The notes below the pieces were generated by a model. The model worked only from the letters and a program-made list of their open reading frames with translations, ran no database searches and was not told the origin of the DNA. Shown here piece by piece: positions 1 through 64,000 of a stretch of DNA of 64,000 nucleotides. This DNA is from an uncultured Clostridia bacterium (GTDB lineage Bacteria; Bacillota; Clostridia; Monoglobales; Monoglobaceae). The translations under genes were made by a program, and so were the position numbers. Location of the stretch: NCBI GenBank assembly GCA_947589045.1, contig CANQBQ010000009.1:1-64000 (forward strand), read 5' to 3'. Position 1 is the stretch's first letter, and each line of letters starts with the position of its first letter.

Positions 1-59
1 AAAAATATTTCAAAAATGTTAATTTATTGTTAACGTTTTGCTCATATTGCACAAAATGG

Positions 60-88
60 TTGCAATTTTGCGAGAAAAATGCTATAAT
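60..88 (+). promoter_or_regulatory. Sigma-A promoter of the regulator gene
   Basis: TTGCAA (60-65), a 17-base spacer and TATAAT (83-88) form a near-consensus housekeeping promoter 45 bases before the first gene. Confidence 0.75.
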
Positions 89-132
89 AGACGCAGTATA
101 GTTTGAATTTGAATTTTTTTGGAGGTGTGTTT

Positions 133-1215
133 ATGCCAAACCGACTGTTTCAAAACGCTATAAATTCGCTGAAGGGCGAGCTTGGCAGAAACGTCTGTGT
201 TGTGGACGACGGGGGCGTTGTTGTGGCTTGCTCCGATGAAAAATATATCGGAACGAGCGTGCCCGACCATAATACCGTTTCGGAGGCGACGGGCGAAGTA
301 CGCACAAAGCACGGCTATTCATATAAAAGAGCGGCGGCACAGGGTCGCGGCGGATATGTGGTTTTCTGCGAGGGCGAGGACGAGTCGGCTCGGAGCTGCT
401 GTGTGTTCTTCTGTATGCACTTTGCCACGGTAAAGCAGTATTACGACGAGAAATATGACCGCAACAGCTTTGTTAAAAACATTATGCTCGACAACATTCT
501 CTCGGGCGACATAACATACCGCGGCAGAGAGCTGCATCTTGACGCGGCTCCGCGCGTGGTGTACATCGTGCGTACCGAGGGCGAGACCGAAAATGTGGTA
601 GCCGAAATTCTCGGAGGAATTTTCCCCGACAGCGAGCGGGATTTTGTGGTCGTTATAGGCGACTGCGACGTGGCTGTGGTAAAATCGTTCGACAGCGAGC
701 CGGACGAGGAGGAGATAACCAAGCTGGCGCGTCTTATGATGGACACTCTGACGAGCGAGAGCCTGCTGAAATTCTCAATAGGAATTTCAACCGTGAAGTC
801 GGACATCACCGAGCTTTCAACCGCTTACCGCGAGGCGAGGACTGCGCTCGAAGTGGGCAAGGTGTTTGACACCGAGAACGACATCGTAAGTTACAGCAAC
901 CTCGGAATAGGCAGAATTATATATCAGCTTCCGACAACGCTGTGCGAGCTGTTCTTAAAAGAGGTGTTCAAAAAAGAGTCGATAAACATTCTCGACAGCG
1001 AGACTATCTATACGATACAGAAGTTCTTTGAGAACAGTCTGAACCTGTCCGAAACTGCGCGAAAGCTATTTGTTCACAGGAACACTCTGGTTTACAGGCT
1101 TGACAAAATAAAGAAGCTGACCGGTCTTGACCTGCGCGAGTTTGACGACGCGGTTACCTTCAAGGTAGCTATGATGGTCAATAAATATTTGACCAACAAC
1201 ACCGAGAGGCTGTGA
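133..1215 (+). CDS. PucR/CdaR-type helix-turn-helix regulator
   Basis: A 360-residue predicted transcription factor. The last ~60 residues hold the PucR-type C-terminal HTH (LSETARKLFVHRNTLVYRL), followed by a GLDLREFDDAVTFKVA tail as in sugar-diacid regulators (CdaR) and PucR activators. The middle resembles the GGDEF-like domain common in this family, and the N-terminal ~120 residues are an unassigned sensor region. The start at 133 is chosen because GGAGGTG lies a few bases before it; an in-frame ATG at 103 has no such site. Its own promoter is at 60-88, and the cell-division genes follow 69 bases downstream. Family membership is confident. The effector and targets are unknown, and nothing links it functionally to ftsEX except position. 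Confidence 0.8.
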   Translation: MPNRLFQNAINSLKGELGRNVCVVDDGGVVVACSDEKYIGTSVPDHNTVSEATGEVRTKHGYSYKRAAAQGRGGYVVFCEGEDESARSCCVFFCMHFATVKQYYDEKYDRNSFVKNIMLDNILSGDITYRGRELHLDAAPRVVYIVRTEGETENVVAEILGGIFPDSERDFVVVIGDCDVAVVKSFDSEPDEEEITKLARLMMDTLTSESLLKFSIGISTVKSDITELSTAYREARTALEVGKVFDTENDIVSYSNLGIGRIIYQLPTTLCELFLKEVFKKESINILDSETIYTIQKFFENSLNLSETARKLFVHRNTLVYRLDKIKKLTGLDLREFDDAVTFKVAMMVNKYLTNNTERL

Positions 1216-1284
1216 CAATCGTTTGGGCTTGATTTTCGGCAACGGCGATAAGCGTTATTGCCGCGGAAGGAGAGGAAACGTAAT

Positions 1285-1974
1285 ATGATAGATTTCAAAA
1301 ATGTCAGCAAAATCTACGAGGATAACGGCGTGCGCGCTCTTAACGATGTGACCTTTCACATAGACAAGGGCGAATTTGTGTTCCTCGTGGGTCAGTCGGG
1401 CGCGGGCAAATCCACCCTCACCAAGCTGATTATTCACGAGGAGGTTCAGACCTCGGGCGAAATCCGCGTTGACAAATTCGATATGAAAACGCTTAAAAAC
1501 AAGGATGTGCCTTATCTTCGCCGTTCGATAGGAATGGTGTTCCAGGATTATCGCCTGCTCCCCAAAAAGACGGTTTATGAGAACGTCGCGTTCGCTATGC
1601 AGATAGTCGGCGCGTCGAAGCGCGAGATAAGACGGCAGGTTCCGAATATGCTGAGCCTTGTGGGATTGTCGCATAAGGCGAAAAGCTATCCGGGTCAGCT
1701 CTCGGGCGGCGAACAGCAGAGAGTGTCGCTTGCGCGCGCTATGGTGAACAATCCGCCGATTATAGTCGCGGATGAGCCTACCGGCAACCTTGACCCCGAG
1801 ACCGCCGCTGAAATTATGCAGCTTTTGGTCGATATAAACCACCGCGGCGCGACTATGCTCGTCGCAACTCACGCAAAGGAGTTCGTCGACAGTATGAAAA
1901 AGCGCGTTCTCGCCATTGAGGACGGACGGCTTGTGCGCGACGAGGAAGAGGGGGTATACGGCTATGAAAATTAG
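1285..1974 (+). CDS. ftsE: Cell-division ATP-binding protein FtsE
   Basis: A 229-residue ABC ATPase that pairs with FtsX to gate peptidoglycan hydrolysis at the division site. Visible motifs in order: Walker [10 protein letters not shown], the Q-loop region MVFQDYRLL, the signature LSGGEQQR, and Walker [21 protein letters not shown] is typical of FtsE. The length matches the family. The ATG at 1285 follows GGAAGGAGAGG, whereas the longer reading from 1258 would put that site inside the gene. ftsX starts 11 bases before the ftsE stop, so the two are probably translationally coupled. Confidence 0.95.
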
Positions 1975-2881
1975 GAACGGCAGATACTACATAGCGCAGG
2001 GCTTCGCGGGACTTAAAGCCAACAGCCTTATGAGCGTGATTTCGGTGTTTACGGTTACCGCGACGCTTGTGGTTTTCGGAATTTTCATCGCGGGCATTAT
2101 GAATATAAACTCCCTCGCGCTTCAGATTGAGGACCAGTGCCGCATCAACGTATATGTAAATCAGGAGCTGGACCGCGACAACGTGCGTATAATCGGCAAA
2201 CAGCTTGAGGGCATCGAGCACGTTACCGAGGTGCGCCTGTTCTCCAAGGAGGAGCGTTTTGAAAAGGCGCGCGTTGACTATAAGGACGAGTCGGAGGTTA
2301 TAGACGCTCTGGAGGAGGACAACCCGCTCAGCGATTCTTACATACTTTCAATCGACAGCCTTGACCGCGGCACGGTTGACCAAATCGTGAGCGAGGCGGC
2401 GAAAATCGTGGGCGTTGAGAAGGTCGTGGAGCAGGAGGAACTGTTCAAAAAGGTGCTTGACCTTACGAATATAGTGCGAAACGTGAGCTTTTGGCTTGTG
2501 GCTCTGTTCGTTATAATTTCGGTTATGATTATTTCAAACACCATAAGGCTGGGTCTTTACGCGAGACGTAAGGAAATAAATATTATGAAGTTTGTCGGCG
2601 CGACCGACTGGTTCATACGCTGGCCGTTCATAGTTGAGGGCGTGCTGATAGGAATTATCGGCGCGATAGTCGCGTCCGCGCTTGTGCTCTGGAGTTACAG
2701 CGCGGCGGCTCCCGGAATAAACGACTTCCTGGGCGAGCTTTCTATGCTTCCCATTGGCAAGGTTTCGGTGTCGGTGGCTGTGAGCCTCGCGGCACTCGGA
2801 GCGGGTATCGGCGCAATAGGCAGCTTTATTTCGATACACCGTTACCTGAACGAAAAGAATACAAGACAGCACAAAGACTGA
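1964..2881 (+). CDS. ftsX: Cell-division permease-like protein FtsX
   Basis: A 305-residue membrane partner of FtsE. A short cytoplasmic N-terminus ([14 protein letters not shown]) leads to the first membrane segment at about residues 25-48. A ~120-residue extracellular domain follows, then three membrane segments in the C-terminal half (VSFWLVALFVIISVMII; WPFIVEGVLIGIIGAI; VAVSLAALGAGIGAIG). This is the standard FtsX topology. The extracellular domain contacts hydrolase coiled coils in Gram-positives, and such a hydrolase is encoded next. The start at 1964 overlaps ftsE; an upstream in-frame ATG at 1916 lies deep within ftsE and is unlikely. Confidence 0.94.
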   Translation: MKIRNGRYYIAQGFAGLKANSLMSVISVFTVTATLVVFGIFIAGIMNINSLALQIEDQCRINVYVNQELDRDNVRIIGKQLEGIEHVTEVRLFSKEERFEKARVDYKDESEVIDALEEDNPLSDSYILSIDSLDRGTVDQIVSEAAKIVGVEKVVEQEELFKKVLDLTNIVRNVSFWLVALFVIISVMIISNTIRLGLYARRKEINIMKFVGATDWFIRWPFIVEGVLIGIIGAIVASALVLWSYSAAAPGINDFLGELSMLPIGKVSVSVAVSLAALGAGIGAIGSFISIHRYLNEKNTRQHKD

Positions 2882-2921
2882 TAAGTAATTTTGAAAATCG
2901 GAAAGAAAAATCGGAAAGAAG

Positions 2922-4097
2922 ATGGATTTTATGAGCAGAAGAACCGTTAAAGCGGTATCCATAGCTATCGCGATAATATTTCTTTTCTCTATCGCCGGCA
3001 CTTTGATTTATTATCTTGTCGCGCCGAATTACGTATCGGCGGCGACAATTCAGGAGCAGCTTGACGCGGCGAAGGAGGAAAAGAAGGAGATACAGGGTCA
3101 GATAGACGATGCGACCGCGAAAAAAGAAAAGACGCTCAGCCAAAAGCGCGAGCTTGACAATGAGATTTCCGGTCTGGAGACCAAAATAGACGAGCTTGGA
3201 AATAAGATAAACGAAAACACCCAAAAGCTCGCCGAAGAGGAGGTAAAGCTCGATGAGGCGACAACGCGCGCCGAGCAGCAGTACAGCGATTTTAAATCGC
3301 GTTTTCGTACTATGTGCGAGAGCGGAACCGTCAACTATTTGATGATACTGCTGTCCTCCGAAAGTCTGACGGATTTTGTGGACAGGCTTGAAATTGCCAA
3401 AGAAATTTCGGCATATGATAAAAAGCTGTTTGACAAGATGACAGACGAGAAAAATAAAATCGAGGAGAGTAAAAATCATATAGAAACCCTCAAAAATGAG
3501 CAGGAGCAGGCACAAGCCGACCTTAAAGAACAAAATGCCGCTCTTGAGCAAAAGAGGCAGGAAAGCGAGAATTACATAAGCGAGCTTGAGCAGGACATAG
3601 AGGCGTACAAAAAGGCTTACGCCGAAAAAGAGGCGGCGGAGAACGCGCTTAAAAGTCAGCTTCAGGGTACGCTTTCAAGGAGCACGGGGGCGAATGTCGT
3701 AATAGGCAACGGCGAGTTTACCTGGCCGCTTCCGGGATACTCGGCTACCAGCTCGTCCTACGGCTGGAGAGTACACCCGATTTTGAAAACGCGCAAGTTC
3801 CACTCGGGCTCGGATATTCCCGCGCCGACCGGAACGACAATTTACGCCGCCGCCGGCGGAAGAGTTGTTATCGCGGGCTGGAACGGCGGTTACGGCAACT
3901 GCGTGAGCATTGACCACGGCAACGGAAAAGCGACGCTTTACGGACATATGAGCTCTATCGCGGTGTCCAACGGTCAGACCGTGAGCAAAGGACAGGTTAT
4001 CGGCAGAGTCGGAAGTACCGGTATGTCAACCGGCGCACATCTGCACTTTGAGGTGCTTATAAACGGCTCGCCCACAAACCCGCTTCAATATTTTTAA
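2922..4097 (+). CDS. FtsEX-linked murein hydrolase, coiled coil plus M23 peptidase
   Basis: A 391-residue exported endopeptidase resembling EnvC/PcsB partners of FtsEX. An N-terminal signal anchor (about residues 8-35) is followed by a long Glu/Lys/Gln-rich coiled coil (about 40-250). The C-terminal M23/LytM domain has HSGSDI, the YGHM segment and HLHFEV, which provide the Zn ligands. All expected catalytic residues are present, so it should be an active hydrolase rather than an activator. The coiled coil is the part expected to meet FtsX. The gene lies 40 bases after ftsX behind a purine-rich ribosome site and ends at a clear terminator. Confidence 0.92.
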   Translation: MDFMSRRTVKAVSIAIAIIFLFSIAGTLIYYLVAPNYVSAATIQEQLDAAKEEKKEIQGQIDDATAKKEKTLSQKRELDNEISGLETKIDELGNKINENTQKLAEEEVKLDEATTRAEQQYSDFKSRFRTMCESGTVNYLMILLSSESLTDFVDRLEIAKEISAYDKKLFDKMTDEKNKIEESKNHIETLKNEQEQAQADLKEQNAALEQKRQESENYISELEQDIEAYKKAYAEKEAAENALKSQLQGTLSRSTGANVVIGNGEFTWPLPGYSATSSSYGWRVHPILKTRKFHSGSDIPAPTGTTIYAAAGGRVVIAGWNGGYGNCVSIDHGNGKATLYGHMSSIAVSNGQTVSKGQVIGRVGSTGMSTGAHLHFEVLINGSPTNPLQYF

Positions 4098-4130
4098 AGA
4101 ATTATTAAGACCAATTCAGAATACAATAGT

Positions 4131-4166
4131 AGAACGGAATAAAGCTATTCCGTTCTCGATTTTTTA
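4131..4166 (+). terminator. Rho-independent terminator after the murein hydrolase
   Basis: An 11-bp perfect stem (4131-4141 with 4146-4156, AGAACGGAATA) has a four-base loop and is followed by CGATTTTTT. It closes the ftsEX-hydrolase unit, so ctpA may have its own start of transcription or depend on readthrough. Confidence 0.9.
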
Positions 4167-4191
4167 AAAGCATTTTTTAAACGGTGATATT

Positions 4192-5385
4192 ATGAAAATA
4201 AAAAAGTCTACATTTGTAATAGTAATAATTATCGCGGTGGTTGCGTCGTCGATACTTACCGCCTCGTTTGTAAATCCTTTCGGCGCGGGCGGTCTGCAGG
4301 ACGTCATTATTGCCCGAATGAGCGGGAGCGGCGAGGATTTGTCAAGGTTTAACAAGGCGCTCTACTTCATAAAGGAAGGCTTTTACGAGGACGTTGACGA
4401 AGACGAGCTGACGACCGCGGCGATAAAGGGTATGACCGACAGTCTGCACGACGATTACTCCGAGTATATGACCGACCTTGAAGCCGATGAATTTATGGAC
4501 GACGTCAGCGGAAATTATACCGGCGTCGGTCTGTACATCACGCGCGGAGACGACGGGCTTGTTACCGTCATCGCGCCGCTGTCGGGAAGTCCGGCATACG
4601 AGGCTCATATCACGACGGGCGACAAGCTCCTTGCGGTGGACGGCGAGCCTCTGAGCGGCGACGATTTGACGGGCGCGGCGAACAGAATGAAAGGCGAAGT
4701 CGGAACTACCGTAAAGGTCAGCGTGCTCAAGGCGGACAGCGGAGCTACCGAGGAAATAGAGCTGACGCGTGCCAATATAACCATTGAGGTCGCGGAGGGC
4801 AAAATGCTTGAAAACGAAATCGGGTATATAGCCGTTTCGCAGTTCACTCAGGATATGACGGAGCAGTTTATGAACGAGCTTAACAGCTTGCGGGAACAGG
4901 GCGCAAACTCGCTGATAATAGATTTGCGCGGAAATCCGGGCGGCTATATGGACGTTGCCGTCCAAGCGGCAGACCTTTTTATGGACGAGGGAGTAATAAC
5001 CTATACCGAGGATAAAGGCGGCAAGCAGAGATTTTACCGTGCCGACGGGGACTGCATAGACATTCCTACGGTAATCCTGATAAACGGCGGCTCGGCGAGC
5101 GCGAGCGAAATTTTCACGAGTGCGCTTCATGACTCAAACCGCGCGTATGTTATCGGCGAAAAGAGCTACGGCAAGGGCGTTGTTCAGGAGGTTTTGATGC
5201 TGGACGGCGGTCTTTTGAAGCTGACCACCGCGCGTTACTTTACGCCGAGCGGCGTGTGTCTGAACGGAATAGGCATAGAGCCGGATTTGACGGTCGAGAT
5301 GTCCTATGATGATTATTACCGCTATGCGGGCGGCGACGGAGACGTTCAGCTCGACGCGGCTGTCGAATATTTGAAAACGAGATAG
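4192..5385 (+). CDS. ctpA: S41 carboxyl-terminal processing protease
   Basis: A 397-residue membrane-anchored CtpA-family serine protease. One N-terminal membrane segment (residues 7-27) leads to an extracellular part with a PDZ domain (about 105-185; the GVGLYI start and LSGSPAYEA are typical) and the S41 catalytic domain. The catalytic Ser lies in SASASE (301-306) and the Lys is K328 in SYGKG. DLRGNPGG (245-251) is the conserved oxyanion-side motif. Neighbourhood with ftsEX and a murein hydrolase is common in Clostridia and fits a role in processing envelope proteins. The substrate is not known. Confidence 0.93.
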   Translation: MKIKKSTFVIVIIIAVVASSILTASFVNPFGAGGLQDVIIARMSGSGEDLSRFNKALYFIKEGFYEDVDEDELTTAAIKGMTDSLHDDYSEYMTDLEADEFMDDVSGNYTGVGLYITRGDDGLVTVIAPLSGSPAYEAHITTGDKLLAVDGEPLSGDDLTGAANRMKGEVGTTVKVSVLKADSGATEEIELTRANITIEVAEGKMLENEIGYIAVSQFTQDMTEQFMNELNSLREQGANSLIIDLRGNPGGYMDVAVQAADLFMDEGVITYTEDKGGKQRFYRADGDCIDIPTVILINGGSASASEIFTSALHDSNRAYVIGEKSYGKGVVQEVLMLDGGLLKLTTARYFTPSGVCLNGIGIEPDLTVEMSYDDYYRYAGGDGDVQLDAAVEYLKTR

Positions 5386-5418
5386 CGGGAGCTGTCTTAT
5401 GCTTGACGGAGGCAATAT

Positions 5419-6156
5419 TTGAAAATAGGCATTATTTGCGGGTGCCAAAGAAAAAGATGTTTTTTCGCGAGAATGAGGGTCAGGAGGCTGACTCATCCGC
5501 GCGGCTTTGAGGTGGCGGCGGTCGAGCTGGGCGTGTCTGCCGAAAGGCTAGGAAGGTTAAAGCGCAGACGACCCAAAAGGTTTGTTAAAATATTGCGGCG
5601 CGCCGAGCGCGTGTTTATATCCGAGCATATTAAAAACGTAGTGGTGGAAAACCCGCTGAAGCCGGTGCTCGGCGGCTTTGCGTTCAACTGCGTTTCGGCG
5701 GTGCGCGGCGAGAGCGAGTTTTACAGGTTTCTGCCCCGCATTATCGGGCGTTACAAGCGGGAACAATTGCTCGGAAACGGCTCGGCTCTCGGCATACGCG
5801 GCTTTGACGCGGACAGGCGTGTGGAATTTTTGATTGATTTGCTCTATCGGGAATTTAAAAGCATAGATATTTATATCAAAAACGCTGAAAGCGCCGCGGC
5901 GGAGGAGTTGTCCGAGCGGGTGTTCGACGAAACGGGCTTGCTTCTCGGAATGTTCGGCGAGCACGGCGAGTACGACACCTCGAGGTATGATGTGTTTGTC
6001 GATTTGCAAAACAATCGGCTGAGGCTCGGGCGGGACACGCTCGTGAATAAAGTCGAGCTTGACCTCGACCTGCTCGGCTTTGATATAAGCTCGGCGGATT
6101 TGTTTGCCGCTGCCGAGCTGAAAAATTGCGAGGTTAAATCTTGCGTATTTTGTTGA
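5419..6156 (+). CDS. Conserved-looking protein of unknown function
   Basis: A 245-residue Arg-rich soluble protein with no signal peptide or membrane segment and no domain I recognise. The start is a TTG at 5419, chosen because GGAGG lies at 5408-5412. The N-terminus has two Cys in ICGCQRKRC, and the C-terminus ends CEVKSCVFC, giving two more close pairs that could bind metal. It lies 33 bases after ctpA on the same strand. Its stop codon is built into the -35 box of the greA promoter. Codon use matches its neighbours, so it is probably a real host gene. Confidence 0.7.
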   Translation: MKIGIICGCQRKRCFFARMRVRRLTHPRGFEVAAVELGVSAERLGRLKRRRPKRFVKILRRAERVFISEHIKNVVVENPLKPVLGGFAFNCVSAVRGESEFYRFLPRIIGRYKREQLLGNGSALGIRGFDADRRVEFLIDLLYREFKSIDIYIKNAESAAAEELSERVFDETGLLLGMFGEHGEYDTSRYDVFVDLQNNRLRLGRDTLVNKVELDLDLLGFDISSADLFAAAELKNCEVKSCVFC

Positions 6157-6181
6157 CATTGAGAGCTAATTGTTTTATAAT
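6153..6181 (+). promoter_or_regulatory. Consensus promoter of greA-lysS
   Basis: A perfect TTGACA (6153-6158), 17-base spacer and TATAAT (6176-6181). The TGA stop of the preceding gene (6154-6156) lies inside the -35 hexamer. Confidence 0.9.
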
Positions 6182-6265
6182 AAAAAAATGTGATTTTATG
6201 AAAACGACAGCAAGGGTATTTTAATTTAAAAATCAGAAAAAATGAGTATGGAAAGGTGAGGAATT

Positions 6266-6739
6266 ATGGCAAAGAGTGTTACGCTTACCAAGCAGGGACT
6301 TCAGAATATGGAGGAAGAGCTTGAGTATTTAAAGACTCAAAAGCGCAAAGAGGTTTCGGAAAAAATCAAGGTTGCGCTCGGCTTCGGCGACCTCTCGGAG
6401 AACTCGGAGTACGACGAGGCGAAAAACGAGCAGGCGCAGGTTGAGGCGAGAATTGTCCAGCTTGAAAATATGCTTAAAAACGCGGTTGTTATCGCCGAGG
6501 AGGACATCGACGTTACAACCATAGGTCTCGGTACCAAAGCCAAGGTTTACGACTTTGAGTACGATGAGGAGGTCGAGTACCGCATCGTGGGTTCTACCGA
6601 GGCAAATCCCGCCGAGTTCAAAATCTCGGACGAGTCGCCCGTGGGACGCGGCTTGCTCGGCGCGCACGTCGGCGATTTGGTTGATATTGAAACACCCGAC
6701 GGCACGGTCAGCTTTAAGGTCCTTGAAATAAACAAATAA
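6266..6739 (+). CDS. greA: Transcription elongation factor GreA
   Basis: A 157-residue factor that enters the RNA polymerase secondary channel and stimulates transcript cleavage in backtracked complexes. The N-terminal antiparallel coiled coil carries the hallmark [13 protein letters not shown] loop with its acidic tip. The C-terminal FKBP-like domain ends SPVGRGLLG...GDLVDIETP. Length and domain order are standard. GAAAGGTGAGG precedes the ATG. It is driven by the strong promoter at 6153-6181 and is followed 29 bases later by lysS, a common Bacillota pair. Confidence 0.97.
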
Positions 6740-6768
6740 AGTTAAGTTATTACAGAAGGGAAAATTTT

Positions 6769-8268
6769 ATGGCACAGCAACAGAAAAATACTTTCCCTGC
6801 GGAGCAGGATTTAAACGAGGTTCTCAAAATCCGCCGCGGAAAGTTTGATGAGCTTTGTGAAAACGGCGAAAATCCGTTTGAAATAACAAAATTTGAGCAG
6901 AAGCACCACTCTTCGGACATTGTGGATAACTTCGACGAGATGGAGGGCAAGACCGTCTGTGTGGCGGGCAGAATGATGTCCAAGCGAGTTATGGGCAAGG
7001 CGTCGTTTGCCGACCTCCGCGACCGCTTCGGCAGAGTGCAGCTCTATGTTACGCGCGACAACCTCGGCGAGGAGCCTTACAAAAAGTTCAAAAAGATGGA
7101 CATAGGCGACATTATCGGCGTTGAGGGCGAGGTGTTCAGGACCCAGAAGGGCGAGATTTCGGTCAAGGCACATTCGGTAACGCTTTTGTCGAAGTCGCTT
7201 CGTCCGCTGCCTGAAAAGTTCCACGGTCTGCGCGATACCGACCTCAGGTACAGGCAGAGATACGTCGATTTGATTGTCAATCCCGACGTTAAAAAGACCT
7301 TTGAAATGCGAAGCAAAATCATAAGCGCGATAAGAAGCTACCTCGAGGAGCGGGGCTTTATGGAGGTCGAGACCCCAATATTGAACACCATAGCCGGCGG
7401 AGCCGCCGCGCGTCCGTTTATAACTCATCACAATACGCTCGACATCGATATGTATTTGAGAATTGCGACGGAGCTCCATCTTAAGAGGCTTATCGTGGGC
7501 GGAATGGAAAAGGTCTATGAGATAGGACGCCAGTTCCGCAACGAGGGTATGGACGTGCGCCATAACCCCGAATTTACCACGGTTGAAATATATGAGGCGT
7601 TTGCCGACTACAACGATATGATGGATTTGACCGAGGGATTGTTTAAATATTGCGCCGAAAAGGTGTGCGGAACGCTTCAAATAAGCTATCAGGGTACCGA
7701 GGTCGACCTTTCGCATTTCGACAGGATGACGATGATTGAAGCGGTCAAGAAGTATTCGGGAGTGGACTTTGAAGAAATCAAGACCGACGAGGAAGCCGTG
7801 GCGGCGGCAAAGGCGAAGGGCCTTGAGGTGGAGAAAAATAAGAATACGCGCGGCGACATAATCGCGCTTTTCTTCGATGAATTTGTTGAGGACAAGCTGG
7901 TTCAGCCTACGTTTATAACCGAGTACCCGGTTGAAATTTCGCCGCTTGCCAAGCGCAAGCCGGGCTGCCCCGAAATGACCGAGAGATTTGAGATATTTAT
8001 AACCGGGCGCGAGCTCGGAAACGCGTTCTCGGAGCTTAACGACCCGATTGACCAGCGCGAACGCTTTATGCGTCAGGTAGAGCTTCGCGCGGCGGGCGAC
8101 GACGAGGCGAATATGATGGACGAGGATTTTGTGAACGCGCTGGAGTACGGTATGCCGCCCACCGGCGGACTCGGCATAGGCGTTGACCGCCTCGTTATGC
8201 TGCTGACCGACAGCGCCTCAATCCGCGACGTCCTCCTGTTCCCGACGATGAAGCCATTGGGGGAATAG
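6769..8268 (+). CDS. lysS: Lysyl-tRNA synthetase, class II
   Basis: A 499-residue enzyme charging tRNA-Lys. An N-terminal OB-fold anticodon-binding domain (about 60-165, [15 protein letters not shown]) precedes the class II catalytic core: motif 1 around the [10 protein letters not shown] segment, motif 2 with FRNEG and FTTVEIYEA, and motif 3 [12 protein letters not shown] near the end. Length is typical. AGAAGGG precedes the ATG. It lies downstream of greA with no room for a T-box leader between them. The 3' end is followed by a strong terminator that is copied at 25224-25293, which suggests the lysS 3' end is an insertion hotspot. Confidence 0.97.
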
Positions 8269-8296
8269 AGGAATAGCAGAGCAGATTTGAGAAAGC

Positions 8297-8424
8297 AAAA
8301 AAGAGATGTTGTTACGGGAGTAACAACATCTCTTTTTATATAAATTATGTTTTTAAAGCAAACTAAGCTGAGAGTTTGGAGCTAATCAGAGCGGTTTATT
8401 TGAAGCTGTTGAAGCTGTAAAAGG
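8297..8424. repeat. Repeat copy A, left edge of the accessory zone
   Basis: The first 70 bases (8297-8366) match 25224-25293 with about 5 mismatches. Bases 8337-8424 match 18061-18148 with about 6 mismatches over the first 83. The three copies share a ~30-base core containing TTTAAAG(C/T)AAACTAA. Copy A sits directly behind lysS, so it is the likely left boundary or attachment-like site of inserted DNA. I compared the copies by eye. Confidence 0.8.
8302..8340 (+). terminator. lysS terminator
   Basis: A 14-bp perfect stem (8302-8315 with 8320-8333, AGAGATGTTGTTAC) has a GGGA loop and is followed by TTTTT. A near copy is found at 25229-25264. Confidence 0.92.
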
Positions 8425-8678
8425 CTGCACTGATTTAGTGCATGAGTCATTAAAATGATGACCACTGTGTAAATGACCACAAGAATTGTCAATATGCGAT
8501 AACCATACTCAGTACCGAAACTATACTTGGATAGTTGTAAAGCCTGATCCCCCAGTTTGCAGACAATTAGGATGGATAAACATGATAAATAAACATAAGA
8601 CATGGTCTGGAAAAATTTTTCTTTCAGAGCATGCTGTAATAGCGTTGTAGTTAAATAGACATATCCGGTGTTGTTCAA
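8382..8678 (-). CDS. Possible small membrane protein
   Basis: An open frame of up to 98 codons from a TTG, or 73 from an ATG at 8603, in an AT-rich stretch between lysS and the kinase gene. Two hydrophobic segments are visible (MSYVYLSCLSILIVCK and YRILTILVVIYTVVIILM). The last ~15 codons lie inside repeat A. No convincing ribosome site precedes either start and no family is recognised. It may be a chance frame or a gene remnant. The rest of the 8269-8825 gap holds the lysS terminator, repeat A and nothing else I can identify. Confidence 0.2.
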   Translation of the reverse strand: MNNTGYVYLTTTLLQHALKEKFFQTMSYVYLSCLSILIVCKLGDQALQLSKYSFGTEYGYRILTILVVIYTVVIILMTHALNQCSLLQLQQLQINRSD

Positions 8679-8825
8679 GACCTACTTTTAAGCTACAATA
8701 ACAGGGCAATTCGGCTTATAGCACGGCGATTGAGCCAACTATGTTTATTTTTGTAAACTATAAACCATTCCTGTCATTGTAGCATCAAATTGATAAAAGT
8801 CGAACTTTTGAGAGCATGAATTTCT

Positions 8826-11800
8826 TCATTGGTTTAAATACATGCTAACTTGATTCGGTAAACCGTCATCTTCTTTTTGAAGAATCGTCCAGTTTGTATA
8901 TCCTTTTTTGTCAAACCCATTGTATTTAATTCTAATTCTATCGCCAATTTTAAATAGTGCATCAAAATATATTTTCCCATCTGAGAGATTACGCGCATTA
9001 TTTATATGTATTTTATATTCACCAAGAATCCCGTCTATATTAAAATAAGCATAATAAGTCCGCAGAGTGCCGTTTTCATCTTGTTTCTCACCAAATCGTG
9101 TTATTATTGCATTATATTTTGTATCATCTTTCAATTCGAGCGAAGTTTTTACAATTTCCAAAATCTGCGTACAAATTTCACAATAATGGTTATATGTTTC
9201 TATATTGCCATAATTATATGGGTTTTGGCAAATATTTTCAATTTTTTCAACATTTTCCTTTGTTATTTCAGAATTGCCAAAGGAAATGTTACTATTTGTT
9301 GATAAATTATCAAATATTCGCCACAAATGGCGAACACCTACAATACCTTTACGTTTATTATATGTATTCAAAATTTCTTTTCGAAGCTTTGACATTTCCG
9401 TTAGAGCTTTTTTTATTTCCATGTTATTTTCTCTTATTTCTTCTTCAATTTTTTGGATTTCATCAGGTTTAGTATATTCTGCGGGGAATACAAAAGCCTT
9501 TATTTTTAATGATTTTTTTGTTTCTGTTGTTATGGTGCGTCTGCGGTCCATATAAGTGGGACTATCACGATAAGTTTTCCATGCTACATATAGCTGTTCT
9601 CCACTTATAATTTTAAGTTTTCCATTCACATCATACTGTAATGCGAGAATATAATTCGGCAATTCATATTCGAATTCGTTTACTTCTTTTTGTTGACCAT
9701 TTTCAAAATTATTCTTAATAATATTATTATCAAGTGTATTTGCCAAATATTCTTCTTTACGTTTATAACTATTAGAAGTTTTACTGTCATACTCAATTTC
9801 TACTGGAACAATATCCTCAAAAGCAACACCATGATAGCCATATTTTTCCGAACTAATAGCAGAGGCCGTATCATTATTATATTTGTATATATTGCCAAAC
9901 CAAGCAGGAAATTCCATACCATCATTTATATTTTTTATAAAGTTAAACTTTCCATTCATAATCTGTTGGATTATTTCTCTATCAGCTTCTAATTCCATAA
10001 GATAGTCCCACATAACGTCGTATATTCTCGTGCACACAAATTTAGCATATTCTCTGATTGACGGATGTGGCAATATTGCTTTTAATTGCATATCATTTAA
10101 ATCTCTTTCAATGGAATCAACCTTTTTTTCTTTAATCCAATCAATCATTTTGTCATGATTATGAAATCCGGTAAAAAGACGAGTTGCATATTTCACAGCA
10201 CAGTATGCGGTAAGATCCGGGCAGAATGACAGTGTTTTTATGATATGATAAACAAATATATTAACAGATTTATAATTTAACGTATTTGTAATATACTCTG
10301 TTTCGGTCAAATTTGGAAGTATTTTGCTGCGCATAAAATCAATAATATAAGAATAATCTTTAAGCACATCTTCATCATAATAAGTGCAAAGCGCAGCTTT
10401 CATTGGCAAGTCTTTTTCATAGTTCTCCCAAAATTTTTCATCTTGTGCGTAAGTAACAGCCAATTCTTTGGCTTTCTCTTTGAGCGTATTTGCATCTTTG
10501 ATTGTCTTTTGGTCGTTCGTACCTCCAATAGAATTCTCATCAGTATACTCAATATCCAATCTTTCAACATTATTGTTTTTTGCATAATGAAACAGAGCGA
10601 TTTTTATTTCATCACTCAATTTATCAAAAATTTCTTTAGATATGCAATATGATATTAAGTCATAAAGCGGTGATGTGTAACGTCCATTCTTTTTATTGTT
10701 ATTAAGTACAGAAATAAAGCCGCTTGTTATTTTTTTATTGTTTGGATCGTTAATTATTTCTATAAACTTATCTTTACCGATAATTCCGATAAAATTAGCA
10801 AATACCTGCACGCTGTCCATCCTTTCGTCTAATATTCCGTCAGGATTTTTCAAAAAGGCATTACACCAATAAATACAATCTTCATTTTTAACACTATTTT
10901 CGTTACAGCCAATCAGTGTTTCCACGGCATACAGTGACACATTTCGAAAACTTATTCTATCATTTTTGACAATGCGTGAATACGCGCATGACAATGCACT
11001 ATTAAAATACTTAATGACATCTTGATTATATTTATAATATTCATAAATCTTTATTATTACCAGCGGAGAAATTCTATCGTTTCCTGCTTCACCTTCACGT
11101 TTAAGGAATTTAAGTGTGGATTTATTGACGCTCTTAAATCCCAGAATTTTTTTATAATATTCTTGTCGTTTTTTCCACTCTTCCGGTTTTAATTTAATTT
11201 CATTGTATTTTTCTTTTATCTCCTCTATACTGTTATTTTGATTAGCATTATTCTGTGACGTTTGATTATTACACCATTTATCAAGATAATTATTAAAACT
11301 GTTATCATCATGGTTTTTGAAAAGAGTACACATTCTTTTCAAAAACGAATTCCCCACGCCGAGTAATAGTTTTGCAAGACGTCTTTTTTGTTGGCTATTT
11401 TCAGAATTGATGACACGTTGGATGGGGTTGTTAAATTTATTCCATACATCAGTGTTTTTTGAACGACATACATTCCAAACTTCCTTCCAAACGTTCACAT
11501 CAAGTGAGCCATTACCTATTATTTCACTCAAGCATCTGTCGCTCTGCTTTCCTAAATTCTCTTTAATCCATGTAACTGCTTTTTTCGAAAAAGCGGTTAT
11601 AAATGCATCGTACATTTCAAATTTCTCGAAAATCTTTTCTATGAATTTTTTTCGCTTTTCCGTTGAGCCTTCATCATTGCATGGAAATAAGTACTTTTTA
11701 TCTTTCTTTTCCACAAGCAAGCATAAATAATCTGAATCCAGATTGTTTGTTTCAGCTAAATGCTTTATTAAGTCATAAACGATTCTTTTATTATGATCGT

Positions 11801-13430
11801 CCCTCAAAAAGTTACCGTTATTCATGCAAATATAATTTAAATATTTTGAAATTGTAATATTAATTTCTATTTTGTTTTGACTTTGTTGCTCTCCCGGGTT
11901 TTCTATATGCAACGTTTCATCAAGATTATATGCGGCTTTAAGAATATCTAAGACCTCAGATATTCGCTTTGTATTAAATGCAGTTATATTACTTTTGCCT
12001 TTCTCATTCAGACGGACGTATACTTTTCCTTCTTCCATAGCAATCGAAAAATATGATAACAGGCTTTGCAAATTATCGTTATTCACATATTGAATGACCC
12101 CATCTGTCAATAATTGAAAATGGCTTCTATCAAGATAAGATGTGGCGTTATTCGGACTGCCGACAGCGTTATAAATAGCAATAAAGGTTTGCAATGTAAG
12201 AGGACAAGCGTTTTTAATTTCAAGTCCCTGCTGCAATGCATTGAAATCCCAGCGATACGTTTCTAAAATAGCCGCTATGTACGATATAAAGTTTTGAGTT
12301 TTGATACGACCGTTATCAGTGCCATAGATATCCAATTTGCGCAATTCAGTGTCAATTTCTCTGTATAAACCCAATTGGTTTCTTGAAAAATTTGATTGAC
12401 CATTGGTATTTTCTTCGAACGCTATTTTGATCGCTTCTATTGCTTCACGCATTTCCGAGGCATGTTGAAATCTCTTTTCCGGCATCTTATTTAGTCCCTG
12501 CCTTAAAAATTTCGCAGTTATTGTATTGAATATGTTATGCTGGATATTTGCATCATATTCAATATTGTCACCTTCAAATTTTTCTCCGGTAAGCATATAA
12601 TAAAAAATTGCCGCAACAGAATATAAGTCTGCCGAATATCCCAGTTCTTGGCCGTCGGGCTCTTTTCCGCTTAGATCTCCTAATTCCGGCGCGGAAAAAT
12701 TCTCTTTAGAGGTAAACACGCCGATATTACCATTGCGCGGAATAATGGTTTTTCCGTCTTTTTCTTCAATTTTCATCGCGCTGCCAAAATCAATCAACGC
12801 GACTCTTATATCTCCTTCTGTTGTGTCCTGAACATATATATTGTCAGGAGCAATATCCAAGTGTAGATAATTCCTTTTATGACAATGCTGAAGTACATAC
12901 AAAATTTTAATAATATATTCACAGCACTTGCTATCATTTAATATATCGGGATGTTCTTCTGCTTCTTCTATTATTGTTTCTAACGTTTTTCCACTAATGA
13001 ATGGCATTATAATATAAGCATTTTTTGCTCCATCTGTAGGTTTGCAATATGAACTATGATTTGGCACAGCATAAATCAATTCTTGTGACGAAAAATACCC
13101 ACTTTGAATTCCATCATCATTAAGCATCAATTTCCGATAAACTTCATTCTCATTTGTAAACATTTTTATAAGCTTCATAAGCTGTTTAAAAAGTTCTTGG
13201 TTAGATGAATATGTATCAATAATCCCATCTTTAGATCTTGTAGCCATTTTTGGAAAACATTCCTTTATAATATATGAAATTCTTGAGTCGTTTTCTTTAT
13301 GGGCTTTGTATACCAAAGAAAACCCACCTCGGGCGAGTATGGTATCAATAACATATTGATTATCTTGGCTATTTCCTGAAATAACTGTACCTTTAGTCAA
13401 TGCGGCTCTATTATCAATATTATCAGTCAT
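8826..13430 (-). CDS. Giant Ser/Thr protein kinase with ~1200-residue unknown C-terminus
   Basis: A 1534-residue protein. The N-terminal eukaryotic-like kinase domain (about 20-310) has a glycine loop ARGGFSLVYK (33-42), Lys56 in YIIKEC, HLD (190-192) in YLHLDIAPDN, DFG (214-216) and APE-like APEL (247-250), so it should be active. The HxDIAPDN variant lacks the usual catalytic-loop Lys but is common in bacterial kinases. The remaining ~1200 residues are mostly helical, rich in Asn, Lys and Ile, without membrane segments or recognised repeats. The end (FKIGDRIRIKYNGF...TNWTILQKED) looks like a small beta domain. The start at 13430 follows GGAGG. It overlaps the upstream pseudokinase by 8 bases and is markedly AT-rich relative to the host, suggesting acquisition. 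Substrate unknown. Confidence 0.8.
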   Translation of the reverse strand: MTDNIDNRAALTKGTVISGNSQDNQYVIDTILARGGFSLVYKAHKENDSRISYIIKECFPKMATRSKDGIIDTYSSNQELFKQLMKLIKMFTNENEVYRKLMLNDDGIQSGYFSSQELIYAVPNHSSYCKPTDGAKNAYIIMPFISGKTLETIIEEAEEHPDILNDSKCCEYIIKILYVLQHCHKRNYLHLDIAPDNIYVQDTTEGDIRVALIDFGSAMKIEEKDGKTIIPRNGNIGVFTSKENFSAPELGDLSGKEPDGQELGYSADLYSVAAIFYYMLTGEKFEGDNIEYDANIQHNIFNTITAKFLRQGLNKMPEKRFQHASEMREAIEAIKIAFEENTNGQSNFSRNQLGLYREIDTELRKLDIYGTDNGRIKTQNFISYIAAILETYRWDFNALQQGLEIKNACPLTLQTFIAIYNAVGSPNNATSYLDRSHFQLLTDGVIQYVNNDNLQSLLSYFSIAMEEGKVYVRLNEKGKSNITAFNTKRISEVLDILKAAYNLDETLHIENPGEQQSQNKIEINITISKYLNYICMNNGNFLRDDHNKRIVYDLIKHLAETNNLDSDYLCLLVEKKDKKYLFPCNDEGSTEKRKKFIEKIFEKFEMYDAFITAFSKKAVTWIKENLGKQSDRCLSEIIGNGSLDVNVWKEVWNVCRSKNTDVWNKFNNPIQRVINSENSQQKRRLAKLLLGVGNSFLKRMCTLFKNHDDNSFNNYLDKWCNNQTSQNNANQNNSIEEIKEKYNEIKLKPEEWKKRQEYYKKILGFKSVNKSTLKFLKREGEAGNDRISPLVIIKIYEYYKYNQDVIKYFNSALSCAYSRIVKNDRISFRNVSLYAVETLIGCNENSVKNEDCIYWCNAFLKNPDGILDERMDSVQVFANFIGIIGKDKFIEIINDPNNKKITSGFISVLNNNKKNGRYTSPLYDLISYCISKEIFDKLSDEIKIALFHYAKNNNVERLDIEYTDENSIGGTNDQKTIKDANTLKEKAKELAVTYAQDEKFWENYEKDLPMKAALCTYYDEDVLKDYSYIIDFMRSKILPNLTETEYITNTLNYKSVNIFVYHIIKTLSFCPDLTAYCAVKYATRLFTGFHNHDKMIDWIKEKKVDSIERDLNDMQLKAILPHPSIREYAKFVCTRIYDVMWDYLMELEADREIIQQIMNGKFNFIKNINDGMEFPAWFGNIYKYNNDTASAISSEKYGYHGVAFEDIVPVEIEYDSKTSNSYKRKEEYLANTLDNNIIKNNFENGQQKEVNEFEYELPNYILALQYDVNGKLKIISGEQLYVAWKTYRDSPTYMDRRRTITTETKKSLKIKAFVFPAEYTKPDEIQKIEEEIRENNMEIKKALTEMSKLRKEILNTYNKRKGIVGVRHLWRIFDNLSTNSNISFGNSEITKENVEKIENICQNPYNYGNIETYNHYCEICTQILEIVKTSLELKDDTKYNAIITRFGEKQDENGTLRTYYAYFNIDGILGEYKIHINNARNLSDGKIYFDALFKIGDRIRIKYNGFDKKGYTNWTILQKEDDGLPNQVSMYLNQ

Positions 13431-15012
13431 CGTTACATTCCTCCATGATTTGGTTATTATATGAACGTTGTAACCACTTTGTAAATTTGTCAAGCAATTT
13501 TTTAAAGTTATCAATGCGTTGTTCATTAGGAGGTCCTATTAATATTTGTCTTAAACAATACTCTATAGATTCATTTTCAGTATCATCAGTCACCATTGTA
13601 TTCCATATGCTAAGTTTACCCGCAACATCCGACAATGTAAAGATTGTGCGATAGGTGACTGGTTGTCCAAAAAGCAAATATGACAAAAGCACACCATAAG
13701 AATATATATCAGCCTGTCTCCAATCCATTGTATCATACGATGATCTTTGTGCTTTTTTAACCCAAGGAGCGCAATAGACACCCATATCGATAAAGGACTG
13801 GATAGCGTTGTTAATAACAGTACCCTCGGCAGCAAGATCTTTTGCTTCCATCAATCCGGTAATATATGGTATATATTCATTATGATTTTTTATAAGCAAA
13901 AAGGAATCATTTGTTAAGGTTCTTATATAAATATCTTTTTCATGAAGATGATTAATTGTATTCCCTATTCCTATGGCAATTTTCACACGATCGACTACAG
14001 GAAATGATGTATCATTTACTAAATCATCGTTAATATGCAGTGGTTTACTGTTGAAATATTGATATAAAATAATTCGATTAATGTCATTAGTCGTTATATT
14101 TCTTATTTTAGTCCTGCTTGAGTAAGGCATAAAAATATCATTACTATGATTTTCACAAATTTGGTTATATGTTGAAAAGAAATGATCAAGATCCTTCTTA
14201 GCGTCATTATATTGTTGAGCGTTATACAGTGTAATCATAGCATATTCATTACTGTTATCTATTTTTTTGTATATACCGCTTTTTGTAGTATATTTTTCAA
14301 ATTTTTTCTCTCGTATTGTTTCGCCGTTTTCAAGCACCCATTCCTCCACAGGCTCTAAAACAGGAATACGCGAATCATTAAACTCTCCACAATTAGATTT
14401 ATAAAGCTTCTTTAAAACTTCATAAATCACGCGAAGATAATAATCTTCATTTTCAATATCATTAAAATTCACATAAGCATTGTTGTTTTTTGCGTAGGTT
14501 TTTAATGCTCTTATTGTATTTGAATCTGCACCGGTGTGTAGAATCACATGACAAGAATATGCATAGATGTATATAAGTTGCTTACCTATTTTTTCAATAT
14601 CGCTATATCTGTTATATATGTCATCATTATATATGTATAAGCAGCACATAGCGAGGTTATGGGCTTTGGACCATGTATTAGCTTCAGCTTCTGATATCTC
14701 CATTACTTCGATTTGCATGTTTTTATAGAAATCACATATATTGTTATTGAAATCCCTATATCTGTTCTCATTAAAATAATAACGTGGTTCCGACCACCTA
14801 GTCTGTACATAATTTCTAAAGGCCATCCGATCATAATCGCTATGGTTTCTTATTGAATTAATTTCTTCATTAAATTCTTCTATAGCCAATCGCACATTCA
14901 ACATTGACGTTTGGAAATCCGTATAAGCATTTTTTTCGGCATTTTCAAGATAAAATTTCGCCATATCATTAGCAGCATGACAGCCGTTAAATAATTCTGT
15001 AAAATTACCCAT
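13423..15012 (-). CDS. Pseudokinase partner protein
   Basis: A 529-residue protein. The C-terminal ~200 residues follow the kinase C-lobe pattern but lack catalytic residues. INHLHEKDIYIRTLTNDSF stands where HRDxKPxN should be, YITGLMEA where DFG should be, and GVYCAPWVKK where APE should be. The following WRQADIYSYGVLLSYLLFG is a typical kinase segment (D-x-Y-S-x-G-V). The N-terminal ~300 residues are helical and unrecognised. AGGAGA precedes the ATG. Its end overlaps the start of the active giant kinase by 8 bases, so the two are co-translated. A regulatory or scaffold role toward that kinase is inferred. Confidence 0.7.
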   Translation of the reverse strand: MGNFTELFNGCHAANDMAKFYLENAEKNAYTDFQTSMLNVRLAIEEFNEEINSIRNHSDYDRMAFRNYVQTRWSEPRYYFNENRYRDFNNNICDFYKNMQIEVMEISEAEANTWSKAHNLAMCCLYIYNDDIYNRYSDIEKIGKQLIYIYAYSCHVILHTGADSNTIRALKTYAKNNNAYVNFNDIENEDYYLRVIYEVLKKLYKSNCGEFNDSRIPVLEPVEEWVLENGETIREKKFEKYTTKSGIYKKIDNSNEYAMITLYNAQQYNDAKKDLDHFFSTYNQICENHSNDIFMPYSSRTKIRNITTNDINRIILYQYFNSKPLHINDDLVNDTSFPVVDRVKIAIGIGNTINHLHEKDIYIRTLTNDSFLLIKNHNEYIPYITGLMEAKDLAAEGTVINNAIQSFIDMGVYCAPWVKKAQRSSYDTMDWRQADIYSYGVLLSYLLFGQPVTYRTIFTLSDVAGKLSIWNTMVTDDTENESIEYCLRQILIGPPNEQRIDNFKKLLDKFTKWLQRSYNNQIMEECNDD

Positions 15013-15059
15013 AATACTATTCTCCTATGCTAGCCTTTTATAAACAAATTATAATTCAT

Positions 15060-15097
15060 AAAAGGCGCGGTAAGTTTTTGTATTACCCACCGCGCCC
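15060..15097 (-). terminator. Terminator after the SLH/transglutaminase gene
   Basis: On the minus strand GGCGCGGT...TTACCGCGCC pairs (15064-15073 with 15083-15096, two bulged bases) and is followed by TTTTATG. It separates the secreted protein gene from the pseudokinase-kinase pair. Confidence 0.75.
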
Positions 15098-15104
15098 TGC
15101 CGGT

Positions 15105-16871
15105 TTACTTTGAGTAATTATTATATATACGATTTATCATGGCTACTGCTTGTTCAATTGTGGTATGGTCAAGTGGAGCCAACATATTATCGCCTACTCC
15201 CTGCATTATGTTATTATCATAAGCATACTGAACGGAATCAAACGCCCACGGTGCTATATCCATTGCATCATTAAAGCTATGGTATCGGTAATCCGCGACA
15301 TTAATTCCGGGACGCATAATTTTTATTGCCCGTACCAGCATAGTGCATATTTCCTGACGTGTTATTAAATTATACGGCATAAACTCAGTATCGGATTCTC
15401 CATTTACTATGCCTACGCTATATGCTTTTATTACACTTGGATTACTGGTATCCTCAAAAGGACAGTAACCGGGGATAATCGCCCCGCCTGTCATATTTTC
15501 GAATAGACGCACTACAAGATCACAAAATTCTTCTCGCCTTATATTTGCCTGATAACTGATGATTGTTGATTCGTCTATAAGACCGTTGTCAAGAGCGGCT
15601 TGTATTTCCGGCACGGCCCATTCGCTACGGTTTACGTATGGCACATCTGCATCATTCGATATACCCGTGTCAAAATCCGTATAGGGGTTGAATCCATTAT
15701 TATTAGAACCACCCAAGTCAGAACCTAAATTGCCGGAAACTCCACACAAATCACATACACCGGTATAATCATACCGGTGGTTTAAGCGTGCTGAAAAAGT
15801 GTTTCCATTGTATTTTATGCATTCATACGATTTTTGCTTGATGAATTCTTCTGCTGCGCTACCGACAGTGGCATTTATGATCAATTCATCGCTACAATAT
15901 GAGACTGCAGTATTGTATATACCATCAATATACCTCGGAATAGTTACATTTGTTATTGTACCCGCATCTTCGGGATCCTCTCCTATACCTGCAAGCCATA
16001 CCCCGTTTAAGCTATCTATAATACAGCATAAATTATCATCGGAAAATGCAATTTGAACAGCTTCATTAAAGCTGTCATAATCCTTGCTCACTTGGTTTAT
16101 GGTTGAATCAGCCATATACCACTCTCCGTCCACTAAAGCCAAACTCCATTGATGCCCGGCACTAGTAACAGATGCTGACGGTATGTCGGCAGCGGCAAGC
16201 ATAAAATTTGTCAAAATAGTAAATCCCATACAGTTACCGTGTCTATTATAAAATAGAGAATACACTCCATTTAGGCTATTCCCGGGAATGTCAAAGTACA
16301 CATATTCCATATTATTATAGACCCATTCGACAATGGCACATAACTTTTGATAATCCGTATTTTTATCTCTGGTGATATTTAGGACTGTCTCTTTAACCTC
16401 TTGAAAATCAGGGTTAGAAAAGTTATGTTCACGCATCATATACATTTGATAGCCCTCAAAGTGCCCATCGGCATTATAAACCTGTGCGCTATCATCAACA
16501 GGCCATGTTTCAGATAAATGCATCGGCATTAAAGATACAAGTTCCGCATTACTTTTTTCCAAATTGACTTCTTCATTTAATTCTAAGCTATTAAATGTAT
16601 TCTCATTTTCTCTCGCATATTTTGCAGATGTCGGATTACTATATTCTATTATTTTGAAATTAGTAGGTAGGATGTTTGCGTCATCAACCATCATACAATC
16701 GGGATTATATATTTCAATGTATTCCATATTTTCATATGACATAAAACCCTTATCGGGCAACCATTGTATACCATCAAAGTTTCCATTGTATACAGCTTCT
16801 GCTTGGACGATATGTATACTCATAAAAGTCATAATTATTGCCAACAAAAATGAAGTTCGGATTTTTTTCAT
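15105..16871 (-). CDS. Secreted transglutaminase-like protein with SLH domains
   Basis: A 588-residue exported protein. A signal peptide (about 1-25, cut after VQA) is followed by an unassigned region and a transglutaminase/protease-like core with a complete triad: Cys214 in GNCMGF, His240 in AGHQWS and Asp255 in WYMADS. From about residue 415 there are SLH-type repeats (VPYVNRSEWAVPEIQAA; FEDTSNPSVIKAYSVGIV; FNDAMDIAPWAFDSVQYA) that should tether it to the cell wall polymer. A Cys pair (CDLC) lies just before the linker. It has its own promoter and terminator but is embedded between kinase and phosphatase genes in the same AT-rich block. It may cleave or crosslink surface proteins; this is inference. 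Confidence 0.85.
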   Translation of the reverse strand: MKKIRTSFLLAIIMTFMSIHIVQAEAVYNGNFDGIQWLPDKGFMSYENMEYIEIYNPDCMMVDDANILPTNFKIIEYSNPTSAKYARENENTFNSLELNEEVNLEKSNAELVSLMPMHLSETWPVDDSAQVYNADGHFEGYQMYMMREHNFSNPDFQEVKETVLNITRDKNTDYQKLCAIVEWVYNNMEYVYFDIPGNSLNGVYSLFYNRHGNCMGFTILTNFMLAAADIPSASVTSAGHQWSLALVDGEWYMADSTINQVSKDYDSFNEAVQIAFSDDNLCCIIDSLNGVWLAGIGEDPEDAGTITNVTIPRYIDGIYNTAVSYCSDELIINATVGSAAEEFIKQKSYECIKYNGNTFSARLNHRYDYTGVCDLCGVSGNLGSDLGGSNNNGFNPYTDFDTGISNDADVPYVNRSEWAVPEIQAALDNGLIDESTIISYQANIRREEFCDLVVRLFENMTGGAIIPGYCPFEDTSNPSVIKAYSVGIVNGESDTEFMPYNLITRQEICTMLVRAIKIMRPGINVADYRYHSFNDAMDIAPWAFDSVQYAYDNNIMQGVGDNMLAPLDHTTIEQAVAMINRIYNNYSK

Positions 16872-16915
16872 TCTTATTCCTCCTCATATGAAGTGATTTT
16901 CAAAATTTAAACATT

Positions 16916-16944
16916 ATTTTACCATATCCGAGGTAAAATTTCAA
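16916..16944 (-). promoter_or_regulatory. Promoter of the SLH/transglutaminase gene
   Basis: On the minus strand TTGAAA (16944-16939), 17 bases, TAAAAT (16921-16916). GAGGAGGAATAAG precedes the ATG. Confidence 0.75.
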
Positions 16945-17262
16945 TGAGTTTTTATAAATTCCCGCTATTGCAATTCTTTAATTTTCTGTCACCATTCGTT
17001 TGGTGGCAATCTTATTGTTATAGAGCAGATTCGCTTAAATCGATATATCTCGATAATATTATCCTTGACACAGAATTATTTTTTATAGTGTTCTCAATTA
17101 TGTGAGACCGGATAATTTTAAAAATGTCATGTATTTGGAAATGCGCGACTTTTGAAACAGTAGAAATCACACTGACTTTTACTATTGGAAAAATATGCAA
17201 AATCAAAACAATACCACGCAAAAATCGGAGTCATGTTCAAAAAATTATAACACCAACATGTG
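16945..17262. other. AT-rich intergenic stretch
   Basis: About 320 bases between the phosphatase stop and the promoter of the secreted protein. Short open frames exist on both strands but lack ribosome sites and recognisable products. I see no RNA gene, hairpin terminator or repeat. Confidence 0.5.
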
Positions 17263-17964
17263 CTAGTTCGTATAAAATTCTTCACCTGTATCTAGGCATA
17301 TCGCTCCGAGCACTCCTTCGAAGCTGCATCCGCAGTCTATTGCAATATGGTTATTAGCCCTGTAAATGCGTCCCGGATTTGGATTGCCGGGTATTATTTG
17401 CGTCGGTGTGTGCCCCGATACAACAAATACATCATGTGAATAAGGTACACTATAATCAGGACGCGTAAATAAAAAATCATATGGAGAATAGGCGTTAAGC
17501 GGTTTATCAACGGAAAAACCCCTGATCCCAGAATGAACAAGAATATAATTATTCTCACCCACGGACACTTCCTCATAAAGACGAAAATCACCAATATAAT
17601 CTATTATGTCCAGGCGCTCTTCTTTGCCCAATGAATAGAATTCATCAATAGTAGGTCGAGCACCATTTAAAAGCCAATCTGTCAAAGCTTCAATCTGCTC
17701 GTTTCCAAGCGCGTTTATATTCTCATTGTCTATATTTTTCATTAGGAATTTAAGACAATACATCGCCATATACTCATGATTGCCAATAATAGGTATAACA
17801 TTTGAGCGATACATCATGTCGTGAAGTATTTTTATTCCATGTCTTCCTCTGTCAATTACGTCACCGAGAACATAAAGGGTATCCGCGCTACTCAAATGAA
17901 TTTTTTCAAGTATTTGTTGATATGCGTCATATTCGCCATGAATATCAGAAATACAGTATATCAT
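17263..17964 (-). CDS. PPP-family metallophosphatase (Ser/Thr phosphatase-like)
   Basis: A 233-residue cytosolic enzyme with the PPP signature in full: SDIHGE (6-11), GDVIDRG (34-40), GNHE (61-64), then SGHTPT and HSGIRG toward the C-terminus. The GDVIDRG/GNHE/HSG combination is that of bacterial PrpA/PrpE and PP1-like phosphatases and the related ApaH hydrolases. Because the same AT-rich block encodes an active kinase and a pseudokinase, reversal of kinase-made phosphorylation is the attractive reading; diadenosine tetraphosphate hydrolysis is the alternative. GGAGGAATTTAA precedes the ATG, and it has its own promoter at 17992-18020. Confidence 0.85.
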   Translation of the reverse strand: MIYCISDIHGEYDAYQQILEKIHLSSADTLYVLGDVIDRGRHGIKILHDMMYRSNVIPIIGNHEYMAMYCLKFLMKNIDNENINALGNEQIEALTDWLLNGARPTIDEFYSLGKEERLDIIDYIGDFRLYEEVSVGENNYILVHSGIRGFSVDKPLNAYSPYDFLFTRPDYSVPYSHDVFVVSGHTPTQIIPGNPNPGRIYRANNHIAIDCGCSFEGVLGAICLDTGEEFYTN

Positions 17965-17991
17965 TTAAATTCCTCCATTATAATTTATTCT

Positions 17992-18020
17992 ATTATATAG
18001 CACATCCCTATAAATTGCAA
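17992..18020 (-). promoter_or_regulatory. Promoter of the PPP phosphatase
   Basis: On the minus strand TTGCAA (18020-18015), 17-base spacer, TATAAT (17997-17992), 28 bases before the ATG. Confidence 0.8.
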
Positions 18021-18060
18021 ATGAATAGTGTCAGGTATATTTATTACACTAATAACATTT

Positions 18061-18148
18061 TATATAAGTTGTGTATTTAAAGCAAACTAAGCTGAGAGTT
18101 TGGAGCTAATCAGAGAGGTTTATTTGAAGTTGTTAAAGCTGTAAAAGC
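18061..18148. repeat. Repeat copy B, right edge of the kinase block
   Basis: Matches copy A (8337-8424) in direct orientation; the intact core is TTTAAAGCAAACTAAGCTGA and its continuation. The element lies between the AT-rich kinase block and the GC-richer sugar/restriction block. The 17965-18274 interval holds, besides this repeat, the phosphatase promoter and the hairpin at 18204-18245. Confidence 0.8.
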
Positions 18149-18203
18149 TGTAAAAGAGAGGCTTTAAATGGCGGTGCTTCTTTAATATAAATTTTTTGCC
18201 CGG

Positions 18204-18245
18204 TTAAGCAGTCACCTGCTTTTCAAAGTGGAAAGCAGGTGACTG
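18204..18245 (-). terminator. Hairpin after the HPr-like gene, with a 19-base sequence repeated at 25861
   Basis: A perfect 14-bp inverted repeat (18209-18222 with 18232-18245, CAGTCACCTGCTTT) lies just downstream of the minus-strand HPr-like gene, probably its terminator although the T-run is weak. The outer 19 bases (18204-18222) are identical to 25861-25879. Confidence 0.55.
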
Positions 18246-18274
18246 AAATATTCTGATTTTTATCGGATTGTATG

Positions 18275-18502
18275 TTATTTAACAAACTCATCAATTTCAG
18301 TGAGGAATTTATCGCAGTCGTCGGAATGGATTTCCGTTTTTATTGGTTTTGACAAATCCAAACTGAATATTCCCATAATTGATTTTGCATCAACAACGTG
18401 GTTGCCGACTGTCAAATCAACCTTAAAATCATATTTATTTACTGCATTTACAAATCCTTGAACGCTGTTAACAGAGCTTAGTAATATAGGAACTGTTTTC
18501 AT
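18275..18502 (-). CDS. HPr-fold regulatory protein lacking the active-site His
   Basis: A 75-residue HPr-family protein. The second half (VVDAKSIMGIFSLDLSKP) aligns with the HPr segment around regulatory Ser46. The first half has SSVNSVQGFVNAVNKYD where HPr has the G-x-H-A-R-P active site, so the phosphorylatable His15 is missing. It keeps the Ser46 region, as the catabolite co-regulator Crh does (Crh has Gln in place of His15). PEP-dependent phosphotransfer is therefore unlikely and a regulatory role likely. Its ATG overlaps the fructokinase stop by 4 bases (ATGA), so the two are translationally coupled. Confidence 0.8.
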   Translation of the reverse strand: MKTVPILLSSVNSVQGFVNAVNKYDFKVDLTVGNHVVDAKSIMGIFSLDLSKPIKTEIHSDDCDKFLTEIDEFVK

Positions 18503-19473
18503 AACTTGCAGCCTCCTTCATTTATCAAAGCCTCAATTTCCTCTTTTTCCGGCATCACCCTAAGCGCGCCCTTTTTTGTTGTGATAAGCGACGCTCCGGC
18601 GTTGGCGAATATAAGCAGTTCCCTGAGCTTTTCCTCTGTAAGGTCTTTAACGCTGCAATCGAGAAAGAAGCTCAGCATACAGCCGGTAAACGTGTCGCCC
18701 GCGCCCGTTTTTTCTATCGTTTTAATGTCGTTAAACGATGGCGCGTAAACCGCAATATCCTTGTAATACGCGCGGCTGCCGTCCGCTCCGAGCGTCACGA
18801 ACATAAGCGGGATATTGTATTTTTCGCGCAGCATCCGCGCCGCCGCGTCGTAGTCGCTTGTGCCCGTCATAAACTCAAGCTCGTTATCGGAGATTTTCAG
18901 TATGTCGCACACGGATAATCCGTATTCGATTTCGCGCCTTGCGTCGTCAAGCGAAGCCCACAGCGGCTCGCGCAGGTTGGGGTCAAAGGAAATAAATACT
19001 CCGTTATTTTTCGCAGCGTCTATCGCATACCTCGTCGCGGCGCGTACTCCGTCATTTGTCGATGAGAGCGTGCCGAAGTGAAATATCTTTGAATTTTTTA
19101 TTATATCCGCGTTTACTTCACTTTTCGTGAGCATCATATCCGCGCCGGGGTTGCGGTAAAAGCTGAACTCTCGCTCGCCGTCGGGGTATGTATGCACAAA
19201 CGCGAGAGTTGTGCGGACGCTTTTGTCCATAAGCAGATTTGTAACGTCCGTGCCGCTTTCCTCCACGGCGGATTTGAGCATATGCCCGAATGTGTCGTCG
19301 CCGACCTTGCCGATAAACGCAGTCTTTTTGCCGAGCTTATTGAGCATAGCGAGCACATTGCACGGCGCGCCGCCGGGGTTTGCTTCAAGCACGGGATTTC
19401 CCTGCGGACTTGTTCCGCTTTCGGTAAAATCTATGAGCAGCTCACCGAGAGCCGTTACATCAAATTTTTTCAT
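18499..19473 (-). CDS. Fructokinase, PfkB/ribokinase family
   Basis: A 324-residue sugar kinase expected to phosphorylate fructose. N-terminal GELLIDF and NPGGAPCNVLAMLNKLG are the substrate-side motifs, and TGAGDTFTGCML near residue 255 carries the catalytic Asp and anion hole. The start at 19473 is preceded by GGGAGGAGAGGA; a longer frame from 19542 would overlap the GH32 remnant upstream. That remnant (a beta-fructosidase C-terminus) supports sucrose/fructan use as the pathway. Terminal gene pair with the HPr-like protein. Confidence 0.92.
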   Translation of the reverse strand: MKKFDVTALGELLIDFTESGTSPQGNPVLEANPGGAPCNVLAMLNKLGKKTAFIGKVGDDTFGHMLKSAVEESGTDVTNLLMDKSVRTTLAFVHTYPDGEREFSFYRNPGADMMLTKSEVNADIIKNSKIFHFGTLSSTNDGVRAATRYAIDAAKNNGVFISFDPNLREPLWASLDDARREIEYGLSVCDILKISDNELEFMTGTSDYDAAARMLREKYNIPLMFVTLGADGSRAYYKDIAVYAPSFNDIKTIEKTGAGDTFTGCMLSFFLDCSVKDLTEEKLRELLIFANAGASLITTKKGALRVMPEKEEIEALINEGGCKL

Positions 19474-19696
19474 TTTCCTCTCCTCCCGCAAGAGTATAAA
19501 TTTCGCACTCTCCGTCCGTGCGGACGTATTTCCCCAAATCATACACGATATTGCTGAGCGTATACTCGCCGCCGTTTATATACGTTTCTATAAGATTTTC
19601 GTCAACATATATGTCAAGATGAATATCGCCGCTTACTTCGGGCGTTTCAAACGCGGTTCTGTAAAACAGCAGTCTGCGCTTTCCGTCGCTGTGAGT
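19460..19696 (-). pseudogene. C-terminal remnant of a GH32 sucrose/fructan hydrolase
   Basis: After the helicase stop (19697-19699) the same frame runs on for ~78 codons to a TGA inside the fructokinase start. It reads RRLLFYRTAF...GDIHLDIYVDENLIETYINGG...SNIVYDLG. The pattern DIYVDENLIETYINGG is the beta-sandwich end of GH32 enzymes (sucrose-6-phosphate hydrolase, invertase). The catalytic propeller is absent. The restriction operon therefore appears to have replaced the 5' part of a sacA-like gene that once preceded the fructokinase. Confidence 0.75.
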
Positions 19697-22600
19697 TTAC
19701 GCGCCGAAATGCTGTTCCACAAGCTGCTCAAGCGTTCCGTTCTTTGCCGCCTCCGCTGCATCGGCTTGAACAAAATTTTTCGTTTCGCTTTTCAGCGTTT
19801 TGTCAAAGCCGAGAATGTAGTTCGTGGCAATACGGTAAATAATCTGCGTGGGAGCCATACCGTACACCTGTTTGCGCAGTATGTGACGTATACGTTCCCC
19901 GTCGTCGGGATAAGCCGCTTTAATGCCCGGGCTATGATACAGCCGCTTTACTATTTCGGTGATATACAATCCGGACTTCATATAAAGGTCCGCAAAGGTA
20001 TGAGTGGGGTTATCGAAGCAGTCGGGGTTTTCGGCTTCCAGCTCGTCGACCATCTTTTTTACTACCCAGCGCGGAGTAAAAATCTGGTTAGTTTTCTGCG
20101 GCGGGATATAATCAAAAATATCTTCGGTATGACTTTCGTCAAAATAATCCGCCAGCTCCGCCTTCTTACGCAGAAATTCCTTTACCGAATCATCAAATAC
20201 TACAGGGTCAAACAAATTGCCGTTAAAATGCTTTGTCTCGCCCGTTTCTTTATCAATGTAGTCGCCGCCGTCGCGAAGCATACGGAACTGCGCGAGTGAA
20301 ATACCGGTCACCTCGATAAAAACTTCGTCCGGAATTACTCGGTCAAAGCCCGCTAACGTCAGATCCTCTGTTCCGTACGCCATTAGGAACGACGGAATAG
20401 TCCGGCTGAAACCGCGCAGGTGATCGCGAATATCATTTTCAATGCCTTCTTTCTGACGGGTTTTTACATTTGTTTCCATAGTTTCAACTACCGTCTTGGG
20501 CATGCTGTCGACAATATCCTGTACGGTGCCTTTAAGCTCAGTTTCCAGCTGCTGTATTGCCTCCTCCTGCTTTTTGTCATGCTCCTGATTGACTTGCGAG
20601 AGCTGCTCACGCGATGCGCCGGATTCCTTTGCCTGCTGCAGCGCGTCCTTGCGCTCCTGCTCGATTGTATTTTTCCGGATAGTGTAATTGCCACATACTT
20701 TATCAATGGCATTGTCGGTATCGGAAATCAGCATTTTTTCAAGACTCCGCTCATCGGAACGCTTCATGTCGTCACCGTAATGATCTTTTGCGGTCTGCAC
20801 CACATTGGCAACCACATCATTATGCAGTTTTTGCTTGAGCGCCTCGATTTCATCCGCTCCGTTTTCGTTTGCCGCGGAGGCTGCGGCACTGATTTCATCG
20901 GCAAATTCGGCCTCAACATCGCCGTAGAGCTTTTCGCCGAATATATCAGGCGTCAGCCCCACAACATATTCATCGCTCAATTCCACATCACCGTCGCTGT
21001 TCAAGGGTATATCGGACATCGCGGCTGTATCGATTTTTCCTTTGTTTGACGGTTCTTCAACCGGAGTAAACTGAGAAATAATATCTACTATCTCCTGCGG
21101 AGCGCCGAACACGTTGCTGATATTCTGAAACAGGAAATTGGACATAAATCCGCGCCGAACGACCTCAACAGATTTGATTTTACGCGGTATTGACAATACC
21201 TTTTCGGCGTCCAGCTCAATCATTTCGCCGTCATCGTCCTCGCCTATAACGGGAAAGAAATTCAAAAGCTCGCGGATATGGCGTTTTCTGGCGTCTGTGT
21301 CTCCTCGACCCGCCGCGGTATCACGGGACAGGTCGTTTGCGAACTGCTCAAAAATAATCAGCGTCCTTGCCGGGTCAAAGTCGAAAACATAAGCGTTCTC
21401 TTTACGATACAGCCCGTTGCCTACACGGAACAGGCACGGATTTTGCGCGCGGAAAGCCGCCTGCATATAGAGCGCCGGAGACTTGACATTTGAAAGCATC
21501 AAAACTGCCGTCCATTCGGGAATTGTAACGCCGGTCGTCAACTGACCGACGGAGAGAGTGATTGTCTTATCGTATTTTTTTATCGCGTCAACCACTTTGT
21601 CATATGATTTTTTCGTTTCCTCGGTATCGTCAAGCTTACCGTCACCCGCGGCAAGCACTACCTTGTACTCTTTGAATACAGGATGGCTTTCCAGCTTTTT
21701 CGCAAGAAGGCGCGCGGATTCAACGCGGTCCAACAGCCAGAATGTATGCCGCAGCTCATCGCGGAGCTCCGGCGTGCTGAACGGAAATTTTTCCTGAATG
21801 GTAAGCGCGTCAAGAAAACGGTCAACCGATTCATCATGCATAAAGCGACCGTTATTCACAGCAAAAAACTCATTCAAATCAAAGGCGTATTCCTCGGTTG
21901 TACCGTCAATATCCACGCCCTGTTCAAGCTCATCCATAATGACGCGGCTCATCTGATATGTAAACAAATTCAGCTTCGGAAGCACCGCATACGGATTTTC
22001 ATCCGTACCGCTCCATTCGGCTTTTTTGCGCTGCTCGTCAGCGTAAGTCCAGTTGTAGATTGCGTCGTCCGGAAATTTATCATTCGCCAGAGCCTTAAAC
22101 GGCGTGCCGGAAAGGTGCAGCGTAAACTTGCGCCGGATATGGTCGAACGCAATATCCGTCTTGTAGGTATCGACTCCCTCGTGAGCTTCGTCAACAACAA
22201 GAACGTCCCATTCTATGTCGCGAATTTCCTTAAGTTTACCATATGATCCGCCAAAATACGTCGAGCCCTTTAAATCCTGAAGAGAAACAAACTCTATAAG
22301 TCCCATGCGCTTAGCTTGGGGATCCTTGGAACGGTTTTTTTCATCTTGCTCAAACGTCTTATAATCCATGACCTGCGGCTTATCCTTAATTCCGTCCACG
22401 GAGCTTACGAAAAAATAACCGTTTTTGCGTCCGACAAAACGTTCGTAATCATTATACCAGGAATTTGCAATAGCCGGACGGTTTGTGACAACTAAGACGC
22501 GTTTTGCATCGATACGCATAATAAAGTCATAAACAGACAGTGTTTTACCAAATCGCGGCTTTGCGTTCCAAAGGAACTCGCCGCCCTCATGGTCGTTACG

Positions 22601-23068
22601 GTAAGCCACAGTCCGCGAAACGGCGTCCTCCTGTTCTTCTCTCAAAGAGTAGGAAGAAATCTCAGAAATATCACCAGGGATACCGCGGTTGGAACGAAAT
22701 TCGTTAAAGTGAGCGCGGGATTCACTTGCTCCTATATGGAACCACTCGTTGCGGTCCTTCGGGTCAAAATACTCGTTTCCCTCGTCCTGCGGCTGACGAA
22801 CGCCGACCCTGCGGAGATAGACATGGAAGTCCTTGTCGTGAAATACGTCGCCGGAGCCGTCGTCATAGACCGCGCTGCCCTGCCATTCTTTGTGCGCCAT
22901 GATTCCCGCCGTATGTGTCTGCTGGTAAATACGGGTATCAACATCCTGCTCGGTATAGCCTATCTTGATATAGCCGTCATGATAGGTAACGCCCGGGGTC
23001 GTATAGGCGTAAATCATCGGAACCACTTTGTAAGAAGGCTTGATTAAATCCTTTATTTCCGCCGCCAT
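19697..23068 (-). CDS. GIY-YIG-like nuclease / SF2 helicase / degenerate methylase fusion
   Basis: A 1123-residue restriction-like protein. The N-terminus (about 18-115) resembles a T5orf172-type GIY-YIG nuclease: IYAYT, GYIKIGYT (32-39) and NEWF (108-111). A superfamily 2 helicase follows, with AKPRFGKT (169-176), DEAH (293-296), SGTPFK (320-325) and QAAFRAQNP as motif VI. A long Glu/Gln-rich helical insert comes next. The last ~130 residues mimic the SAM half of a DNA methylase: IFTPRWVVKKM (motif X, from 996), FADLYMKSGLY (motif I, without the usual PxCGSG), VYGMAP (motif II-like) and a FVQAD segment. No NPPY motif follows here; it sits in the gene upstream. GGAGATGAACTGAT precedes the ATG, one base after the previous stop. 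Confidence 0.8.
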   Translation of the reverse strand: MAAEIKDLIKPSYKVVPMIYAYTTPGVTYHDGYIKIGYTEQDVDTRIYQQTHTAGIMAHKEWQGSAVYDDGSGDVFHDKDFHVYLRRVGVRQPQDEGNEYFDPKDRNEWFHIGASESRAHFNEFRSNRGIPGDISEISSYSLREEQEDAVSRTVAYRNDHEGGEFLWNAKPRFGKTLSVYDFIMRIDAKRVLVVTNRPAIANSWYNDYERFVGRKNGYFFVSSVDGIKDKPQVMDYKTFEQDEKNRSKDPQAKRMGLIEFVSLQDLKGSTYFGGSYGKLKEIRDIEWDVLVVDEAHEGVDTYKTDIAFDHIRRKFTLHLSGTPFKALANDKFPDDAIYNWTYADEQRKKAEWSGTDENPYAVLPKLNLFTYQMSRVIMDELEQGVDIDGTTEEYAFDLNEFFAVNNGRFMHDESVDRFLDALTIQEKFPFSTPELRDELRHTFWLLDRVESARLLAKKLESHPVFKEYKVVLAAGDGKLDDTEETKKSYDKVVDAIKKYDKTITLSVGQLTTGVTIPEWTAVLMLSNVKSPALYMQAAFRAQNPCLFRVGNGLYRKENAYVFDFDPARTLIIFEQFANDLSRDTAAGRGDTDARKRHIRELLNFFPVIGEDDDGEMIELDAEKVLSIPRKIKSVEVVRRGFMSNFLFQNISNVFGAPQEIVDIISQFTPVEEPSNKGKIDTAAMSDIPLNSDGDVELSDEYVVGLTPDIFGEKLYGDVEAEFADEISAAASAANENGADEIEALKQKLHNDVVANVVQTAKDHYGDDMKRSDERSLEKMLISDTDNAIDKVCGNYTIRKNTIEQERKDALQQAKESGASREQLSQVNQEHDKKQEEAIQQLETELKGTVQDIVDSMPKTVVETMETNVKTRQKEGIENDIRDHLRGFSRTIPSFLMAYGTEDLTLAGFDRVIPDEVFIEVTGISLAQFRMLRDGGDYIDKETGETKHFNGNLFDPVVFDDSVKEFLRKKAELADYFDESHTEDIFDYIPPQKTNQIFTPRWVVKKMVDELEAENPDCFDNPTHTFADLYMKSGLYITEIVKRLYHSPGIKAAYPDDGERIRHILRKQVYGMAPTQIIYRIATNYILGFDKTLKSETKNFVQADAAEAAKNGTLEQLVEQHFGA

Positions 23069-23069
23069 A

Positions 23070-24083
23070 TCAGTTCATCTCCTTTACGTGTGTCTCGATA
23101 AATTCGATTTCGGCATCGTCAAGCCCGTATTTTGCATAAAGCTGCCGGTCGATTTCAGGGATGGACTTCGACCAGTCAATGTCGGATGCAGCGGTGAAAT
23201 CCTGAAGGGGGACGTATTTCCAGACAGGTTTTTTGCCATTTTGAGTGACTTTAAGAACACCAAGCATCGTTCTTGCAAACTTTGTTTTAATATACTTTAA
23301 ACAAGACTCAGCTTCATCTCTCGTTTCAAAACAGCCAAAACTGATAAATGTTTGGGTATAGCCTATCAGAGGCGTGCCTATCAGAGGCGTGCTAATTACT
23401 TCACCGATAGCTCCGGAACCGTTATTCGCTGGGACAATAACCTTATACTTAGTCAAATTACCATAGGTTTCATCAATATACATACGTTTTATATATTTGT
23501 AAATCCTTTTTTTATTATAACCTAAGATTTTAACATCATCATTCTGTTTTTCGTCTCTAAAACAAGGGAATACAATACATCCGCTTGTCATTCGCCGTTC
23601 ACGTCCATTACTGCTTATTTTTGACCGCAAATCTGGGAAATCATTATATAATTCCATTAAGTTAAAATAGTTCTGATTATATATTATACTCATAATAGAG
23701 TCATTACTTAAAGCGTTCACTTTTTTTAATATAGAGTTCAGTTCATCAAAAGCCGTATAATGAATAATAGCACCATAATTCTTAGCTGCATCTCTGTAAT
23801 GAATTGCAACGCCGCCTTTGATGTCAACAGAACTAAAAAACTTTGAGGAATCCGCAGAATAATCCAATACCTTAAAATGCTCATCATTGAGCATCTTCAT
23901 ATTCCAAGCGGCGGGTGTATTGCCGTTATTAAATAAAAAACGGGCAGGGGTAATCAATTCAACACGGTCAGAAATAGCATAAGCCGCATTCATAAAATTT
24001 GCATAAAGTGAAGCATCACTTATCTTTTCGCCTGCCGACTCCTCTTGATATGGCGGATTTCCAATTATAAAATCAAATTTCAT
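23070..24083 (-). CDS. Eco57I-like methylase half: NPPY motif plus target-recognition region
   Basis: A 337-residue protein that begins directly at methylase motif IV: MKFDFIIGNPPYQ (NPPY at 9-12), the catalytic motif for N6-adenine methylation. It continues with segments typical of Eco57I/type IIG enzymes (LITPARFLFNNG; NGSGAIGEV; TPLIGTPLIGYTQTFI). The SAM-binding motifs X and I that should precede NPPY are missing, so it cannot be a complete methylase alone. Such halves are encoded by both neighbours. ATGA overlap with the upstream gene and a one-base gap to the helicase gene show tight co-translation. A DNA-level tandem repeat underlies TPLIGTPLIG. Confidence 0.82.
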   Translation of the reverse strand: MKFDFIIGNPPYQEESAGEKISDASLYANFMNAAYAISDRVELITPARFLFNNGNTPAAWNMKMLNDEHFKVLDYSADSSKFFSSVDIKGGVAIHYRDAAKNYGAIIHYTAFDELNSILKKVNALSNDSIMSIIYNQNYFNLMELYNDFPDLRSKISSNGRERRMTSGCIVFPCFRDEKQNDDVKILGYNKKRIYKYIKRMYIDETYGNLTKYKVIVPANNGSGAIGEVISTPLIGTPLIGYTQTFISFGCFETRDEAESCLKYIKTKFARTMLGVLKVTQNGKKPVWKYVPLQDFTAASDIDWSKSIPEIDRQLYAKYGLDDAEIEFIETHVKEMN

Positions 24084-24988
24084 TTCCGGTTTTCCTCCTT
24101 TAGTTTTCTGTATTCCAGACTGCGTTTCGCCCGCCAGTCGTAAATCCGGCAGGGCGGCTGCCCGTGATCCTCCGGTTCCTCATCTTCCAATAAATCAAAC
24201 ATTGAGAACTGTTCATATTCCTCCGCTGCTTTGCAATAGGGGATCGTCCCCGTCAATCCGTCCATCTGCCATATATTCCATGAAATTATATTCAACAAAT
24301 GCTTGTATTCGGGGACAGAAGGCTTGCGTCCAAGCTTTGCAAGCATATAATCGTCAAATGTCAGCAGCAGATTAAGCCGCGCCAGCAGGACGTTGTCGCC
24401 CTGGAACTCATATCCGTATGTCGCCTGAAACGCTCTGTATGCCCATTTGAGCCATTCGTCCTCATCAGACGCATTTTCGGACACCACCCGCAGCTTGCGG
24501 TCCAATATTCCGACCCTTGACTCCATAGGCACGTCCTCGCCGGTAGAAACGTCATAACGGCTCACCAGATACGGTGCTTCTCCGCAGGTGATTTCCAGGC
24601 GGCGTGAATCAACATATTTCCGCCAGTTCTTTCCGTTCGGAAACACGACCCGTTCCCCATCAAACGCCCCGTCATAGCCGAACCATTCCGCGTCTATATA
24701 GTCGTTCATTTTTTTCACGACCCACAGCGGAGTAAATACTTCGGCGTGAGCCTTTGTACGCTTCGCCTGCGCGTCTCCCGTTTTATCCGTGCGGCTGATA
24801 AGCCGGAACCGCGCCCAAATAAGCAGCTCGCCGGTAATTTCCTTGTCGCGCCGGTAATTCTCGCCGAAATCATTGTAAACGTCCGTCGCCCAAATAATAT
24901 TGCCCTTTGAGGTTTTATCCGTAAGCAGAAGGTTCAGCAGCTTCATGCCGGAAAGCCTGTTTAATTCATTCTGCACTGCGGCACACAC
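24080..24988 (-). CDS. Restriction-system methylase subunit, SAM-binding half
   Basis: A 302-residue protein of the subunit M family found in type IIG/ISP-like restriction systems. EVFTPLWVVKKM is motif X, RRLEITCGEAPYLVSRYD motif I with the CG turn, YGYEFQGDNVLLARLNLL motif II, and IISWNIWQMDG the region before motif IV. No NPPY is present; it is supplied by the next gene. The start is taken as GTG 24988 with GGGGG nine bases before it. Upstream in-frame starts lie above the promoter at 25032-25060 and would be outside the transcript. First gene of the operon. Confidence 0.8.
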   Translation of the reverse strand: MCAAVQNELNRLSGMKLLNLLLTDKTSKGNIIWATDVYNDFGENYRRDKEITGELLIWARFRLISRTDKTGDAQAKRTKAHAEVFTPLWVVKKMNDYIDAEWFGYDGAFDGERVVFPNGKNWRKYVDSRRLEITCGEAPYLVSRYDVSTGEDVPMESRVGILDRKLRVVSENASDEDEWLKWAYRAFQATYGYEFQGDNVLLARLNLLLTFDDYMLAKLGRKPSVPEYKHLLNIISWNIWQMDGLTGTIPYCKAAEEYEQFSMFDLLEDEEPEDHGQPPCRIYDWRAKRSLEYRKLKEENRK

Positions 24989-25031
24989 GCCGTAACACCC
25001 CCTTGCTTGTCTCAGATGGTACAATATAATT

Positions 25032-25060
25032 ATTATACCATTTAATGAGTGGTTTTTCAA
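25032..25060 (-). promoter_or_regulatory. Promoter of the restriction-like operon
   Basis: On the minus strand TTGAAA (25060-25055), 17-base spacer, perfect TATAAT (25037-25032). It fixes the first gene's start downstream, at the GTG 24988. Between here and repeat C (25061-25223) nothing else was recognised. Confidence 0.82.
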
Positions 25061-25223
25061 TATATTTCAGACAAGTCTCGTCAAAATACCTGATAAGTGA
25101 AAAAAGCGCGGTATATGAGGGTGAGGCAGCGTGTTGCAAACAAATTTGCCCCACAGCCCCGAGCGCGAGACGACGGATTAAAAATGCTTTTTGCTCCTGT
25201 TTTGCATTTTTGCAGTATTTGGG

Positions 25224-25293
25224 AAAAAAGAGATGTTGTTATGAGAGTAACAACATCTCTTTTTATATGAGTTATGTTTTTAAAGTAAACTAA
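25224..25293. repeat. Repeat copy C: second copy of the lysS terminator region
   Basis: 70 bases matching 8297-8366 with about 5 differences. The hairpin is 25229-25241 with 25248-25260, followed by TTTT. No plus-strand gene ends here, so the terminator has no obvious client. It is best read as the right boundary duplicate of the lysS 3' end created by insertion. Confidence 0.82.
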
Positions 25294-25303
25294 CTACATC
25301 CAA

Positions 25304-25576
25304 TTATAGTTTTTCATTTTCAGAAACTTCACCTACAATATGCCATTCAAACATTTCTTTGAAATCATTAAAGCATTCCTCGCATATCCAATGATATCTA
25401 TCTTCAGTAGAATATGCAAGCAACGTGTTTGCATCAATTCTCTCCGAACAAAATGCACAGTGTTCGTGCTCCCAACCTTCTCTGAATGGAATAAATTTAC
25501 CTTTAATAAGATTCTTTTTATACAGATAATTTTTTTGATTTGTTAATCTCCAATCATTGTTATTCATATACGACAA
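25304..25576 (-). CDS. Small four-Cys protein, candidate immunity protein
   Basis: 90 residues with CAFC and CEEC spaced about 26 apart (CAFCSERID...YHWICEECFNDF), a likely zinc knuckle. The rest is acidic and aromatic-rich. It starts 6 bases after the toxin-like gene upstream, the usual place for an immunity protein of a polymorphic toxin. Family not recognised with certainty; zinc-ribbon transcription-related function is the alternative. Confidence 0.6.
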   Translation of the reverse strand: MSYMNNNDWRLTNQKNYLYKKNLIKGKFIPFREGWEHEHCAFCSERIDANTLLAYSTEDRYHWICEECFNDFKEMFEWHIVGEVSENEKL

Positions 25577-25582
25577 TCTCCT

Positions 25583-25861
25583 TTACTTTTTTTCAACACG
25601 CCCATCGGGAAAAACTCTATAATTATTTCCATATTTATCAGTATAGTCCCAATGAGGACCGATTGGATCACTATGATTTAAATCAGAGTTCCATTTTTCG
25701 CCCGTTTTGGGATTATACCAATTATCCTTTCCTTCTTTAGGCGAAGATTTCCCACGCCATTCAAAACCTTTTCCCGGCGATTTGCCGGGATTATTCCCAG
25801 GGTACTTTATATTCTTTGAGCCTATTGTATTTCCGAAATTCCCTCCTGCGCCAGCACCCAT
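25583..25861 (-). CDS. Orphan polymorphic-toxin tip (Ntox37-like)
   Basis: A 92-residue frame rich in Gly, Asn and Lys, ending SDPIGPHWDYTDKYG...YRVFPDGRVEKK. GPHWDY...YRxFPDG matches what I recall of the Ntox37-type toxin domain at the C-terminus of large secreted polymorphic toxins. Signal, repeat and delivery regions are missing. The frame is open for a few codons upstream (AGDCLMGAGAGG), so the ATG may be internal to a lost larger gene. No ribosome site is evident. Probably a displaced toxin cassette tip with its immunity gene. Confidence 0.6.
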   Translation of the reverse strand: MGAGAGGNFGNTIGSKNIKYPGNNPGKSPGKGFEWRGKSSPKEGKDNWYNPKTGEKWNSDLNHSDPIGPHWDYTDKYGNNYRVFPDGRVEKK

Positions 25862-25983
25862 TAAGCAGTCACCTGCTTTCTGGACTTTGAAAATTCGCTC
25901 TCAAACGAGAGAGTGTGAATGCCCTCCTCTTCATATTTTTGGAATATCTCTTTCTCGGAGCTGCGCCATATACAATATCGTTT
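25861..25983 (-). pseudogene. 41-codon C-terminal gene remnant ending KQVTA
   Basis: A minus-strand frame (KRYCIWRSSEKEIF...FESEFSKSRKQVTA stop) overlaps the toxin tip's ATG in another frame and has no start. It looks like the tail of a lost gene. The same KQVTA-stop ending is readable at 18204-18222, where the DNA is identical over 19 bases. Family unknown. Confidence 0.4.
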
Positions 25984-26058
25984 TTAACAATAATTTTTTG
26001 CTAATTTCACAAGCTGTTTTTGAGTTAATGGAGTTAATGCCATACAATTACATATAGA

Positions 26059-26097
26059 GCTCAAACATAGAAAAGCAGCTGTTTTCTATGTTTGAGC
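26059..26097. repeat. Perfect 16-bp inverted repeat
   Basis: GCTCAAACATAGAAAA (26059-26074) pairs with 26082-26097 across a seven-base loop. It lies just after the 58-codon gene on the minus strand, so it may terminate that transcript; the flanking T-run is poor. Confidence 0.55.
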
Positions 26098-26106
26098 AAA
26101 AACAAT

Positions 26107-26283
26107 TTATTGATTACTCCATAATACGGTGCCATTTTCCAATGAAATTTTTTCAGGAATACATTTTAGAGAGATCTCAATACAATCATTGTAAATAAGA
26201 ATACTTTCATCTTTGCCCGGCTCTATTACTTCTATATCGCCTACCGCCGCAGCATATTCGCCAATATAATTCTCATTATTCAT
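26107..26283 (-). CDS. 58-residue acidic protein, possible immunity partner
   Basis: A short gene (MNNENYIGEYAAAV...; ends NGTVLWSNQ) with a very good GGAGG site. It is acidic, soluble and unrecognised. It follows the toxin-tip fragment at 26301-26444 by 17 bases, so a role as immunity protein is plausible but unproven. Confidence 0.55.
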   Translation of the reverse strand: MNNENYIGEYAAAVGDIEVIEPGKDESILIYNDCIEISLKCIPEKISLENGTVLWSNQ

Positions 26284-26300
26284 TTCTACATACCTCCGTT

Positions 26301-26444
26301 TTATTTAAATCCATTAGGTCTTGCCGGAACAATATGAGCATTTCCTTTACTATCATAATGTATTGTCGCTTTTGTCGTATCATAATACTTTCCTGTTGTC
26401 CTATCGTAATATTTTCCTATCACCCGACCAAAATCAACACTTTT
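26301..26444 (-). pseudogene. Toxin-tip fragment (Ntox50-like end)
   Basis: A 48-codon frame without a start reads SVDFGRVIGKYYDRTTGKYY...ATIHYDSKGNAHIVPARPNGF and stops. The VDxxxVIGxY...IHYxxxGxHIVPxRP pattern is what I recall for the Ntox50-type polymorphic-toxin C-terminus. A stop codon (26445-26447) precedes it in frame. It is a broken toxin cassette directly ahead of a candidate immunity gene. Confidence 0.5.
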
Positions 26445-26478
26445 TTAGTTAGAGTTATCATCGCTGATTTTGGAGCTT

Positions 26479-27885
26479 TTAATGCGTCACGAAGAACATA
26501 ACGGCAAAGAGTGCCGCGATTACCCATGTTCCTATCTTTACTTTCCTTGCCTTGCCGGTAAACACGCTGATAAGCACATAAGAAATCACGCCGAAGGCGA
26601 TGCCGTAAGAAATATTGTAAGTCATAGGCATCATCGCCAAGGTCAGAAACGCCGGAACCGCGTCCTCTGTTTTCAGCCAGTCTATGCTTCTGGCGCAGTT
26701 CATCATCATAATTCCCACATAGATGAGCGCCGCCGCAGTCGCACATCCGGGTACAAGCATCGCTATCGGACATAAAAACATACTGATAAAAAACAGCGCG
26801 CCCGTCACCATAGCTGCCATACCTGTCTTGCCGCCCTCCGCAATACCCGTGGACGCCTCCACATAAGAGCTTACCGTAGATGTTCCGCATACCGCGCCGC
26901 AAGTGGTGGCTATGGCGTCCGCAAGCATCGCCCTATCCAGATTTGGCACTTCCCCATCTTCGGTCAGAAGATTTCCTCTGGCGCAGGCTCCGTACAGAGT
27001 GCCGATTGTATCAAACATATCCACCAGACAGAACGCGAGCGCGGTCGTCGCAATCAATACGACAAGCTCCGTTTTGCTGTGATCTGCCAGATACGGCGAA
27101 AAATCAAAGCCTTCGGTAAAAACCTTGCCGAATGCGTGCGTGCCAAAGTCCCCAAATGCCGTAAGCGGGTTAAAATTCATATTATTTGTAAAGCCCTCAT
27201 AAAATCCGGGAACGGTAAGACCAAGAAGATAATACAGCGCAGTTCCTCCGAGTATGCCCCAGAGCACAGCGCCCTTTACCCGCTTGCAGGTCAGAACCGC
27301 AATCGCAATTAAAGCGGCAAGCGTGACAAGTATCGGCATAATATCCTTCCACGCCACGTTCCCTGCAAGAAGGTTGAAGGATGCGAGGTTGACATAGGTG
27401 GAGGGATCCGCCACCACAATTCCGGAGTCCTTAAGCCCGATAAAGGCGATAAACAGTCCGACTCCCGCGGGAATTGCCATCCTTACCGACGTCGGTATCG
27501 CCTCAAAAATTTTCTTTCGCAGTCCTGTCACCGTAAGCATTATAAACAGTATGCCGTCAATCAGAATGAGTACCAGTGCATTGGCATAGCTCAGTCCAAA
27601 GCCAAGGCACACCGTATAGACGAAAAAGGCATTGGAGCCCATGGCGGACGCCTGCGCCAGCGGCAGATTTGCCAGAAGACCGATAAGCACCGTTCCGATA
27701 CAGGCGGAAATTGCAGTCGCAATATAGATTGCGTTGTATGACACTCCCGGAAGCTCCGCAAACATTCTTGAATTGACCATAAGGATATACGCCATGGTCA
27801 TAAAGGTTGTAATTCCCGCCAGCGCTTCCGTCTTCATTGAAGAGCCGTATTCCTTTATATGAAATATTTTTTCTGTTGATAACAT
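26479..27885 (-). CDS. NCS2-family purine permease
   Basis: A 468-residue membrane transporter of the AzgA/PbuG/PbuO type, importing guanine, hypoxanthine or adenine by proton symport. Signs are TEALAGITTFMTMAYILMVN at the N-terminus, SAMGSNAFFVYTVCLGFGLSYANALVLI, VDMFDTIGTLYGACARGN and TSTVSSYVEASTGIAEGG, the conserved substrate-site segments. About 12-14 membrane spans fit the family. The ATG at 27885 is preferred over a TTG one codon earlier. No purine riboswitch consensus is visible in the AT-rich leader. Confidence 0.92.
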   Translation of the reverse strand: MLSTEKIFHIKEYGSSMKTEALAGITTFMTMAYILMVNSRMFAELPGVSYNAIYIATAISACIGTVLIGLLANLPLAQASAMGSNAFFVYTVCLGFGLSYANALVLILIDGILFIMLTVTGLRKKIFEAIPTSVRMAIPAGVGLFIAFIGLKDSGIVVADPSTYVNLASFNLLAGNVAWKDIMPILVTLAALIAIAVLTCKRVKGAVLWGILGGTALYYLLGLTVPGFYEGFTNNMNFNPLTAFGDFGTHAFGKVFTEGFDFSPYLADHSKTELVVLIATTALAFCLVDMFDTIGTLYGACARGNLLTEDGEVPNLDRAMLADAIATTCGAVCGTSTVSSYVEASTGIAEGGKTGMAAMVTGALFFISMFLCPIAMLVPGCATAAALIYVGIMMMNCARSIDWLKTEDAVPAFLTLAMMPMTYNISYGIAFGVISYVLISVFTGKARKVKIGTWVIAALFAVMFFVTH

Positions 27886-28008
27886 CAATCCCTGCGCCTC
27901 TCTTTCTTTTTAAAAAATTATTTTATTGTATATTATATTTTATTATATTTTTATAACAAGGCTGCTCAAGCCGACTTTTTTGTTTTCCGAATATTTTATT
28001 GCTTTTCA

Positions 28009-29604
28009 TTATGACCCGCTCCTTTTCAGCTTATTTTTGTCAAGCATTCCCACATTGTTCGCCGCAAGCGCCACCTGAGCCTGCAGGCAGGGAGCACCGG
28101 CGGCAGTCATAAAGAAGTCCAGAATTGAGGCAACTGAGACCGCCAGCGCAATAGCCTCGCCGGGAATGCCAAGCTGTGCAAACATAACCGTAAATGCCGA
28201 AAGCGGTCCGCCCGGAATAGGCGGTACTGCCATGGAAAGAAGTCCTAACGTTAAAATCCCCATTATAAGGAACTGCGGCGTAATTGGGACGTTATAATAC
28301 TCAGCCATACACAAAACCATAGGAAAAATACCGACCACAAAACCCGGCTTGTAAAGCACCTGTCCCAGCGGGATTGCAAAATCCGCCACCTTTTTCGGTA
28401 TGCCGAGTTCCTCTACGCACGTCTCCAGATTTGTCGCAAGACCCGCAGCCGAGGAAGCCGTCGTCAGGATAATCAGATAAGTCGGCAGCATTTTATTCAT
28501 CAGAAGGATAGGGCTGACCTTCAGGCGCGCTGCCAACACAAAAACATAAGCCAGTGCCAGCAGTAAACACGCCGGTATTGAAATTGCAAACACCTTGAGC
28601 AAAATTAACATTCCGCTGTCGATATCGGACAGCATAAGATTAAAAAGGCCTAAAAACACGAACAACGGAATGATTTTTCCCAGTGCTCCCATCAGAAACT
28701 GAACCGCCTCGTTCGCCTGCATCAGGATATTTTGTGTTGCCGATACACGCCCGCCCAGGATTAAAAGGGCGGCACCCACGCAAATTCCCAAAAAAACAAG
28801 CTGCAGCGCATTACCGTTAAGAAACGGCGAGATAATATCCGAGGGCACGATTTCCAGCACCATTTTGTATATCTCCGAAAAATTGCCGGAGATTTCGCTT
28901 CCCGCTTTCGTGGCAATCGGAAACAGCAGGCAGCCCGCAAGCGCCATAACCACCCCTACAATAAATATTCCCGTAATCATTCTTACAATCAGCTTTCTAC
29001 CGATTTTTCCTACCAAGGTCAAATCGCCGATGCTCACAATTCCGCAGCAGACCGCCAGGAAAACAAGCGGAGATGAAACCGCGCGGAGCGCACCCAAAAT
29101 CATATCGAACAGGGGCTGTGTGACCGAAAGCGCCGCCGTCTGCATTTGCGGAAAAAGCCTTGCGACCGCTCCCAGAACCACCGCCAGAAAAACAGCGCAC
29201 AAGAGCAAAGCCATCTGCCCCATGGATGATGTCTTTTTCTTAGGATTGCAGACCAAGCAGTTTTTTCCGTCCTTATAAGAGTATGTAAATGAAAGTCCTG
29301 CCTGCGAGAGCAGATTGTTGCTTAATAAAAATGCCTCGTCATTTCCCTCCCATGCGTCCATGGCGGGACCGTCTACGCTTATTTTCATAAATGCCCGTCC
29401 GAATTTCCGCCCGCAGTCCACATTGACCGGCGCGCCCTTTAAAGACTCGAGCCAGTTTCCGAGAATTTCCTCTAACGACAGGCGTATGCGGATAATGTCT
29501 TTTTTATCCGACCCCGCCTCCGAAAGCGTCTGCACACAGATTGCGGACACTTCGTCAATCGTCTGTTCCGACAAATTGAATTTTTCACTGCGATTACTTA
29601 CCAT
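28009..29604 (-). CDS. Dicarboxylate/cation symporter with N-terminal ATPase-like domain
   Basis: 531 residues. From about residue 130 it is a DAACS-type sodium/proton symporter (glutamate/C4-dicarboxylate family): the SSAAGLATNLETC hairpin, PLGQVLYKPGFV and MAVPPIPGGPLSAFTVMF mark the substrate site. The first ~120 residues (SEQTIDEVSAICVQTL...IRLSLEEILGNWLESL) resemble a GHKL/RsbW-like ATPase N-box region but the glycine-rich boxes are not obvious. It is an unusual cytoplasmic add-on that may gate transport. GGAGATATAG precedes the ATG. It lies 124 bases upstream of the purine permease on the same strand. Confidence 0.85.
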   Translation of the reverse strand: MVSNRSEKFNLSEQTIDEVSAICVQTLSEAGSDKKDIIRIRLSLEEILGNWLESLKGAPVNVDCGRKFGRAFMKISVDGPAMDAWEGNDEAFLLSNNLLSQAGLSFTYSYKDGKNCLVCNPKKKTSSMGQMALLLCAVFLAVVLGAVARLFPQMQTAALSVTQPLFDMILGALRAVSSPLVFLAVCCGIVSIGDLTLVGKIGRKLIVRMITGIFIVGVVMALAGCLLFPIATKAGSEISGNFSEIYKMVLEIVPSDIISPFLNGNALQLVFLGICVGAALLILGGRVSATQNILMQANEAVQFLMGALGKIIPLFVFLGLFNLMLSDIDSGMLILLKVFAISIPACLLLALAYVFVLAARLKVSPILLMNKMLPTYLIILTTASSAAGLATNLETCVEELGIPKKVADFAIPLGQVLYKPGFVVGIFPMVLCMAEYYNVPITPQFLIMGILTLGLLSMAVPPIPGGPLSAFTVMFAQLGIPGEAIALAVSVASILDFFMTAAGAPCLQAQVALAANNVGMLDKNKLKRSGS

Positions 29605-29759
29605 AACTATATCTCCTGTTTATGTTTTTTAACTACCGTTTTTATGTTCTCTAATCTTTTTGTCGCGTTAATCTTTAAGAGCGGAATCCATCCGGTCACA
29701 GGACGGCATAAAGCCGCTGTCCGTATAGGTATCATTCGCCATAAGCCTGTCGCGGAGAC

Positions 29760-29951
29760 TTACAAAAGCCCTTTATCCCTTGCCAGATTTTCAATGCTTC
29801 TGTCGTATGTAGCCTCCGCTTCTTTTGAAAAGAAGCAGCCCGGAACGCCCTCGTTGTGGTCGCGGTGGTGCGCCACGCACGCGCAGCATTTTCCGTGACG
29901 CGGGCAGTCATAAGTACACGGACAGGGTCTGTTGTTGTCACAAGCGTTCAT
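29760..29951 (-). CDS. Small Cys-rich protein (DUF6485-like)
   Basis: 63 residues with seven Cys, CPCTYDCPRHGKCCACVAHHR, then GVPGCFF. It probably binds a metal or iron-sulphur centre. I recall similar short Clostridia proteins of unknown function. The ATG at 29951 follows GGAGGAATTATTT; an upstream ATG at 29975 would place that site inside the gene. Confidence 0.75.
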   Translation of the reverse strand: MNACDNNRPCPCTYDCPRHGKCCACVAHHRDHNEGVPGCFFSKEAEATYDRSIENLARDKGLL

Positions 29952-30166
29952 AAATAATTCCTCCTGATTTTTCATATAAAATGATTTTGTTTCATATTAA
30001 GTTAAGCTCTGCTTACATTTCTTTGAGACACCGAAAGTCGGTTAGCCACATTGATATGAGAGCTGTTTTATTGGCGGATAACCGTTCTTTTCTGCATAAT
30101 TTTACATAATTATGCTTTATTATACAACAACCGCCGCCTGCTTGCAACAATCAAATCTTCTTAAAA

Positions 30167-33100
30167 TTAAAGCTCGATAACTTCTCCGGCTTCGACTATA
30201 AGCGCGCTCGGAGTAACAAACTGCTCCGCTCTCTCGCGATTGAACAGTTCGCCCGGCGACATATGAATGGGAACGGTGTGCTTCGCGCCGATAAGCTCCG
30301 CGCACTCGATCGCTTCGGGTATGTCCATATTAAAATGTCCGTCAATCGGCAAAAACGCGTATTCAATATTCTTATCCTTAAGCTCCGCCATTTGGTCTGT
30401 TTTTGAGGTGTCGCCCGCGAAATACAGCGTCTTTCCATTCACCGTAACAAGGTAGCCGACGCACTGCCCTACATCGTGGTTTTTGTTATACGCCTGCACA
30501 GGCTCGATATGAACGCCCGCAAAGTCAAGCGTCTTATAGCCGTCGTCCGTTATCGCGTCGCTGTTTTGGAAAATCACGCAGCCGTCCGACTGCGGCACCA
30601 AGTCAATCTTGTTGTGGTCGGGATGCTGATGCGTCACGAGAATTAAGTCCGCTTCCTTGTCGTAGCCCTCGCCCGCATACGGGTCGATGTAAATAACCTC
30701 GCCCGTTCCGAGCGTCAGACGGAAGCTCGCGTGTCCTTGATATAAAAGTTCTGCCATATTGTTCTCCTCCTTGTTTTCGGTATTGTTTCCACAGCCTTTG
30801 TCAGCAGGCGCGGCTGTTTCAACCGTAATTGCTTCGCTCAGCGGCATTATTTCTCCGAGCGAGTTCCAAAGCATAAACTTATCGCCGCTTCTCGTCGGTA
30901 TAGTGGTTGTGCCATTCTCCGCGTCGGTGATTTCAAGTCCCGAAATCACTCCGCCCGTGTATGACGCGTGAATTAGCTTCGCACTTCCCTCGAGATTGCT
31001 TATGGTAAGTGCTCCGTTCTCATAGACCATATTTACCTGCGGACGCAGAGTGGGCGTCGGGCTTGGCGTTGGTGTCGCTGTCGATGTCGGCGACGGTGTT
31101 GGTGTAACCGTTGACGTTGGCGTTGATGTCGGTGTCACTGTCGGCGTCGCTGTTGGTGTCGGCGTCGCTGCCGATGTCGGCGACGGTGTTGGTGTAACCG
31201 TTGACGTTGGCGTTGATGTCGGTGTCACTGTCGGCGTCGCTGTTGGTGTCGGCGTTACTGTCGGTGTAGGGGTTGGCGTTGTGGTCGGAGTCGGCGTTAC
31301 TGTCGGTGTCGCTGTCGGCGTCACTGTTGGTGTCGGCGTTACTGTCGGTGTAGGGGTTGGCGTTGTGGTCGGAGTCGGCGTTACTGTCGGTGTCGGACTT
31401 GGCGTTGTGGTCGGAGTCGGTGTTACTGTCGGTGTAGGTGTCGTCGTCGTCGTCGGACTTGGCGTTGGTGTCGGTGTAACCGTTGCCGTTGGCGAGTCTG
31501 TCGGATTTGGCGTTGTAGACGGGAGCGCGTTCCATTGGGCTTTTAAATATACTTCGTCGTCATCAAAAAGAACTATATCGTTGCGCGGGTCAAAGCGTTC
31601 GCTGAACCCTTTTGTTGTACACCAGCCGAAAAAGCTGTAGCCACTGCGTTCGGGATCGGGAATTTCCTGCGAAATACGTGTGTTTTTCCGTGCCTGTACA
31701 ACAAATTCCGGTTCGTTGTTGTCCGGATTGAAATGAATGGTAATTAGCTTGCCGGGAAGGTCGCTCCAATGGGCATATACGGTAACGTTATCCTCTATAA
31801 TTCGCTGTGTATCCGCGATTTTATTACCTCCCGACGCTTTTGTAAACCACCCAAGAAATGTCCGCTCGCCCCATGTGGGTTCCTCGGGTATAATTTCGCC
31901 GTAGAGCGAATACTGCTTTGTCGTTTTACTCATTTGCGGCGTGTTTCCACCATCATTATAATCGAAGCGGACTGTAACATCATCCTCCGGACCGTCGTCC
32001 CAAAGGGAGTATCCGTCCATAACCGCCATACGTACTCGTTTAAACAGCCTGTAACGCTCCGGGCAGAGAATCATGATTGCCCGCCGCCAGTCCTGCTTTG
32101 TATAGCCGGTAAAATAAAAACGGCAAAATTCGGCAAAATCCTCCAGATTGCTCGTATGAGCATAGTCGGTGAGCGTATAGCAATCGTATTCCATGGCATT
32201 TTTCCATTCCGTTTTCGTTGAAAACCGGGAATACCCGTTGTCGTAATACCACAAGTCGATACTGTGCCCCAGCTCGTGGACGATACTTTCTATCATAGTG
32301 GAGGCAGCCGGCGTGGTTGAAAGTATTATATTAATATGCGTTGCGTAGCATTGGTATACACCGCTGCCGGGGGTTGGGCTTTTGTAACATGTGGCGTCTT
32401 TAATATGATTTCGGAGTTCATAGGGAATGCGCGCCATTACTTCGCCGAAGGTTTTCGCGTTTTTCCGACCGTTTGTACTGTCCTGAATGGATATTTGTAT
32501 GGTTTGTACGCGTTCTCGACCCTCCTCATCTGTATCGTAAATTTTGAGAATATAAGGGAAAAACTCGGTTCCGTCAGGCGCGTCGGTGAAGGGTTTGTTT
32601 TGGGGGTTAAGCGTATAGTATGCGCCCTCTGTTCCGGGAAGATCCATGCTCACGTTATAGCCGGAGGTCATCTGTTTGGTCACATAGGCAAAGCCGAGAC
32701 TGTTCTTAAATCTAAAGGTAATACTGTTATGAAATGCGTCCGCAGTCATATTCTTATCCTTGATTTTGTCGTAATAATATTTGTCGATTGCCGCGCGCGG
32801 CGTCTCCTTTTCGCCTGTTCCGTACGGACTGCATGTCTCAAATACATCTCCCGCAACGCTCTCATACACGCGCTCTATCTGCGTACGCTGATTTTGCGGC
32901 AGCGTGTCGTATCCGGGCTGCAAAGACAGCAAATAAAGCGGACTTTCATCGGGGACGGGCTTAAATGATATTTCCGCTTTTTGTTCCTCGTCCGCCGCGA
33001 TCAATTCGCCGCTGTCCGACACACCCATATATTTCCCGTTATCAAGGCTTTTCAGATAGTACGTTTTCGAGCCGTCATTTTCCTCCAAAAGCCAATGTTG

Positions 33101-33496
33101 GGTGTCGTCGTCAAGCCCCGCGAAATCGTCGGGTTGCGCCGTGAGCGATTTGCGGATATTATAAAGCGTCGCCGGCAGGGGCTCTCCTTGCTCCGCCTTA
33201 GCTATACGTCTTTCGGTTTTTTTGTTTTCAAACGCGTAGCTGCCGTCGCCCATATAGCGTGGCAGGAACAAATCGCTCCCGTCGGATGCGGGATTATTCG
33301 TCAAAATAAACTTATCGCCGCTTTGACACACAATTTTACCGTCGATACAAATCCGCTGATAAATTCCCGCAAAGCCGTTGTACGCGCCGGCGCTTTCGTC
33401 TGCTCCTACGTTTACGGGTACAATAACGGAAAAAAGCGCGCACAAAACTATCGCCGCGCAAATCCGACATCTTATGCAAAAGCTCTTTTGAATCAT
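30167..33496 (-). CDS. Secreted metallopeptidase / repeat / beta-lactamase-fold fusion
   Basis: 1109 residues. Signal peptide (1-32); an unassigned region; a zincin domain with [11 protein letters not shown] (407-417) and a downstream ...DFAEF glutamate as in anthrax-lethal-factor/M34-like peptidases; two InlB-type beta repeats (about 507-577, 584-656); a Thr-Pro linker (about 657-825); a small Ig-like module ([16 protein letters not shown]); and from Met914 a UlaG-like metallo-beta-lactamase domain ([17 protein letters not shown]). AAGGAGGAG lies within the codons just before Met914 (ATG at 30757), so the last 196 residues may also be made as a separate cytosolic protein, or the gene arose by fusion of two. 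Both catalytic sites look intact. Confidence 0.8.
31050..31510 (-). repeat. Coding minisatellite for the Thr-Pro linker
   Basis: Imperfect tandem repeats of short TPTPT/TPTVT-coding units with higher-order copies of ~90 bases (one starting near 31083, the next near 31173) and a further pair near 31262 and 31349. Likely length-variable by slippage. The open frame on the opposite strand is a by-product of the repeat. Confidence 0.85.
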
Positions 33497-33550
33497 ATCA
33501 ATCCCTTCTCACTTCTGTATAAATTATATGTTTATAATAACATATATTTG

Positions 33551-33660
33551 CGGAGGCAAAAGCCTCCGTAGCCGCTCGCGAACGTCAAGTTCGCGTTGTG
33601 GCAGGCAAAGTATGATAAAATGTTCTCTCAGGCGTCAAAATCTTTGATTTTGGTAACGCC
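33551..33660. other. Cluster of three hairpins downstream of the aldo/keto reductase
   Basis: CGGAGGC/GCCTCCG (33551-33557 with 33562-33568), CGCGAAC/GTTCGCG (33577-33583 with 33589-33595), and an imperfect GGCGT..AAAATC/GATTTT..ACGCC (33631-33660). The set lies between two minus-strand genes. It could be stacked terminators or a structured RNA; only the stems are observed. Confidence 0.5.
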
Positions 33661-33758
33661 GTGAGGTTATTGTACCACAACAGCTTCAATAATTCAATGA
33701 TACCCGTTTATTCTTTTTCACAGAAAGAACTCGCGCGTTGCAGCTTAAGCCCGCATTA

Positions 33759-34901
33759 TCAATATCCGAACACGGCTTTTGCGCTTTGCATATTTTCTCT
33801 TATCTTTACGCCGAACGGACAGCGTTTCTCGCACGCGCCGCACTTTACGCAGTCGCCGCCGTGGGCTCTGAGTGCGGCGTAATGCTCGCGCACCGTTTCG
33901 GGAATTTCGTCTTTGGCGAGATTTAAAAATTTCGTCACCGACGCGATATCAATCCCCTTAGGGCACGGCGCACAATGACCGCAGTACATACAATGTCCCT
34001 CCCAGCTTATCTGCGGAAACGACGCGAACACCGCCGCGTAGTCGCGCTCCTCGTCGGACGCGTATTCATAGTCGATAGAGGTCTGCAAATCCTCAAGCGA
34101 CCGCACACCGCTCATAATCGCCGCGACCGCCGGACGCGTCAGAGCATAATGTATGCATTGAGCCGCCGTCATAGCCTTGCCCGCGGGCGAGTATTCCTCG
34201 CTCAGTAAATCACCGCCGCCGAACGCCTTCATCACGGTTATGCCGACGCCGAGCCGCTGACATTCATCATAGAGCTTTTCGCGCATCGGGTCGAGGTTAA
34301 ACAGCGGCTTTTCGTAGCTCTTTTCCGACCATAAATCCTCGCAGTCCTCGCTTGCGGGAAGCAGGTCGTAGCACGGATTTACGCTGAACATAAGCACCTC
34401 GACCGCGCCTGTTTTTATCGCCTCAAGCGCGACGACAGGGTTGTGCGAGCTCATACCTATCGCGCGGATTTTGCCCTGCGATTTTAATTTTTTCGCATAG
34501 TCCAAAATTCCGTTGTTCACCACCGCATTCCACGTTTCGAGCGAATCGACGTAGTGAATCATACCGATGTCCACATAGTCCGTGCCGAGATTTTTAAGCA
34601 TTTTCTCAAACGCGGTCTTTACTTCGCTCAAATCCCGCGTCGCTCTGTACTGCTCGTTTTCCCATACGGCGCACAGGTGCGCCTGCAATACAAACTCGCT
34701 TCTGCGCGGACGTATCGCGTTGCCGACGCGCCGCTGCATATCGGGATTGGGGCTGTATAAATCCATACAGTTTACACCGTGGCGAAACGCGAGGTCAAAC
34801 ATCTCGCTTGTGAACTCGTCGCTCTTGTCGAGAAATCCCTCGCAGCCCATACCGATCTCGCTTACCTTTATATCTGTTTTGCCTAATTTCCTGTAATTCA
34901 T
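33759..34901 (-). CDS. Aldo/keto reductase with two [4Fe-4S] clusters
   Basis: A 380-residue NAD(P)H-dependent reductase. The TIM-barrel part starts MNYRKLGKTDIKVSEIGMG and carries the Asp/Tyr/Lys/His-type active site expected of the family. The C-terminus has two ferredoxin motifs, CMYCGHCAPCP and CVKCGACEKRCP. Such enzymes couple carbonyl reduction to ferredoxin-like electron flow in anaerobes. AAGGAGAC precedes the ATG. It is divergent from a TetR gene across 145 bases and may be controlled by it. Substrate unknown. Confidence 0.9.
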   Translation of the reverse strand: MNYRKLGKTDIKVSEIGMGCEGFLDKSDEFTSEMFDLAFRHGVNCMDLYSPNPDMQRRVGNAIRPRRSEFVLQAHLCAVWENEQYRATRDLSEVKTAFEKMLKNLGTDYVDIGMIHYVDSLETWNAVVNNGILDYAKKLKSQGKIRAIGMSSHNPVVALEAIKTGAVEVLMFSVNPCYDLLPASEDCEDLWSEKSYEKPLFNLDPMREKLYDECQRLGVGITVMKAFGGGDLLSEEYSPAGKAMTAAQCIHYALTRPAVAAIMSGVRSLEDLQTSIDYEYASDEERDYAAVFASFPQISWEGHCMYCGHCAPCPKGIDIASVTKFLNLAKDEIPETVREHYAALRAHGGDCVKCGACEKRCPFGVKIRENMQSAKAVFGY

Positions 34902-34922
34902 AGCTAAGTCTCCTTTTCCTTG

Positions 34923-34951
34923 ATTTTATCATAAAGAATACAGATTATCAA
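34923..34951 (-). promoter_or_regulatory. Promoter of the aldo/keto reductase
   Basis: On the minus strand TTGATA (34951-34946), 17 bases, TAAAAT (34928-34923). Confidence 0.7.
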
Positions 34952-34984
34952 TACGGTTTTTGTCATACCGCTCGGATAAATATA

Positions 34985-35012
34985 TTGACATTATGTCAGA
35001 AATGTGTTAAAC
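34985..35012 (+). promoter_or_regulatory. TetR-gene promoter with overlapping palindromic operator
   Basis: TTGACA (34985-34990) with a weak TTAAAC -10 (35007-35012). A perfect palindrome TGACATTATGTCA (34986-34998) overlaps the -35, as expected for autorepression. The same TGAC-N5-GTCA pattern occurs twice at the flavin-reductase promoter (44687-44735). Confidence 0.7.
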
Positions 35013-35046
35013 TGATTATACAGTATGAATTAAAGGAGAAAAATTT

Positions 35047-35676
35047 ATGCCGAAAGGATCACCCGAATTAACCAACGCGCGCAGGGAGGAAATCATAAAC
35101 GCCTGCGAGAAGCTGTACAAAACAATGAGCTTTAAGGAAATAACCATAAAGGAGATAGGCGGCGCAACCTCGTTTACGCGCACGTCAATCTACAACTATT
35201 TTCAGACCAAGGAGGAGATTTTCCTCGCGCTTATCGAGCGGGAATACAATCTCTGGTGCGACGATTTGGAAAAGACGATGCACAAGACCGAGTCAATGAC
35301 TAAGGACGAGCTTGCCGACGCGCTCGCGCGTTCGCTGGAGAAACGTCCGCAGCTTTTGAAGCTGCTGTCGATGAACCATTACGATATGGAGGAAAACAGC
35401 TCTCTCGACCGTCTGACGGATATGAAGGTCGCGTACAACCGCTCGATATGCACCGTGCGGGAGTTTGTGAAAAAGTATTTTCCTCAGCTTACAGACGAGC
35501 AGCTTCACGAGTTTATATACCTGTTTTTCCCGTTTATGTTCGGGATATATCCATATGCGGTCGTGACGGACAAGCAACAGCAGGCTATGAAAGACGCGGG
35601 TATGAATTATCCTAAAATGACGGTATATGATATAACCTACGGCTGTGTAAAGCGTCTGCTTAGCAGTATTGTGTGA
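35047..35676 (+). CDS. TetR-family repressor
   Basis: A 209-residue regulator with a typical N-terminal TetR HTH (ARREEIINACEKLY...FKEITIKEIGGATSFTRTSIYNYFQTKEEIF) and a helical ligand-binding C-terminus. AAAGGAGAAA precedes the ATG. It is divergent from the aldo/keto reductase. The palindrome in its promoter and the two matching sites at 44687-44735 suggest a regulon of redox genes. It ends at a clear terminator. Ligand unknown. Confidence 0.9.
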   Translation: MPKGSPELTNARREEIINACEKLYKTMSFKEITIKEIGGATSFTRTSIYNYFQTKEEIFLALIEREYNLWCDDLEKTMHKTESMTKDELADALARSLEKRPQLLKLLSMNHYDMEENSSLDRLTDMKVAYNRSICTVREFVKKYFPQLTDEQLHEFIYLFFPFMFGIYPYAVVTDKQQQAMKDAGMNYPKMTVYDITYGCVKRLLSSIV

Positions 35677-35697
35677 GGGGTAGATTAAAAATTACAA

Positions 35698-35723
35698 CAG
35701 CGCGGCTTTATAAAGCCGCGCTG
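35698..35723 (+). terminator. Terminator after the TetR gene
   Basis: An 11-bp perfect stem (35698-35708 with 35713-35723, CAGCGCGGCTT) with a TATA loop, then CTTTACATATTTATTT. Just beyond, 35743-35757 matches the last bases of the flavodoxin fusion gene (SGVMK-stop on the minus strand), perhaps a small remnant. Confidence 0.8.
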
Positions 35724-35768
35724 CTTTACATATTTATTTCATAACTCCGCTTACAAGGACGCAAAGCG

Positions 35769-36386
35769 TCACACCGATTTATGCTGCTGCAAATGTTGCT
35801 TTTCATCAAAAGGAATAATGCAGCGCATACAAATATCCGTCACCCGTTCAACGGTATCGGCACAATCCCCTCTTATCCACTCCGAAATAATTGCCATAAT
35901 TCCCGCAATGTAAAATGAAATAATGTAGGATTTGTCCTGCTCGGGGAGACTAAATCGGTCTAATATGGGAGAGAATATTTCCGTAAAAAGCCTTCTGAAT
36001 GTTTCTTCCGCGTTAAATACAGCGGAGTGTGAAAGCACAACCTTAAATAAGCGTTTATTGTTCTTTACAAATTCAAGGTACGGTTTCAGATATTCGGGTG
36101 AAATAAAAATCAAATCATCTAAATTTTCCGACCGCAGCCGTTCCTTTATGTCTGTAAGGTGCGTAGCATATCTCTGGAAACATTCGTCATTCTTATACGC
36201 AACACATTCGTCAAGCAAATCGCCGATTGTCTCATAATGCAGATAAAATGTAGAACGATTGACGCCCGCCTTTTCGCAAATTTCTTTTACGGTGATGTAT
36301 TCAAATTCCTTTTTTTCAAGCAACTCGATTAAAGCCGTATCCATACGAACCGCCGTGTTAAAATACTTGCTTTCTGACTTGTTCAA
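35769..36386 (-). CDS. TetR/AcrR-family regulator
   Basis: 205 residues. The N-terminal HTH reads ALIELLEKKEFEYITVKEICEKAGVNRSTFYLHYETIGDLL, a clear TetR HTH of the type often annotated DhaS-like or YfiR-like. The C-terminal part has SLPEQDKSYIISFYIAGIMAIISEW, as in the TetR_C family of such regulators. It is preceded on the same strand by a small membrane protein gene 33 bases away and probably shares its transcript. Targets unknown. Confidence 0.88.
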   Translation of the reverse strand: MNKSESKYFNTAVRMDTALIELLEKKEFEYITVKEICEKAGVNRSTFYLHYETIGDLLDECVAYKNDECFQRYATHLTDIKERLRSENLDDLIFISPEYLKPYLEFVKNNKRLFKVVLSHSAVFNAEETFRRLFTEIFSPILDRFSLPEQDKSYIISFYIAGIMAIISEWIRGDCADTVERVTDICMRCIIPFDEKQHLQQHKSV

Positions 36387-36419
36387 TCGTTCCGCCTTCT
36401 TTCCTTTTCCGCCCGCCGC

Positions 36420-36779
36420 TTAATTGTTTTCGTTTGCAATTTCCGAAGCAAGACGAATAATATCTCCCGCGTATTTTTCCTTGCTCTTTTGGAGAATACG
36501 GTTGTAAATGGGATAATTTACTCCCACTCCTATAAAGCCTATAATTCCCACTATGATACCCAGTATCATCATGGCTGTGCCGCCGTCGCCGATAACCTTC
36601 ATCGACAGACACAATCCCGCACCCGCGACCAGCGCGGCAATAATTCCAAAGGAATAGGTGAAAATCTGCGCCGGTCTTTTAGCCGCTTTGTCCAGCTTTC
36701 TGAGCGCCATAACCTTCGACGCGCTCTTTTGGGAATACTCGTTTACGATTGCTTCCGCATAAATTTTGTCTGTGTTCAT
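36420..36779 (-). CDS. Small two-TM membrane protein
   Basis: 119 residues. A helical N-terminus is followed by two membrane segments (YSFGIIAALVAGAGLCLSM and AMMILGIIVGIIGFIGVGV) and a basic tail, YPIYNRILQKSKEKYAGDI. GGAGGTAATAAAA precedes the ATG at 36779; the frame upstream of it is not needed. It resembles short Clostridia membrane proteins found beside TetR regulators, but no function is known. Bases 36780-36945, between it and the cupin gene, show nothing else clear. Confidence 0.75.
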   Translation of the reverse strand: MNTDKIYAEAIVNEYSQKSASKVMALRKLDKAAKRPAQIFTYSFGIIAALVAGAGLCLSMKVIGDGGTAMMILGIIVGIIGFIGVGVNYPIYNRILQKSKEKYAGDIIRLASEIANENN

Positions 36780-36945
36780 TTTTATTACCTCCGTTTCATT
36801 TGATAACTTTATTGTAACGGAGAAAATATTAAATCTGAACAACACGATTACGCTTTTGTGTTGAGTTCAAAGGAAATTGTGCTTCGACGATACGGCTGTT
36901 TATCCGTTATTTGATAAGGCGCATTACTCCGATTTCCGGCAAGTC

Positions 36946-37299
36946 TTACGCCGTAACACCGTCGCTTGCGGTATATGCCTCGAGCGAGCCGGATTTTACC
37001 TGAACGCACAGGTATTTAATCGGGGAATTTTCCGCCGCGAAAAGCTGTCTTTTTGCCTCAGGCGCAACGCGCAGAAAATCATTCGCTTCAAGAGCAACCT
37101 TTTCTCCGTCGATTTCCATACAGCCCTTGCCTTCGAGAATTATATAGATTTCCTCGTTCTGCTTATGCGAGTGAACAAACGGTATACCCGCGCCCGCAGG
37201 CATAAAGTTTACGCTTATCTCCGCACCGGTAAGCCCGAGCGTGTCGTGCAGCTCCACTCTGTCCGTGCCGGTTACGTTTGCCTTGCTGTAATTTTTCAT
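36946..37299 (-). CDS. Cupin-domain protein
   Basis: A 117-residue single cupin barrel. Motif 1 contains HSHKQNEEIYIILEGKG, giving the His-x-His...Glu metal ligands, and motif 2 is LEANDFLRVAPEAKR, in which the usual His is replaced. It may be a sensor or small-molecule enzyme. GGAGG precedes the ATG. The promoter is nested in two palindromes that match the site before the adjacent Rrf2 gene, so Rrf2 control is likely. Confidence 0.85.
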   Translation of the reverse strand: MKNYSKANVTGTDRVELHDTLGLTGAEISVNFMPAGAGIPFVHSHKQNEEIYIILEGKGCMEIDGEKVALEANDFLRVAPEAKRQLFAAENSPIKYLCVQVKSGSLEAYTASDGVTA

Positions 37300-37320
37300 A
37301 ATAAAGACCTCCAGAAAATA

Positions 37321-37392
37321 ATATAGTTGTAATCATTTTGATTACAACTATATATTAGCACAATTTTGTTGTAATGTCAATAGTTACAACAA
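37321..37392 (-). promoter_or_regulatory. Cupin promoter with two Rrf2-type operators
   Basis: On the minus strand TTGACA (37380-37375), 17 bases, TAATAT (37357-37352). A 15-bp-arm perfect palindrome (37321-37335 with 37339-37353) lies from the -10 into the start region. A second, TTGTTGTAA-N9-TTACAACAA (37366-37392), covers the -35. The TTGTAA/TTACAA arms recur at the rrf2 promoter. Confidence 0.78.
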
Positions 37393-37406
37393 AAAATAAA
37401 TATTTT

Positions 37407-37832
37407 TTATATAAGTATATTCAGCTGCTTCATCAAATCGGCAAGGGTTACGCTTTCAAGCTCGTTTTCCAGTGCCGCCTGAGCGTCCTTAAGGCGCGAG
37501 TCCAGCACCGCATGAATGTTTTTTCCTACGGGACATTCGGGGTTCGGATTTTCGTGAAAATTAAACAGATTGCCGTCGATGCAGTCAACCGCCGTGTAAA
37601 TGTCGTAAAGAGTAATATCGTCCGCACTTTTTACGGGCGTCGCGCCGCCGCTTCCCGCCTTTACGTCGATTATTCCCGCCGCCTTGAGACTCGAAAGCGT
37701 GCGCCGTATCACAACGGGATTTACATTGACGCTCGACGCTATTAAATCCGACGTCATTTTATATTCCTTTCCGAGAACATAAATCGCAAGCAGCGAATGA
37801 ACCGCCACGGTAAATCTTGATGTAATCTTCAT
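37407..37832 (-). CDS. Rrf2-family transcriptional regulator
   Basis: 141 residues, starting MKITSRFTVAVHSLLAIYVLG with the winged HTH (MTSDLIASSVNVNPVVIRRTLSSLKAAGII). Only one Cys (ECPVGKN) is present, so an iron-sulphur cluster of IscR type is unlikely; it looks more like the YwnA subgroup. The ATG at 37832 follows GAGGTG. Palindromes in its own promoter and in that of the cupin gene downstream point to autoregulation and control of the cupin. Confidence 0.88.
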   Translation of the reverse strand: MKITSRFTVAVHSLLAIYVLGKEYKMTSDLIASSVNVNPVVIRRTLSSLKAAGIIDVKAGSGGATPVKSADDITLYDIYTAVDCIDGNLFNFHENPNPECPVGKNIHAVLDSRLKDAQAALENELESVTLADLMKQLNILI

Positions 37833-37852
37833 TCTTAACACCTCTTTGCAAT

Positions 37853-37892
37853 ATTGTATATTATTTTTGTTGTAATGTCAACGGTTACATCA
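37853..37892 (-). promoter_or_regulatory. rrf2 promoter with operator
   Basis: On the minus strand TTGACA (37881-37876), 17 bases, TACAAT (37858-37853). TTGTTGTAAT-N7-GTTACATCAA (37867-37892) covers the -35, as at the cupin promoter. Confidence 0.75.
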
Positions 37893-37921
37893 AAATTTAA
37901 AACTGCCGCTTATCAAGTCAA

Positions 37922-37957
37922 ACAAAGAGCAGAGCCGTATTCAAACAGCCCTGCTCT
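37922..37957 (-). terminator. Terminator of the flavodoxin operon
   Basis: AAAGAGCAG (37922-37930) pairs with CTGCTCTTT (37949-37957) just after the minus-strand flavodoxin fusion gene. Confidence 0.65.
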
Positions 37958-37972
37958 TTATATTATATAGCT

Positions 37973-40087
37973 TTATTTCATAACTCCGCTCGCTTTAAGC
38001 CACGCGGTTATTTCATCTCTGTTATACGATGAGTACGTCACGTCAAGACCCTCTTTTAACGCGCTGTCGGGGCAGAGCTTCGCGACCGCGCTTATCGTCT
38101 GACCGAAGCGTCCGCCGCCCATTGAGCAGAACGGGATTATAGTTTTGCCGCTCATATCATAGTGCGTCAGGAAACTGCGTACAGGCGCGGGAACAGACGC
38201 CCACCAGTTGCAGTAGCCGAGTAAAATGGTATCATAGTCGTCAATATTAAGTCCTGCGTCCTCAAGATATATTCTCAAGTCGGGTATGGCATTTTCTCGT
38301 TGCTCGGTCAGCGCTTCGGCGTATAAAATCTGCGAATTGCTCGTTGCCGAATACGGTGTCGCGCGTTCGATGCGGAATATGTCAGCGCCGCTTACGTCCT
38401 TTATTATTTTAGCCAAGCCGTCGGTATTGCCGGTCTGTGAGAAGTACGCAATAAGCGTTTTGTTCGCTTTCTCGTTGGGCTTGGCGGTATTAACGCTCTT
38501 TACGCTGCCGTTTCCCGCCGCCGCGTTTCTGACTAAGCGTATGCCTATACTATACAGAGGAACGTCTGCGGGGAACGCGCTTCGGTATGCGCTTCTTATA
38601 TGCTTTGGAAAATCGTTCCAGCCGCCTCCGCGCACAACCTTGTAATGTCCTTCTTCCGCTCCCGTCGGATTTGCCGCGTCGCCGGAGTATGCGCTGTACC
38701 AATCCCAAACCCACTCGCCGACATTGCCGTGCATATTGTAAAGTCCGTAACTGTTTGCATCATAGCTGTCAACCGCCACAGTATGACTGAGATAACCGTT
38801 TACCCAACTGCCGCTCGCGTCATTGTTATAGCCGTATGCGTTGTAGCAATTCGCCTGCGTATCTTCAACGTAGCTGCCGAAATTAAACGGAGTATCGGTA
38901 TTCGCTCTCGCGGCGTACTCCCACTCGGCTTCCGTGGGCAGGCGATAACCGTTCGCGCTCTTGTCCCAAGTGACCGTATTGTCCGAAACCGTGTAGCACG
39001 GCGTTAAGCCCTCCGCAAGGCTCCGCTTGTTACAATATTCTATCGCGTCATACCATGTGACATTTTCAACGGGCAGATTGTCGCCGACGTTCTCGCTCGG
39101 ATTGCCGCCCATAACCGCCCTGTATTCACTTTGCGTAATCTCTGTTTCGTCCATATAGAAGCTGTCAACGGTGACGCTGTGCAAAGTCTCGTCCGCGTCA
39201 CGCTCCGCTTCACCTGCGGGACTTCCCATTTGAAACGTGCCGCCGTTTATCAGTGCCATATTTTCAACCTCCTCACTATTTCCGAAATCAAGCCCAAGAC
39301 CGTCTACCCATGCGGCAACGCTGTCCTTCGACTCGCCGATATTAAACCGTTTGCCGCTCAGCCAGTTTGCGTTCGGCGTCAAGCACTGAAGCTCCGATGT
39401 TGAAATTCCGCTGCTTCCAGATGTGCAGAACGGGATAATCGTCTTTCCGTCAAAATTATATTTTTCAAGGAAGGTATATATTATTTTCGGCGCTTTGCCG
39501 TACCATATCGGATAGCCGACGAATACAATATCATACTGTTCCATATTGCTGACTGTTCCGTCAATTTCGGGACGCGCTGTGTCGCTATACTGCTCCTGAT
39601 AGGCGCGAGTGTTTGGATCATAATAAGTGCTGTTTTCCGGTCCGTAGGGCTCTTTCGGAACAATCTCATACTTATCCGCGCCGGTTATTTCGGTAATGTG
39701 ATTTGCGATTTCCTCTGTGTGGTTCGTCCATGAGAAATACGCGACAAGCGTTTTGGTTTTCTCCGGCTCGGGCGGTGTTGGGCGTGTATCAATCTTGTTC
39801 ATCTCAATCGGAGACAAATTCGTCATATCCCACAGAAATGCCTTGATTTTGCCGCCGCTGCCGGTAACGGTATCGGTTACATCATCAATCGTTCCGTTTT
39901 CCGGCTCGTAAATATTGCAGCCCGAAAGCCTGCCGTTTCTGTCATACGACGCTATAATCAATCTTCCGTTATTCGGTACACCCGAAATGGTGATTGTATT
40001 CCCGTCAGTGTAATAATTTGCCGCATATACCGATGAAGAAAACAGGCATAGTGCTATTGCCGTAAGTATAAATATAAATTTTTTCAT
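37973..40087 (-). CDS. Secreted flavodoxin - FGE-like - flavodoxin fusion
   Basis: 704 residues. Signal peptide (1-22); a small Ig-like module also found in the 30167-33496 protein; flavodoxin domain 1 (about 112-268, LVAYFSWTNHTEEIA, GYPIWYGKAP, PFCTSGSSG); a formylglycine-generating-enzyme/SUMF1-like domain from Met277 (GGTFQMGSP, TEITQSEYRAVMG, RLPTEAEWEYAAR, HGNVGEWVWDW, VVRGGGW); flavodoxin domain 2 (about 545-704, LIAYFSQTGNTDGLA, GYCNWWASVPAPV). AGGAGG with nine-base spacing sits in the codons before Met277 (ATG at 39259), like a preserved start of a once-separate gene. The FGE part lacks an obvious Cys pair and may bind ligand rather than modify sulfatases. Confidence 0.82.
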   Translation of the reverse strand: MKKFIFILTAIALCLFSSSVYAANYYTDGNTITISGVPNNGRLIIASYDRNGRLSGCNIYEPENGTIDDVTDTVTGSGGKIKAFLWDMTNLSPIEMNKIDTRPTPPEPEKTKTLVAYFSWTNHTEEIANHITEITGADKYEIVPKEPYGPENSTYYDPNTRAYQEQYSDTARPEIDGTVSNMEQYDIVFVGYPIWYGKAPKIIYTFLEKYNFDGKTIIPFCTSGSSGISTSELQCLTPNANWLSGKRFNIGESKDSVAAWVDGLGLDFGNSEEVENMALINGGTFQMGSPAGEAERDADETLHSVTVDSFYMDETEITQSEYRAVMGGNPSENVGDNLPVENVTWYDAIEYCNKRSLAEGLTPCYTVSDNTVTWDKSANGYRLPTEAEWEYAARANTDTPFNFGSYVEDTQANCYNAYGYNNDASGSWVNGYLSHTVAVDSYDANSYGLYNMHGNVGEWVWDWYSAYSGDAANPTGAEEGHYKVVRGGGWNDFPKHIRSAYRSAFPADVPLYSIGIRLVRNAAAGNGSVKSVNTAKPNEKANKTLIAYFSQTGNTDGLAKIIKDVSGADIFRIERATPYSATSNSQILYAEALTEQRENAIPDLRIYLEDAGLNIDDYDTILLGYCNWWASVPAPVRSFLTHYDMSGKTIIPFCSMGGGRFGQTISAVAKLCPDSALKEGLDVTYSSYNRDEITAWLKASGVMK

Positions 40088-40101
40088 TGTGATTGCTTCC
40101 T

Positions 40102-41133
40102 TTACAGATCTAAGTCAAGTCCGTTTACCCAGTCCATAACCGTATCGCTCGACGCACCGCCGCTAAAGCGTTGCCCGTCAAGCCAGTTCGCACCCGGCGT
40201 TACGTTTTGCATCGCCGTGGTAGAGCCTATCGGACTGCTTCCCGACGTGCAGAACGGGATAATAGTCTTGCCCGAAAAATCATAGCTTTCAAGGAAGGTA
40301 AAGATTATCTTCGGCGCGTTGCCCCACCAGATAGGATAGCCGAGGAATATTGTGTCGTACTGCTCTATATTCTCGACTGTTCCCGAAATTGCGGGACGCG
40401 CCGAGTCGTCGTTTTGTTCGAGGTTCGCGCGGCAGTCCGAGTTATAGTCTAAGTCTGCGTCGGTGTACGGAACTTCGGGCGTAATTTCATAAATATCCGC
40501 GCCGAGCCCGTCTGCGATATGCTTTGCCACGCCTTCGGTATTGTTCGTTGCCGAGAAATACGCTACAAGCGTTTTACTCTCCTGTCGCTCGTCATCCGTC
40601 GGAGCCGCGGTCGGCTCAACCGTCTCGACCGGTGCCGCGGTCGGTTCTGCCGTCGGTTCGGTTGCTTCAGCCGCTTTTGTAACAGTCACGGTCTGCGTTT
40701 CATCGTCCCACGCTACGTCAAATTTGAAGCTCTCCGCGATAAATCTAATCGGAAGCATGGTGCGGTCATTGATTAAAGCGGGAGCAACGTCAAGCGTATA
40801 CGCCGCGTTGTTTAGGTATGCGGTTGTGCTGTCAATCGTCAGCCTTATCACGTCATTTTTGTATGTCAGCACAGCGGTGTTTGCGGCGTCCTCCCACTCG
40901 ACATTGCCGCCCATTTCCTCAACCACAGCGCGCACGGGCAGAAGCGTTCTCGCGTCATTTACAAGCACCGGAACGGTTCCGCGTCCGGGGTCGATTTCCT
41001 GTTCAGTACCGTTTACAGTCATTACGGGATTTCCTATTTGCAGTGTTATTGTCAAATCCCCGTCCTCGGCAAAGGCGGCAATACCCGCCAAGCTTAAAAT
41101 TACAGATAAAATTACAGCCAATATTTTTTTCAT
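40102..41133 (-). CDS. Exported flavodoxin with copper-amine-oxidase-type stalk
   Basis: 343 residues. Signal peptide (about 1-22); a copper amine oxidase N-terminal-like domain, a wall/surface stalk module (VLVNDARTLLPVRAVVEEMGG; INDRTMLPIRFIAESF); a Pro/Ala/Thr linker; and a C-terminal flavodoxin (LVAYFSATNNTEGVA, GYPIWWGNAPKIIF, PFCTSGSSPIGS). The flavodoxin DNA is nearly identical to that of the next gene (41161-41778), so one was copied from the other recently. Flavodoxin outside the membrane suggests extracytoplasmic electron transfer. Confidence 0.88.
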   Translation of the reverse strand: MKKILAVILSVILSLAGIAAFAEDGDLTITLQIGNPVMTVNGTEQEIDPGRGTVPVLVNDARTLLPVRAVVEEMGGNVEWEDAANTAVLTYKNDVIRLTIDSTTAYLNNAAYTLDVAPALINDRTMLPIRFIAESFKFDVAWDDETQTVTVTKAAEATEPTAEPTAAPVETVEPTAAPTDDERQESKTLVAYFSATNNTEGVAKHIADGLGADIYEITPEVPYTDADLDYNSDCRANLEQNDDSARPAISGTVENIEQYDTIFLGYPIWWGNAPKIIFTFLESYDFSGKTIIPFCTSGSSPIGSTTAMQNVTPGANWLDGQRFSGGASSDTVMDWVNGLDLDL

Positions 41134-41160
41134 TTTAGTTTTCTCCTTATTGTTTTGTTA

Positions 41161-41778
41161 TTATTTTGTTACCAAATCAAATTTTTCCACCCATGAAGCT
41201 ACGTCCTCGCTCGACGCGCCGCCGCTAAAGCGCTGTCCGTCAAGCCAGTTCGCGCCCGGCGTTACGTTTTGCATAGCCTCGGTAGAGCCTATCGGACTGC
41301 TTCCCGACGTGCAGAACGGGATAATAGTCTTGCCCGAAAAATCGTAGCTTTCAAGGAAGGTAAAGATTATCTTCGGAGCGTTGCCCCACCAGATAGGATA
41401 GCCTAAGAAAATTGTATCATATTGCTCCATATTCTCGACCGTTCCCGAAATTGCGGGACGCGCCGAGTCGTCATTTTGCTCGCGGTTCGCGCGGCAGTCC
41501 GAGTTATAGTTAAGGTCCGCGTCGGTGTACGGAACTTCGGGCGTGATTTCATAAATATCGGCTTTCGCGCTGTCCGCGATATACTCCGCGATAGTCCGCG
41601 TATTTCCCGTTGCCGAGAAATACGCGACCAATACGTTACCGGCAGTTTCCGAATTATCATTGCCCGACGCGGCGGCGGTCGGCGCGCTTGTTGCTTCGGT
41701 TTTGGCGTTATTTCCTCCGCAGGCGGCAAGCGAAATAACCATAACCGCCGCAAGTACGGCAAATATTATTTTTTTCAT
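41161..41778 (-). CDS. Flavodoxin lipoprotein
   Basis: 205 residues. Lipoprotein signal with lipobox LAAC (Cys20), a Thr/Ala/Ser linker, then a flavodoxin domain (VLVAYFSATGNTRTIAEYI, GYPIWWGNAPKII, PFCTSGSSPIGS). It is expected to sit on the outer face of the membrane. It is a close DNA-level paralogue of the flavodoxin half of 40102-41133, differing mainly in the N-terminal anchor. GGAGGAAAC precedes the ATG. Confidence 0.92.
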   Translation of the reverse strand: MKKIIFAVLAAVMVISLAACGGNNAKTEATSAPTAAASGNDNSETAGNVLVAYFSATGNTRTIAEYIADSAKADIYEITPEVPYTDADLNYNSDCRANREQNDDSARPAISGTVENMEQYDTIFLGYPIWWGNAPKIIFTFLESYDFSGKTIIPFCTSGSSPIGSTEAMQNVTPGANWLDGQRFSGGASSEDVASWVEKFDLVTK

Positions 41779-41800
41779 TTTAGTTTCCTCCTTTATTTAC

Positions 41801-42811
41801 TTACACCACATTTCCCGCTTTTTGCTTTCCGTTTTGCGCCATAACCCCCGCGAGCGCGTGCGGCACATAGAGCTCTTCCAGACAAGTTATTTCCTCGTCG
41901 CTAAGCTTTAATTCAACAGCTTTAGCCGCGCCCTCGACGTGAGAGAGCTTTGTCGCGCCGACCACAGGCGAAGTCGATTTTGTAAGCAGCCACGCAAGCG
42001 CGATTTCGGTCATTGAAACGCCGCGCTTGTCGGCTAATTCCTCTACGCGCTTTATGATTTTGCCGTCCGCCTCAGCAGTCGCGTCATATTTGAATTTTGC
42101 GTATGAGTCCTCTTGAAGCCGCTTTGTGCTCTCGCCCGCTCTGCGCGACAGTCTGCCGCTTGCAAGCGCGCTGTACGGCGTTACGGCTATGTTTTCGGAC
42201 TTGCAAAACGGTATCATCTCCCGTTCTTCCTCGCGCGCGATGAGGTTGTAATGACCCTGAATTGACACAAATTCGGTGAGCCCGTTCGCTCTCGCGTAGT
42301 AATTCGCCTTTGCGAGCTGCCACGCGAAGCAGTTGGAAATGCCGATATATCTCGCCTTGCCCGCCTTGACGACGTTATTAAGCCCTTCCATAATTTCCTC
42401 CATCGGCGTGTGGTAGTCCCACATATGATAAATATAGAGGTCAACATAGTCCATACCGAGATTTTTAAGGCTTTGATTGAGATAGTTTTCGATATGCTTC
42501 TGCCCGCTCACGCCCGAGTCGATCTCGTCCTGCGTGCGCGGAGTAAACTTTGTTGCGATTACATACTCGTCACGCTTTGCAAAATCCCTAAGAGCCCGTC
42601 CGACATACTGCTCGCTCGTGCCGTTTTGATAGACGATAGCGGTGTCGTAAAAATTGATGCCAAGCTCAAGTCCGCGTTTTATTATATCTCTTGTTTGGCT
42701 TTCGTCCACCGTCCAGCTGTGCTGACCCGTCGCGGCGTTGCCGAAGCCCATACAGCCCATACATATCCGCGACACGTTTAAATCCGATTTGCCTAATTTT
42801 GTATATTCCAT
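41801..42811 (-). CDS. Aldo/keto reductase
   Basis: A 336-residue NADP-dependent reductase (MEYTKLGKSDLNVSRICMGCMGFG...), with YDTAIVYQNGTSE (active-site Asp/Tyr), the Lys in VIATKF and the His of DLYIYHMWD. The cofactor-binding end is SPVVGATKLSHVE. No iron-sulphur tail, unlike the two other reductases in this region. The ATG at 42811 follows AAGAGTG; a GTG three codons upstream is the alternative. Position between flavodoxins and Fe-ADH suggests a carbonyl-detoxifying or fermentative role. Confidence 0.92.
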   Translation of the reverse strand: MEYTKLGKSDLNVSRICMGCMGFGNAATGQHSWTVDESQTRDIIKRGLELGINFYDTAIVYQNGTSEQYVGRALRDFAKRDEYVIATKFTPRTQDEIDSGVSGQKHIENYLNQSLKNLGMDYVDLYIYHMWDYHTPMEEIMEGLNNVVKAGKARYIGISNCFAWQLAKANYYARANGLTEFVSIQGHYNLIAREEEREMIPFCKSENIAVTPYSALASGRLSRRAGESTKRLQEDSYAKFKYDATAEADGKIIKRVEELADKRGVSMTEIALAWLLTKSTSPVVGATKLSHVEGAAKAVELKLSDEEITCLEELYVPHALAGVMAQNGKQKAGNVV

Positions 42812-42858
42812 TGTAATCACTCTTTCATCTGATTATAAATTGCCGAGAATACGCTGTA

Positions 42859-44028
42859 TTACAGACTTTCTCTGAAAATATCCACGATTTCATTATGCTC
42901 AAGCGTTTTGTATCCTCCCGTCATAACAATGGTGCTTCCCGCAATCGCTTCAAGCATTTCCTCGTTTGCGCCAAGCTCGGAGATGTTCATAACAAGACCA
43001 AGCTCTCTCATCCAGTCCTCCATTGCCGCAAGACCCTCGTTTGCAATCTGCTCGTCCGTTTTGCCCGCCGTATCAATATTCCAGACATTTTTCGCGAACC
43101 TTACAAATTTCGCGAGTCCGTATGGCATTATATGGCGGTAATACGGCAGCGATACCGCCGCGAGCGTCATGCCGTGAGTCGCGTCGGTGTGTGCGCCGAC
43201 CGCCTGACCGAGCATATGCACCATCCAGTCGGTGGACTTGCCTTTCGCCACGAGCGTGTTAAGCGCCCATGTTGCCGTCCACATAATATTGCTTCTCGCC
43301 TCGTAATTCTGCGGGTCTTTGTTTGCGATACGGCTCGAATTTATAACGCTTCGCATCAAGCCCTCGCTGATATAGTCGCTTGTGTTGTCGTCCTCGCCCG
43401 AAAAATACTGCTCGCAAATATGATTAAAAATGTCATAAATGCCTGAAACCATCTGATAGTGCGGCAATGTCAGCGTATATTTCGGATTAAGGATTGAAAA
43501 CCTCGGCATAACGCTTTCGTCCGCAAACACGTGACCTATCTTCATTTTCGTTTCGCGGTTCGTGATAACTGCGCCCGCGTTCATTTCCGAGCCTGTTCCG
43601 ACCATTGTCAGCACACAGCCGACGGGGACGATTTCGCAGTCGGGTTCCTCAAACTTCAGATAATATTTCTCCCACGGGTCCTCATCGCAGTTTACCGATA
43701 CCGATACCGCTTTCGCGTAATCGCATACCGAGCCGCCGCCGACCGCGAGCAGCAGGTCTGCCTTGTGCGCTCTTGCAATCTCAACGCCCTCATAGAGCTT
43801 TTCAAGCGTCGGATTAGGCATAACTCCCGCTATTTCCGCGACGTTTTTGCCGTTTTCCTTTAAGATTTTTACTACCTCGTCATATATTCCGTTTTTCTTG
43901 ATTGAGCCGCCGCCGTAAATCAGCACGACGTTCGCTCCGTACTTCGGCAGTTCCGTGTTCAGGTATTTAAGAGACTCATCTCCGAAGTACAATTTTGTGG
44001 GGTTGCAGTAAGCGAAATTTCCTAACAT
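42859..44028 (-). CDS. Iron-containing alcohol dehydrogenase
   Basis: 389 residues of the butanol-dehydrogenase/YqhD type, reducing aldehydes with NAD(P)H. NAD-binding GGGSIKKNG and AVGGGSVCDYAKA are clear. Iron ligands lie in MLGQAVGAHTDATHG and the preceding Asp/His segment (YDIFNHICEQYF). GGAGG precedes the ATG. It is adjacent to an aldo/keto reductase and a flavin reductase on the same strand. Confidence 0.94.
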   Translation of the reverse strand: MLGNFAYCNPTKLYFGDESLKYLNTELPKYGANVVLIYGGGSIKKNGIYDEVVKILKENGKNVAEIAGVMPNPTLEKLYEGVEIARAHKADLLLAVGGGSVCDYAKAVSVSVNCDEDPWEKYYLKFEEPDCEIVPVGCVLTMVGTGSEMNAGAVITNRETKMKIGHVFADESVMPRFSILNPKYTLTLPHYQMVSGIYDIFNHICEQYFSGEDDNTSDYISEGLMRSVINSSRIANKDPQNYEARSNIMWTATWALNTLVAKGKSTDWMVHMLGQAVGAHTDATHGMTLAAVSLPYYRHIMPYGLAKFVRFAKNVWNIDTAGKTDEQIANEGLAAMEDWMRELGLVMNISELGANEEMLEAIAGSTIVMTGGYKTLEHNEIVDIFRESL

Positions 44029-44108
44029 TGTTTTTCCTCCTTCAAATTTTTATAATATATAGCGCATATGTTCCCGCGTACAGAGGCGGGGCATCTGTGC
44101 CTAGGTTA

Positions 44109-44660
44109 TTATTCCCCGCCGTTTTTGAACGACAAACATTTACCTATTACATCACCCGTTCTCAGATATTCGTATGTCGGGAACTCGAAAAGAACGGGTT
44201 TCATAGCCCGATAATCAATTTTGCCCGTATCGTTTAAGCATTTTTCCTCAACGTATGTGCCGTCTATGGTGCAGATGAAGCTCTCAAAATTCGGAGTACT
44301 ATACACGTCTACAACACTGCATACCATGGTAAGCGGCGATTTCTTTATGATAGGCGCGGCTCCGTCAGCTATTTCATAGTCAAACAGTTCCGACTTGTCC
44401 GTTTTCGCTCCGCTTACGGAGCCGGAGAAATCCGCCTTCGATAAAATTTCCTCAGTCACCATATTTATCGACAGCTTATTTGTCTTTTTGATAACGCCGT
44501 TAATGAAGTGGGGAGCCGCAAGGCTTACGAGAACTCTGTCATGTCCGATAATTCCCACATGAGCCACAAGCGTCCATGTTGGTTTATCCTCGTTCATCGC
44601 CCCGACAACGGTTACGGGCATGGGATAAAGCGCTAATTGTGAACCAATATTCTTTTTCAT
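44109..44660 (-). CDS. Flavin reductase-like protein
   Basis: A 183-residue FMN-binding split-barrel protein of the flavin reductase family (YPMPVTVVGAMNEDKPTWTLVAHVGIIGHD; SLAAPHFINGVIKKTNKLSINM). In anaerobes these are flavoredoxin-like electron carriers or flavin reductases. GGGGG precedes the ATG at 44660. The promoter is a perfect consensus with two operator-like palindromes matching that of the TetR gene at 35047, so it is probably repressed by that TetR. Confidence 0.88.
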   Translation of the reverse strand: MKKNIGSQLALYPMPVTVVGAMNEDKPTWTLVAHVGIIGHDRVLVSLAAPHFINGVIKKTNKLSINMVTEEILSKADFSGSVSGAKTDKSELFDYEIADGAAPIIKKSPLTMVCSVVDVYSTPNFESFICTIDGTYVEEKCLNDTGKIDYRAMKPVLFEFPTYEYLRTGDVIGKCLSFKNGGE

Positions 44661-44686
44661 TTTAATTACCCCCAAAAAACATATTC

Positions 44687-44736
44687 TGACGCTGTGTCAT
44701 TGATTGGATTATATCACTATCCTGACGTTGTGTCAA
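44687..44736 (-). promoter_or_regulatory. Flavin-reductase promoter with two TetR-type operators
   Basis: On the minus strand TTGACA (44736-44731), 17 bases, TATAAT (44713-44708). TGACGTTGTGTCA (44723-44735) overlaps the -35 and TGACGCTGTGTCA (44687-44699) lies at the transcription start. Both are TGAC-N5-GTCA. Confidence 0.75.
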
Positions 44737-44967
44737 TACGTTTTTTGAAATTTATATAAAAATTTTGACAGACACATTCTGCGAAGAAGCGACAAAAAAA
44801 TACAGCCGACGGCTCTGCGGAACTTAATGCGTAAGATTTGCATATCCCGTACCTATGCAAAAAAGACACTCTCGGATTTACTCAAAATCCTCAAATGTCT
44901 TATTGCGTTTTTACTTTGGAAAACTCGAAACTAAACCGTGAATATCGCTTATTACATATACCGTATT
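44737..44967. other. Intergenic, nothing recognised
   Basis: About 230 bases between the flavin-reductase promoter and the end of the next minus-strand gene. No ribosome site, hairpin terminator or family-like frame was seen. Confidence 0.4.
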
Positions 44968-45672
44968 TTAGCCCTCTTGCATTTGTTTTTTCACCTCCTC
45001 TATCATTTCAACATTGGATTTTCTTGCGGCAGGATGCCACATGTCCAGGACTTTTATACCTTTTTGCCTTAGTTCGTCAATATAAGAATTTTCAAATATC
45101 CATAACGTACCGCAAAATATAATAGTTTTTGGATTTAAAATCTTAATTTCCTCTTTTATTGTGTTTATTGCGACCTTACTTTTCGCTATCTCCCAAAACT
45201 CTTTGTCCGAACGGGCATAACCGCGCACTTTATTAACATTGGTGTAAGCTGCCGCGCCCAAAGCCTTTATCGCCTCGTCATACATCTCCGCAATTTCTTT
45301 AGGTTTTTTATCCGGCTCCTTTATGGCGGTTATCCATCTGCCAAGGTTGTACCACATATTCATTGTCACGCGTTCAGCGGCTTCTCTGCCGTCGTTGATG
45401 CTGCTTCCTTTCTTTATTACATCATATACAAAATCTATGTATGTAGTTTTCTCTTGAAAATCTTTGTCATTCCACCCGTTTGTTTCTTTGAGAATAACAA
45501 GTATACCGTTATCCTCGTCATAGCTTTCCTCATCAGCGATGCCAAATGTGTTGATGCCGGGCGCCTTATCCCCAAATGCTTTCTCGTACTCCTCAAGAAA
45601 CTTATTGGTTGCATCGCAGTACAAAGTCCTCAATTTTTGGTTTAGCTTTTCGTTTTTGTTTACATCAATCAT
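44968..45672 (-). CDS. Uracil-DNA-glycosylase-superfamily-like protein
   Basis: A 234-residue soluble protein. GILVILKETNGWND near residue 57, then LNPKTIIFCGTLW and a terminal WHPAARKS give the spacing of UDG-fold proteins (motif 1, the central strand, and the HP motif). Motif 1 is not canonical, so enzymatic activity is uncertain. AAGGAGAAAATAATT precedes the ATG. Different in character from the redox genes around it. Unknown function is the safe reading. Confidence 0.55.
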   Translation of the reverse strand: MIDVNKNEKLNQKLRTLYCDATNKFLEEYEKAFGDKAPGINTFGIADEESYDEDNGILVILKETNGWNDKDFQEKTTYIDFVYDVIKKGSSINDGREAAERVTMNMWYNLGRWITAIKEPDKKPKEIAEMYDEAIKALGAAAYTNVNKVRGYARSDKEFWEIAKSKVAINTIKEEIKILNPKTIIFCGTLWIFENSYIDELRQKGIKVLDMWHPAARKSNVEMIEEVKKQMQEG

Positions 45673-45712
45673 AATTATTTTCTCCTTAATGTATGTAATT
45701 ACAATTCTTTTA

Positions 45713-45946
45713 TCAGTCGCAGAACCTCGTTTTCCAATCCGCGTTTTTCGTCGCTAGCTGATAGCTCTCGCGCGGATAACGCTCCACAAGCGCGCGGCGT
45801 ATCACGCTCTCGCTCTCGCCGTATGTCCACGCCGTATCGAAATATGTAAATCCCGCGTCCATAAACATATCGACCATTTTCTTTGTCTGCTCAATATCGG
45901 TCGCCCCGTCCTTCTGCGGCAGACGCATCAGACCAAACCGAGCTTT
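45713..45946 (-). pseudogene. Truncated copy of the aldo/keto reductase 5' end
   Basis: The frame (FGLMRLPQKDGATDIEQTKK...YQLATKNADWKTRFCD stop) duplicates the N-terminal ~75 residues of the gene at 46489-47604 with near-identical DNA (compare 47367-47585). It then breaks off. It has no start or ribosome site of its own and is fused to the 3' end of the flavodoxin gene, apparently left by a recombination between repeated reductase genes. Confidence 0.85.
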
Positions 45947-45950
45947 TTTA

Positions 45951-46463
45951 TTAAACCGACTTTTTTGCCCATAATGCAACGGTTTTTTCTGATTTAGCCG
46001 CGTCCGCACCGTGAACGGCAAGACCTTTTCCGAATAACGCGCCCGCGCATATTTTCTTTAAATCGCGTTCGCAGTTTCCTAAACCGCTTCCTTCGTGCGT
46101 CATAACCGCCATCACCCTTTTGCCGCTCCAGTCGAGCTTTTCAAGCTGTGTGAACACCGCCATCGGAAACGTACCCCACCAGCACGGACCGCAAACGAAG
46201 ATATTGTCGTAGCCGCCAATGCCGCCGAGGTATTTTTTCAGCTCAGGTCTTGCGCCCGTGCGCAGCTCCGCCTTCGCGTCGTCGATACATTCGTAATAAT
46301 CCGCCGAGTAGTCCTTCACGGTTTCGATTTCAAACAGGTCGCCGCCGACCGCTTTTTGAATAAACTCCGCAACGATTTCAGTATTACCCTTCGCAAGATT
46401 TTTAATGCTGCCGTTCACATAATTTTCGCCCTTGCGCGAATAGTAAATAATAAGATTTGCCAT
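45951..46463 (-). CDS. Cytosolic flavodoxin
   Basis: A 170-residue flavodoxin-family protein (LIIYYSRKGENYVNGSI with the phosphate loop; CGPCWWGTFPMAVF; MTHEGSGLGNCERDL). No signal peptide, unlike the flavodoxins at 37973-41778. AAAAGGAGAATAAAA precedes the ATG. Its last few codons lie at the junction with the reductase remnant and may not be original. It lies 25 bases after the ferredoxin-tailed aldo/keto reductase, probably as its redox partner. Confidence 0.88.
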   Translation of the reverse strand: MANLIIYYSRKGENYVNGSIKNLAKGNTEIVAEFIQKAVGGDLFEIETVKDYSADYYECIDDAKAELRTGARPELKKYLGGIGGYDNIFVCGPCWWGTFPMAVFTQLEKLDWSGKRVMAVMTHEGSGLGNCERDLKKICAGALFGKGLAVHGADAAKSEKTVALWAKKSV

Positions 46464-46488
46464 TTTTATTCTCCTTTTCCTGCGTTGC

Positions 46489-47604
46489 TTACAGCAGCGC
46501 CGCGCTTACCTTTTCAAGCTCCTCGCGGATTTTGATATGCTGCGGGCATACCTGCTCGCACCTGCCGCATTTGATACATTTATCCGCGCGGTTTAAGCCG
46601 TGCCCGTCCACGAGCCAGTTCATCTGACCTACCGCCGCGTCCTTGCTGTACAACGTGTGGTAATTCATCGCGGTGAAAGAGCCTGAAATTCCTATCTTTT
46701 CGGGGCATACCTTCGCGCAGTAATTGCACGTCGTACACGGTATCAGCGGGATTGCCGCGAGAGCCTCTCGTGCCTTCTTGAGCGTTTGCTCCTCTTTTTC
46801 GCTTAAACCGTTAAAGCTTTTCATAACGGCTAGATTATCCGCCATTTGCTCGACGCTGCTCATACCCGAAAGCACGGTTATAATGCCTTCGAGATTTGCC
46901 GCGAACCGAATTGCCCACGACGCGCACGATGCGTCCGGCTCGGCTCCTTTAAACACTTTTTCAACAGGCTCGGGCGGGTTTGCAAGCATACCGCCCTTAA
47001 CCGGCTCCATAATGATAACCGGCTTGCCGTGCGCCCGCGCCACCTCATAGCAGCGGCGCGACTGTATCGCGGGATTGTCCCAGTCGGCATAGTTTATCTG
47101 AAGCTGGACGAACTCCATTTCGGGGTGGTTATTAAGTATCTCGTCAAGTTCCTCCGGCGTGGAATGGAACGAAAAGCCCATATGCTTGATTTTGCCCTCG
47201 GCTTTTTTCTCTTTGATCCAGTCCCACATATTGAAATCGTCAAACACCTTTGTTCTGAACTCACCCAGATTGTGCAGAAGATAAAAATCGAAATAACCCG
47301 CGCCGGTGTTTTTGAGCGACGTTTCAAACTGCGCGATTGCGTCCTCGCGGGTTTTGCAGTTGATCCAGGCCGCGTTTTTCGTCGCGAGCTGATAGCTCTC
47401 GCGCGGATAACGCTCCACAAGTGCGCGGCGTATCGCGCTCTCGCTCTCGCCGTATGCCCACGCCGTATCGAAATATGTAAATCCCGCGTCCATAAACATA
47501 TCAACCATTTTCTTTGTCTGCTCAATATCGGTCGCCCCGTCCTTCTGCGGCAGACGCATCAGACCAAATCCGAGCTTTTTGATTTCCTCGCCCAAATATT
47601 TCAT
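46489..47604 (-). CDS. Aldo/keto reductase with two [4Fe-4S] clusters
   Basis: 371 residues. Barrel domain (GFGLMRLPQKDGATDIEQ, YFDTAWAYGESES, DFYLLHNLGEF) plus a C-terminal ferredoxin domain with CTTCNYCAKVCP and CIKCGRCEQVCP. The ATG at 47604 follows CGGAGG; a TTG two codons upstream is the alternative. A flavodoxin follows in the same direction. The promoter lies inside a 68-base sequence that recurs at 49549-49616. Confidence 0.92.
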   Translation of the reverse strand: MKYLGEEIKKLGFGLMRLPQKDGATDIEQTKKMVDMFMDAGFTYFDTAWAYGESESAIRRALVERYPRESYQLATKNAAWINCKTREDAIAQFETSLKNTGAGYFDFYLLHNLGEFRTKVFDDFNMWDWIKEKKAEGKIKHMGFSFHSTPEELDEILNNHPEMEFVQLQINYADWDNPAIQSRRCYEVARAHGKPVIIMEPVKGGMLANPPEPVEKVFKGAEPDASCASWAIRFAANLEGIITVLSGMSSVEQMADNLAVMKSFNGLSEKEEQTLKKAREALAAIPLIPCTTCNYCAKVCPEKIGISGSFTAMNYHTLYSKDAAVGQMNWLVDGHGLNRADKCIKCGRCEQVCPQHIKIREELEKVSAALL

Positions 47605-47659
47605 AATCAAACCTCCGTTTCAAAAATTACTGCGTATTTGTCTATAAATATTATATATG

Positions 47660-47727
47660 TTGCCGGACAAAAAATCAATTCGGATTTTGAATATATTTTA
47701 TAAGTTTTGCTTATAAAATTGCCGCTA
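47660..47727 (-). repeat. 68-base direct repeat, copy 1 (reductase promoter)
   Basis: Nearly identical to 49549-49616. On the minus strand it carries TTGATT (47678-47673); with TATAAT (47655-47650) at 17 bases just beyond, it forms the promoter of the 46489-47604 gene. It abuts the metallophosphatase remnant. Confidence 0.8.
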
Positions 47728-47826
47728 ATCATAAACAGCGTTATCGGATAGTCACGAAGCTCATCGCAGACGTAGAAACCTTTATCAAGATCTCGGTGAG
47801 CGTCACCGGTTATGTATGCTCATTTT
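47724..47826 (-). pseudogene. Remnant of the metallophosphatase gene
   Basis: The minus strand matches the start of the gene at 49697-50407 (ATGAGCATACATAACCGGTG against ATGAGTATATACATAACC) and then, after an internal deletion, the CGTGACTATCCGATAACGCT segment. It is frameshifted at the seventh codon. This shows that a second copy of the phosphatase locus existed here. Confidence 0.75.
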
Positions 47827-47840
47827 TTCTCCTGTTACGT

Positions 47841-48515
47841 TTATTTGCCTAATTTTTTCTTTAATTCTTCTGTTAGTCCCGTTATAAATTCTTTTTTGTT
47901 CACTGTGTTTTCGTCTAAGTTTTTAACTATATTTATTATTAATTTTTTTGTACTATCCAAAATCTCTTTATTACGTTCATCTTTATGTTTATGGATGTAT
48001 TTTATTTCTTCCCATATATCTTTTTTTCTATCGTCATTTGGAGGCAACTGAATGTTTTCCAATAACTTCATCTCCAAAAATCCATTTACCGTTTCTAACG
48101 GTTTGTTCTTTGTTTTCGGATTATTTTCTTTGGCTTTATTATATGTTTTCAGATATTGATCATGATATAAGTATAAGCCTATTCTGTTCATTATGGTATG
48201 GAAATTACCTGTTCTTGGATCTAAATCAAACGGTTGGAATGAAATAAAAAATGCGGATTCGCCGTTGTTATTGTCCTCAACTATTACATCGATACCAATC
48301 CAATCTCTTGTTTTACCTTGCGGATTAAACGAATATACCTCTTTTACTTTGATTCCATCCGCATCTTCTTTATCTTTTTTCGTATCCAAATAATTTTTTA
48401 ATCCATTTCGTTCTTCCTTTCGCTTCTTTAAATATTCTTCACTCAACTTCTCTAACGGAAGATTTTCTAAAATTTCCGTTATCTCTTTTTCTGTTAATTT
48501 CTTTTCTTCGCTCAT
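47841..48515 (-). CDS. Lys/Glu-rich protein of unknown function
   Basis: A 224-residue soluble protein, highly charged (SEEKKLTEKEITEILENLPLEKL at the start; ITGLTEELKKKLGK at the end) with a central beta-rich part (WIGIDVIVEDNNNGESAFFISFQPF). No known domain recognised. AT-rich. Its promoter and ribosome site are a copy of those of the metallophosphatase at 49697, and a remnant of that phosphatase lies directly after it, so it appears to have been inserted into a duplicated phosphatase locus. Confidence 0.65.
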   Translation of the reverse strand: MSEEKKLTEKEITEILENLPLEKLSEEYLKKRKEERNGLKNYLDTKKDKEDADGIKVKEVYSFNPQGKTRDWIGIDVIVEDNNNGESAFFISFQPFDLDPRTGNFHTIMNRIGLYLYHDQYLKTYNKAKENNPKTKNKPLETVNGFLEMKLLENIQLPPNDDRKKDIWEEIKYIHKHKDERNKEILDSTKKLIINIVKNLDENTVNKKEFITGLTEELKKKLGK

Positions 48516-48530
48516 TTTAATTTCCTTCTT

Positions 48531-48583
48531 ACACATTTATATTTTATCATTCCGTAATCTACAATGTCAATATTCCTCGTTTT
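48531..48583 (-). repeat. 53-base direct repeat, copy 1 (promoter)
   Basis: Matches 50423-50475 with about 3 differences. On the minus strand TTGACA (48570-48565), 18 bases, TAAAAT (48546-48541) drive the 47841-48515 gene. Confidence 0.85.
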
Positions 48584-48586
48584 AAC

Positions 48587-49501
48587 TCAATCCAGCAAGC
48601 TCTCCGGTTCGCCCTTAATTCGCCTCCACGTCTCAAGCTCCTTGGGCGTGAGTTCGCTCTCCACGACTATCGGCGGCTTATGCGAAGTCATTACCTTCAG
48701 ATACAAGGTCCCCACAAGAGTGCAATCACCGCACGTTCTCGGACCGAGTACCCCGAAAACGCAGCTCATATTCGGTGGATAGTCCCAACCGCCCTCAAAG
48801 GCTTCCTGCGCCGTAAGATACTCCTTTTTCCCGCATACCTCGCAGTAGTGCCAAAACGGTCTTGTGTTCATACTTTCCAAAAGCTCTTGTCTTTTGCGTT
48901 TTTCATCGTCCTCGGCTTGTATGCGCGCAGCCTCGTCGACAAGCTCTTCACGCGCTTCGTCTACGATTTCGGGTCTCGGTTCGTCCATACGCGGTGTTAT
49001 AACTCCGTCCCTGACCTCGTATATTTTGTCAAAGCCCTCCGCGGGATTGGGAAACTCTATCTCATCCGCATATTGCTTAAGCGTCTCCAATGTCCGGTCA
49101 ATCTCTCTTTCCTCGATATTCTTTCTGAGACGGTCGTCACTCGGGCGCATAACGTATACTTCAATCGAAGCGTCGACCGCCTCTCTGATTTTATCAATAT
49201 AAGCTACGCGACGTTTCGCTTTAAACAGTGTTTGCTCAACCACAACGTCGCGTCCGGAGCGCAGCCTCTCAATAATATCGTCGAGCAGATCATTCTGAGC
49301 CTTGAGCAGGCTGCGGAACACCGACCCTGCGGGAACGGAGTTTTTAATTTTTGCCTTATCATACTCACGCTTCTGATAGTCGAACACATCCAAAATATCC
49401 ACGTCCTTGCCAACGTAATTTTGGTTGATAAAATACGTTTTTCCGGAAGCCGCGGTTCCGATTACAAAGGTTACCTTTCTTACATCTTTTTCGTTTTTGA
49501 T
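48587..49501 (-). CDS. Zeta-toxin-like P-loop kinase/ATPase with non-standard start
   Basis: About 304 residues. Walker A IGTAASGKTYFIN near the start and VVVEQTLFKAKRRVAYIDKI...EVYVMRPSDDRLRKN give the pattern of small-molecule kinases of the zeta-toxin/AAA_33 type. The C-terminus has a Cys cluster (CEVCGKKEY...CGDCTL), a likely zinc site. AAGGAGGG is followed at proper spacing by ATT-ATC rather than ATG, GTG or TTG. The next upstream ATG (49583 on the minus strand) lies inside the 68-base promoter repeat. The start is therefore taken as ATC 49501 (ATT 49504 possible). Function unknown. Confidence 0.65.
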   Translation of the reverse strand: MKNEKDVRKVTFVIGTAASGKTYFINQNYVGKDVDILDVFDYQKREYDKAKIKNSVPAGSVFRSLLKAQNDLLDDIIERLRSGRDVVVEQTLFKAKRRVAYIDKIREAVDASIEVYVMRPSDDRLRKNIEEREIDRTLETLKQYADEIEFPNPAEGFDKIYEVRDGVITPRMDEPRPEIVDEAREELVDEAARIQAEDDEKRKRQELLESMNTRPFWHYCEVCGKKEYLTAQEAFEGGWDYPPNMSCVFGVLGPRTCGDCTLVGTLYLKVMTSHKPPIVVESELTPKELETWRRIKGEPESLLD

Positions 49502-49548
49502 AATAAACCCTCCTTCAAAAAACAATGCATATTTGGATATAAATAAAA

Positions 49549-49616
49549 TTGCCGGACAAAAAATCAATTCGGATTTTGAATACATTTTATAAGTTTTGCT
49601 TATAAGATTACCGCTA
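49549..49616 (-). repeat. 68-base direct repeat, copy 2
   Basis: Near-identical to 47660-47727. It carries the same TTGATT element and lies just upstream of the P-loop kinase, which probably uses it as a promoter. Confidence 0.8.
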
Positions 49617-49696
49617 AAGAGGTATAATTTGTTTGCCGCTTTTTGAGATTCCGGCAAGAGAGGCACCTTCTTTCAAAGTTTTTATTCCCCGCCGCC

Positions 49697-50407
49697 TCAG
49701 AATAAATCGGCATCGTCCAACCCCCCGATATCGTAGTACATAATCCGAAGCGCACATTCCTCGTCGTCAATATGGTAATGCCCGCAGTACCAGCGGTCGT
49801 AATCGAGCCGTTCCTCTATTGTGTCAAGCCATTCCTCTGTTGATTTGTCAACTATATTCTGATTTAAGCCGGGTATAAAAGCGTGTGTAGGCTCATACTT
49901 TTTCGGAGCGGTATGCGATAAAACAATATCCACGTGCCAGTTTACCTTGTCAAGCTGACTCTCCACATATGCTTTTGTTTCCTCCGACGGCTGCTCTGTG
50001 TCAAACCACGGCTCACCGCTCGCAAGACGCGCATACTTGTCCACAGAATAAGCGCCGCCTATCGCTATCGCCGTTATGCCGCCAAAGTCGTAAATCTCGC
50101 CGTCAATCGCAAACAGCAGATTGGGATATTCTTCCTCGTAATATACAAGCCCGCCGTGCCAGCGTTTTATCTCGTATGAGTCAATTTCCGAGGGGTATTC
50201 CTCGTGGTTGCCGTGAATCATAAACAGCGTTATCGGGTAGTCACGAAGTTCCTCCTTAAGTTCTTCGTCCGATTCGTCGAGATAGTAGTTTATTCCCGCG
50301 TCACCCAGAATTATCATTATATCATCGGGAGTTGTTTCAAGCTCCTCGCAGGCATAGTAAATTTTTTCAAAATCTCGGTGCGTGTCACCGGTTATGTATA
50401 TACTCAT
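49697..50407 (-). CDS. Metallophosphoesterase
   Basis: A 236-residue calcineurin-like phosphoesterase: YITGDTHRDF (metal ligands D and H), IILGDAGINY, MIHGNHEE, VLSHTAPKKY and YCGHYHID. All five family motifs are intact. Not of the PPP subgroup, as it lacks GDxxDRG. GGGAGGGAATTAAA precedes the ATG. The promoter lies in a 53-base repeat. A broken copy of the gene lies at 47724-47826. Substrate unknown. Confidence 0.9.
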   Translation of the reverse strand: MSIYITGDTHRDFEKIYYACEELETTPDDIMIILGDAGINYYLDESDEELKEELRDYPITLFMIHGNHEEYPSEIDSYEIKRWHGGLVYYEEEYPNLLFAIDGEIYDFGGITAIAIGGAYSVDKYARLASGEPWFDTEQPSEETKAYVESQLDKVNWHVDIVLSHTAPKKYEPTHAFIPGLNQNIVDKSTEEWLDTIEERLDYDRWYCGHYHIDDEECALRIMYYDIGGLDDADLF

Positions 50408-50422
50408 TTTAATTCCCTCCCT

Positions 50423-50475
50423 ACACATTTATATTTTATCATTCCGCAACATACAATGTCAATATTCCTCGTTTT
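50423..50475 (-). repeat. 53-base direct repeat, copy 2 (promoter)
   Basis: On the minus strand TTGACA (50462-50457), 18 bases, TAAAAT (50438-50433). The stop codon of the preceding small gene overlaps the -35 box. Confidence 0.85.
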
Positions 50476-50671
50476 CGTAATCTTCGGGGTCTATGCCGAA
50501 CTCAAACCCGTCCTCGCAAAACCGACGCCAACCGTAGTCTTCGTCATCTGACTCGGTGGATTTTGTGGCTTCTTCAAATATTTTATACGCTATCCATTGT
50601 TCGCCCAGGTCCTCTTTGCCGTCCTTGTTAAAGTCGAACAAACCGCCGAACGGATTATCAAAAAATCCCAT
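50459..50671 (-). CDS. Small acidic protein with an EF-hand-like loop
   Basis: 70 residues: MGFFDNPFGGLFDFNKDGKEDLGEQWIAY then an Asp/Glu-rich tail. DFNKDGKEDLGE has the spacing of a calcium-binding EF-hand loop (D-x-N-x-D-G-x-x-D-x-x-E). AGGTGATATT precedes the ATG. It probably shares regulation with the phosphoesterase gene just downstream. Function unknown. Confidence 0.65.
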   Translation of the reverse strand: MGFFDNPFGGLFDFNKDGKEDLGEQWIAYKIFEEATKSTESDDEDYGWRRFCEDGFEFGIDPEDYENEEY

Positions 50672-50969
50672 AATATCACCTCAGTTTCTTTATTGCTTAA
50701 TTACATTATATTATATCAGATGTCCGTAAAAACGGTCAGTGCTTATTATAGCCCGCCTTTGATATAAACAATGCAGCATAATGGGAGTTGTCAGGCAGAT
50801 ATAAAAATATATTGAAATTTTAACATAAAATAATTAAAACCTCAAGATTTATACCGAAAATGCTTTTCGGCTTCTGCATAACGGGACGGGAAATCGGAAT
50901 GAACGGCAGAGGTTATTGGAAAATTTTAAGACACCCCTTTAAAAAAATAAAAAAATTTTAAAAAAGGTG
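50672..50969. other. AT-rich intergenic region before cysK
   Basis: Holds the upstream region of the small acidic gene (minus) and a hairpin CCGAAAA/TTTTCGG (50854-50860 with 50864-50870). No T-box or S-box motif was seen ahead of the cysK promoter. Confidence 0.5.
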
Positions 50970-51022
50970 TTGACAAATCGTAGGAGTGGTGTTAGAATAA
51001 TTCCTATAATTCATATAGGAAT
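50970..51022 (+). promoter_or_regulatory. cysK promoter with CymR-like palindrome
   Basis: TTGACA (50970-50975), 17 bases, TAGAAT (50993-50998). Directly after it an inverted repeat ATTCCTAT-N7-ATAGGAAT (51000-51007 with 51015-51022) lies at the transcription start. This resembles CymR (Rrf2-type) boxes of Bacillota cysteine genes, so repression under cysteine sufficiency is likely. Confidence 0.75.
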
Positions 51023-51034
51023 AGGTGAGATTTT

Positions 51035-51961
51035 ATGAAAGTTTATGAAAAAATCACGGATTTGATTGGCGGAACGCCGCTTTTGGAGCTTGTGAACTAC
51101 GAGAAGGAAAAGGGGCTTTCGGCGAAGATTGTCGCAAAGCTGGAGTACTTCAATCCGGCGGGCAGCGTAAAGGACAGAATTGCCCGCGCCATGATTGACG
51201 ACGCGGAGCAAAAGGGCGTTTTAAAGCCGGGCGCGGTTATAATCGAGCCGACGAGTGGAAACACCGGAATAGGTCTGGCGGCTGTCGCAGCGTCAAAGGG
51301 TTACAAGATTATTCTTACGATGCCCGAGACGATGAGCGTGGAGCGCAGGAACCTTTTGAAGGCGTACGGCGCGGAGCTTGTTCTGACCGACGGTGCCAAG
51401 GGAATGAAGGGCGCAATCGAGAAGGCTCAGGAGCTTGCGGAGCAGACTCCGAACAGCTTTATCCCGAGCCAGTTTACAAACGCGGCAAACCCCGCGACGC
51501 ACAAAAGCACGACGGGACCCGAAATCTACAACGATACCGACGGCAAGGTTGACATATTTGTCGCGGGCGTAGGTACGGGCGGCACGGTGTCGGGCGTCGG
51601 CGAATACCTGAAGTCGAAAAATCCGAACGTGAAGGTCGTAGCGGTGGAGCCCGCAGGTTCCCCCGTACTCTCAAAGGGCGTTTCGGGACCTCATAAAATA
51701 CAGGGTATCGGAGCGGGATTTGTCCCCGAGACGCTCAACACCGACATATACGACGAAATCATCGCGGTTGAAAACGAGGACGCTTTTGAGACGGGCAGAA
51801 CGCTTGCGAGAAAAGAGGGGTTGCTCGTGGGCATTTCGTCGGGTGCGGCGGTATATGCGGCGACAGAACTTGCAAAGCGTCCCGAAAACAAGGGCAAGAC
51901 CATTGTCGCTCTGCTTCCCGACACGGGCGAGCGCTATCTGTCCACACCTATGTTTTCGTAG
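51035..51961 (+). CDS. cysK: Cysteine synthase A (O-acetylserine sulfhydrylase)
   Basis: A 308-residue PLP enzyme making cysteine from O-acetylserine and sulfide. It has [12 protein letters not shown] (PLP Lys in SVKDR), the [12 protein letters not shown] substrate loop, [16 protein letters not shown] (phosphate-binding loop) and the [12 protein letters not shown] end. Length is standard. Expressed alone from the promoter above and closed by the terminator below. ATAGGTGAG precedes the ATG. Confidence 0.97.
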
Positions 51962-51990
51962 AAAATAAAAATCATAATAAAGATTTTTGA

Positions 51991-52020
51991 CCCTCGCCGA
52001 GGACGGCGGGGGATATTTTT
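51991..52020 (+). terminator. cysK terminator
   Basis: CCCTCGCCG (51991-51999) pairs with CGGCGGGGG (52004-52012), followed by ATATTTTTTG. Confidence 0.82.
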
Positions 52021-52067
52021 TGTTAAAAAAATGTCAAAATTTTTTACAATTAAATGCAAAAAAATTC

Positions 52068-52096
52068 TTGACATTGCCCAAATCCTAAAGTATAAT
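52068..52096 (+). promoter_or_regulatory. Promoter of the exosortase G locus
   Basis: Perfect TTGACA (52068-52073), 17-base spacer, TATAAT (52091-52096), about 90 bases before the first gene. AAAGAAAGAAGATGGGG leads to the ATG. Confidence 0.88.
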
Positions 52097-52188
52097 GGAT
52101 AATGTAAAATAATCTGAACATATATTAGGGTCTTAACAGACAGCCTATATTCAGTAAATATTCAGCAAAGAAAGAAGATGGGGATTTT

Positions 52189-54132
52189 ATGAGTATTCGT
52201 AAAGGGATAAAGATTTTTTCACTGTGTCTTTCACTGTGTCTCGTGCTTTATCCTGTCAGCGTCGTAATCGCTGACGAGGAAGAACCGCAGGAGGTTACGG
52301 AGCAGGTCGAGCAGTCCGTAGAAGAAGCTGTGGTTGAAGAGGAGGTTGCGCCGAGCGACGAAGCGGTGCCGGATGAGAACGAGTCCGCCGCGGATGACGC
52401 AGAGGCGACGGTCGAGCCCGAAAGCGAGCCGGAAGAAACCGAAGCGAGCGAAGACGGCGAGATGAACGTCAGCTCGGACGACGAAGACGAAGTGCCTGAG
52501 GAGGAGCCCGAGGTGAGCGTTATTTCAAACGCCGCAATACAGATAGACGGCTCAGCTTCCGACTGGGACAATATACATATGCTCTCTGCGAGCGATGCAA
52601 ACTGCATCGGCTGGGCGGTAGCAAAGGATAAAAGCAATTATTATTTCTGTATGTGGGGTAATTCGGTACCCCTTTGGTTTGACGTTGTCTATGACGACGG
52701 AACACAGTGGAACGCGAATGCTATCCAGCTCACCTGGGATTCGAGTGCGGTCAAAGGCGGCTGGTATCAGGACATCCCCGGTTCTGAGGCGGCAACCGGA
52801 AACGGCGTGACCGAGTTCTCGGTTCCTGCGGACTTTTTCAGCAATCAAAACTTTACGATTACATACAGCGGTACGTCTGTCACAAGCGCGGATATCCCCT
52901 CCGCGAGCGGAAGTCTGCCTTCGATAGGCGGAGTTTCGGGCGGAGATACCGATGAAGATATTGACACCGAAATCCCCGATGAGGACGAGGAGGAGGAAGA
53001 AGAAACTCCCGTATATAACGGCATTGTTATAGATTCCGATTTTTCGGACTGGGCGGCGGTAGCCAAGGTAAATCCGGAGTCGGAAGCCGTTGACAGTGCG
53101 GCGATGGTATTTGACGGAGACTATGTTTACATCTACCTCAGCTCGTCTATCAACTATGCGGTAGCGGGCGCGGGTTCTCACGGAAACGGAAAATATGAAA
53201 TTTTAACCGACCTTGGCGGACGTCTCATCTTCCAGGTCAATAATAAGGCGAATAACAGATATTGCGTGGACGACAGTCTGGTTAGCGGTGTGGACGGCGT
53301 AAAGGCGGCGTACAGCGACCAGATATGGGGTCTTGACAAGTATGAATACGAGATTGCGATACCCGCATCCGCGCTTCCGAACTATAACAAGACAATTTCG
53401 TTCGGCTTGTATCTGGGCGAGACCTTTGTGTTTGACGTTGCGGATATGCAGGGCAGCGAAGGCGGCGAGTTCGGCGGAATTGTATATGACGGTCAGTATA
53501 ACGACTGGAAATTCTATCCGCACACCGAGATTGAGTATGCGACTCCCGGAACCCACGAGGAAGTTGTTGACGGCGAGGGCGCGCTTTACAGCGAGAACGG
53601 CTTGCTCTACGGTCACGTTGTAACAAGAATGGCTCCTCATTTGCAGGAGGGCGGCGGCGAGTTTGCGTATGCCGTTACAATCCGAGCGAATGACGAGTAT
53701 GACTTTTATCCCTGCCTCATAGCGATAGATTCGGCGGGCAACATTAACTGGTCGCCCCAGCTTACGGGACTTGACTACGGTACATACGAGTTTTATATAG
53801 TGGACGCGCAGAGCTGGCACACCGCAAAGACTCTTTCCGAGCTTCAGTCGGGTGACGGTCCCGATAAGCTGTTCGGACAGATGTATATGACGATAGGACC
53901 TTCTTCTGATGAGATGGAATTTAAGGTGTACATAGATAAGCTGGCTGAAAAGTTCGGCTTGGATGCGAATGATATAAAGTTGCTGTCGGCTCAGTTCGGA
54001 AGAATAGGACAGCAGTGGATTCATACCGCGGGAACGTCGTCGGCTCCGTGGACGGGTCTGGGCGTTTGCTTCGCTGCAGTCGGCGGAACTATGTTCTGCC
54101 GCAGGAGAAAAAATAGGGGAACGGCTGTGTAA
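52189..54132 (+). CDS. Secreted three-repeat protein, probable exosortase G substrate
   Basis: 647 residues. Signal peptide (about 1-28); a Glu/Ala-rich acidic region (about 29-110); three modules that each open I-D-G/S-x-x-x-D-W (IQIDGSASDWDN, IVIDSDFSDWAA, IVYDGQYNDWKF), like carbohydrate-binding CBM9/DOMON-type domains. Two are separated by a Glu/Asp linker. The tail reads SSAPWTGLGVCFAAVGGTMFC then RRRKNRG: a short motif, a hydrophobic stretch and a basic end, the layout of a C-terminal protein-sorting signal. With the exosortase gene three bases downstream, it is the best candidate for its substrate. APWTG also echoes LPxTG, so a sortase is the alternative. Confidence 0.75.
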   Translation: MSIRKGIKIFSLCLSLCLVLYPVSVVIADEEEPQEVTEQVEQSVEEAVVEEEVAPSDEAVPDENESAADDAEATVEPESEPEETEASEDGEMNVSSDDEDEVPEEEPEVSVISNAAIQIDGSASDWDNIHMLSASDANCIGWAVAKDKSNYYFCMWGNSVPLWFDVVYDDGTQWNANAIQLTWDSSAVKGGWYQDIPGSEAATGNGVTEFSVPADFFSNQNFTITYSGTSVTSADIPSASGSLPSIGGVSGGDTDEDIDTEIPDEDEEEEEETPVYNGIVIDSDFSDWAAVAKVNPESEAVDSAAMVFDGDYVYIYLSSSINYAVAGAGSHGNGKYEILTDLGGRLIFQVNNKANNRYCVDDSLVSGVDGVKAAYSDQIWGLDKYEYEIAIPASALPNYNKTISFGLYLGETFVFDVADMQGSEGGEFGGIVYDGQYNDWKFYPHTEIEYATPGTHEEVVDGEGALYSENGLLYGHVVTRMAPHLQEGGGEFAYAVTIRANDEYDFYPCLIAIDSAGNINWSPQLTGLDYGTYEFYIVDAQSWHTAKTLSELQSGDGPDKLFGQMYMTIGPSSDEMEFKVYIDKLAEKFGLDANDIKLLSAQFGRIGQQWIHTAGTSSAPWTGLGVCFAAVGGTMFCRRRKNRGTAV

Positions 54133-54135
54133 TTT

Positions 54136-54729
54136 ATGAAGTGGATAATTTACCTGTTACTTATAGTTGCCTGGCTGTATGCGCTGTGGGTATTGAAAAG
54201 GAGCGAACTTCCGTTTTGGCGTTTCCTCGTTGGTGCGCTCGGCTTGTTCCTGATTTTAATGCTTATGGTGCGCCCGTATATCATACAGCCTCTCGCAAGG
54301 CTGGTTGCGGTGCTTGCGGGCGGCGTGGGTAAGTTGACGGGTACGTTTTCGGCGTTTTTCAAGTACGGAATTTTGTTTATAAACTCAAAGAGCGGCGCGA
54401 TAACGTTGCAGATTGACTTTGAGTGTTCCGGTGTTATTGAAATTATAGCCTATGTTTCTCTGCTTGCGTTTTTCGAGGTATATAAGCTGAACGAAAAGAT
54501 AATAGTGGGGGTACTGGGAACGGCGGCAATTATTTTTGCCAATGCTTTGCGTATTGTGGTAATTTGCGAGATAATACACTTTGGCGGAATGGATATGTAT
54601 TATATTGCTCATACGATAATAGGGCGACTGGTATTTTATGCCCTGTCGGTAGTGCTGTACTTTTACGTATTCACCAAACCGCAGATTATCCGTACAAAGG
54701 TAGGAAAATTTACATATGGACATAATTAA
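54136..54729 (+). CDS. xrtG: Exosortase, XrtG type
   Basis: A 197-residue integral membrane protein with 5-6 spans. It carries the exosortase/archaeosortase catalytic set: Cys97 in FECSGV, Arg139 in NALRI and His159 in AHTIIGR. Small size and the company of GT2, PTPS-like and PTPS-related genes match the exosortase G system described for Gram-positives. It is expected to cut a C-terminal sorting signal outside the membrane, probably moving the protein to another anchor. The next gene overlaps by 14 bases. Confidence 0.88.
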   Translation: MKWIIYLLLIVAWLYALWVLKRSELPFWRFLVGALGLFLILMLMVRPYIIQPLARLVAVLAGGVGKLTGTFSAFFKYGILFINSKSGAITLQIDFECSGVIEIIAYVSLLAFFEVYKLNEKIIVGVLGTAAIIFANALRIVVICEIIHFGGMDMYYIAHTIIGRLVFYALSVVLYFYVFTKPQIIRTKVGKFTYGHN

Positions 54730-57616
54730 ATCATTATTAAATTCATTTGTGTTTTGGGCTGCTTGGATTATTATTCCTATAATAATGGAAATTATTCCCG
54801 CATTCGGCAGCCTTTTTATTTTATGGAAACGAAGAATAACGGGACACAAAGGCGAAAAGAAGATGGCGATATTTCCTGAAATATCGCTCATCATACCTGT
54901 ATATAATTCGGAGGACTCGCTCGGGGCGTGCATTAAGTCAATTTCGGACAGCACATATCCTAACAGTAAGATGCGGGTCTTTTTGGTGAACAATCAGGGC
55001 AAGGATAACAGCTTCGGCGTGTTTACCGAGTGCCAGAAGCTGTACCCCGACTTGATGATGCAGTGGATGAACGCGGAGCAGGGAAAGTCCCGCGCTCTTA
55101 ACCTTGCGCTCTACAACAGCGAGGGAAAATACATAATTCATATTGACAGCGACGGCGTTCTGGAGCCGACCGCGCTGGAAAATATGGTGACGCATTTTGA
55201 AAACGACTTGACGGTGAACTGTATGACGGGCGCGGTGTTGACCCGTCCGGATATGGTTCAGAAATATAAATTCGGACTTTCGAGACTGTTCAGGAAGCTG
55301 GAATTTGCGGAGTATGCGCAGGCGTTTTTGGCGGGCAGAAACTTTGCGTCCGAAATAAATTCGGTTTATACGCTGTCGGGCGCGTTTTCGGGCTTTCGAA
55401 AGTCCGCCATCTTAAATTCGTGGCTTTACAGCACCGACACGATATGCGAGGACACGCATATCACCTTCCAGATGAAGTATATGCAGAACGAGAAAGTCAA
55501 AATAAGTGAGGATGCGATTTTCTTTGTTGACCCGATAGAAAACCTCGACCGTCTCTACACTCAGAGACAGAGATGGCAGCGGGGCAGTCTTGAAGTTTCC
55601 AAGATGTTTATGGAAAAGAGAATGAACCCTGCGAGGATGTTTACCGACGTAAACGTGCGTACTCTTATGTACGACCACACCTTCGCATTCCCGCGACTTA
55701 TCTGGTATATGGCGTTGATTTGCCTTACCTATATCGGATATTCGGGAAGAACGGTTCTGTTTTCGATGGGTATAGTGTTCGCGTTTTATATAGTGAGCGG
55801 ATATCTGTACTACTTTTCGATTTTGGGCTTTTTGAAGAAGTTTGAAAAGCTGCACGATTATTATAAGCGGCAATGGTGGGTAATTCCTCTGCTTCCGTTC
55901 TTTAATTTTATGGTGTTCTTTATACGTCTTGCGGGCATTATCAACGGAATAGGCTCGGAGAGCAGCTGGAAGACAAAGACGCTGCACGAGGAGCGCTCGG
56001 AGCTTGATGCGGTTCTCAAAAAGGACAGCACGATAATTATGCGCGGAATACATAAGGTGCGCGACAGGATAAATTACTCGCCATCCGAAATGAAAAAGCG
56101 CCGGGAGGCAACGCAGTCAATAGGATGGTATATCGTCATCGGCGCGGTATTTCTCATCGCGGCGGCGCTTACCGCGGTGTGTCATTGGGTCACATTGACC
56201 TACGGCGTAAGCCTTAACGATTTGATTATAACTATGAAATCGCCGCTCAAGGGTACGGGTCACGACGTTATATATGCCGCCCTGCGCTCCTGCCTGCCGA
56301 TAGTGTTCGGCTGTATCGCGCTGTTTGTTGCGCTTGCAACGGTTTGCTTTAAGGCGCAGAAAAAGAGCCGCGCAAAGGAGGCCGAAGGCAAAAAGTCCGG
56401 AAAGCTCGGAAAAATACTGTTCAGCGCTCTTGCGTGGTGCAGCGTCTGCTCGGTTTTCGCGACGGCAGTATATGCGAATAACTGCTTCGACATAGTGGGA
56501 TATTTGAGTTCGCGCGGAAGCGCATCCTCAATTTACGAAACCTATTACGTAGACCCGCTGACGGTTGCGATTTCGCGTACCGAGAAGCCGAAAAATCTGA
56601 TATATTTATATGTGGAAAGTCTTGAAACCACATACGCCTCAACCGACGTCGGCGGCTATCAGCCTATGAACTATATGCCCAACCTGACGCAAATCGCGCA
56701 GGAAAACGTCTCTTTCTCGGAGGACGATAAGCTGGGCGGCTTCCATTCGACCTACGGCACGGGCGTTACGATGGGCGCGCTTTTCGGAACCACGACCGGA
56801 GTGCCTTATGACCTGCCGGGCGATGTAAACTCGGACGCAAACCAGGGCAGCTTTGCGTCGGGAATTACCGCGCTGGGCGACGTGCTGGAGTCTATGGGCT
56901 ACAATCAGGAGTTTTTGTGCGGCTCGGACGGCACGTTTGCGGGACGCGCGACCTATTTCACGCAGCACGGAAATTACAATATATTCGATTACTTCACTGC
57001 CATCGAAAAGGGCTATATTGCGCCCGACTACAAGGTATGGTGGGGCTATGAGGACAAGATTTTGTTTAAGATAGCAAAGGACGAGGCTTTGCGTATGTCA
57101 AAGGAAGACAAGCCGTTTAACCTCACGTTCCTGACCGTCGATATGCACCATATCGACGGATATATGTGCGACATCTGCGGAAATGATTATTCAAACGTCA
57201 CCGCCAATGTCGTGAGCTGTGTAGACCGCCAGATAAAGGATTTCATAGATTGGTGCAAGGAGCAGCCGTTCTATGAGGATACGGTCATAGTCATAACGGG
57301 CGACCACCCGAGAATGGATACCTCGCTGGTCGAGGGCGTGGAGTACTACGACCGCACGGTATACAACTGCTTTATAAACGCGCCCGTAAACGAAAACACG
57401 GTTACGAAAAACCGTGAGTTCACCACGCTTGATATATTCCCATCCGTTTTGTCGGCTATGGGCTTTAAAATAGAGGGCAACCGCTTGGGTCTCGGCACCG
57501 ATTTGTTTTCGGACACGCCGACGCTCGCGGAGGAAAACGGCTTTGAGTGGCTGAACTCGGAGCTTTCAAAGCGTTCAAATTACTATTTGGCGAATTTTGC
57601 GCCCGAACTAAACTGA
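54716..57616 (+). CDS. Glycosyltransferase GT2 fused to LTA-synthase-like domain (exosortase G-associated)
   Basis: 966 residues. An N-terminal membrane segment; a GT2 domain (about 55-300) with IIPVYNSED, IDSDG (143-147) and QRQRWQRG (283-290), as in processive synthases; several membrane spans (to about 590); then an extracellular sulfatase-fold LTA-synthase-like domain (LYVESLE; STYGTGVTMGALFG with a probable Thr682 nucleophile; FLTVDMHH; VIVITGDHPRMD). The GT part matches the glycosyltransferase tied to exosortase G. Fusion with a phosphoglycerol-transferase-like domain suggests synthesis and decoration of a surface glycan that may receive the sorted protein. Confidence 0.85.
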   Translation: MDIIKSLLNSFVFWAAWIIIPIIMEIIPAFGSLFILWKRRITGHKGEKKMAIFPEISLIIPVYNSEDSLGACIKSISDSTYPNSKMRVFLVNNQGKDNSFGVFTECQKLYPDLMMQWMNAEQGKSRALNLALYNSEGKYIIHIDSDGVLEPTALENMVTHFENDLTVNCMTGAVLTRPDMVQKYKFGLSRLFRKLEFAEYAQAFLAGRNFASEINSVYTLSGAFSGFRKSAILNSWLYSTDTICEDTHITFQMKYMQNEKVKISEDAIFFVDPIENLDRLYTQRQRWQRGSLEVSKMFMEKRMNPARMFTDVNVRTLMYDHTFAFPRLIWYMALICLTYIGYSGRTVLFSMGIVFAFYIVSGYLYYFSILGFLKKFEKLHDYYKRQWWVIPLLPFFNFMVFFIRLAGIINGIGSESSWKTKTLHEERSELDAVLKKDSTIIMRGIHKVRDRINYSPSEMKKRREATQSIGWYIVIGAVFLIAAALTAVCHWVTLTYGVSLNDLIITMKSPLKGTGHDVIYAALRSCLPIVFGCIALFVALATVCFKAQKKSRAKEAEGKKSGKLGKILFSALAWCSVCSVFATAVYANNCFDIVGYLSSRGSASSIYETYYVDPLTVAISRTEKPKNLIYLYVESLETTYASTDVGGYQPMNYMPNLTQIAQENVSFSEDDKLGGFHSTYGTGVTMGALFGTTTGVPYDLPGDVNSDANQGSFASGITALGDVLESMGYNQEFLCGSDGTFAGRATYFTQHGNYNIFDYFTAIEKGYIAPDYKVWWGYEDKILFKIAKDEALRMSKEDKPFNLTFLTVDMHHIDGYMCDICGNDYSNVTANVVSCVDRQIKDFIDWCKEQPFYEDTVIVITGDHPRMDTSLVEGVEYYDRTVYNCFINAPVNENTVTKNREFTTLDIFPSVLSAMGFKIEGNRLGLGTDLFSDTPTLAEENGFEWLNSELSKRSNYYLANFAPELN

Positions 57617-57634
57617 TTTAGGGAGAGAACGGTC

Positions 57635-58687
57635 ATAAAAAAGAAAAAGCATATCAAACTAAAAAGAATTTTAAAATTTGGAATATGGAAGTTCAGTCTG
57701 GCGGCGTTTCTGTGTGTTATAGCCGCCGCGCTGTTTGCGTATTTTCAGCTTGAGACCTATGAAAGGGGAGTTATCGAAATTTACGCGACACAGCAGGACG
57801 CGTTTGTTCAGCTCGTTCTCGACCAGATAAACCTTCAGGAGGGCGAGGACGCCGCCGAGAATATAACGAATATCCTCGGCACGCTTGATGCGTCTACGAA
57901 TAAATACTGGACCCTGTCCGAAAACGAAACGCTGATTTTCGTTAAGGACGTTATGGAGACCAACAGGTACAAGGGCTTTACCACAGCCACATACTATGTT
58001 TCGGATAGTGCAAAGGAATTTTTGGAGCAGCTCTCGGTCAACAGGGTAGTTCATAAGACAATTTTGATTGACGACAGCGAGTACATAGCATCGGGCGTGG
58101 CGTTCGAGTACGGCGGAGCGAATTTCCAGATTTGTCTGGAGACTAACCCCGACGTAATTTTGGACCATAACGCGTACCTCAACGCAAAGGTCAACCTGAC
58201 CGCTATGATCGCCGTGGTTTTGGCGGTGTTCCTTATATTCCTGGTTATGCTGACCGCGTATAACATAACAAAGCAAAGTCAGCTTGTGGACAAGGAAGAG
58301 GAGTGCCTGGAGCTTCGGGCGACCATTGAGAAGCTCAACAGGCGAAATATAGACAGGGCGATTTTTGACATTAAACGAAACGTGTTCGGCGGCGATTCAT
58401 TCGATATACTCATGAAGAAGCTGTCCGACCGAAAAATAAGTCCGGTCACGGTCCTCGACGTAGAGACGAAGGACGACGAAATGTTTGACAGTTTTCTCGC
58501 GTGCAGTAATACCGCGCTCAGCGATAACGTCTTCCGTTTTAATATGAAGAACGGCGTTATAAGGCTGGTGTTTGTCGGTATTGACGAGGGAACCGCGAAA
58601 GAGGAGCTTGCAGACCTTATAAAGCGCGGCGGCTTCGGCGTGGACGAGAGCGGTAATGAGCAAAAGGAGATGGGGCAGAATGAATAA
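57635..58687 (+). CDS. Two-TM membrane protein of the exosortase G locus, apparent ATA start
   Basis: About 350 residues. A Lys-rich start (KKKHIKLKRILKF) and signal anchor (IWKFSLAAFLCVIAAALFAYF) lead to an extracellular domain of ~155 residues. A second membrane span (TAMIAVVLAVFLIFLVMLTAY) follows, then a cytosolic ~140-residue domain that loosely resembles a degenerate GGDEF fold. GGGAGAG at 57621-57627 is seven bases from an ATA (57635); no ATG, GTG or TTG exists in frame until an ATG at 57953, which would remove the membrane anchor and half the extracellular domain. So either ATA is used or a base is miscalled. Role unknown. Confidence 0.7.
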   Translation: MKKKKHIKLKRILKFGIWKFSLAAFLCVIAAALFAYFQLETYERGVIEIYATQQDAFVQLVLDQINLQEGEDAAENITNILGTLDASTNKYWTLSENETLIFVKDVMETNRYKGFTTATYYVSDSAKEFLEQLSVNRVVHKTILIDDSEYIASGVAFEYGGANFQICLETNPDVILDHNAYLNAKVNLTAMIAVVLAVFLIFLVMLTAYNITKQSQLVDKEEECLELRATIEKLNRRNIDRAIFDIKRNVFGGDSFDILMKKLSDRKISPVTVLDVETKDDEMFDSFLACSNTALSDNVFRFNMKNGVIRLVFVGIDEGTAKEELADLIKRGGFGVDESGNEQKEMGQNE

Positions 58688-59138
58688 GCTGTTTCGGGAA
58701 TATCATTTTAAATTTTACCTTAATGCCAATCACAGTATCATAATAAACGGTATGCAGGGTCAGACGCACCCGCACACCTGGGAGTTTGTGATACGCGTTT
58801 TAATTCAGCGAGAGGGCTTTGTTGAATTTAATGTGTACGAAAAAGAGGTAAGCAAGTTTTTTGAGCAGTACCAGAACAAAAATCTGAACGACATTCCGCC
58901 GTTTGACAAGCTCATACCGACGCTCGAAACGATGGTTGAGTATTTCGGCGAAAGAATACGTATTCTTATGAGAGAGGTCGGAGGCGAGCTTCTGCAAATC
59001 GAGGGCAGCGAAACGCCCACGAGAAGCTATTGTATCTCCTATGACCGCGACGTTGATTATATACGAGGTATTGAAAAGCTGTCGAAAAATTCACTCGATA
59101 CCATATTCGACAGGCTGTTAGACCAATTGGAACTGTGA
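58680..59138 (+). CDS. PTPS/QueD-like protein, exosortase G-associated
   Basis: 152 residues of the 6-pyruvoyl-tetrahydropterin synthase fold. The zinc His triad is kept (His18 in NANHSI, His30 and His32 in HPHTWEF), while the catalytic Cys region before HPH reads NGMQGQT, so the classic pterin chemistry is doubtful. This divergent version is known as a marker of exosortase G loci. AGGAGATGGGG precedes the ATG, which overlaps the previous gene's end by 8 bases. Confidence 0.85.
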   Translation: MNKLFREYHFKFYLNANHSIIINGMQGQTHPHTWEFVIRVLIQREGFVEFNVYEKEVSKFFEQYQNKNLNDIPPFDKLIPTLETMVEYFGERIRILMREVGGELLQIEGSETPTRSYCISYDRDVDYIRGIEKLSKNSLDTIFDRLLDQLEL

Positions 59139-59148
59139 GGGAGAGTCG

Positions 59149-61584
59149 GTGGTTAAAAGAATAAATCAAATCCTGTTTATTGTGCTGTTCGCGGTGCTGG
59201 CGGGGCTTATTGCATGGCTGGTTTCTTACAGCGGCGTCTACACCTCAGACTCCAACGCGATGTCGTTTTTATATCGGGCGGAGGCGCTGTGCCGAAATAT
59301 CGGTCAGGGCAGCAGTTATCCCCTGTACGACCCTATGTGGTACAACGGTATGGAGATAATAAGGTGTCAGCCTCCTCTGCCTATCTTTTTTATTGCGCTG
59401 TGCCGTACCGTTATGGGCGGAAATCTGCTCAGCGGCTATCTTATCTTTGTCGGAGCGGTATTTTTTATCGGCGCGTGCATATGGCTGTATATCGGAAAAT
59501 ATCATAACCGAATGTATTTCGGTGCATTTTTGGGCATACTGTGGTTCTTTATGCCCAATAATTTATATATACTTTTTCTTGAGGGAGATCTCGCCAAGAC
59601 TTTGTGCGTGGCGATTTTGCCGCTTTTTATCCATGGCATATACATATATCTCGACGAAAACAAGCTGAGCGGATTGTTAAAGACGATAATCTGCTTTTTC
59701 CTGATTGTGATGTGTCAAATCCAATTTGCGGCGATGGTCGCGATTTCGATTGTCATATTTTTGGTGATTGACGGAATTATAAAAAGGCGCTGGAGAGCGG
59801 GTCTGCACATTGTTTTTTGTATGATAATCGCATTTTTGTGCGGCGGCGTGTGGCTCGTTCCGTATTTTAGCGCGGACGTTGGCTCGACCGAGGTATTTTC
59901 GAGGTTCTTCCAGAGCATATTCATAACGCTTAATCCGTTCTATCGTCAGACCCACGGAATAAATACCTCTTATTTCGGGCTTGCGGCGATGATAACGGCG
60001 GTGCTTGGTCTGCTGTTCGGCGGAAGAAAAACCTCGTCGGGATTTTTGACGGCGATACTTATCTGTCTCTGCACTACGCTTTCGGCAATGCCCGTGGTCG
60101 GGGTGATGCCGGGTCACGACAACCTGCTTATGCTTCGGTTTATTTCTATTGCGCTTTGCTTTATATTATACGGCTTCGTTATGTGGAACAGCCTTAAAAA
60201 GCCGATATTTTTCGTACTGTGCGCGCTTCTGGTGCTGGACGCGGCGCCGTCGCTCAGCCTTGTGCACGGAAATTTTCAGGGCATAGCATCGGATGAGGTT
60301 TTAAATAAGCTCGGCGAGGAAACTCTGCTAGGCGCCGCCAAGGAAGCGACCCATCAGCGCATAGCCTTTTTGGACGGCGACACCTACGGTGCAAACGCTT
60401 CGTACTATATTTCGGGGTTTGGTGAAGGGATTGCGTCGACCTACGGCGCGGATAACGAGTCGGCGAATATTTCGCGAAATATTATGCTTCTCAACGAGGC
60501 TATGGAGAACGGCTCTTACCTTTACATATTCGACCGCTGTCTGGAGCTTGGCAACGATACCGTGGTAATACGTATAAGCAGCCTTCGGCACGGCTCGCAG
60601 GACATCGACGCTTTAAAGCAGGCGGCGGCGCAGGTGGGATATAAGGAAAAAGAATATAACGGCGAGTTTATCGTTTTTAACGTAGATACGGGCGGCAGCT
60701 TCGGCACGGTAAATCATTACCGCGCGATAGGAATAGGAAGCGCGGCGGCTGAGCTTTCAATAATGTTCCCGGGGCTGGAGGAGACCATTTCGAGCAACTT
60801 AAACGACTATACGTTTGAGGAGCTTTCGGGGTATGACGCGGTATATCTGGCGGACTTCACATATGACGACCGCGCCTCTGCCGAGGAGCTTATAACCCGT
60901 CTGAGCCGCGAGGGAGTGCGCATTGTTATAGAGGCGGGCGGAATACCGGCGGATAAGCATACGGGAATACGGCGTTTCCTCGGAGCGGAAACACACGCGA
61001 TAAACTTTTCAAACGGCTATCCGCTTCTCTACACCATAGACGGAACTTTGGACTGTGACCTGTTCCCCGAGGGGTACAGCGATTGGAAAACCGTGTACGT
61101 CAACGGTCTTGACGAATGTATGGGATATATCGACGATATGGGCGAGCGGCTTGAATTTTTCGGCACCGTCGAAAACGAGAATATCTACGTGGTGGGTCTC
61201 GGCATCGGTTATCACCACTGTCTGACCGGAGACCCGAGCACGGGCAAGCTGCTGTCTCGCGCTATGGATTTGCGCGCGGATGAAGTCCCCGAAAGGACAA
61301 TCGTGCCGCTGGTGGTGGATTATCAGCCCGACAAGATAGTTATTAAGTCGGCGCATGACAATATAAATACCACTCTCGCGTGGCACGACACGTTCCGAAG
61401 CGACAAAAATATCGAGAACCGCAACCACCTTATGTATGTAAATTCGGGCACGACCGAGATATACATAGCGTACCCGTATCTGTGGCAGGGATTGCTTATG
61501 AGTGCGGTGGGAGTTGCGCTTGCGGTGCTGTTTTTGATATTTATTAAGAGAAATCCGCTTGATATGACAGAGAAAAAATCGTAA
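59149..61584 (+). CDS. Large PTPS-related membrane protein, exosortase G-associated
   Basis: 811 residues. About 10-11 membrane spans in the first ~390 residues, starting INQILFIVLFAVLAGLIAWL, have the arrangement of GT-C-like membrane enzymes, with YDPMWYNGMEIIRCQPPLP in the first long loop. A ~380-residue extracellular region follows, then a final span (WQGLLMSAVGVALAVLFLIF) and a basic tail. I read it as the PTPS-related membrane family tied to exosortases. The start is a GTG at 59149 with GGGAGAG before it. It probably takes part in making or attaching the glycan anchor. Confidence 0.8.
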   Translation: MVKRINQILFIVLFAVLAGLIAWLVSYSGVYTSDSNAMSFLYRAEALCRNIGQGSSYPLYDPMWYNGMEIIRCQPPLPIFFIALCRTVMGGNLLSGYLIFVGAVFFIGACIWLYIGKYHNRMYFGAFLGILWFFMPNNLYILFLEGDLAKTLCVAILPLFIHGIYIYLDENKLSGLLKTIICFFLIVMCQIQFAAMVAISIVIFLVIDGIIKRRWRAGLHIVFCMIIAFLCGGVWLVPYFSADVGSTEVFSRFFQSIFITLNPFYRQTHGINTSYFGLAAMITAVLGLLFGGRKTSSGFLTAILICLCTTLSAMPVVGVMPGHDNLLMLRFISIALCFILYGFVMWNSLKKPIFFVLCALLVLDAAPSLSLVHGNFQGIASDEVLNKLGEETLLGAAKEATHQRIAFLDGDTYGANASYYISGFGEGIASTYGADNESANISRNIMLLNEAMENGSYLYIFDRCLELGNDTVVIRISSLRHGSQDIDALKQAAAQVGYKEKEYNGEFIVFNVDTGGSFGTVNHYRAIGIGSAAAELSIMFPGLEETISSNLNDYTFEELSGYDAVYLADFTYDDRASAEELITRLSREGVRIVIEAGGIPADKHTGIRRFLGAETHAINFSNGYPLLYTIDGTLDCDLFPEGYSDWKTVYVNGLDECMGYIDDMGERLEFFGTVENENIYVVGLGIGYHHCLTGDPSTGKLLSRAMDLRADEVPERTIVPLVVDYQPDKIVIKSAHDNINTTLAWHDTFRSDKNIENRNHLMYVNSGTTEIYIAYPYLWQGLLMSAVGVALAVLFLIFIKRNPLDMTEKKS

Positions 61585-61723
61585 TCGCGGAATTTTGCTG
61601 TTGAAAAAGCGGCGGTAATATGATAAAATAAAGTTTAGATGATAATTTGCTGACGACGGCGGCGTCTATGCCCCGCAGAATGAACATAAAAATACAAAAT
61701 TTGTCTCCGAAGGAGAGATACTT

Positions 61724-63283
61724 TTGCTTGATAAGACGAAAAACACAATACTTATAGCCGATGATTCGGAAATGAACAGAGCCATTCTGGTGGATATGCT
61801 GGAGGGCGAATACAACATACTTGAGGCTGAGGACGGCAAAGAGGCGATTGCCGCGCTCAAAAAATACGGAACCGAGATAAGTCTGCTTTTGCTCGACATA
61901 GTTATGCCCGATATGGATGGCTACGACGTGCTCGCGGTAATGAATCATAACCAATGGATAAAGGATATACCCGTTATTATGATTACCACCGAGGTCGGCG
62001 GAACCTACTTAAAGCGCGCCTACGAGCTTGGCGCGACCGATTTTATCAACCGTCCGTTTGACCCGCAGGTCGCACATTGCCGTATAGCAAACACCATTAT
62101 GCTTTACAGTAAGCAGAAGATGCTTATGGAGACCGTCGCGGCGCAGATTTTTGAAAACGAGAAAAATCGTGAAATTATGATTTCAATTCTGAGCCATATA
62201 GTTGAGTTCAGAAACGGAGAGAGCGGTATGCACGTTCTGCACGTCAACACGCTCACCGAAATATTGCTCAGATATTTGCTCACCAAGACCGACAAATATC
62301 CAATCACTCAGGCTGATATTTCGATAATCCGTATGGCTTCGTCTCTGCACGACATAGGCAAGATTTCGATACCCGAGGACATACTCAATAAGCCGGGGCG
62401 TCTTACCCGCGAGGAGTTTGAGATTATGAAAACTCATTCGATGGCGGGCGCGGAGCTTATGAGCAATCTGAAGAATTATCAGAATGAAAAGCTGCTTGAA
62501 TATTCGTACCAGATTTGCAGATGGCACCACGAGAGATGGGACGGCGGCGGCTATCCCGACGGTCTCTCGGGTGACGATATTCCGATTGCGGCGCAGGTCG
62601 TATCCATGGCGGACGTATATGACGCTTTGACCAGCGTCCGATGCTATAAGGACGCGTATTCTCACGAAAAGGCGATAAGTATGATTTTAAACGGCGAGTG
62701 CGGCGTGTTCAATCCGTTGCTGCTCGAATGTTTGAAAGATGCGGCGGACAGGATAAAGAAAGAGATGAGTGAGGACCACAGCGGCGACGCCGGCAGCTTC
62801 AGAGCCGCACAGCGGGTTATCGATGACGTTCGCAACTTTGACAAAGACTCTTCGCTCCACATTTATGAGATGCTGTCCGACGAACGCGCGAAAAGCCGAT
62901 TTTTGGACTCTCTGCTCGGCGGAATTTCGTTTGAATACGATAAGGGTACCGACACTTTGGTGCTTACCGAGTCTCTCGCGGAAACGCTTGACGTTCCGAC
63001 AATAATAACAAATCCGAGGAAAAACGAGATTTTGACAAGCTGGAGCGAGAACAAAGGCGAAAAAATCATAATCGATGCCTTGAAATCGACGACGCCCGAC
63101 TCCCCGACGGTATCGTGCGATATACCCATAAGGCTGAAGCCCGAAGAAACCGAGGAAATGTACCGCGTGAACTGCTTTACGATATGGCACAAACGCTCGG
63201 ACTCGCTTCAATATACAAGAGTTGTCGGTGAACTGAGGCCTATCAAGCCGAGAGGGGAGGATATTACATATGACATTGGTTGA
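61724..63283 (+). CDS. Response regulator with HD-GYP domain
   Basis: 519 residues. REC domain (about 8-128) with acidic IADDSE and phospho-acceptor Asp58 in LLLLDIVMPD; HD-GYP domain (about 150-345) with LHDIGKISIPE, ILNKPGRLT, HHERWDGGGYPDGL and MADVYDALTS; then a ~170-residue unassigned C-terminus. HD-GYP proteins hydrolyse cyclic di-GMP. The start is TTG 61724 behind AAGGAGAG. The HPt gene overlaps its end by 14 bases, so it is probably fed by a phosphorelay. Confidence 0.92.
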   Translation: MLDKTKNTILIADDSEMNRAILVDMLEGEYNILEAEDGKEAIAALKKYGTEISLLLLDIVMPDMDGYDVLAVMNHNQWIKDIPVIMITTEVGGTYLKRAYELGATDFINRPFDPQVAHCRIANTIMLYSKQKMLMETVAAQIFENEKNREIMISILSHIVEFRNGESGMHVLHVNTLTEILLRYLLTKTDKYPITQADISIIRMASSLHDIGKISIPEDILNKPGRLTREEFEIMKTHSMAGAELMSNLKNYQNEKLLEYSYQICRWHHERWDGGGYPDGLSGDDIPIAAQVVSMADVYDALTSVRCYKDAYSHEKAISMILNGECGVFNPLLLECLKDAADRIKKEMSEDHSGDAGSFRAAQRVIDDVRNFDKDSSLHIYEMLSDERAKSRFLDSLLGGISFEYDKGTDTLVLTESLAETLDVPTIITNPRKNEILTSWSENKGEKIIIDALKSTTPDSPTVSCDIPIRLKPEETEEMYRVNCFTIWHKRSDSLQYTRVVGELRPIKPRGEDITYDIG

Positions 63284-63629
63284 GTTTTACGATAAAGTAA
63301 ACGGCGATTATGAGGATGTTATCTTCCGCTTTCAGGATGAAAAGCGAATAATGCGATTTGCCGGAATATTTTTAAGAGATCGTAATTTTAATCAGCTTCA
63401 AAAAGCAATTGAGGAGCGGGACTGGAGCGCGGCGTTTCGCGCGGCTCACACCATTAAAGGTATGGCGCTCAATATGAGCTTCACGAGGCTGTTTGAAAGC
63501 ACGGCGGCTCTCACGGAGCATTTGCGCGGCGGTGCGGAACTGATGAACAGAGAAATTTATGAGAAGGTATGCTCAGATTATAATGAGGTCGTATCTAATC
63601 TGGAAAAGGTAGAGCAAACCGAAGATTAG
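63270..63629 (+). CDS. Histidine phosphotransfer (HPt) protein
   Basis: A 119-residue helical protein with phospho-acceptor His60 in RAAHTIKGMALNM, the standard HPt motif. It overlaps the HD-GYP regulator gene by 14 bases. It likely passes phosphate between a hybrid sensor kinase, perhaps further downstream, and the regulator. GAGGGGAGG precedes the start. Confidence 0.9.
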   Translation: MTLVEFYDKVNGDYEDVIFRFQDEKRIMRFAGIFLRDRNFNQLQKAIEERDWSAAFRAAHTIKGMALNMSFTRLFESTAALTEHLRGGAELMNREIYEKVCSDYNEVVSNLEKVEQTED

Positions 63630-63668
63630 GCAAGCCCTGCGCTTTATATACTCTTAGGAGGAATAAAT

Positions 63669-64000
63669 ATGAAAAATTTTTTGAATAATCCCAACTGGGC
63701 GGTGCGACAGGAGCTTCAAATGCAGCGCAGTTCTTTCCATGCGTACAAGGATCAGATATTTCCGGAGCAGAAGCAGCTCTTCCGCAGTCTGCTGTTTTTC
63801 GCGGCTGTGTTCTCGGTTATATTTATGCTTATGGCGTTTATATTCGAGAGGGTCAACGGTCCGAAGGCGGCTTATGTCCTGTCAGCGATAGTTACGATTA
63901 TCGCAATCCCCGCAACCAAGAATTGGGAGAAGAAAAAGAACGTAATCCTGCCCACATATGTGCTTTGCGTACTTATACTGGCTCTTGCGACTTCGCTCAG
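63669..64000 (+). CDS. Membrane protein, cut by the window end
   Basis: Begins ATG 63669 after TTAGGAGGAATAAAT and runs off the window. The first ~110 residues hold a basic/aromatic N-terminus (KNFLNNPNWAVRQEL) and at least three membrane spans starting near LFFAAVFSVIFMLMAFIF. It follows an HPt and an HD-GYP regulator, so a sensor kinase or diguanylate cyclase is a fair guess, but the diagnostic part lies outside. Confidence 0.7.
   Translation, partial: MKNFLNNPNWAVRQELQMQRSSFHAYKDQIFPEQKQLFRSLLFFAAVFSVIFMLMAFIFERVNGPKAAYVLSAIVTIIAIPATKNWEKKKNVILPTYVLCVLILALATSL

What the first reader, a model, noticed from the sequence alone, without database searches (positions are those of the whole stretch)
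19697..24988. DNA methylase split over three co-transcribed genes with motif order reversed
The methylase motifs are distributed oddly. Gene 1 (24080-24988) has motifs X, I and II (FTPLWVVKKM, LEITCGEAPYL) but no NPPY. Gene 2 (23070-24083) starts at NPPY and has the target-recognition part but no SAM site. The C-terminus of gene 3 has another X/I/II set (FTPRWVVKKM, FADLYMKSGLY) and again no NPPY. Normal gamma-type N6-adenine methylases have X-I-IV in one chain. Here one NPPY half could pair with either of two SAM halves, one intact (gene 1) and one degenerate and tied to the nuclease-helicase. Swapping partners could switch the complex between methylation and cleavage.
Basis: partly seen in the sequence, partly recalled or inferred. 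Interest (0 to 1): 0.8.

Follow-up and report, generated by a model that had tools for sequence, protein, structure and literature searches.

The report
Split methylase sharing one recognition half
This is a complete three-gene phage-defence (restriction-modification) operon of a known but little-studied "split methylase" kind, in which a single DNA-recognising half of the methylase appears to serve both an active methylating partner and an inactive look-alike partner carried on the DNA-cutting motor protein.

Summary
The split is real and is not an artefact. Gene 1 (24988-24080) carries methylase motifs X-I-II-III. Gene 2 (24083-23070) starts at MKFDFIIGNPPY and carries the rest plus the target-recognition part. 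Gene 3 (23068-19697) is a GIY-YIG nuclease and SF2 translocase ending in a second X-I-II-III half. Genes 1-2 are in normal motif order; only gene 3's half lies downstream of NPPY.
The family is known: PADLOC restriction-modification models match all three genes; the closest characterised systems are DrdVI (m6A, GCAGCC) and MaeIV ("split methylase/RM genes").
Results I did not find described: (1) complete loci have two X-I-III halves but one NPPY half. (2) The nuclease-linked half is a conserved pseudo-half: Lys replaces a motif-I Gly in 83/84 and the motif-II acid is lost in 84/84; gene 1 keeps both. (3) The NPPY half is fused to gene 1 in 28 loci, to the pseudo-half in at least 22, free in 33, with repeated switches. 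(4) Two plasmid systems with 100% identical gene 1 and 98% identical motor diverge right after NPPYQ.
One recognition half very probably serves both modification and restriction. A physical partner-swap switch is plausible but not shown. New variant of a known kind.

The parts
25032..25060 (-). Promoter-like site TTGAAA-17-TATAAT with extended -10, just upstream of gene 1
   Evidence: 11/12 consensus matches, TG before the second hexamer; a consensus match only
24080..24988 (-). Gene 1 (M1-like, 'G1'): SAM half of a gamma N6-adenine methylase, motifs X, I, II, III, no NPPY
   Evidence: (PADLOC PDLC03390 MTase_II, E 7.6e-88, near full length); GTG start with Shine-Dalgarno
23070..24083 (-). Gene 2 ('G2'): begins at the NPPY strand (MKFDFIIGNPPYQ, 24083-24045), catalytic half plus target-recognition part; overlaps gene 1 by ATGA
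   Evidence: Pfam Eco57I positions 73-171, E 1.8e-14; PDLC03375 MTase_II E 2.2e-31; C-terminal third of PDLC03626
19697..23068 (-). Gene 3 (R): T5orf172/GIY-YIG nuclease domain, SF2 (ResIII/DEAH) translocase, helical linker and C-terminal half-methylase
   Evidence: ResIII E 3.5e-13; T5orf172 E 4.9e-4; PDLC03626 E 1.1e-12
22097..22561 (-). Translocase motifs in gene 3: KPRFGKT (22561-22541), VVDEAHEG (22198-22175), LSGTPF (22114-22097)
   Evidence: seen directly in the sequence
19697..20113 (-). Pseudo-SAM half at the C-terminus of gene 3 ('G3C'): IFTPRWVV, FADLYMKSGLY (Lys for Gly in motif I), VYGMAPTQ (no motif-II acid), NFVQADA, then stop at the boundary where NPPY would follow
   Evidence: ortholog of the N-terminus of M2.DrdVI

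Best explanation
A DrdVI-like split restriction-modification system with one shared recognition/catalytic half. Gene 1 plus gene 2 assemble into a complete gamma-class N6-adenine methylase: gene 1 binds SAM; gene 2 supplies the NPPY active site, base flipping and DNA recognition. This pair modifies host DNA, most likely one strand of a short asymmetric site. Gene 3 is the restriction subunit. It has no recognition domain of its own and takes its specificity from the same gene-2 half, through its C-terminal pseudo-half, which keeps the layout and boundaries of a SAM half but has an invariant Lys in place of a motif-I Gly and no motif-II acid. Such a complex can read an unmethylated target but should not methylate it, and couples recognition to the translocase and GIY-YIG nuclease. 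Shown by sequence: the parts, their boundaries, the one-NPPY-to-two-halves ratio, the conserved pseudo-half, the repeated change of covalent partner, and module exchange at NPPY. Inferred: that the pseudo-half docks on gene 2 at the same face as gene 1 (alternative complexes), that it does not bind SAM, and that this pairing is the restriction state.
For: Fusions: NPPY half fused to gene 1 in 28 loci, to the nuclease-linked half in 16 R proteins (plus L164) and 5-8 DrdVI-like M2 proteins, free in 33; no locus with two NPPY halves other than frame breaks. On the R tree, split and fused gene 1-gene 2 interchange at least 12 times (most parsimonious count) and fusion to R arises in several places. 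Boundaries: gene 3 ends 87-95 aa after motif I in nearly all; NPPY follows motif I by 84-107 aa in most R fusions; free gene 2 starts 8-14 aa before NPPY. Module swap: pL11991-5 vs pSS1302, gene 1 100%, motor 98%, pseudo-half 99%, gene 2 29%; R chains 90-100% identical up to NPPYQ, then about 8-32%. Pseudo-half: Asp 84/84, Gly 84/84, Lys 83/84, motif-II acid 0/84; gene 1 motif-I Gly 128/128, motif-II acid 137/137. The gene 1-gene 2 natural fusion L012 folds with pLDDT 89.5, pTM 0.82 and resembles CamA, M.BseCI, BrxX, LlaBIII. Biochemistry of relatives: M1-2.DrdVI GCAGCC m6A, M1-M2.MaeIV GCACY m6A, cloned.
Against: Covariation between the pseudo-half and gene 2 across 71 loci gave no signal, though gene 1-gene 2 gave almost none either and the effective number was 60. 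In the DrdVI-like M2 model the pseudo-half region is low confidence. M1+M2 of DrdVI methylates although M2 carries its pseudo-half in cis, so displacement by M1 would be needed if binding is exclusive. In fused gene 1-gene 2 proteins gene 3 would have to compete with a covalently attached half. No member has a published restriction assay that I found.
Confidence: 0.5

Rival explanations
1. Obligatory holoenzyme without swapping: gene 2 pairs with gene 1 only, and the pseudo-half of gene 3 is a docking and allosteric piece that binds the gene 1-gene 2 methylase elsewhere, as R docks on M2S in Type I systems. Specificity is still shared, but there is no partner exchange.
For: Cloned M1+M2 of DrdVI methylates with the pseudo-half present. 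In 28 loci gene 1 and gene 2 are one chain. No covariation of pseudo-half with gene 2.
Against: The pseudo-half has the layout of a SAM half, ends exactly where NPPY begins, and is directly fused to the NPPY half in at least 22 loci. A docking module would not need those boundaries.
Confidence: 0.35
2. Two working methylases: both halves bind SAM, so gene 1-gene 2 and gene 3-gene 2 both methylate, for example on different strands or states.
For: Motif X FTP and the motif-I Asp are retained in the pseudo-half.
Against: Invariant Lys for Gly in motif I and loss of the motif-II acid in all 84. Reported m6A motifs of DrdVI and MaeIV are each a single motif, and MaeIV modifies a single strand.
Confidence: 0.05
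3. Vestige: gene 3's half is a leftover of an ancestral single-chain Type ISP/IIG-like enzyme and has no present function.
For: Domain layout of the fused R proteins is like Type ISP (nuclease-translocase-methylase-TRD), and LlaBIII is among the fold matches.
Against: Near-invariant residues and fixed length over distant lineages, and its retention as part of M2 where the motor is a separate gene.
Confidence: 0.05
4. The split is an assembly or annotation artefact or recent frameshift in one genome.
For: About half of the type A relatives have gene 1 and gene 2 fused.
Against: 32 other loci share the split; ATGA overlap and good ribosome-binding sites.
Confidence: 0.01

Closest known systems
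DrdVI (Deinococcus wulumuqiensis plasmid pDrdVI; M1-2.DrdVI, m6A at GCAGCC; listed as Type IIG)
   Same: Same three kinds of parts: a separate canonical SAM half (M1), the pseudo-half and NPPY/TRD half, and a GIY-YIG/translocase R. The window's gene 3 C-terminus is the ortholog of the N-terminus of M2.DrdVI (A-type-only profile E 4.9e-13, against 0.015 for M1).
   Different: In DrdVI the pseudo-half is fused to the NPPY half (M2) and the motor is a separate gene; in the window the pseudo-half is on the motor and the NPPY half is free.
MaeIV (Methanococcus aeolicus; M1-M2.MaeIV, m6A at GCACY)
   Same: [quoted passage not shown] M1 and M2 cloned together.
   Different: Sequence not compared here; the arrangement of its restriction gene was not examined.
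Type ISP enzymes LlaGI / LlaBIII
   Same: Order nuclease-translocase-methylase-TRD is the same as in the natural R fusions (pRS5, pL8); LlaBIII appears among fold matches.
   Different: From memory, ISP enzymes are one chain with one active methylase and a different nuclease. Here the nuclease is GIY-YIG, the SAM half on the R chain is a pseudo-half, and a second, separate SAM half exists.
Type I R-M systems (HsdR/HsdM/HsdS)
   Same: One exchangeable recognition subunit serves modification and restriction; accessory genes such as RhuM, Bro-N, KilA-N and YhcG/DUF1016 sit between gene 1 and gene 2.
   Different: HsdS has no catalytic motif; here the shared subunit carries the NPPY active site, and there is a single TRD-bearing half.
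Type IIG-like systems with a single recognition module (Blow et al. 2016, PMC4752239)
   Same: One recognition domain for the whole system, with rearranged nuclease, translocase and methylase parts.
   Different: The arrangements described in the passages read keep the methylase domain whole; here it is cut between motifs III and IV and has two alternative first halves.

Membership tests
DrdVI-like split methylase/RM family | Separate SAM-half protein (M1) without NPPY | tested here: met
   Gene 1 has X, I, II, III and no NPPY
DrdVI-like split methylase/RM family | NPPY half with TRD homologous to M2.DrdVI C-terminus | tested here: met
   Gene 2 and M2.DrdVI both match PDLC03375 and the C-terminus of PDLC03626
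DrdVI-like split methylase/RM family | Pseudo-half homologous to M2.DrdVI N-terminus | tested here: met
   Non-circular profile hit E 4.9e-13; shared Lys in motif I
DrdVI-like split methylase/RM family | R subunit with GIY-YIG and translocase | tested here: met
   T5orf172 and ResIII domains; same PDLC03626 match as DrdVI R
DrdVI-like split methylase/RM family | m6A methylation of a defined asymmetric motif | not testable with these tools
   Needs a methylome of the host or a clone
Type IIG (single recognition module for modification and restriction) | One target-recognition domain in the whole system | tested here: met
   One NPPY/TRD half per locus; only one gene-2 match in the whole genome; module exchange
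Type IIG | SAM-stimulated cleavage at a fixed distance | not testable with these tools
   Needs purified enzyme; the translocase suggests an ATP-dependent mode instead
Type ISP | Nuclease, translocase, methylase and TRD in one chain | tested here: not met
   Three genes in the window; met only in part by type B relatives, which still have a separate gene 1
Type I | Non-catalytic S subunit with two TRDs, and complete M subunit | tested here: not met
   Gene 2 carries NPPY; gene 1 lacks motif IV

The most novel reading that the evidence does not exclude
The NPPY/recognition half is a true exchangeable subunit that alternates between two mutually exclusive partners at one interface, an active SAM half for methylation and a Lys-bearing pseudo-SAM half that makes a catalytically silent reader driving translocation and cleavage, so that the choice of partner decides between protecting and cutting a site.
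Probability: 0.35. Interest if true: 0.85.

Novelty: new variant of a known kind. Interest (0 to 1): 0.58.

Why it matters
If right, restriction and modification specificity rest on one exchangeable half-enzyme, so a single gene exchange retargets both activities at once; nature appears to have done this between plasmids of lactic acid bacteria. It gives a testable answer to how a restriction subunit without its own recognition domain is aimed, and a conserved pseudo-SAM half with an invariant lysine is an unusual solution for reading a target without methylating it. It may also offer a modular scaffold for engineering specificity.

Tried and rejected
Sequence searches of solved structures with genes 1-3 and with both alignments gave no credible relative; the weak gene-2 hits to coronavirus nsp3 are taken as chance. 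NCBIfam gave nothing useful. A covariation test of gene 1-gene 2 and pseudo-half-gene 2 across 71 loci was uninformative. The structure of the pseudo-half-NPPY fusion (L174 M2) is confident only for the NPPY/TRD part; the pseudo-half is mostly low pLDDT, so it does not settle docking. A viral-contig scan with the Pediococcus fusion found nothing. Considered and rejected: local frameshift artefact (32 other split loci), vestige (conservation), 'reversed motif order' for genes 1-2 (order is normal), a second NPPY half in the loci (only unrelated methylases). The more distant R fusions (B2: L067, L144 and others) are assigned a pseudo-half by position and motif only; the A-type profile does not reach most of them. 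MaeIV was not compared by sequence. Two papers cited for split methyltransferases in PMC4335053 were not traced.
Full report
WHAT IS THERE. Three minus-strand genes form an operon at 24988-19697. A sigma-70-like promoter with extended -10 lies at 25060-25032; its -35 box coincides with the TTG that would give a longer gene 1, so the GTG at 24988 preceded by AAGGGGGTG is the likelier start. Genes 1 and 2 overlap by ATGA and both downstream genes have strong ribosome-binding sites. Gene 1 carries methylase motifs X, I, II, III; gene 2 starts eight residues before NPPY and carries the rest of the catalytic domain and the recognition part; gene 3 carries a T5orf172/GIY-YIG domain, an SF2 translocase and a second X-I-II-III half that stops where NPPY would follow. 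The gene-2 half occurs once in the whole 1.8 Mb genome. Genes 1 and 2 are therefore in ordinary gamma-methylase order, and only gene 3's half is out of order.

IT IS A KNOWN FAMILY. PADLOC profiles for restriction-modification proteins match all three: PDLC03390 (gene 1, near full length), PDLC03375 (gene 2, near full length) and PDLC03626 'REase_MTase_IIG' (gene 3, and gene 2 at its C-terminus). A homolog search led to plasmid pDrdVI of Deinococcus wulumuqiensis 479. DrdVI is a characterised system: M1-2.DrdVI methylates adenine in GCAGCC and is listed as Type IIG (PMC6430315). Its R is described as a fused translocase and REase, the related B. trehalosi protein having a GIY-YIG domain (PMC4996451). 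[quoted passage not shown] A profile made only from window-like gene 3 C-termini finds the N-terminus of M2.DrdVI at E 4.9e-13, but M1.DrdVI only at 0.015. Gene 3's tail is thus the ortholog of the M2 N-terminus, and gene 1 is the counterpart of M1.

ONE NPPY HALF, TWO SAM-TYPE HALVES. Among loci with complete sets, 32 have gene 1 | gene 2 | gene 3; 28 have gene 1-gene 2 fused; 16 have the NPPY half fused to the C-terminus of the nuclease-translocase; 5 (plus 3 in which the gene 1 profile did not ring) have the DrdVI order, pseudo-half-NPPY half | motor; one Arthrobacter plasmid has gene 1 | gene 3 | gene 2. L164 adds another R fusion with a short canonical gene 1. No locus has two NPPY halves apart from frame breaks. 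On complete small plasmids such as pRS5 (10 kb), gene 1 has no NPPY partner other than the one on R. On the tree of the translocase domain the fewest changes between split and fused gene 1-gene 2 is 12, and fusion to R arises in several places (quick tree, some long branches, fewer changes forced by well-supported branches alone). So the NPPY half has repeatedly changed its covalent partner between gene 1 and the nuclease-linked half.

BOUNDARIES. Stand-alone gene 3 ends 87-95 residues after its motif I in all but one of the ORFs measured; in most R fusions NPPY comes 84-107 residues after the same motif. Free gene 2 starts 8-14 residues before NPPY in every case. Gene 1 ends mostly 155-177 residues after motif I, and NPPY comes mostly 168-178 residues after it in the fused proteins. 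All cuts fall at the same point, between motifs III and IV.

THE NUCLEASE-LINKED HALF IS A CONSERVED PSEUDO-HALF. In 84 sequences motif I is (F)xDxxxK(S/T)Gx(Y/F): Asp 84/84, Gly 84/84 and Lys 83/84 where SAM-binding loops have a glycine. The motif-II acid is absent in 84/84. In contrast gene 1 has the motif-I Gly in 128/128 and a motif-II acid in 137/137. M1.DrdVI has a textbook EPACGSGNFL / YGIELLEDN, and M2.DrdVI has DPCTKSGVFL / FGIGI. Fourteen more distant R fusions have SK(T/S/M)G at the same place, assigned by position and motif only. The inference that this half does not bind SAM rests on family knowledge, not a test.

MODULE EXCHANGE. R proteins of Loigolactobacillus backii pL11991-5 and Pediococcus pentosaceus pSS1302 are 90-100% identical in every 40-residue stretch up to LDMKFDVVVGNPPYQ and about 8-32% identical beyond it, with gene 1 100% identical. 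Low gene-2 identity (29-34%) recurs in other pairs with 79-100% identical gene 1 and motor. Fused gene 1-gene 2 proteins L035/L036/L038 differ mainly in the middle, recognition part. One module therefore changes, and both the methylating and the cutting partners accept it. Accessory genes (Bro-N, KilA-N, RhuM, HNH, DUF1016/YhcG, AlbA_2, AbiH) are inserted between gene 1 and gene 2 in several loci, reminiscent of Type I loci.

STRUCTURE. The natural gene 1-gene 2 fusion L012 is predicted confidently (pLDDT 89.5, pTM 0.82) and resembles CamA, M.BseCI, BrxX, LlaBIII and DrdV. The pseudo-half-NPPY fusion L174 resembles BrxX, CamA and M.TaqI, but its pseudo-half is low confidence, so docking is not settled.

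HOW IT MOST LIKELY WORKS. Gene 1 plus gene 2 modifies; gene 3 restricts, aimed by gene 2 through the pseudo-half. That gene 2 is the only specificity determinant for both activities I hold at about 0.85. Whether the two halves exclude each other (a switch) or sit together in one holoenzyme is open: methylation by DrdVI M1+M2, where the pseudo-half is in cis, fits either displacement or a three-part complex. Covariation was uninformative.

NOVELTY. The family and its split are known. The searches here found no description of the invariant-Lys pseudo-half, the two-to-one ratio, the change of fusion partner, or the exchange at NPPY, but the library holds open-access papers only and REBASE could not be queried. 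I rate it a new variant of a known kind.

Noticed in passing
window 25583-25861 (-), with ORF 25304-25576 (-): A 92-aa Ntox37-like toxin-domain fragment (Pfam PF15535, E 1.1e-6) followed by a small ORF without a Pfam match that could be its immunity gene, just upstream of the operon.
   Followed up: partly
L119 4348-6951 (Tenacibaculum phage PTm1): The phage carries the NPPY half followed by gene 1, in reversed order and without any restriction gene nearby, as if to protect its own DNA with a split methylase.
   Followed up: partly
L116 (E. faecalis pL8), L118 (E. faecium pK195-6b-A): Type B members of this family sit on enterococcal plasmids; on pL8 the system is next to optrA, erm(A) and ant(9)-Ia.
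   Followed up: no
L112 2660-3844 (Bifidobacterium longum plasmid p1): An IS256-family transposase gene lies between gene 1 and gene 2, with the rest of the system present.
   Followed up: no
L064 7902-9047: A decayed relative: gene 1 runs into ...LFDFVIGN and the rest of the NPPY half and gene 3 are missing.
   Followed up: no
L146, L153, L172 M2 proteins: DrdVI-like M2 proteins carry a Cys-rich insert (for example WVGNKCKYCGA) between the pseudo-half and NPPY, possibly part of a zinc-binding element.
   Followed up: no
window 30167-33496 (-): A 1109-aa protein joins Flg_new repeats, a long Thr-Pro repeat stretch and a beta-lactamase-superfamily domain; a fusion or misassembly worth checking.
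   Followed up: no
window 8826-15012 (-): Two adjacent genes with protein kinase domains; the second is below Pfam's cut-off and may be a pseudokinase.
   Followed up: no
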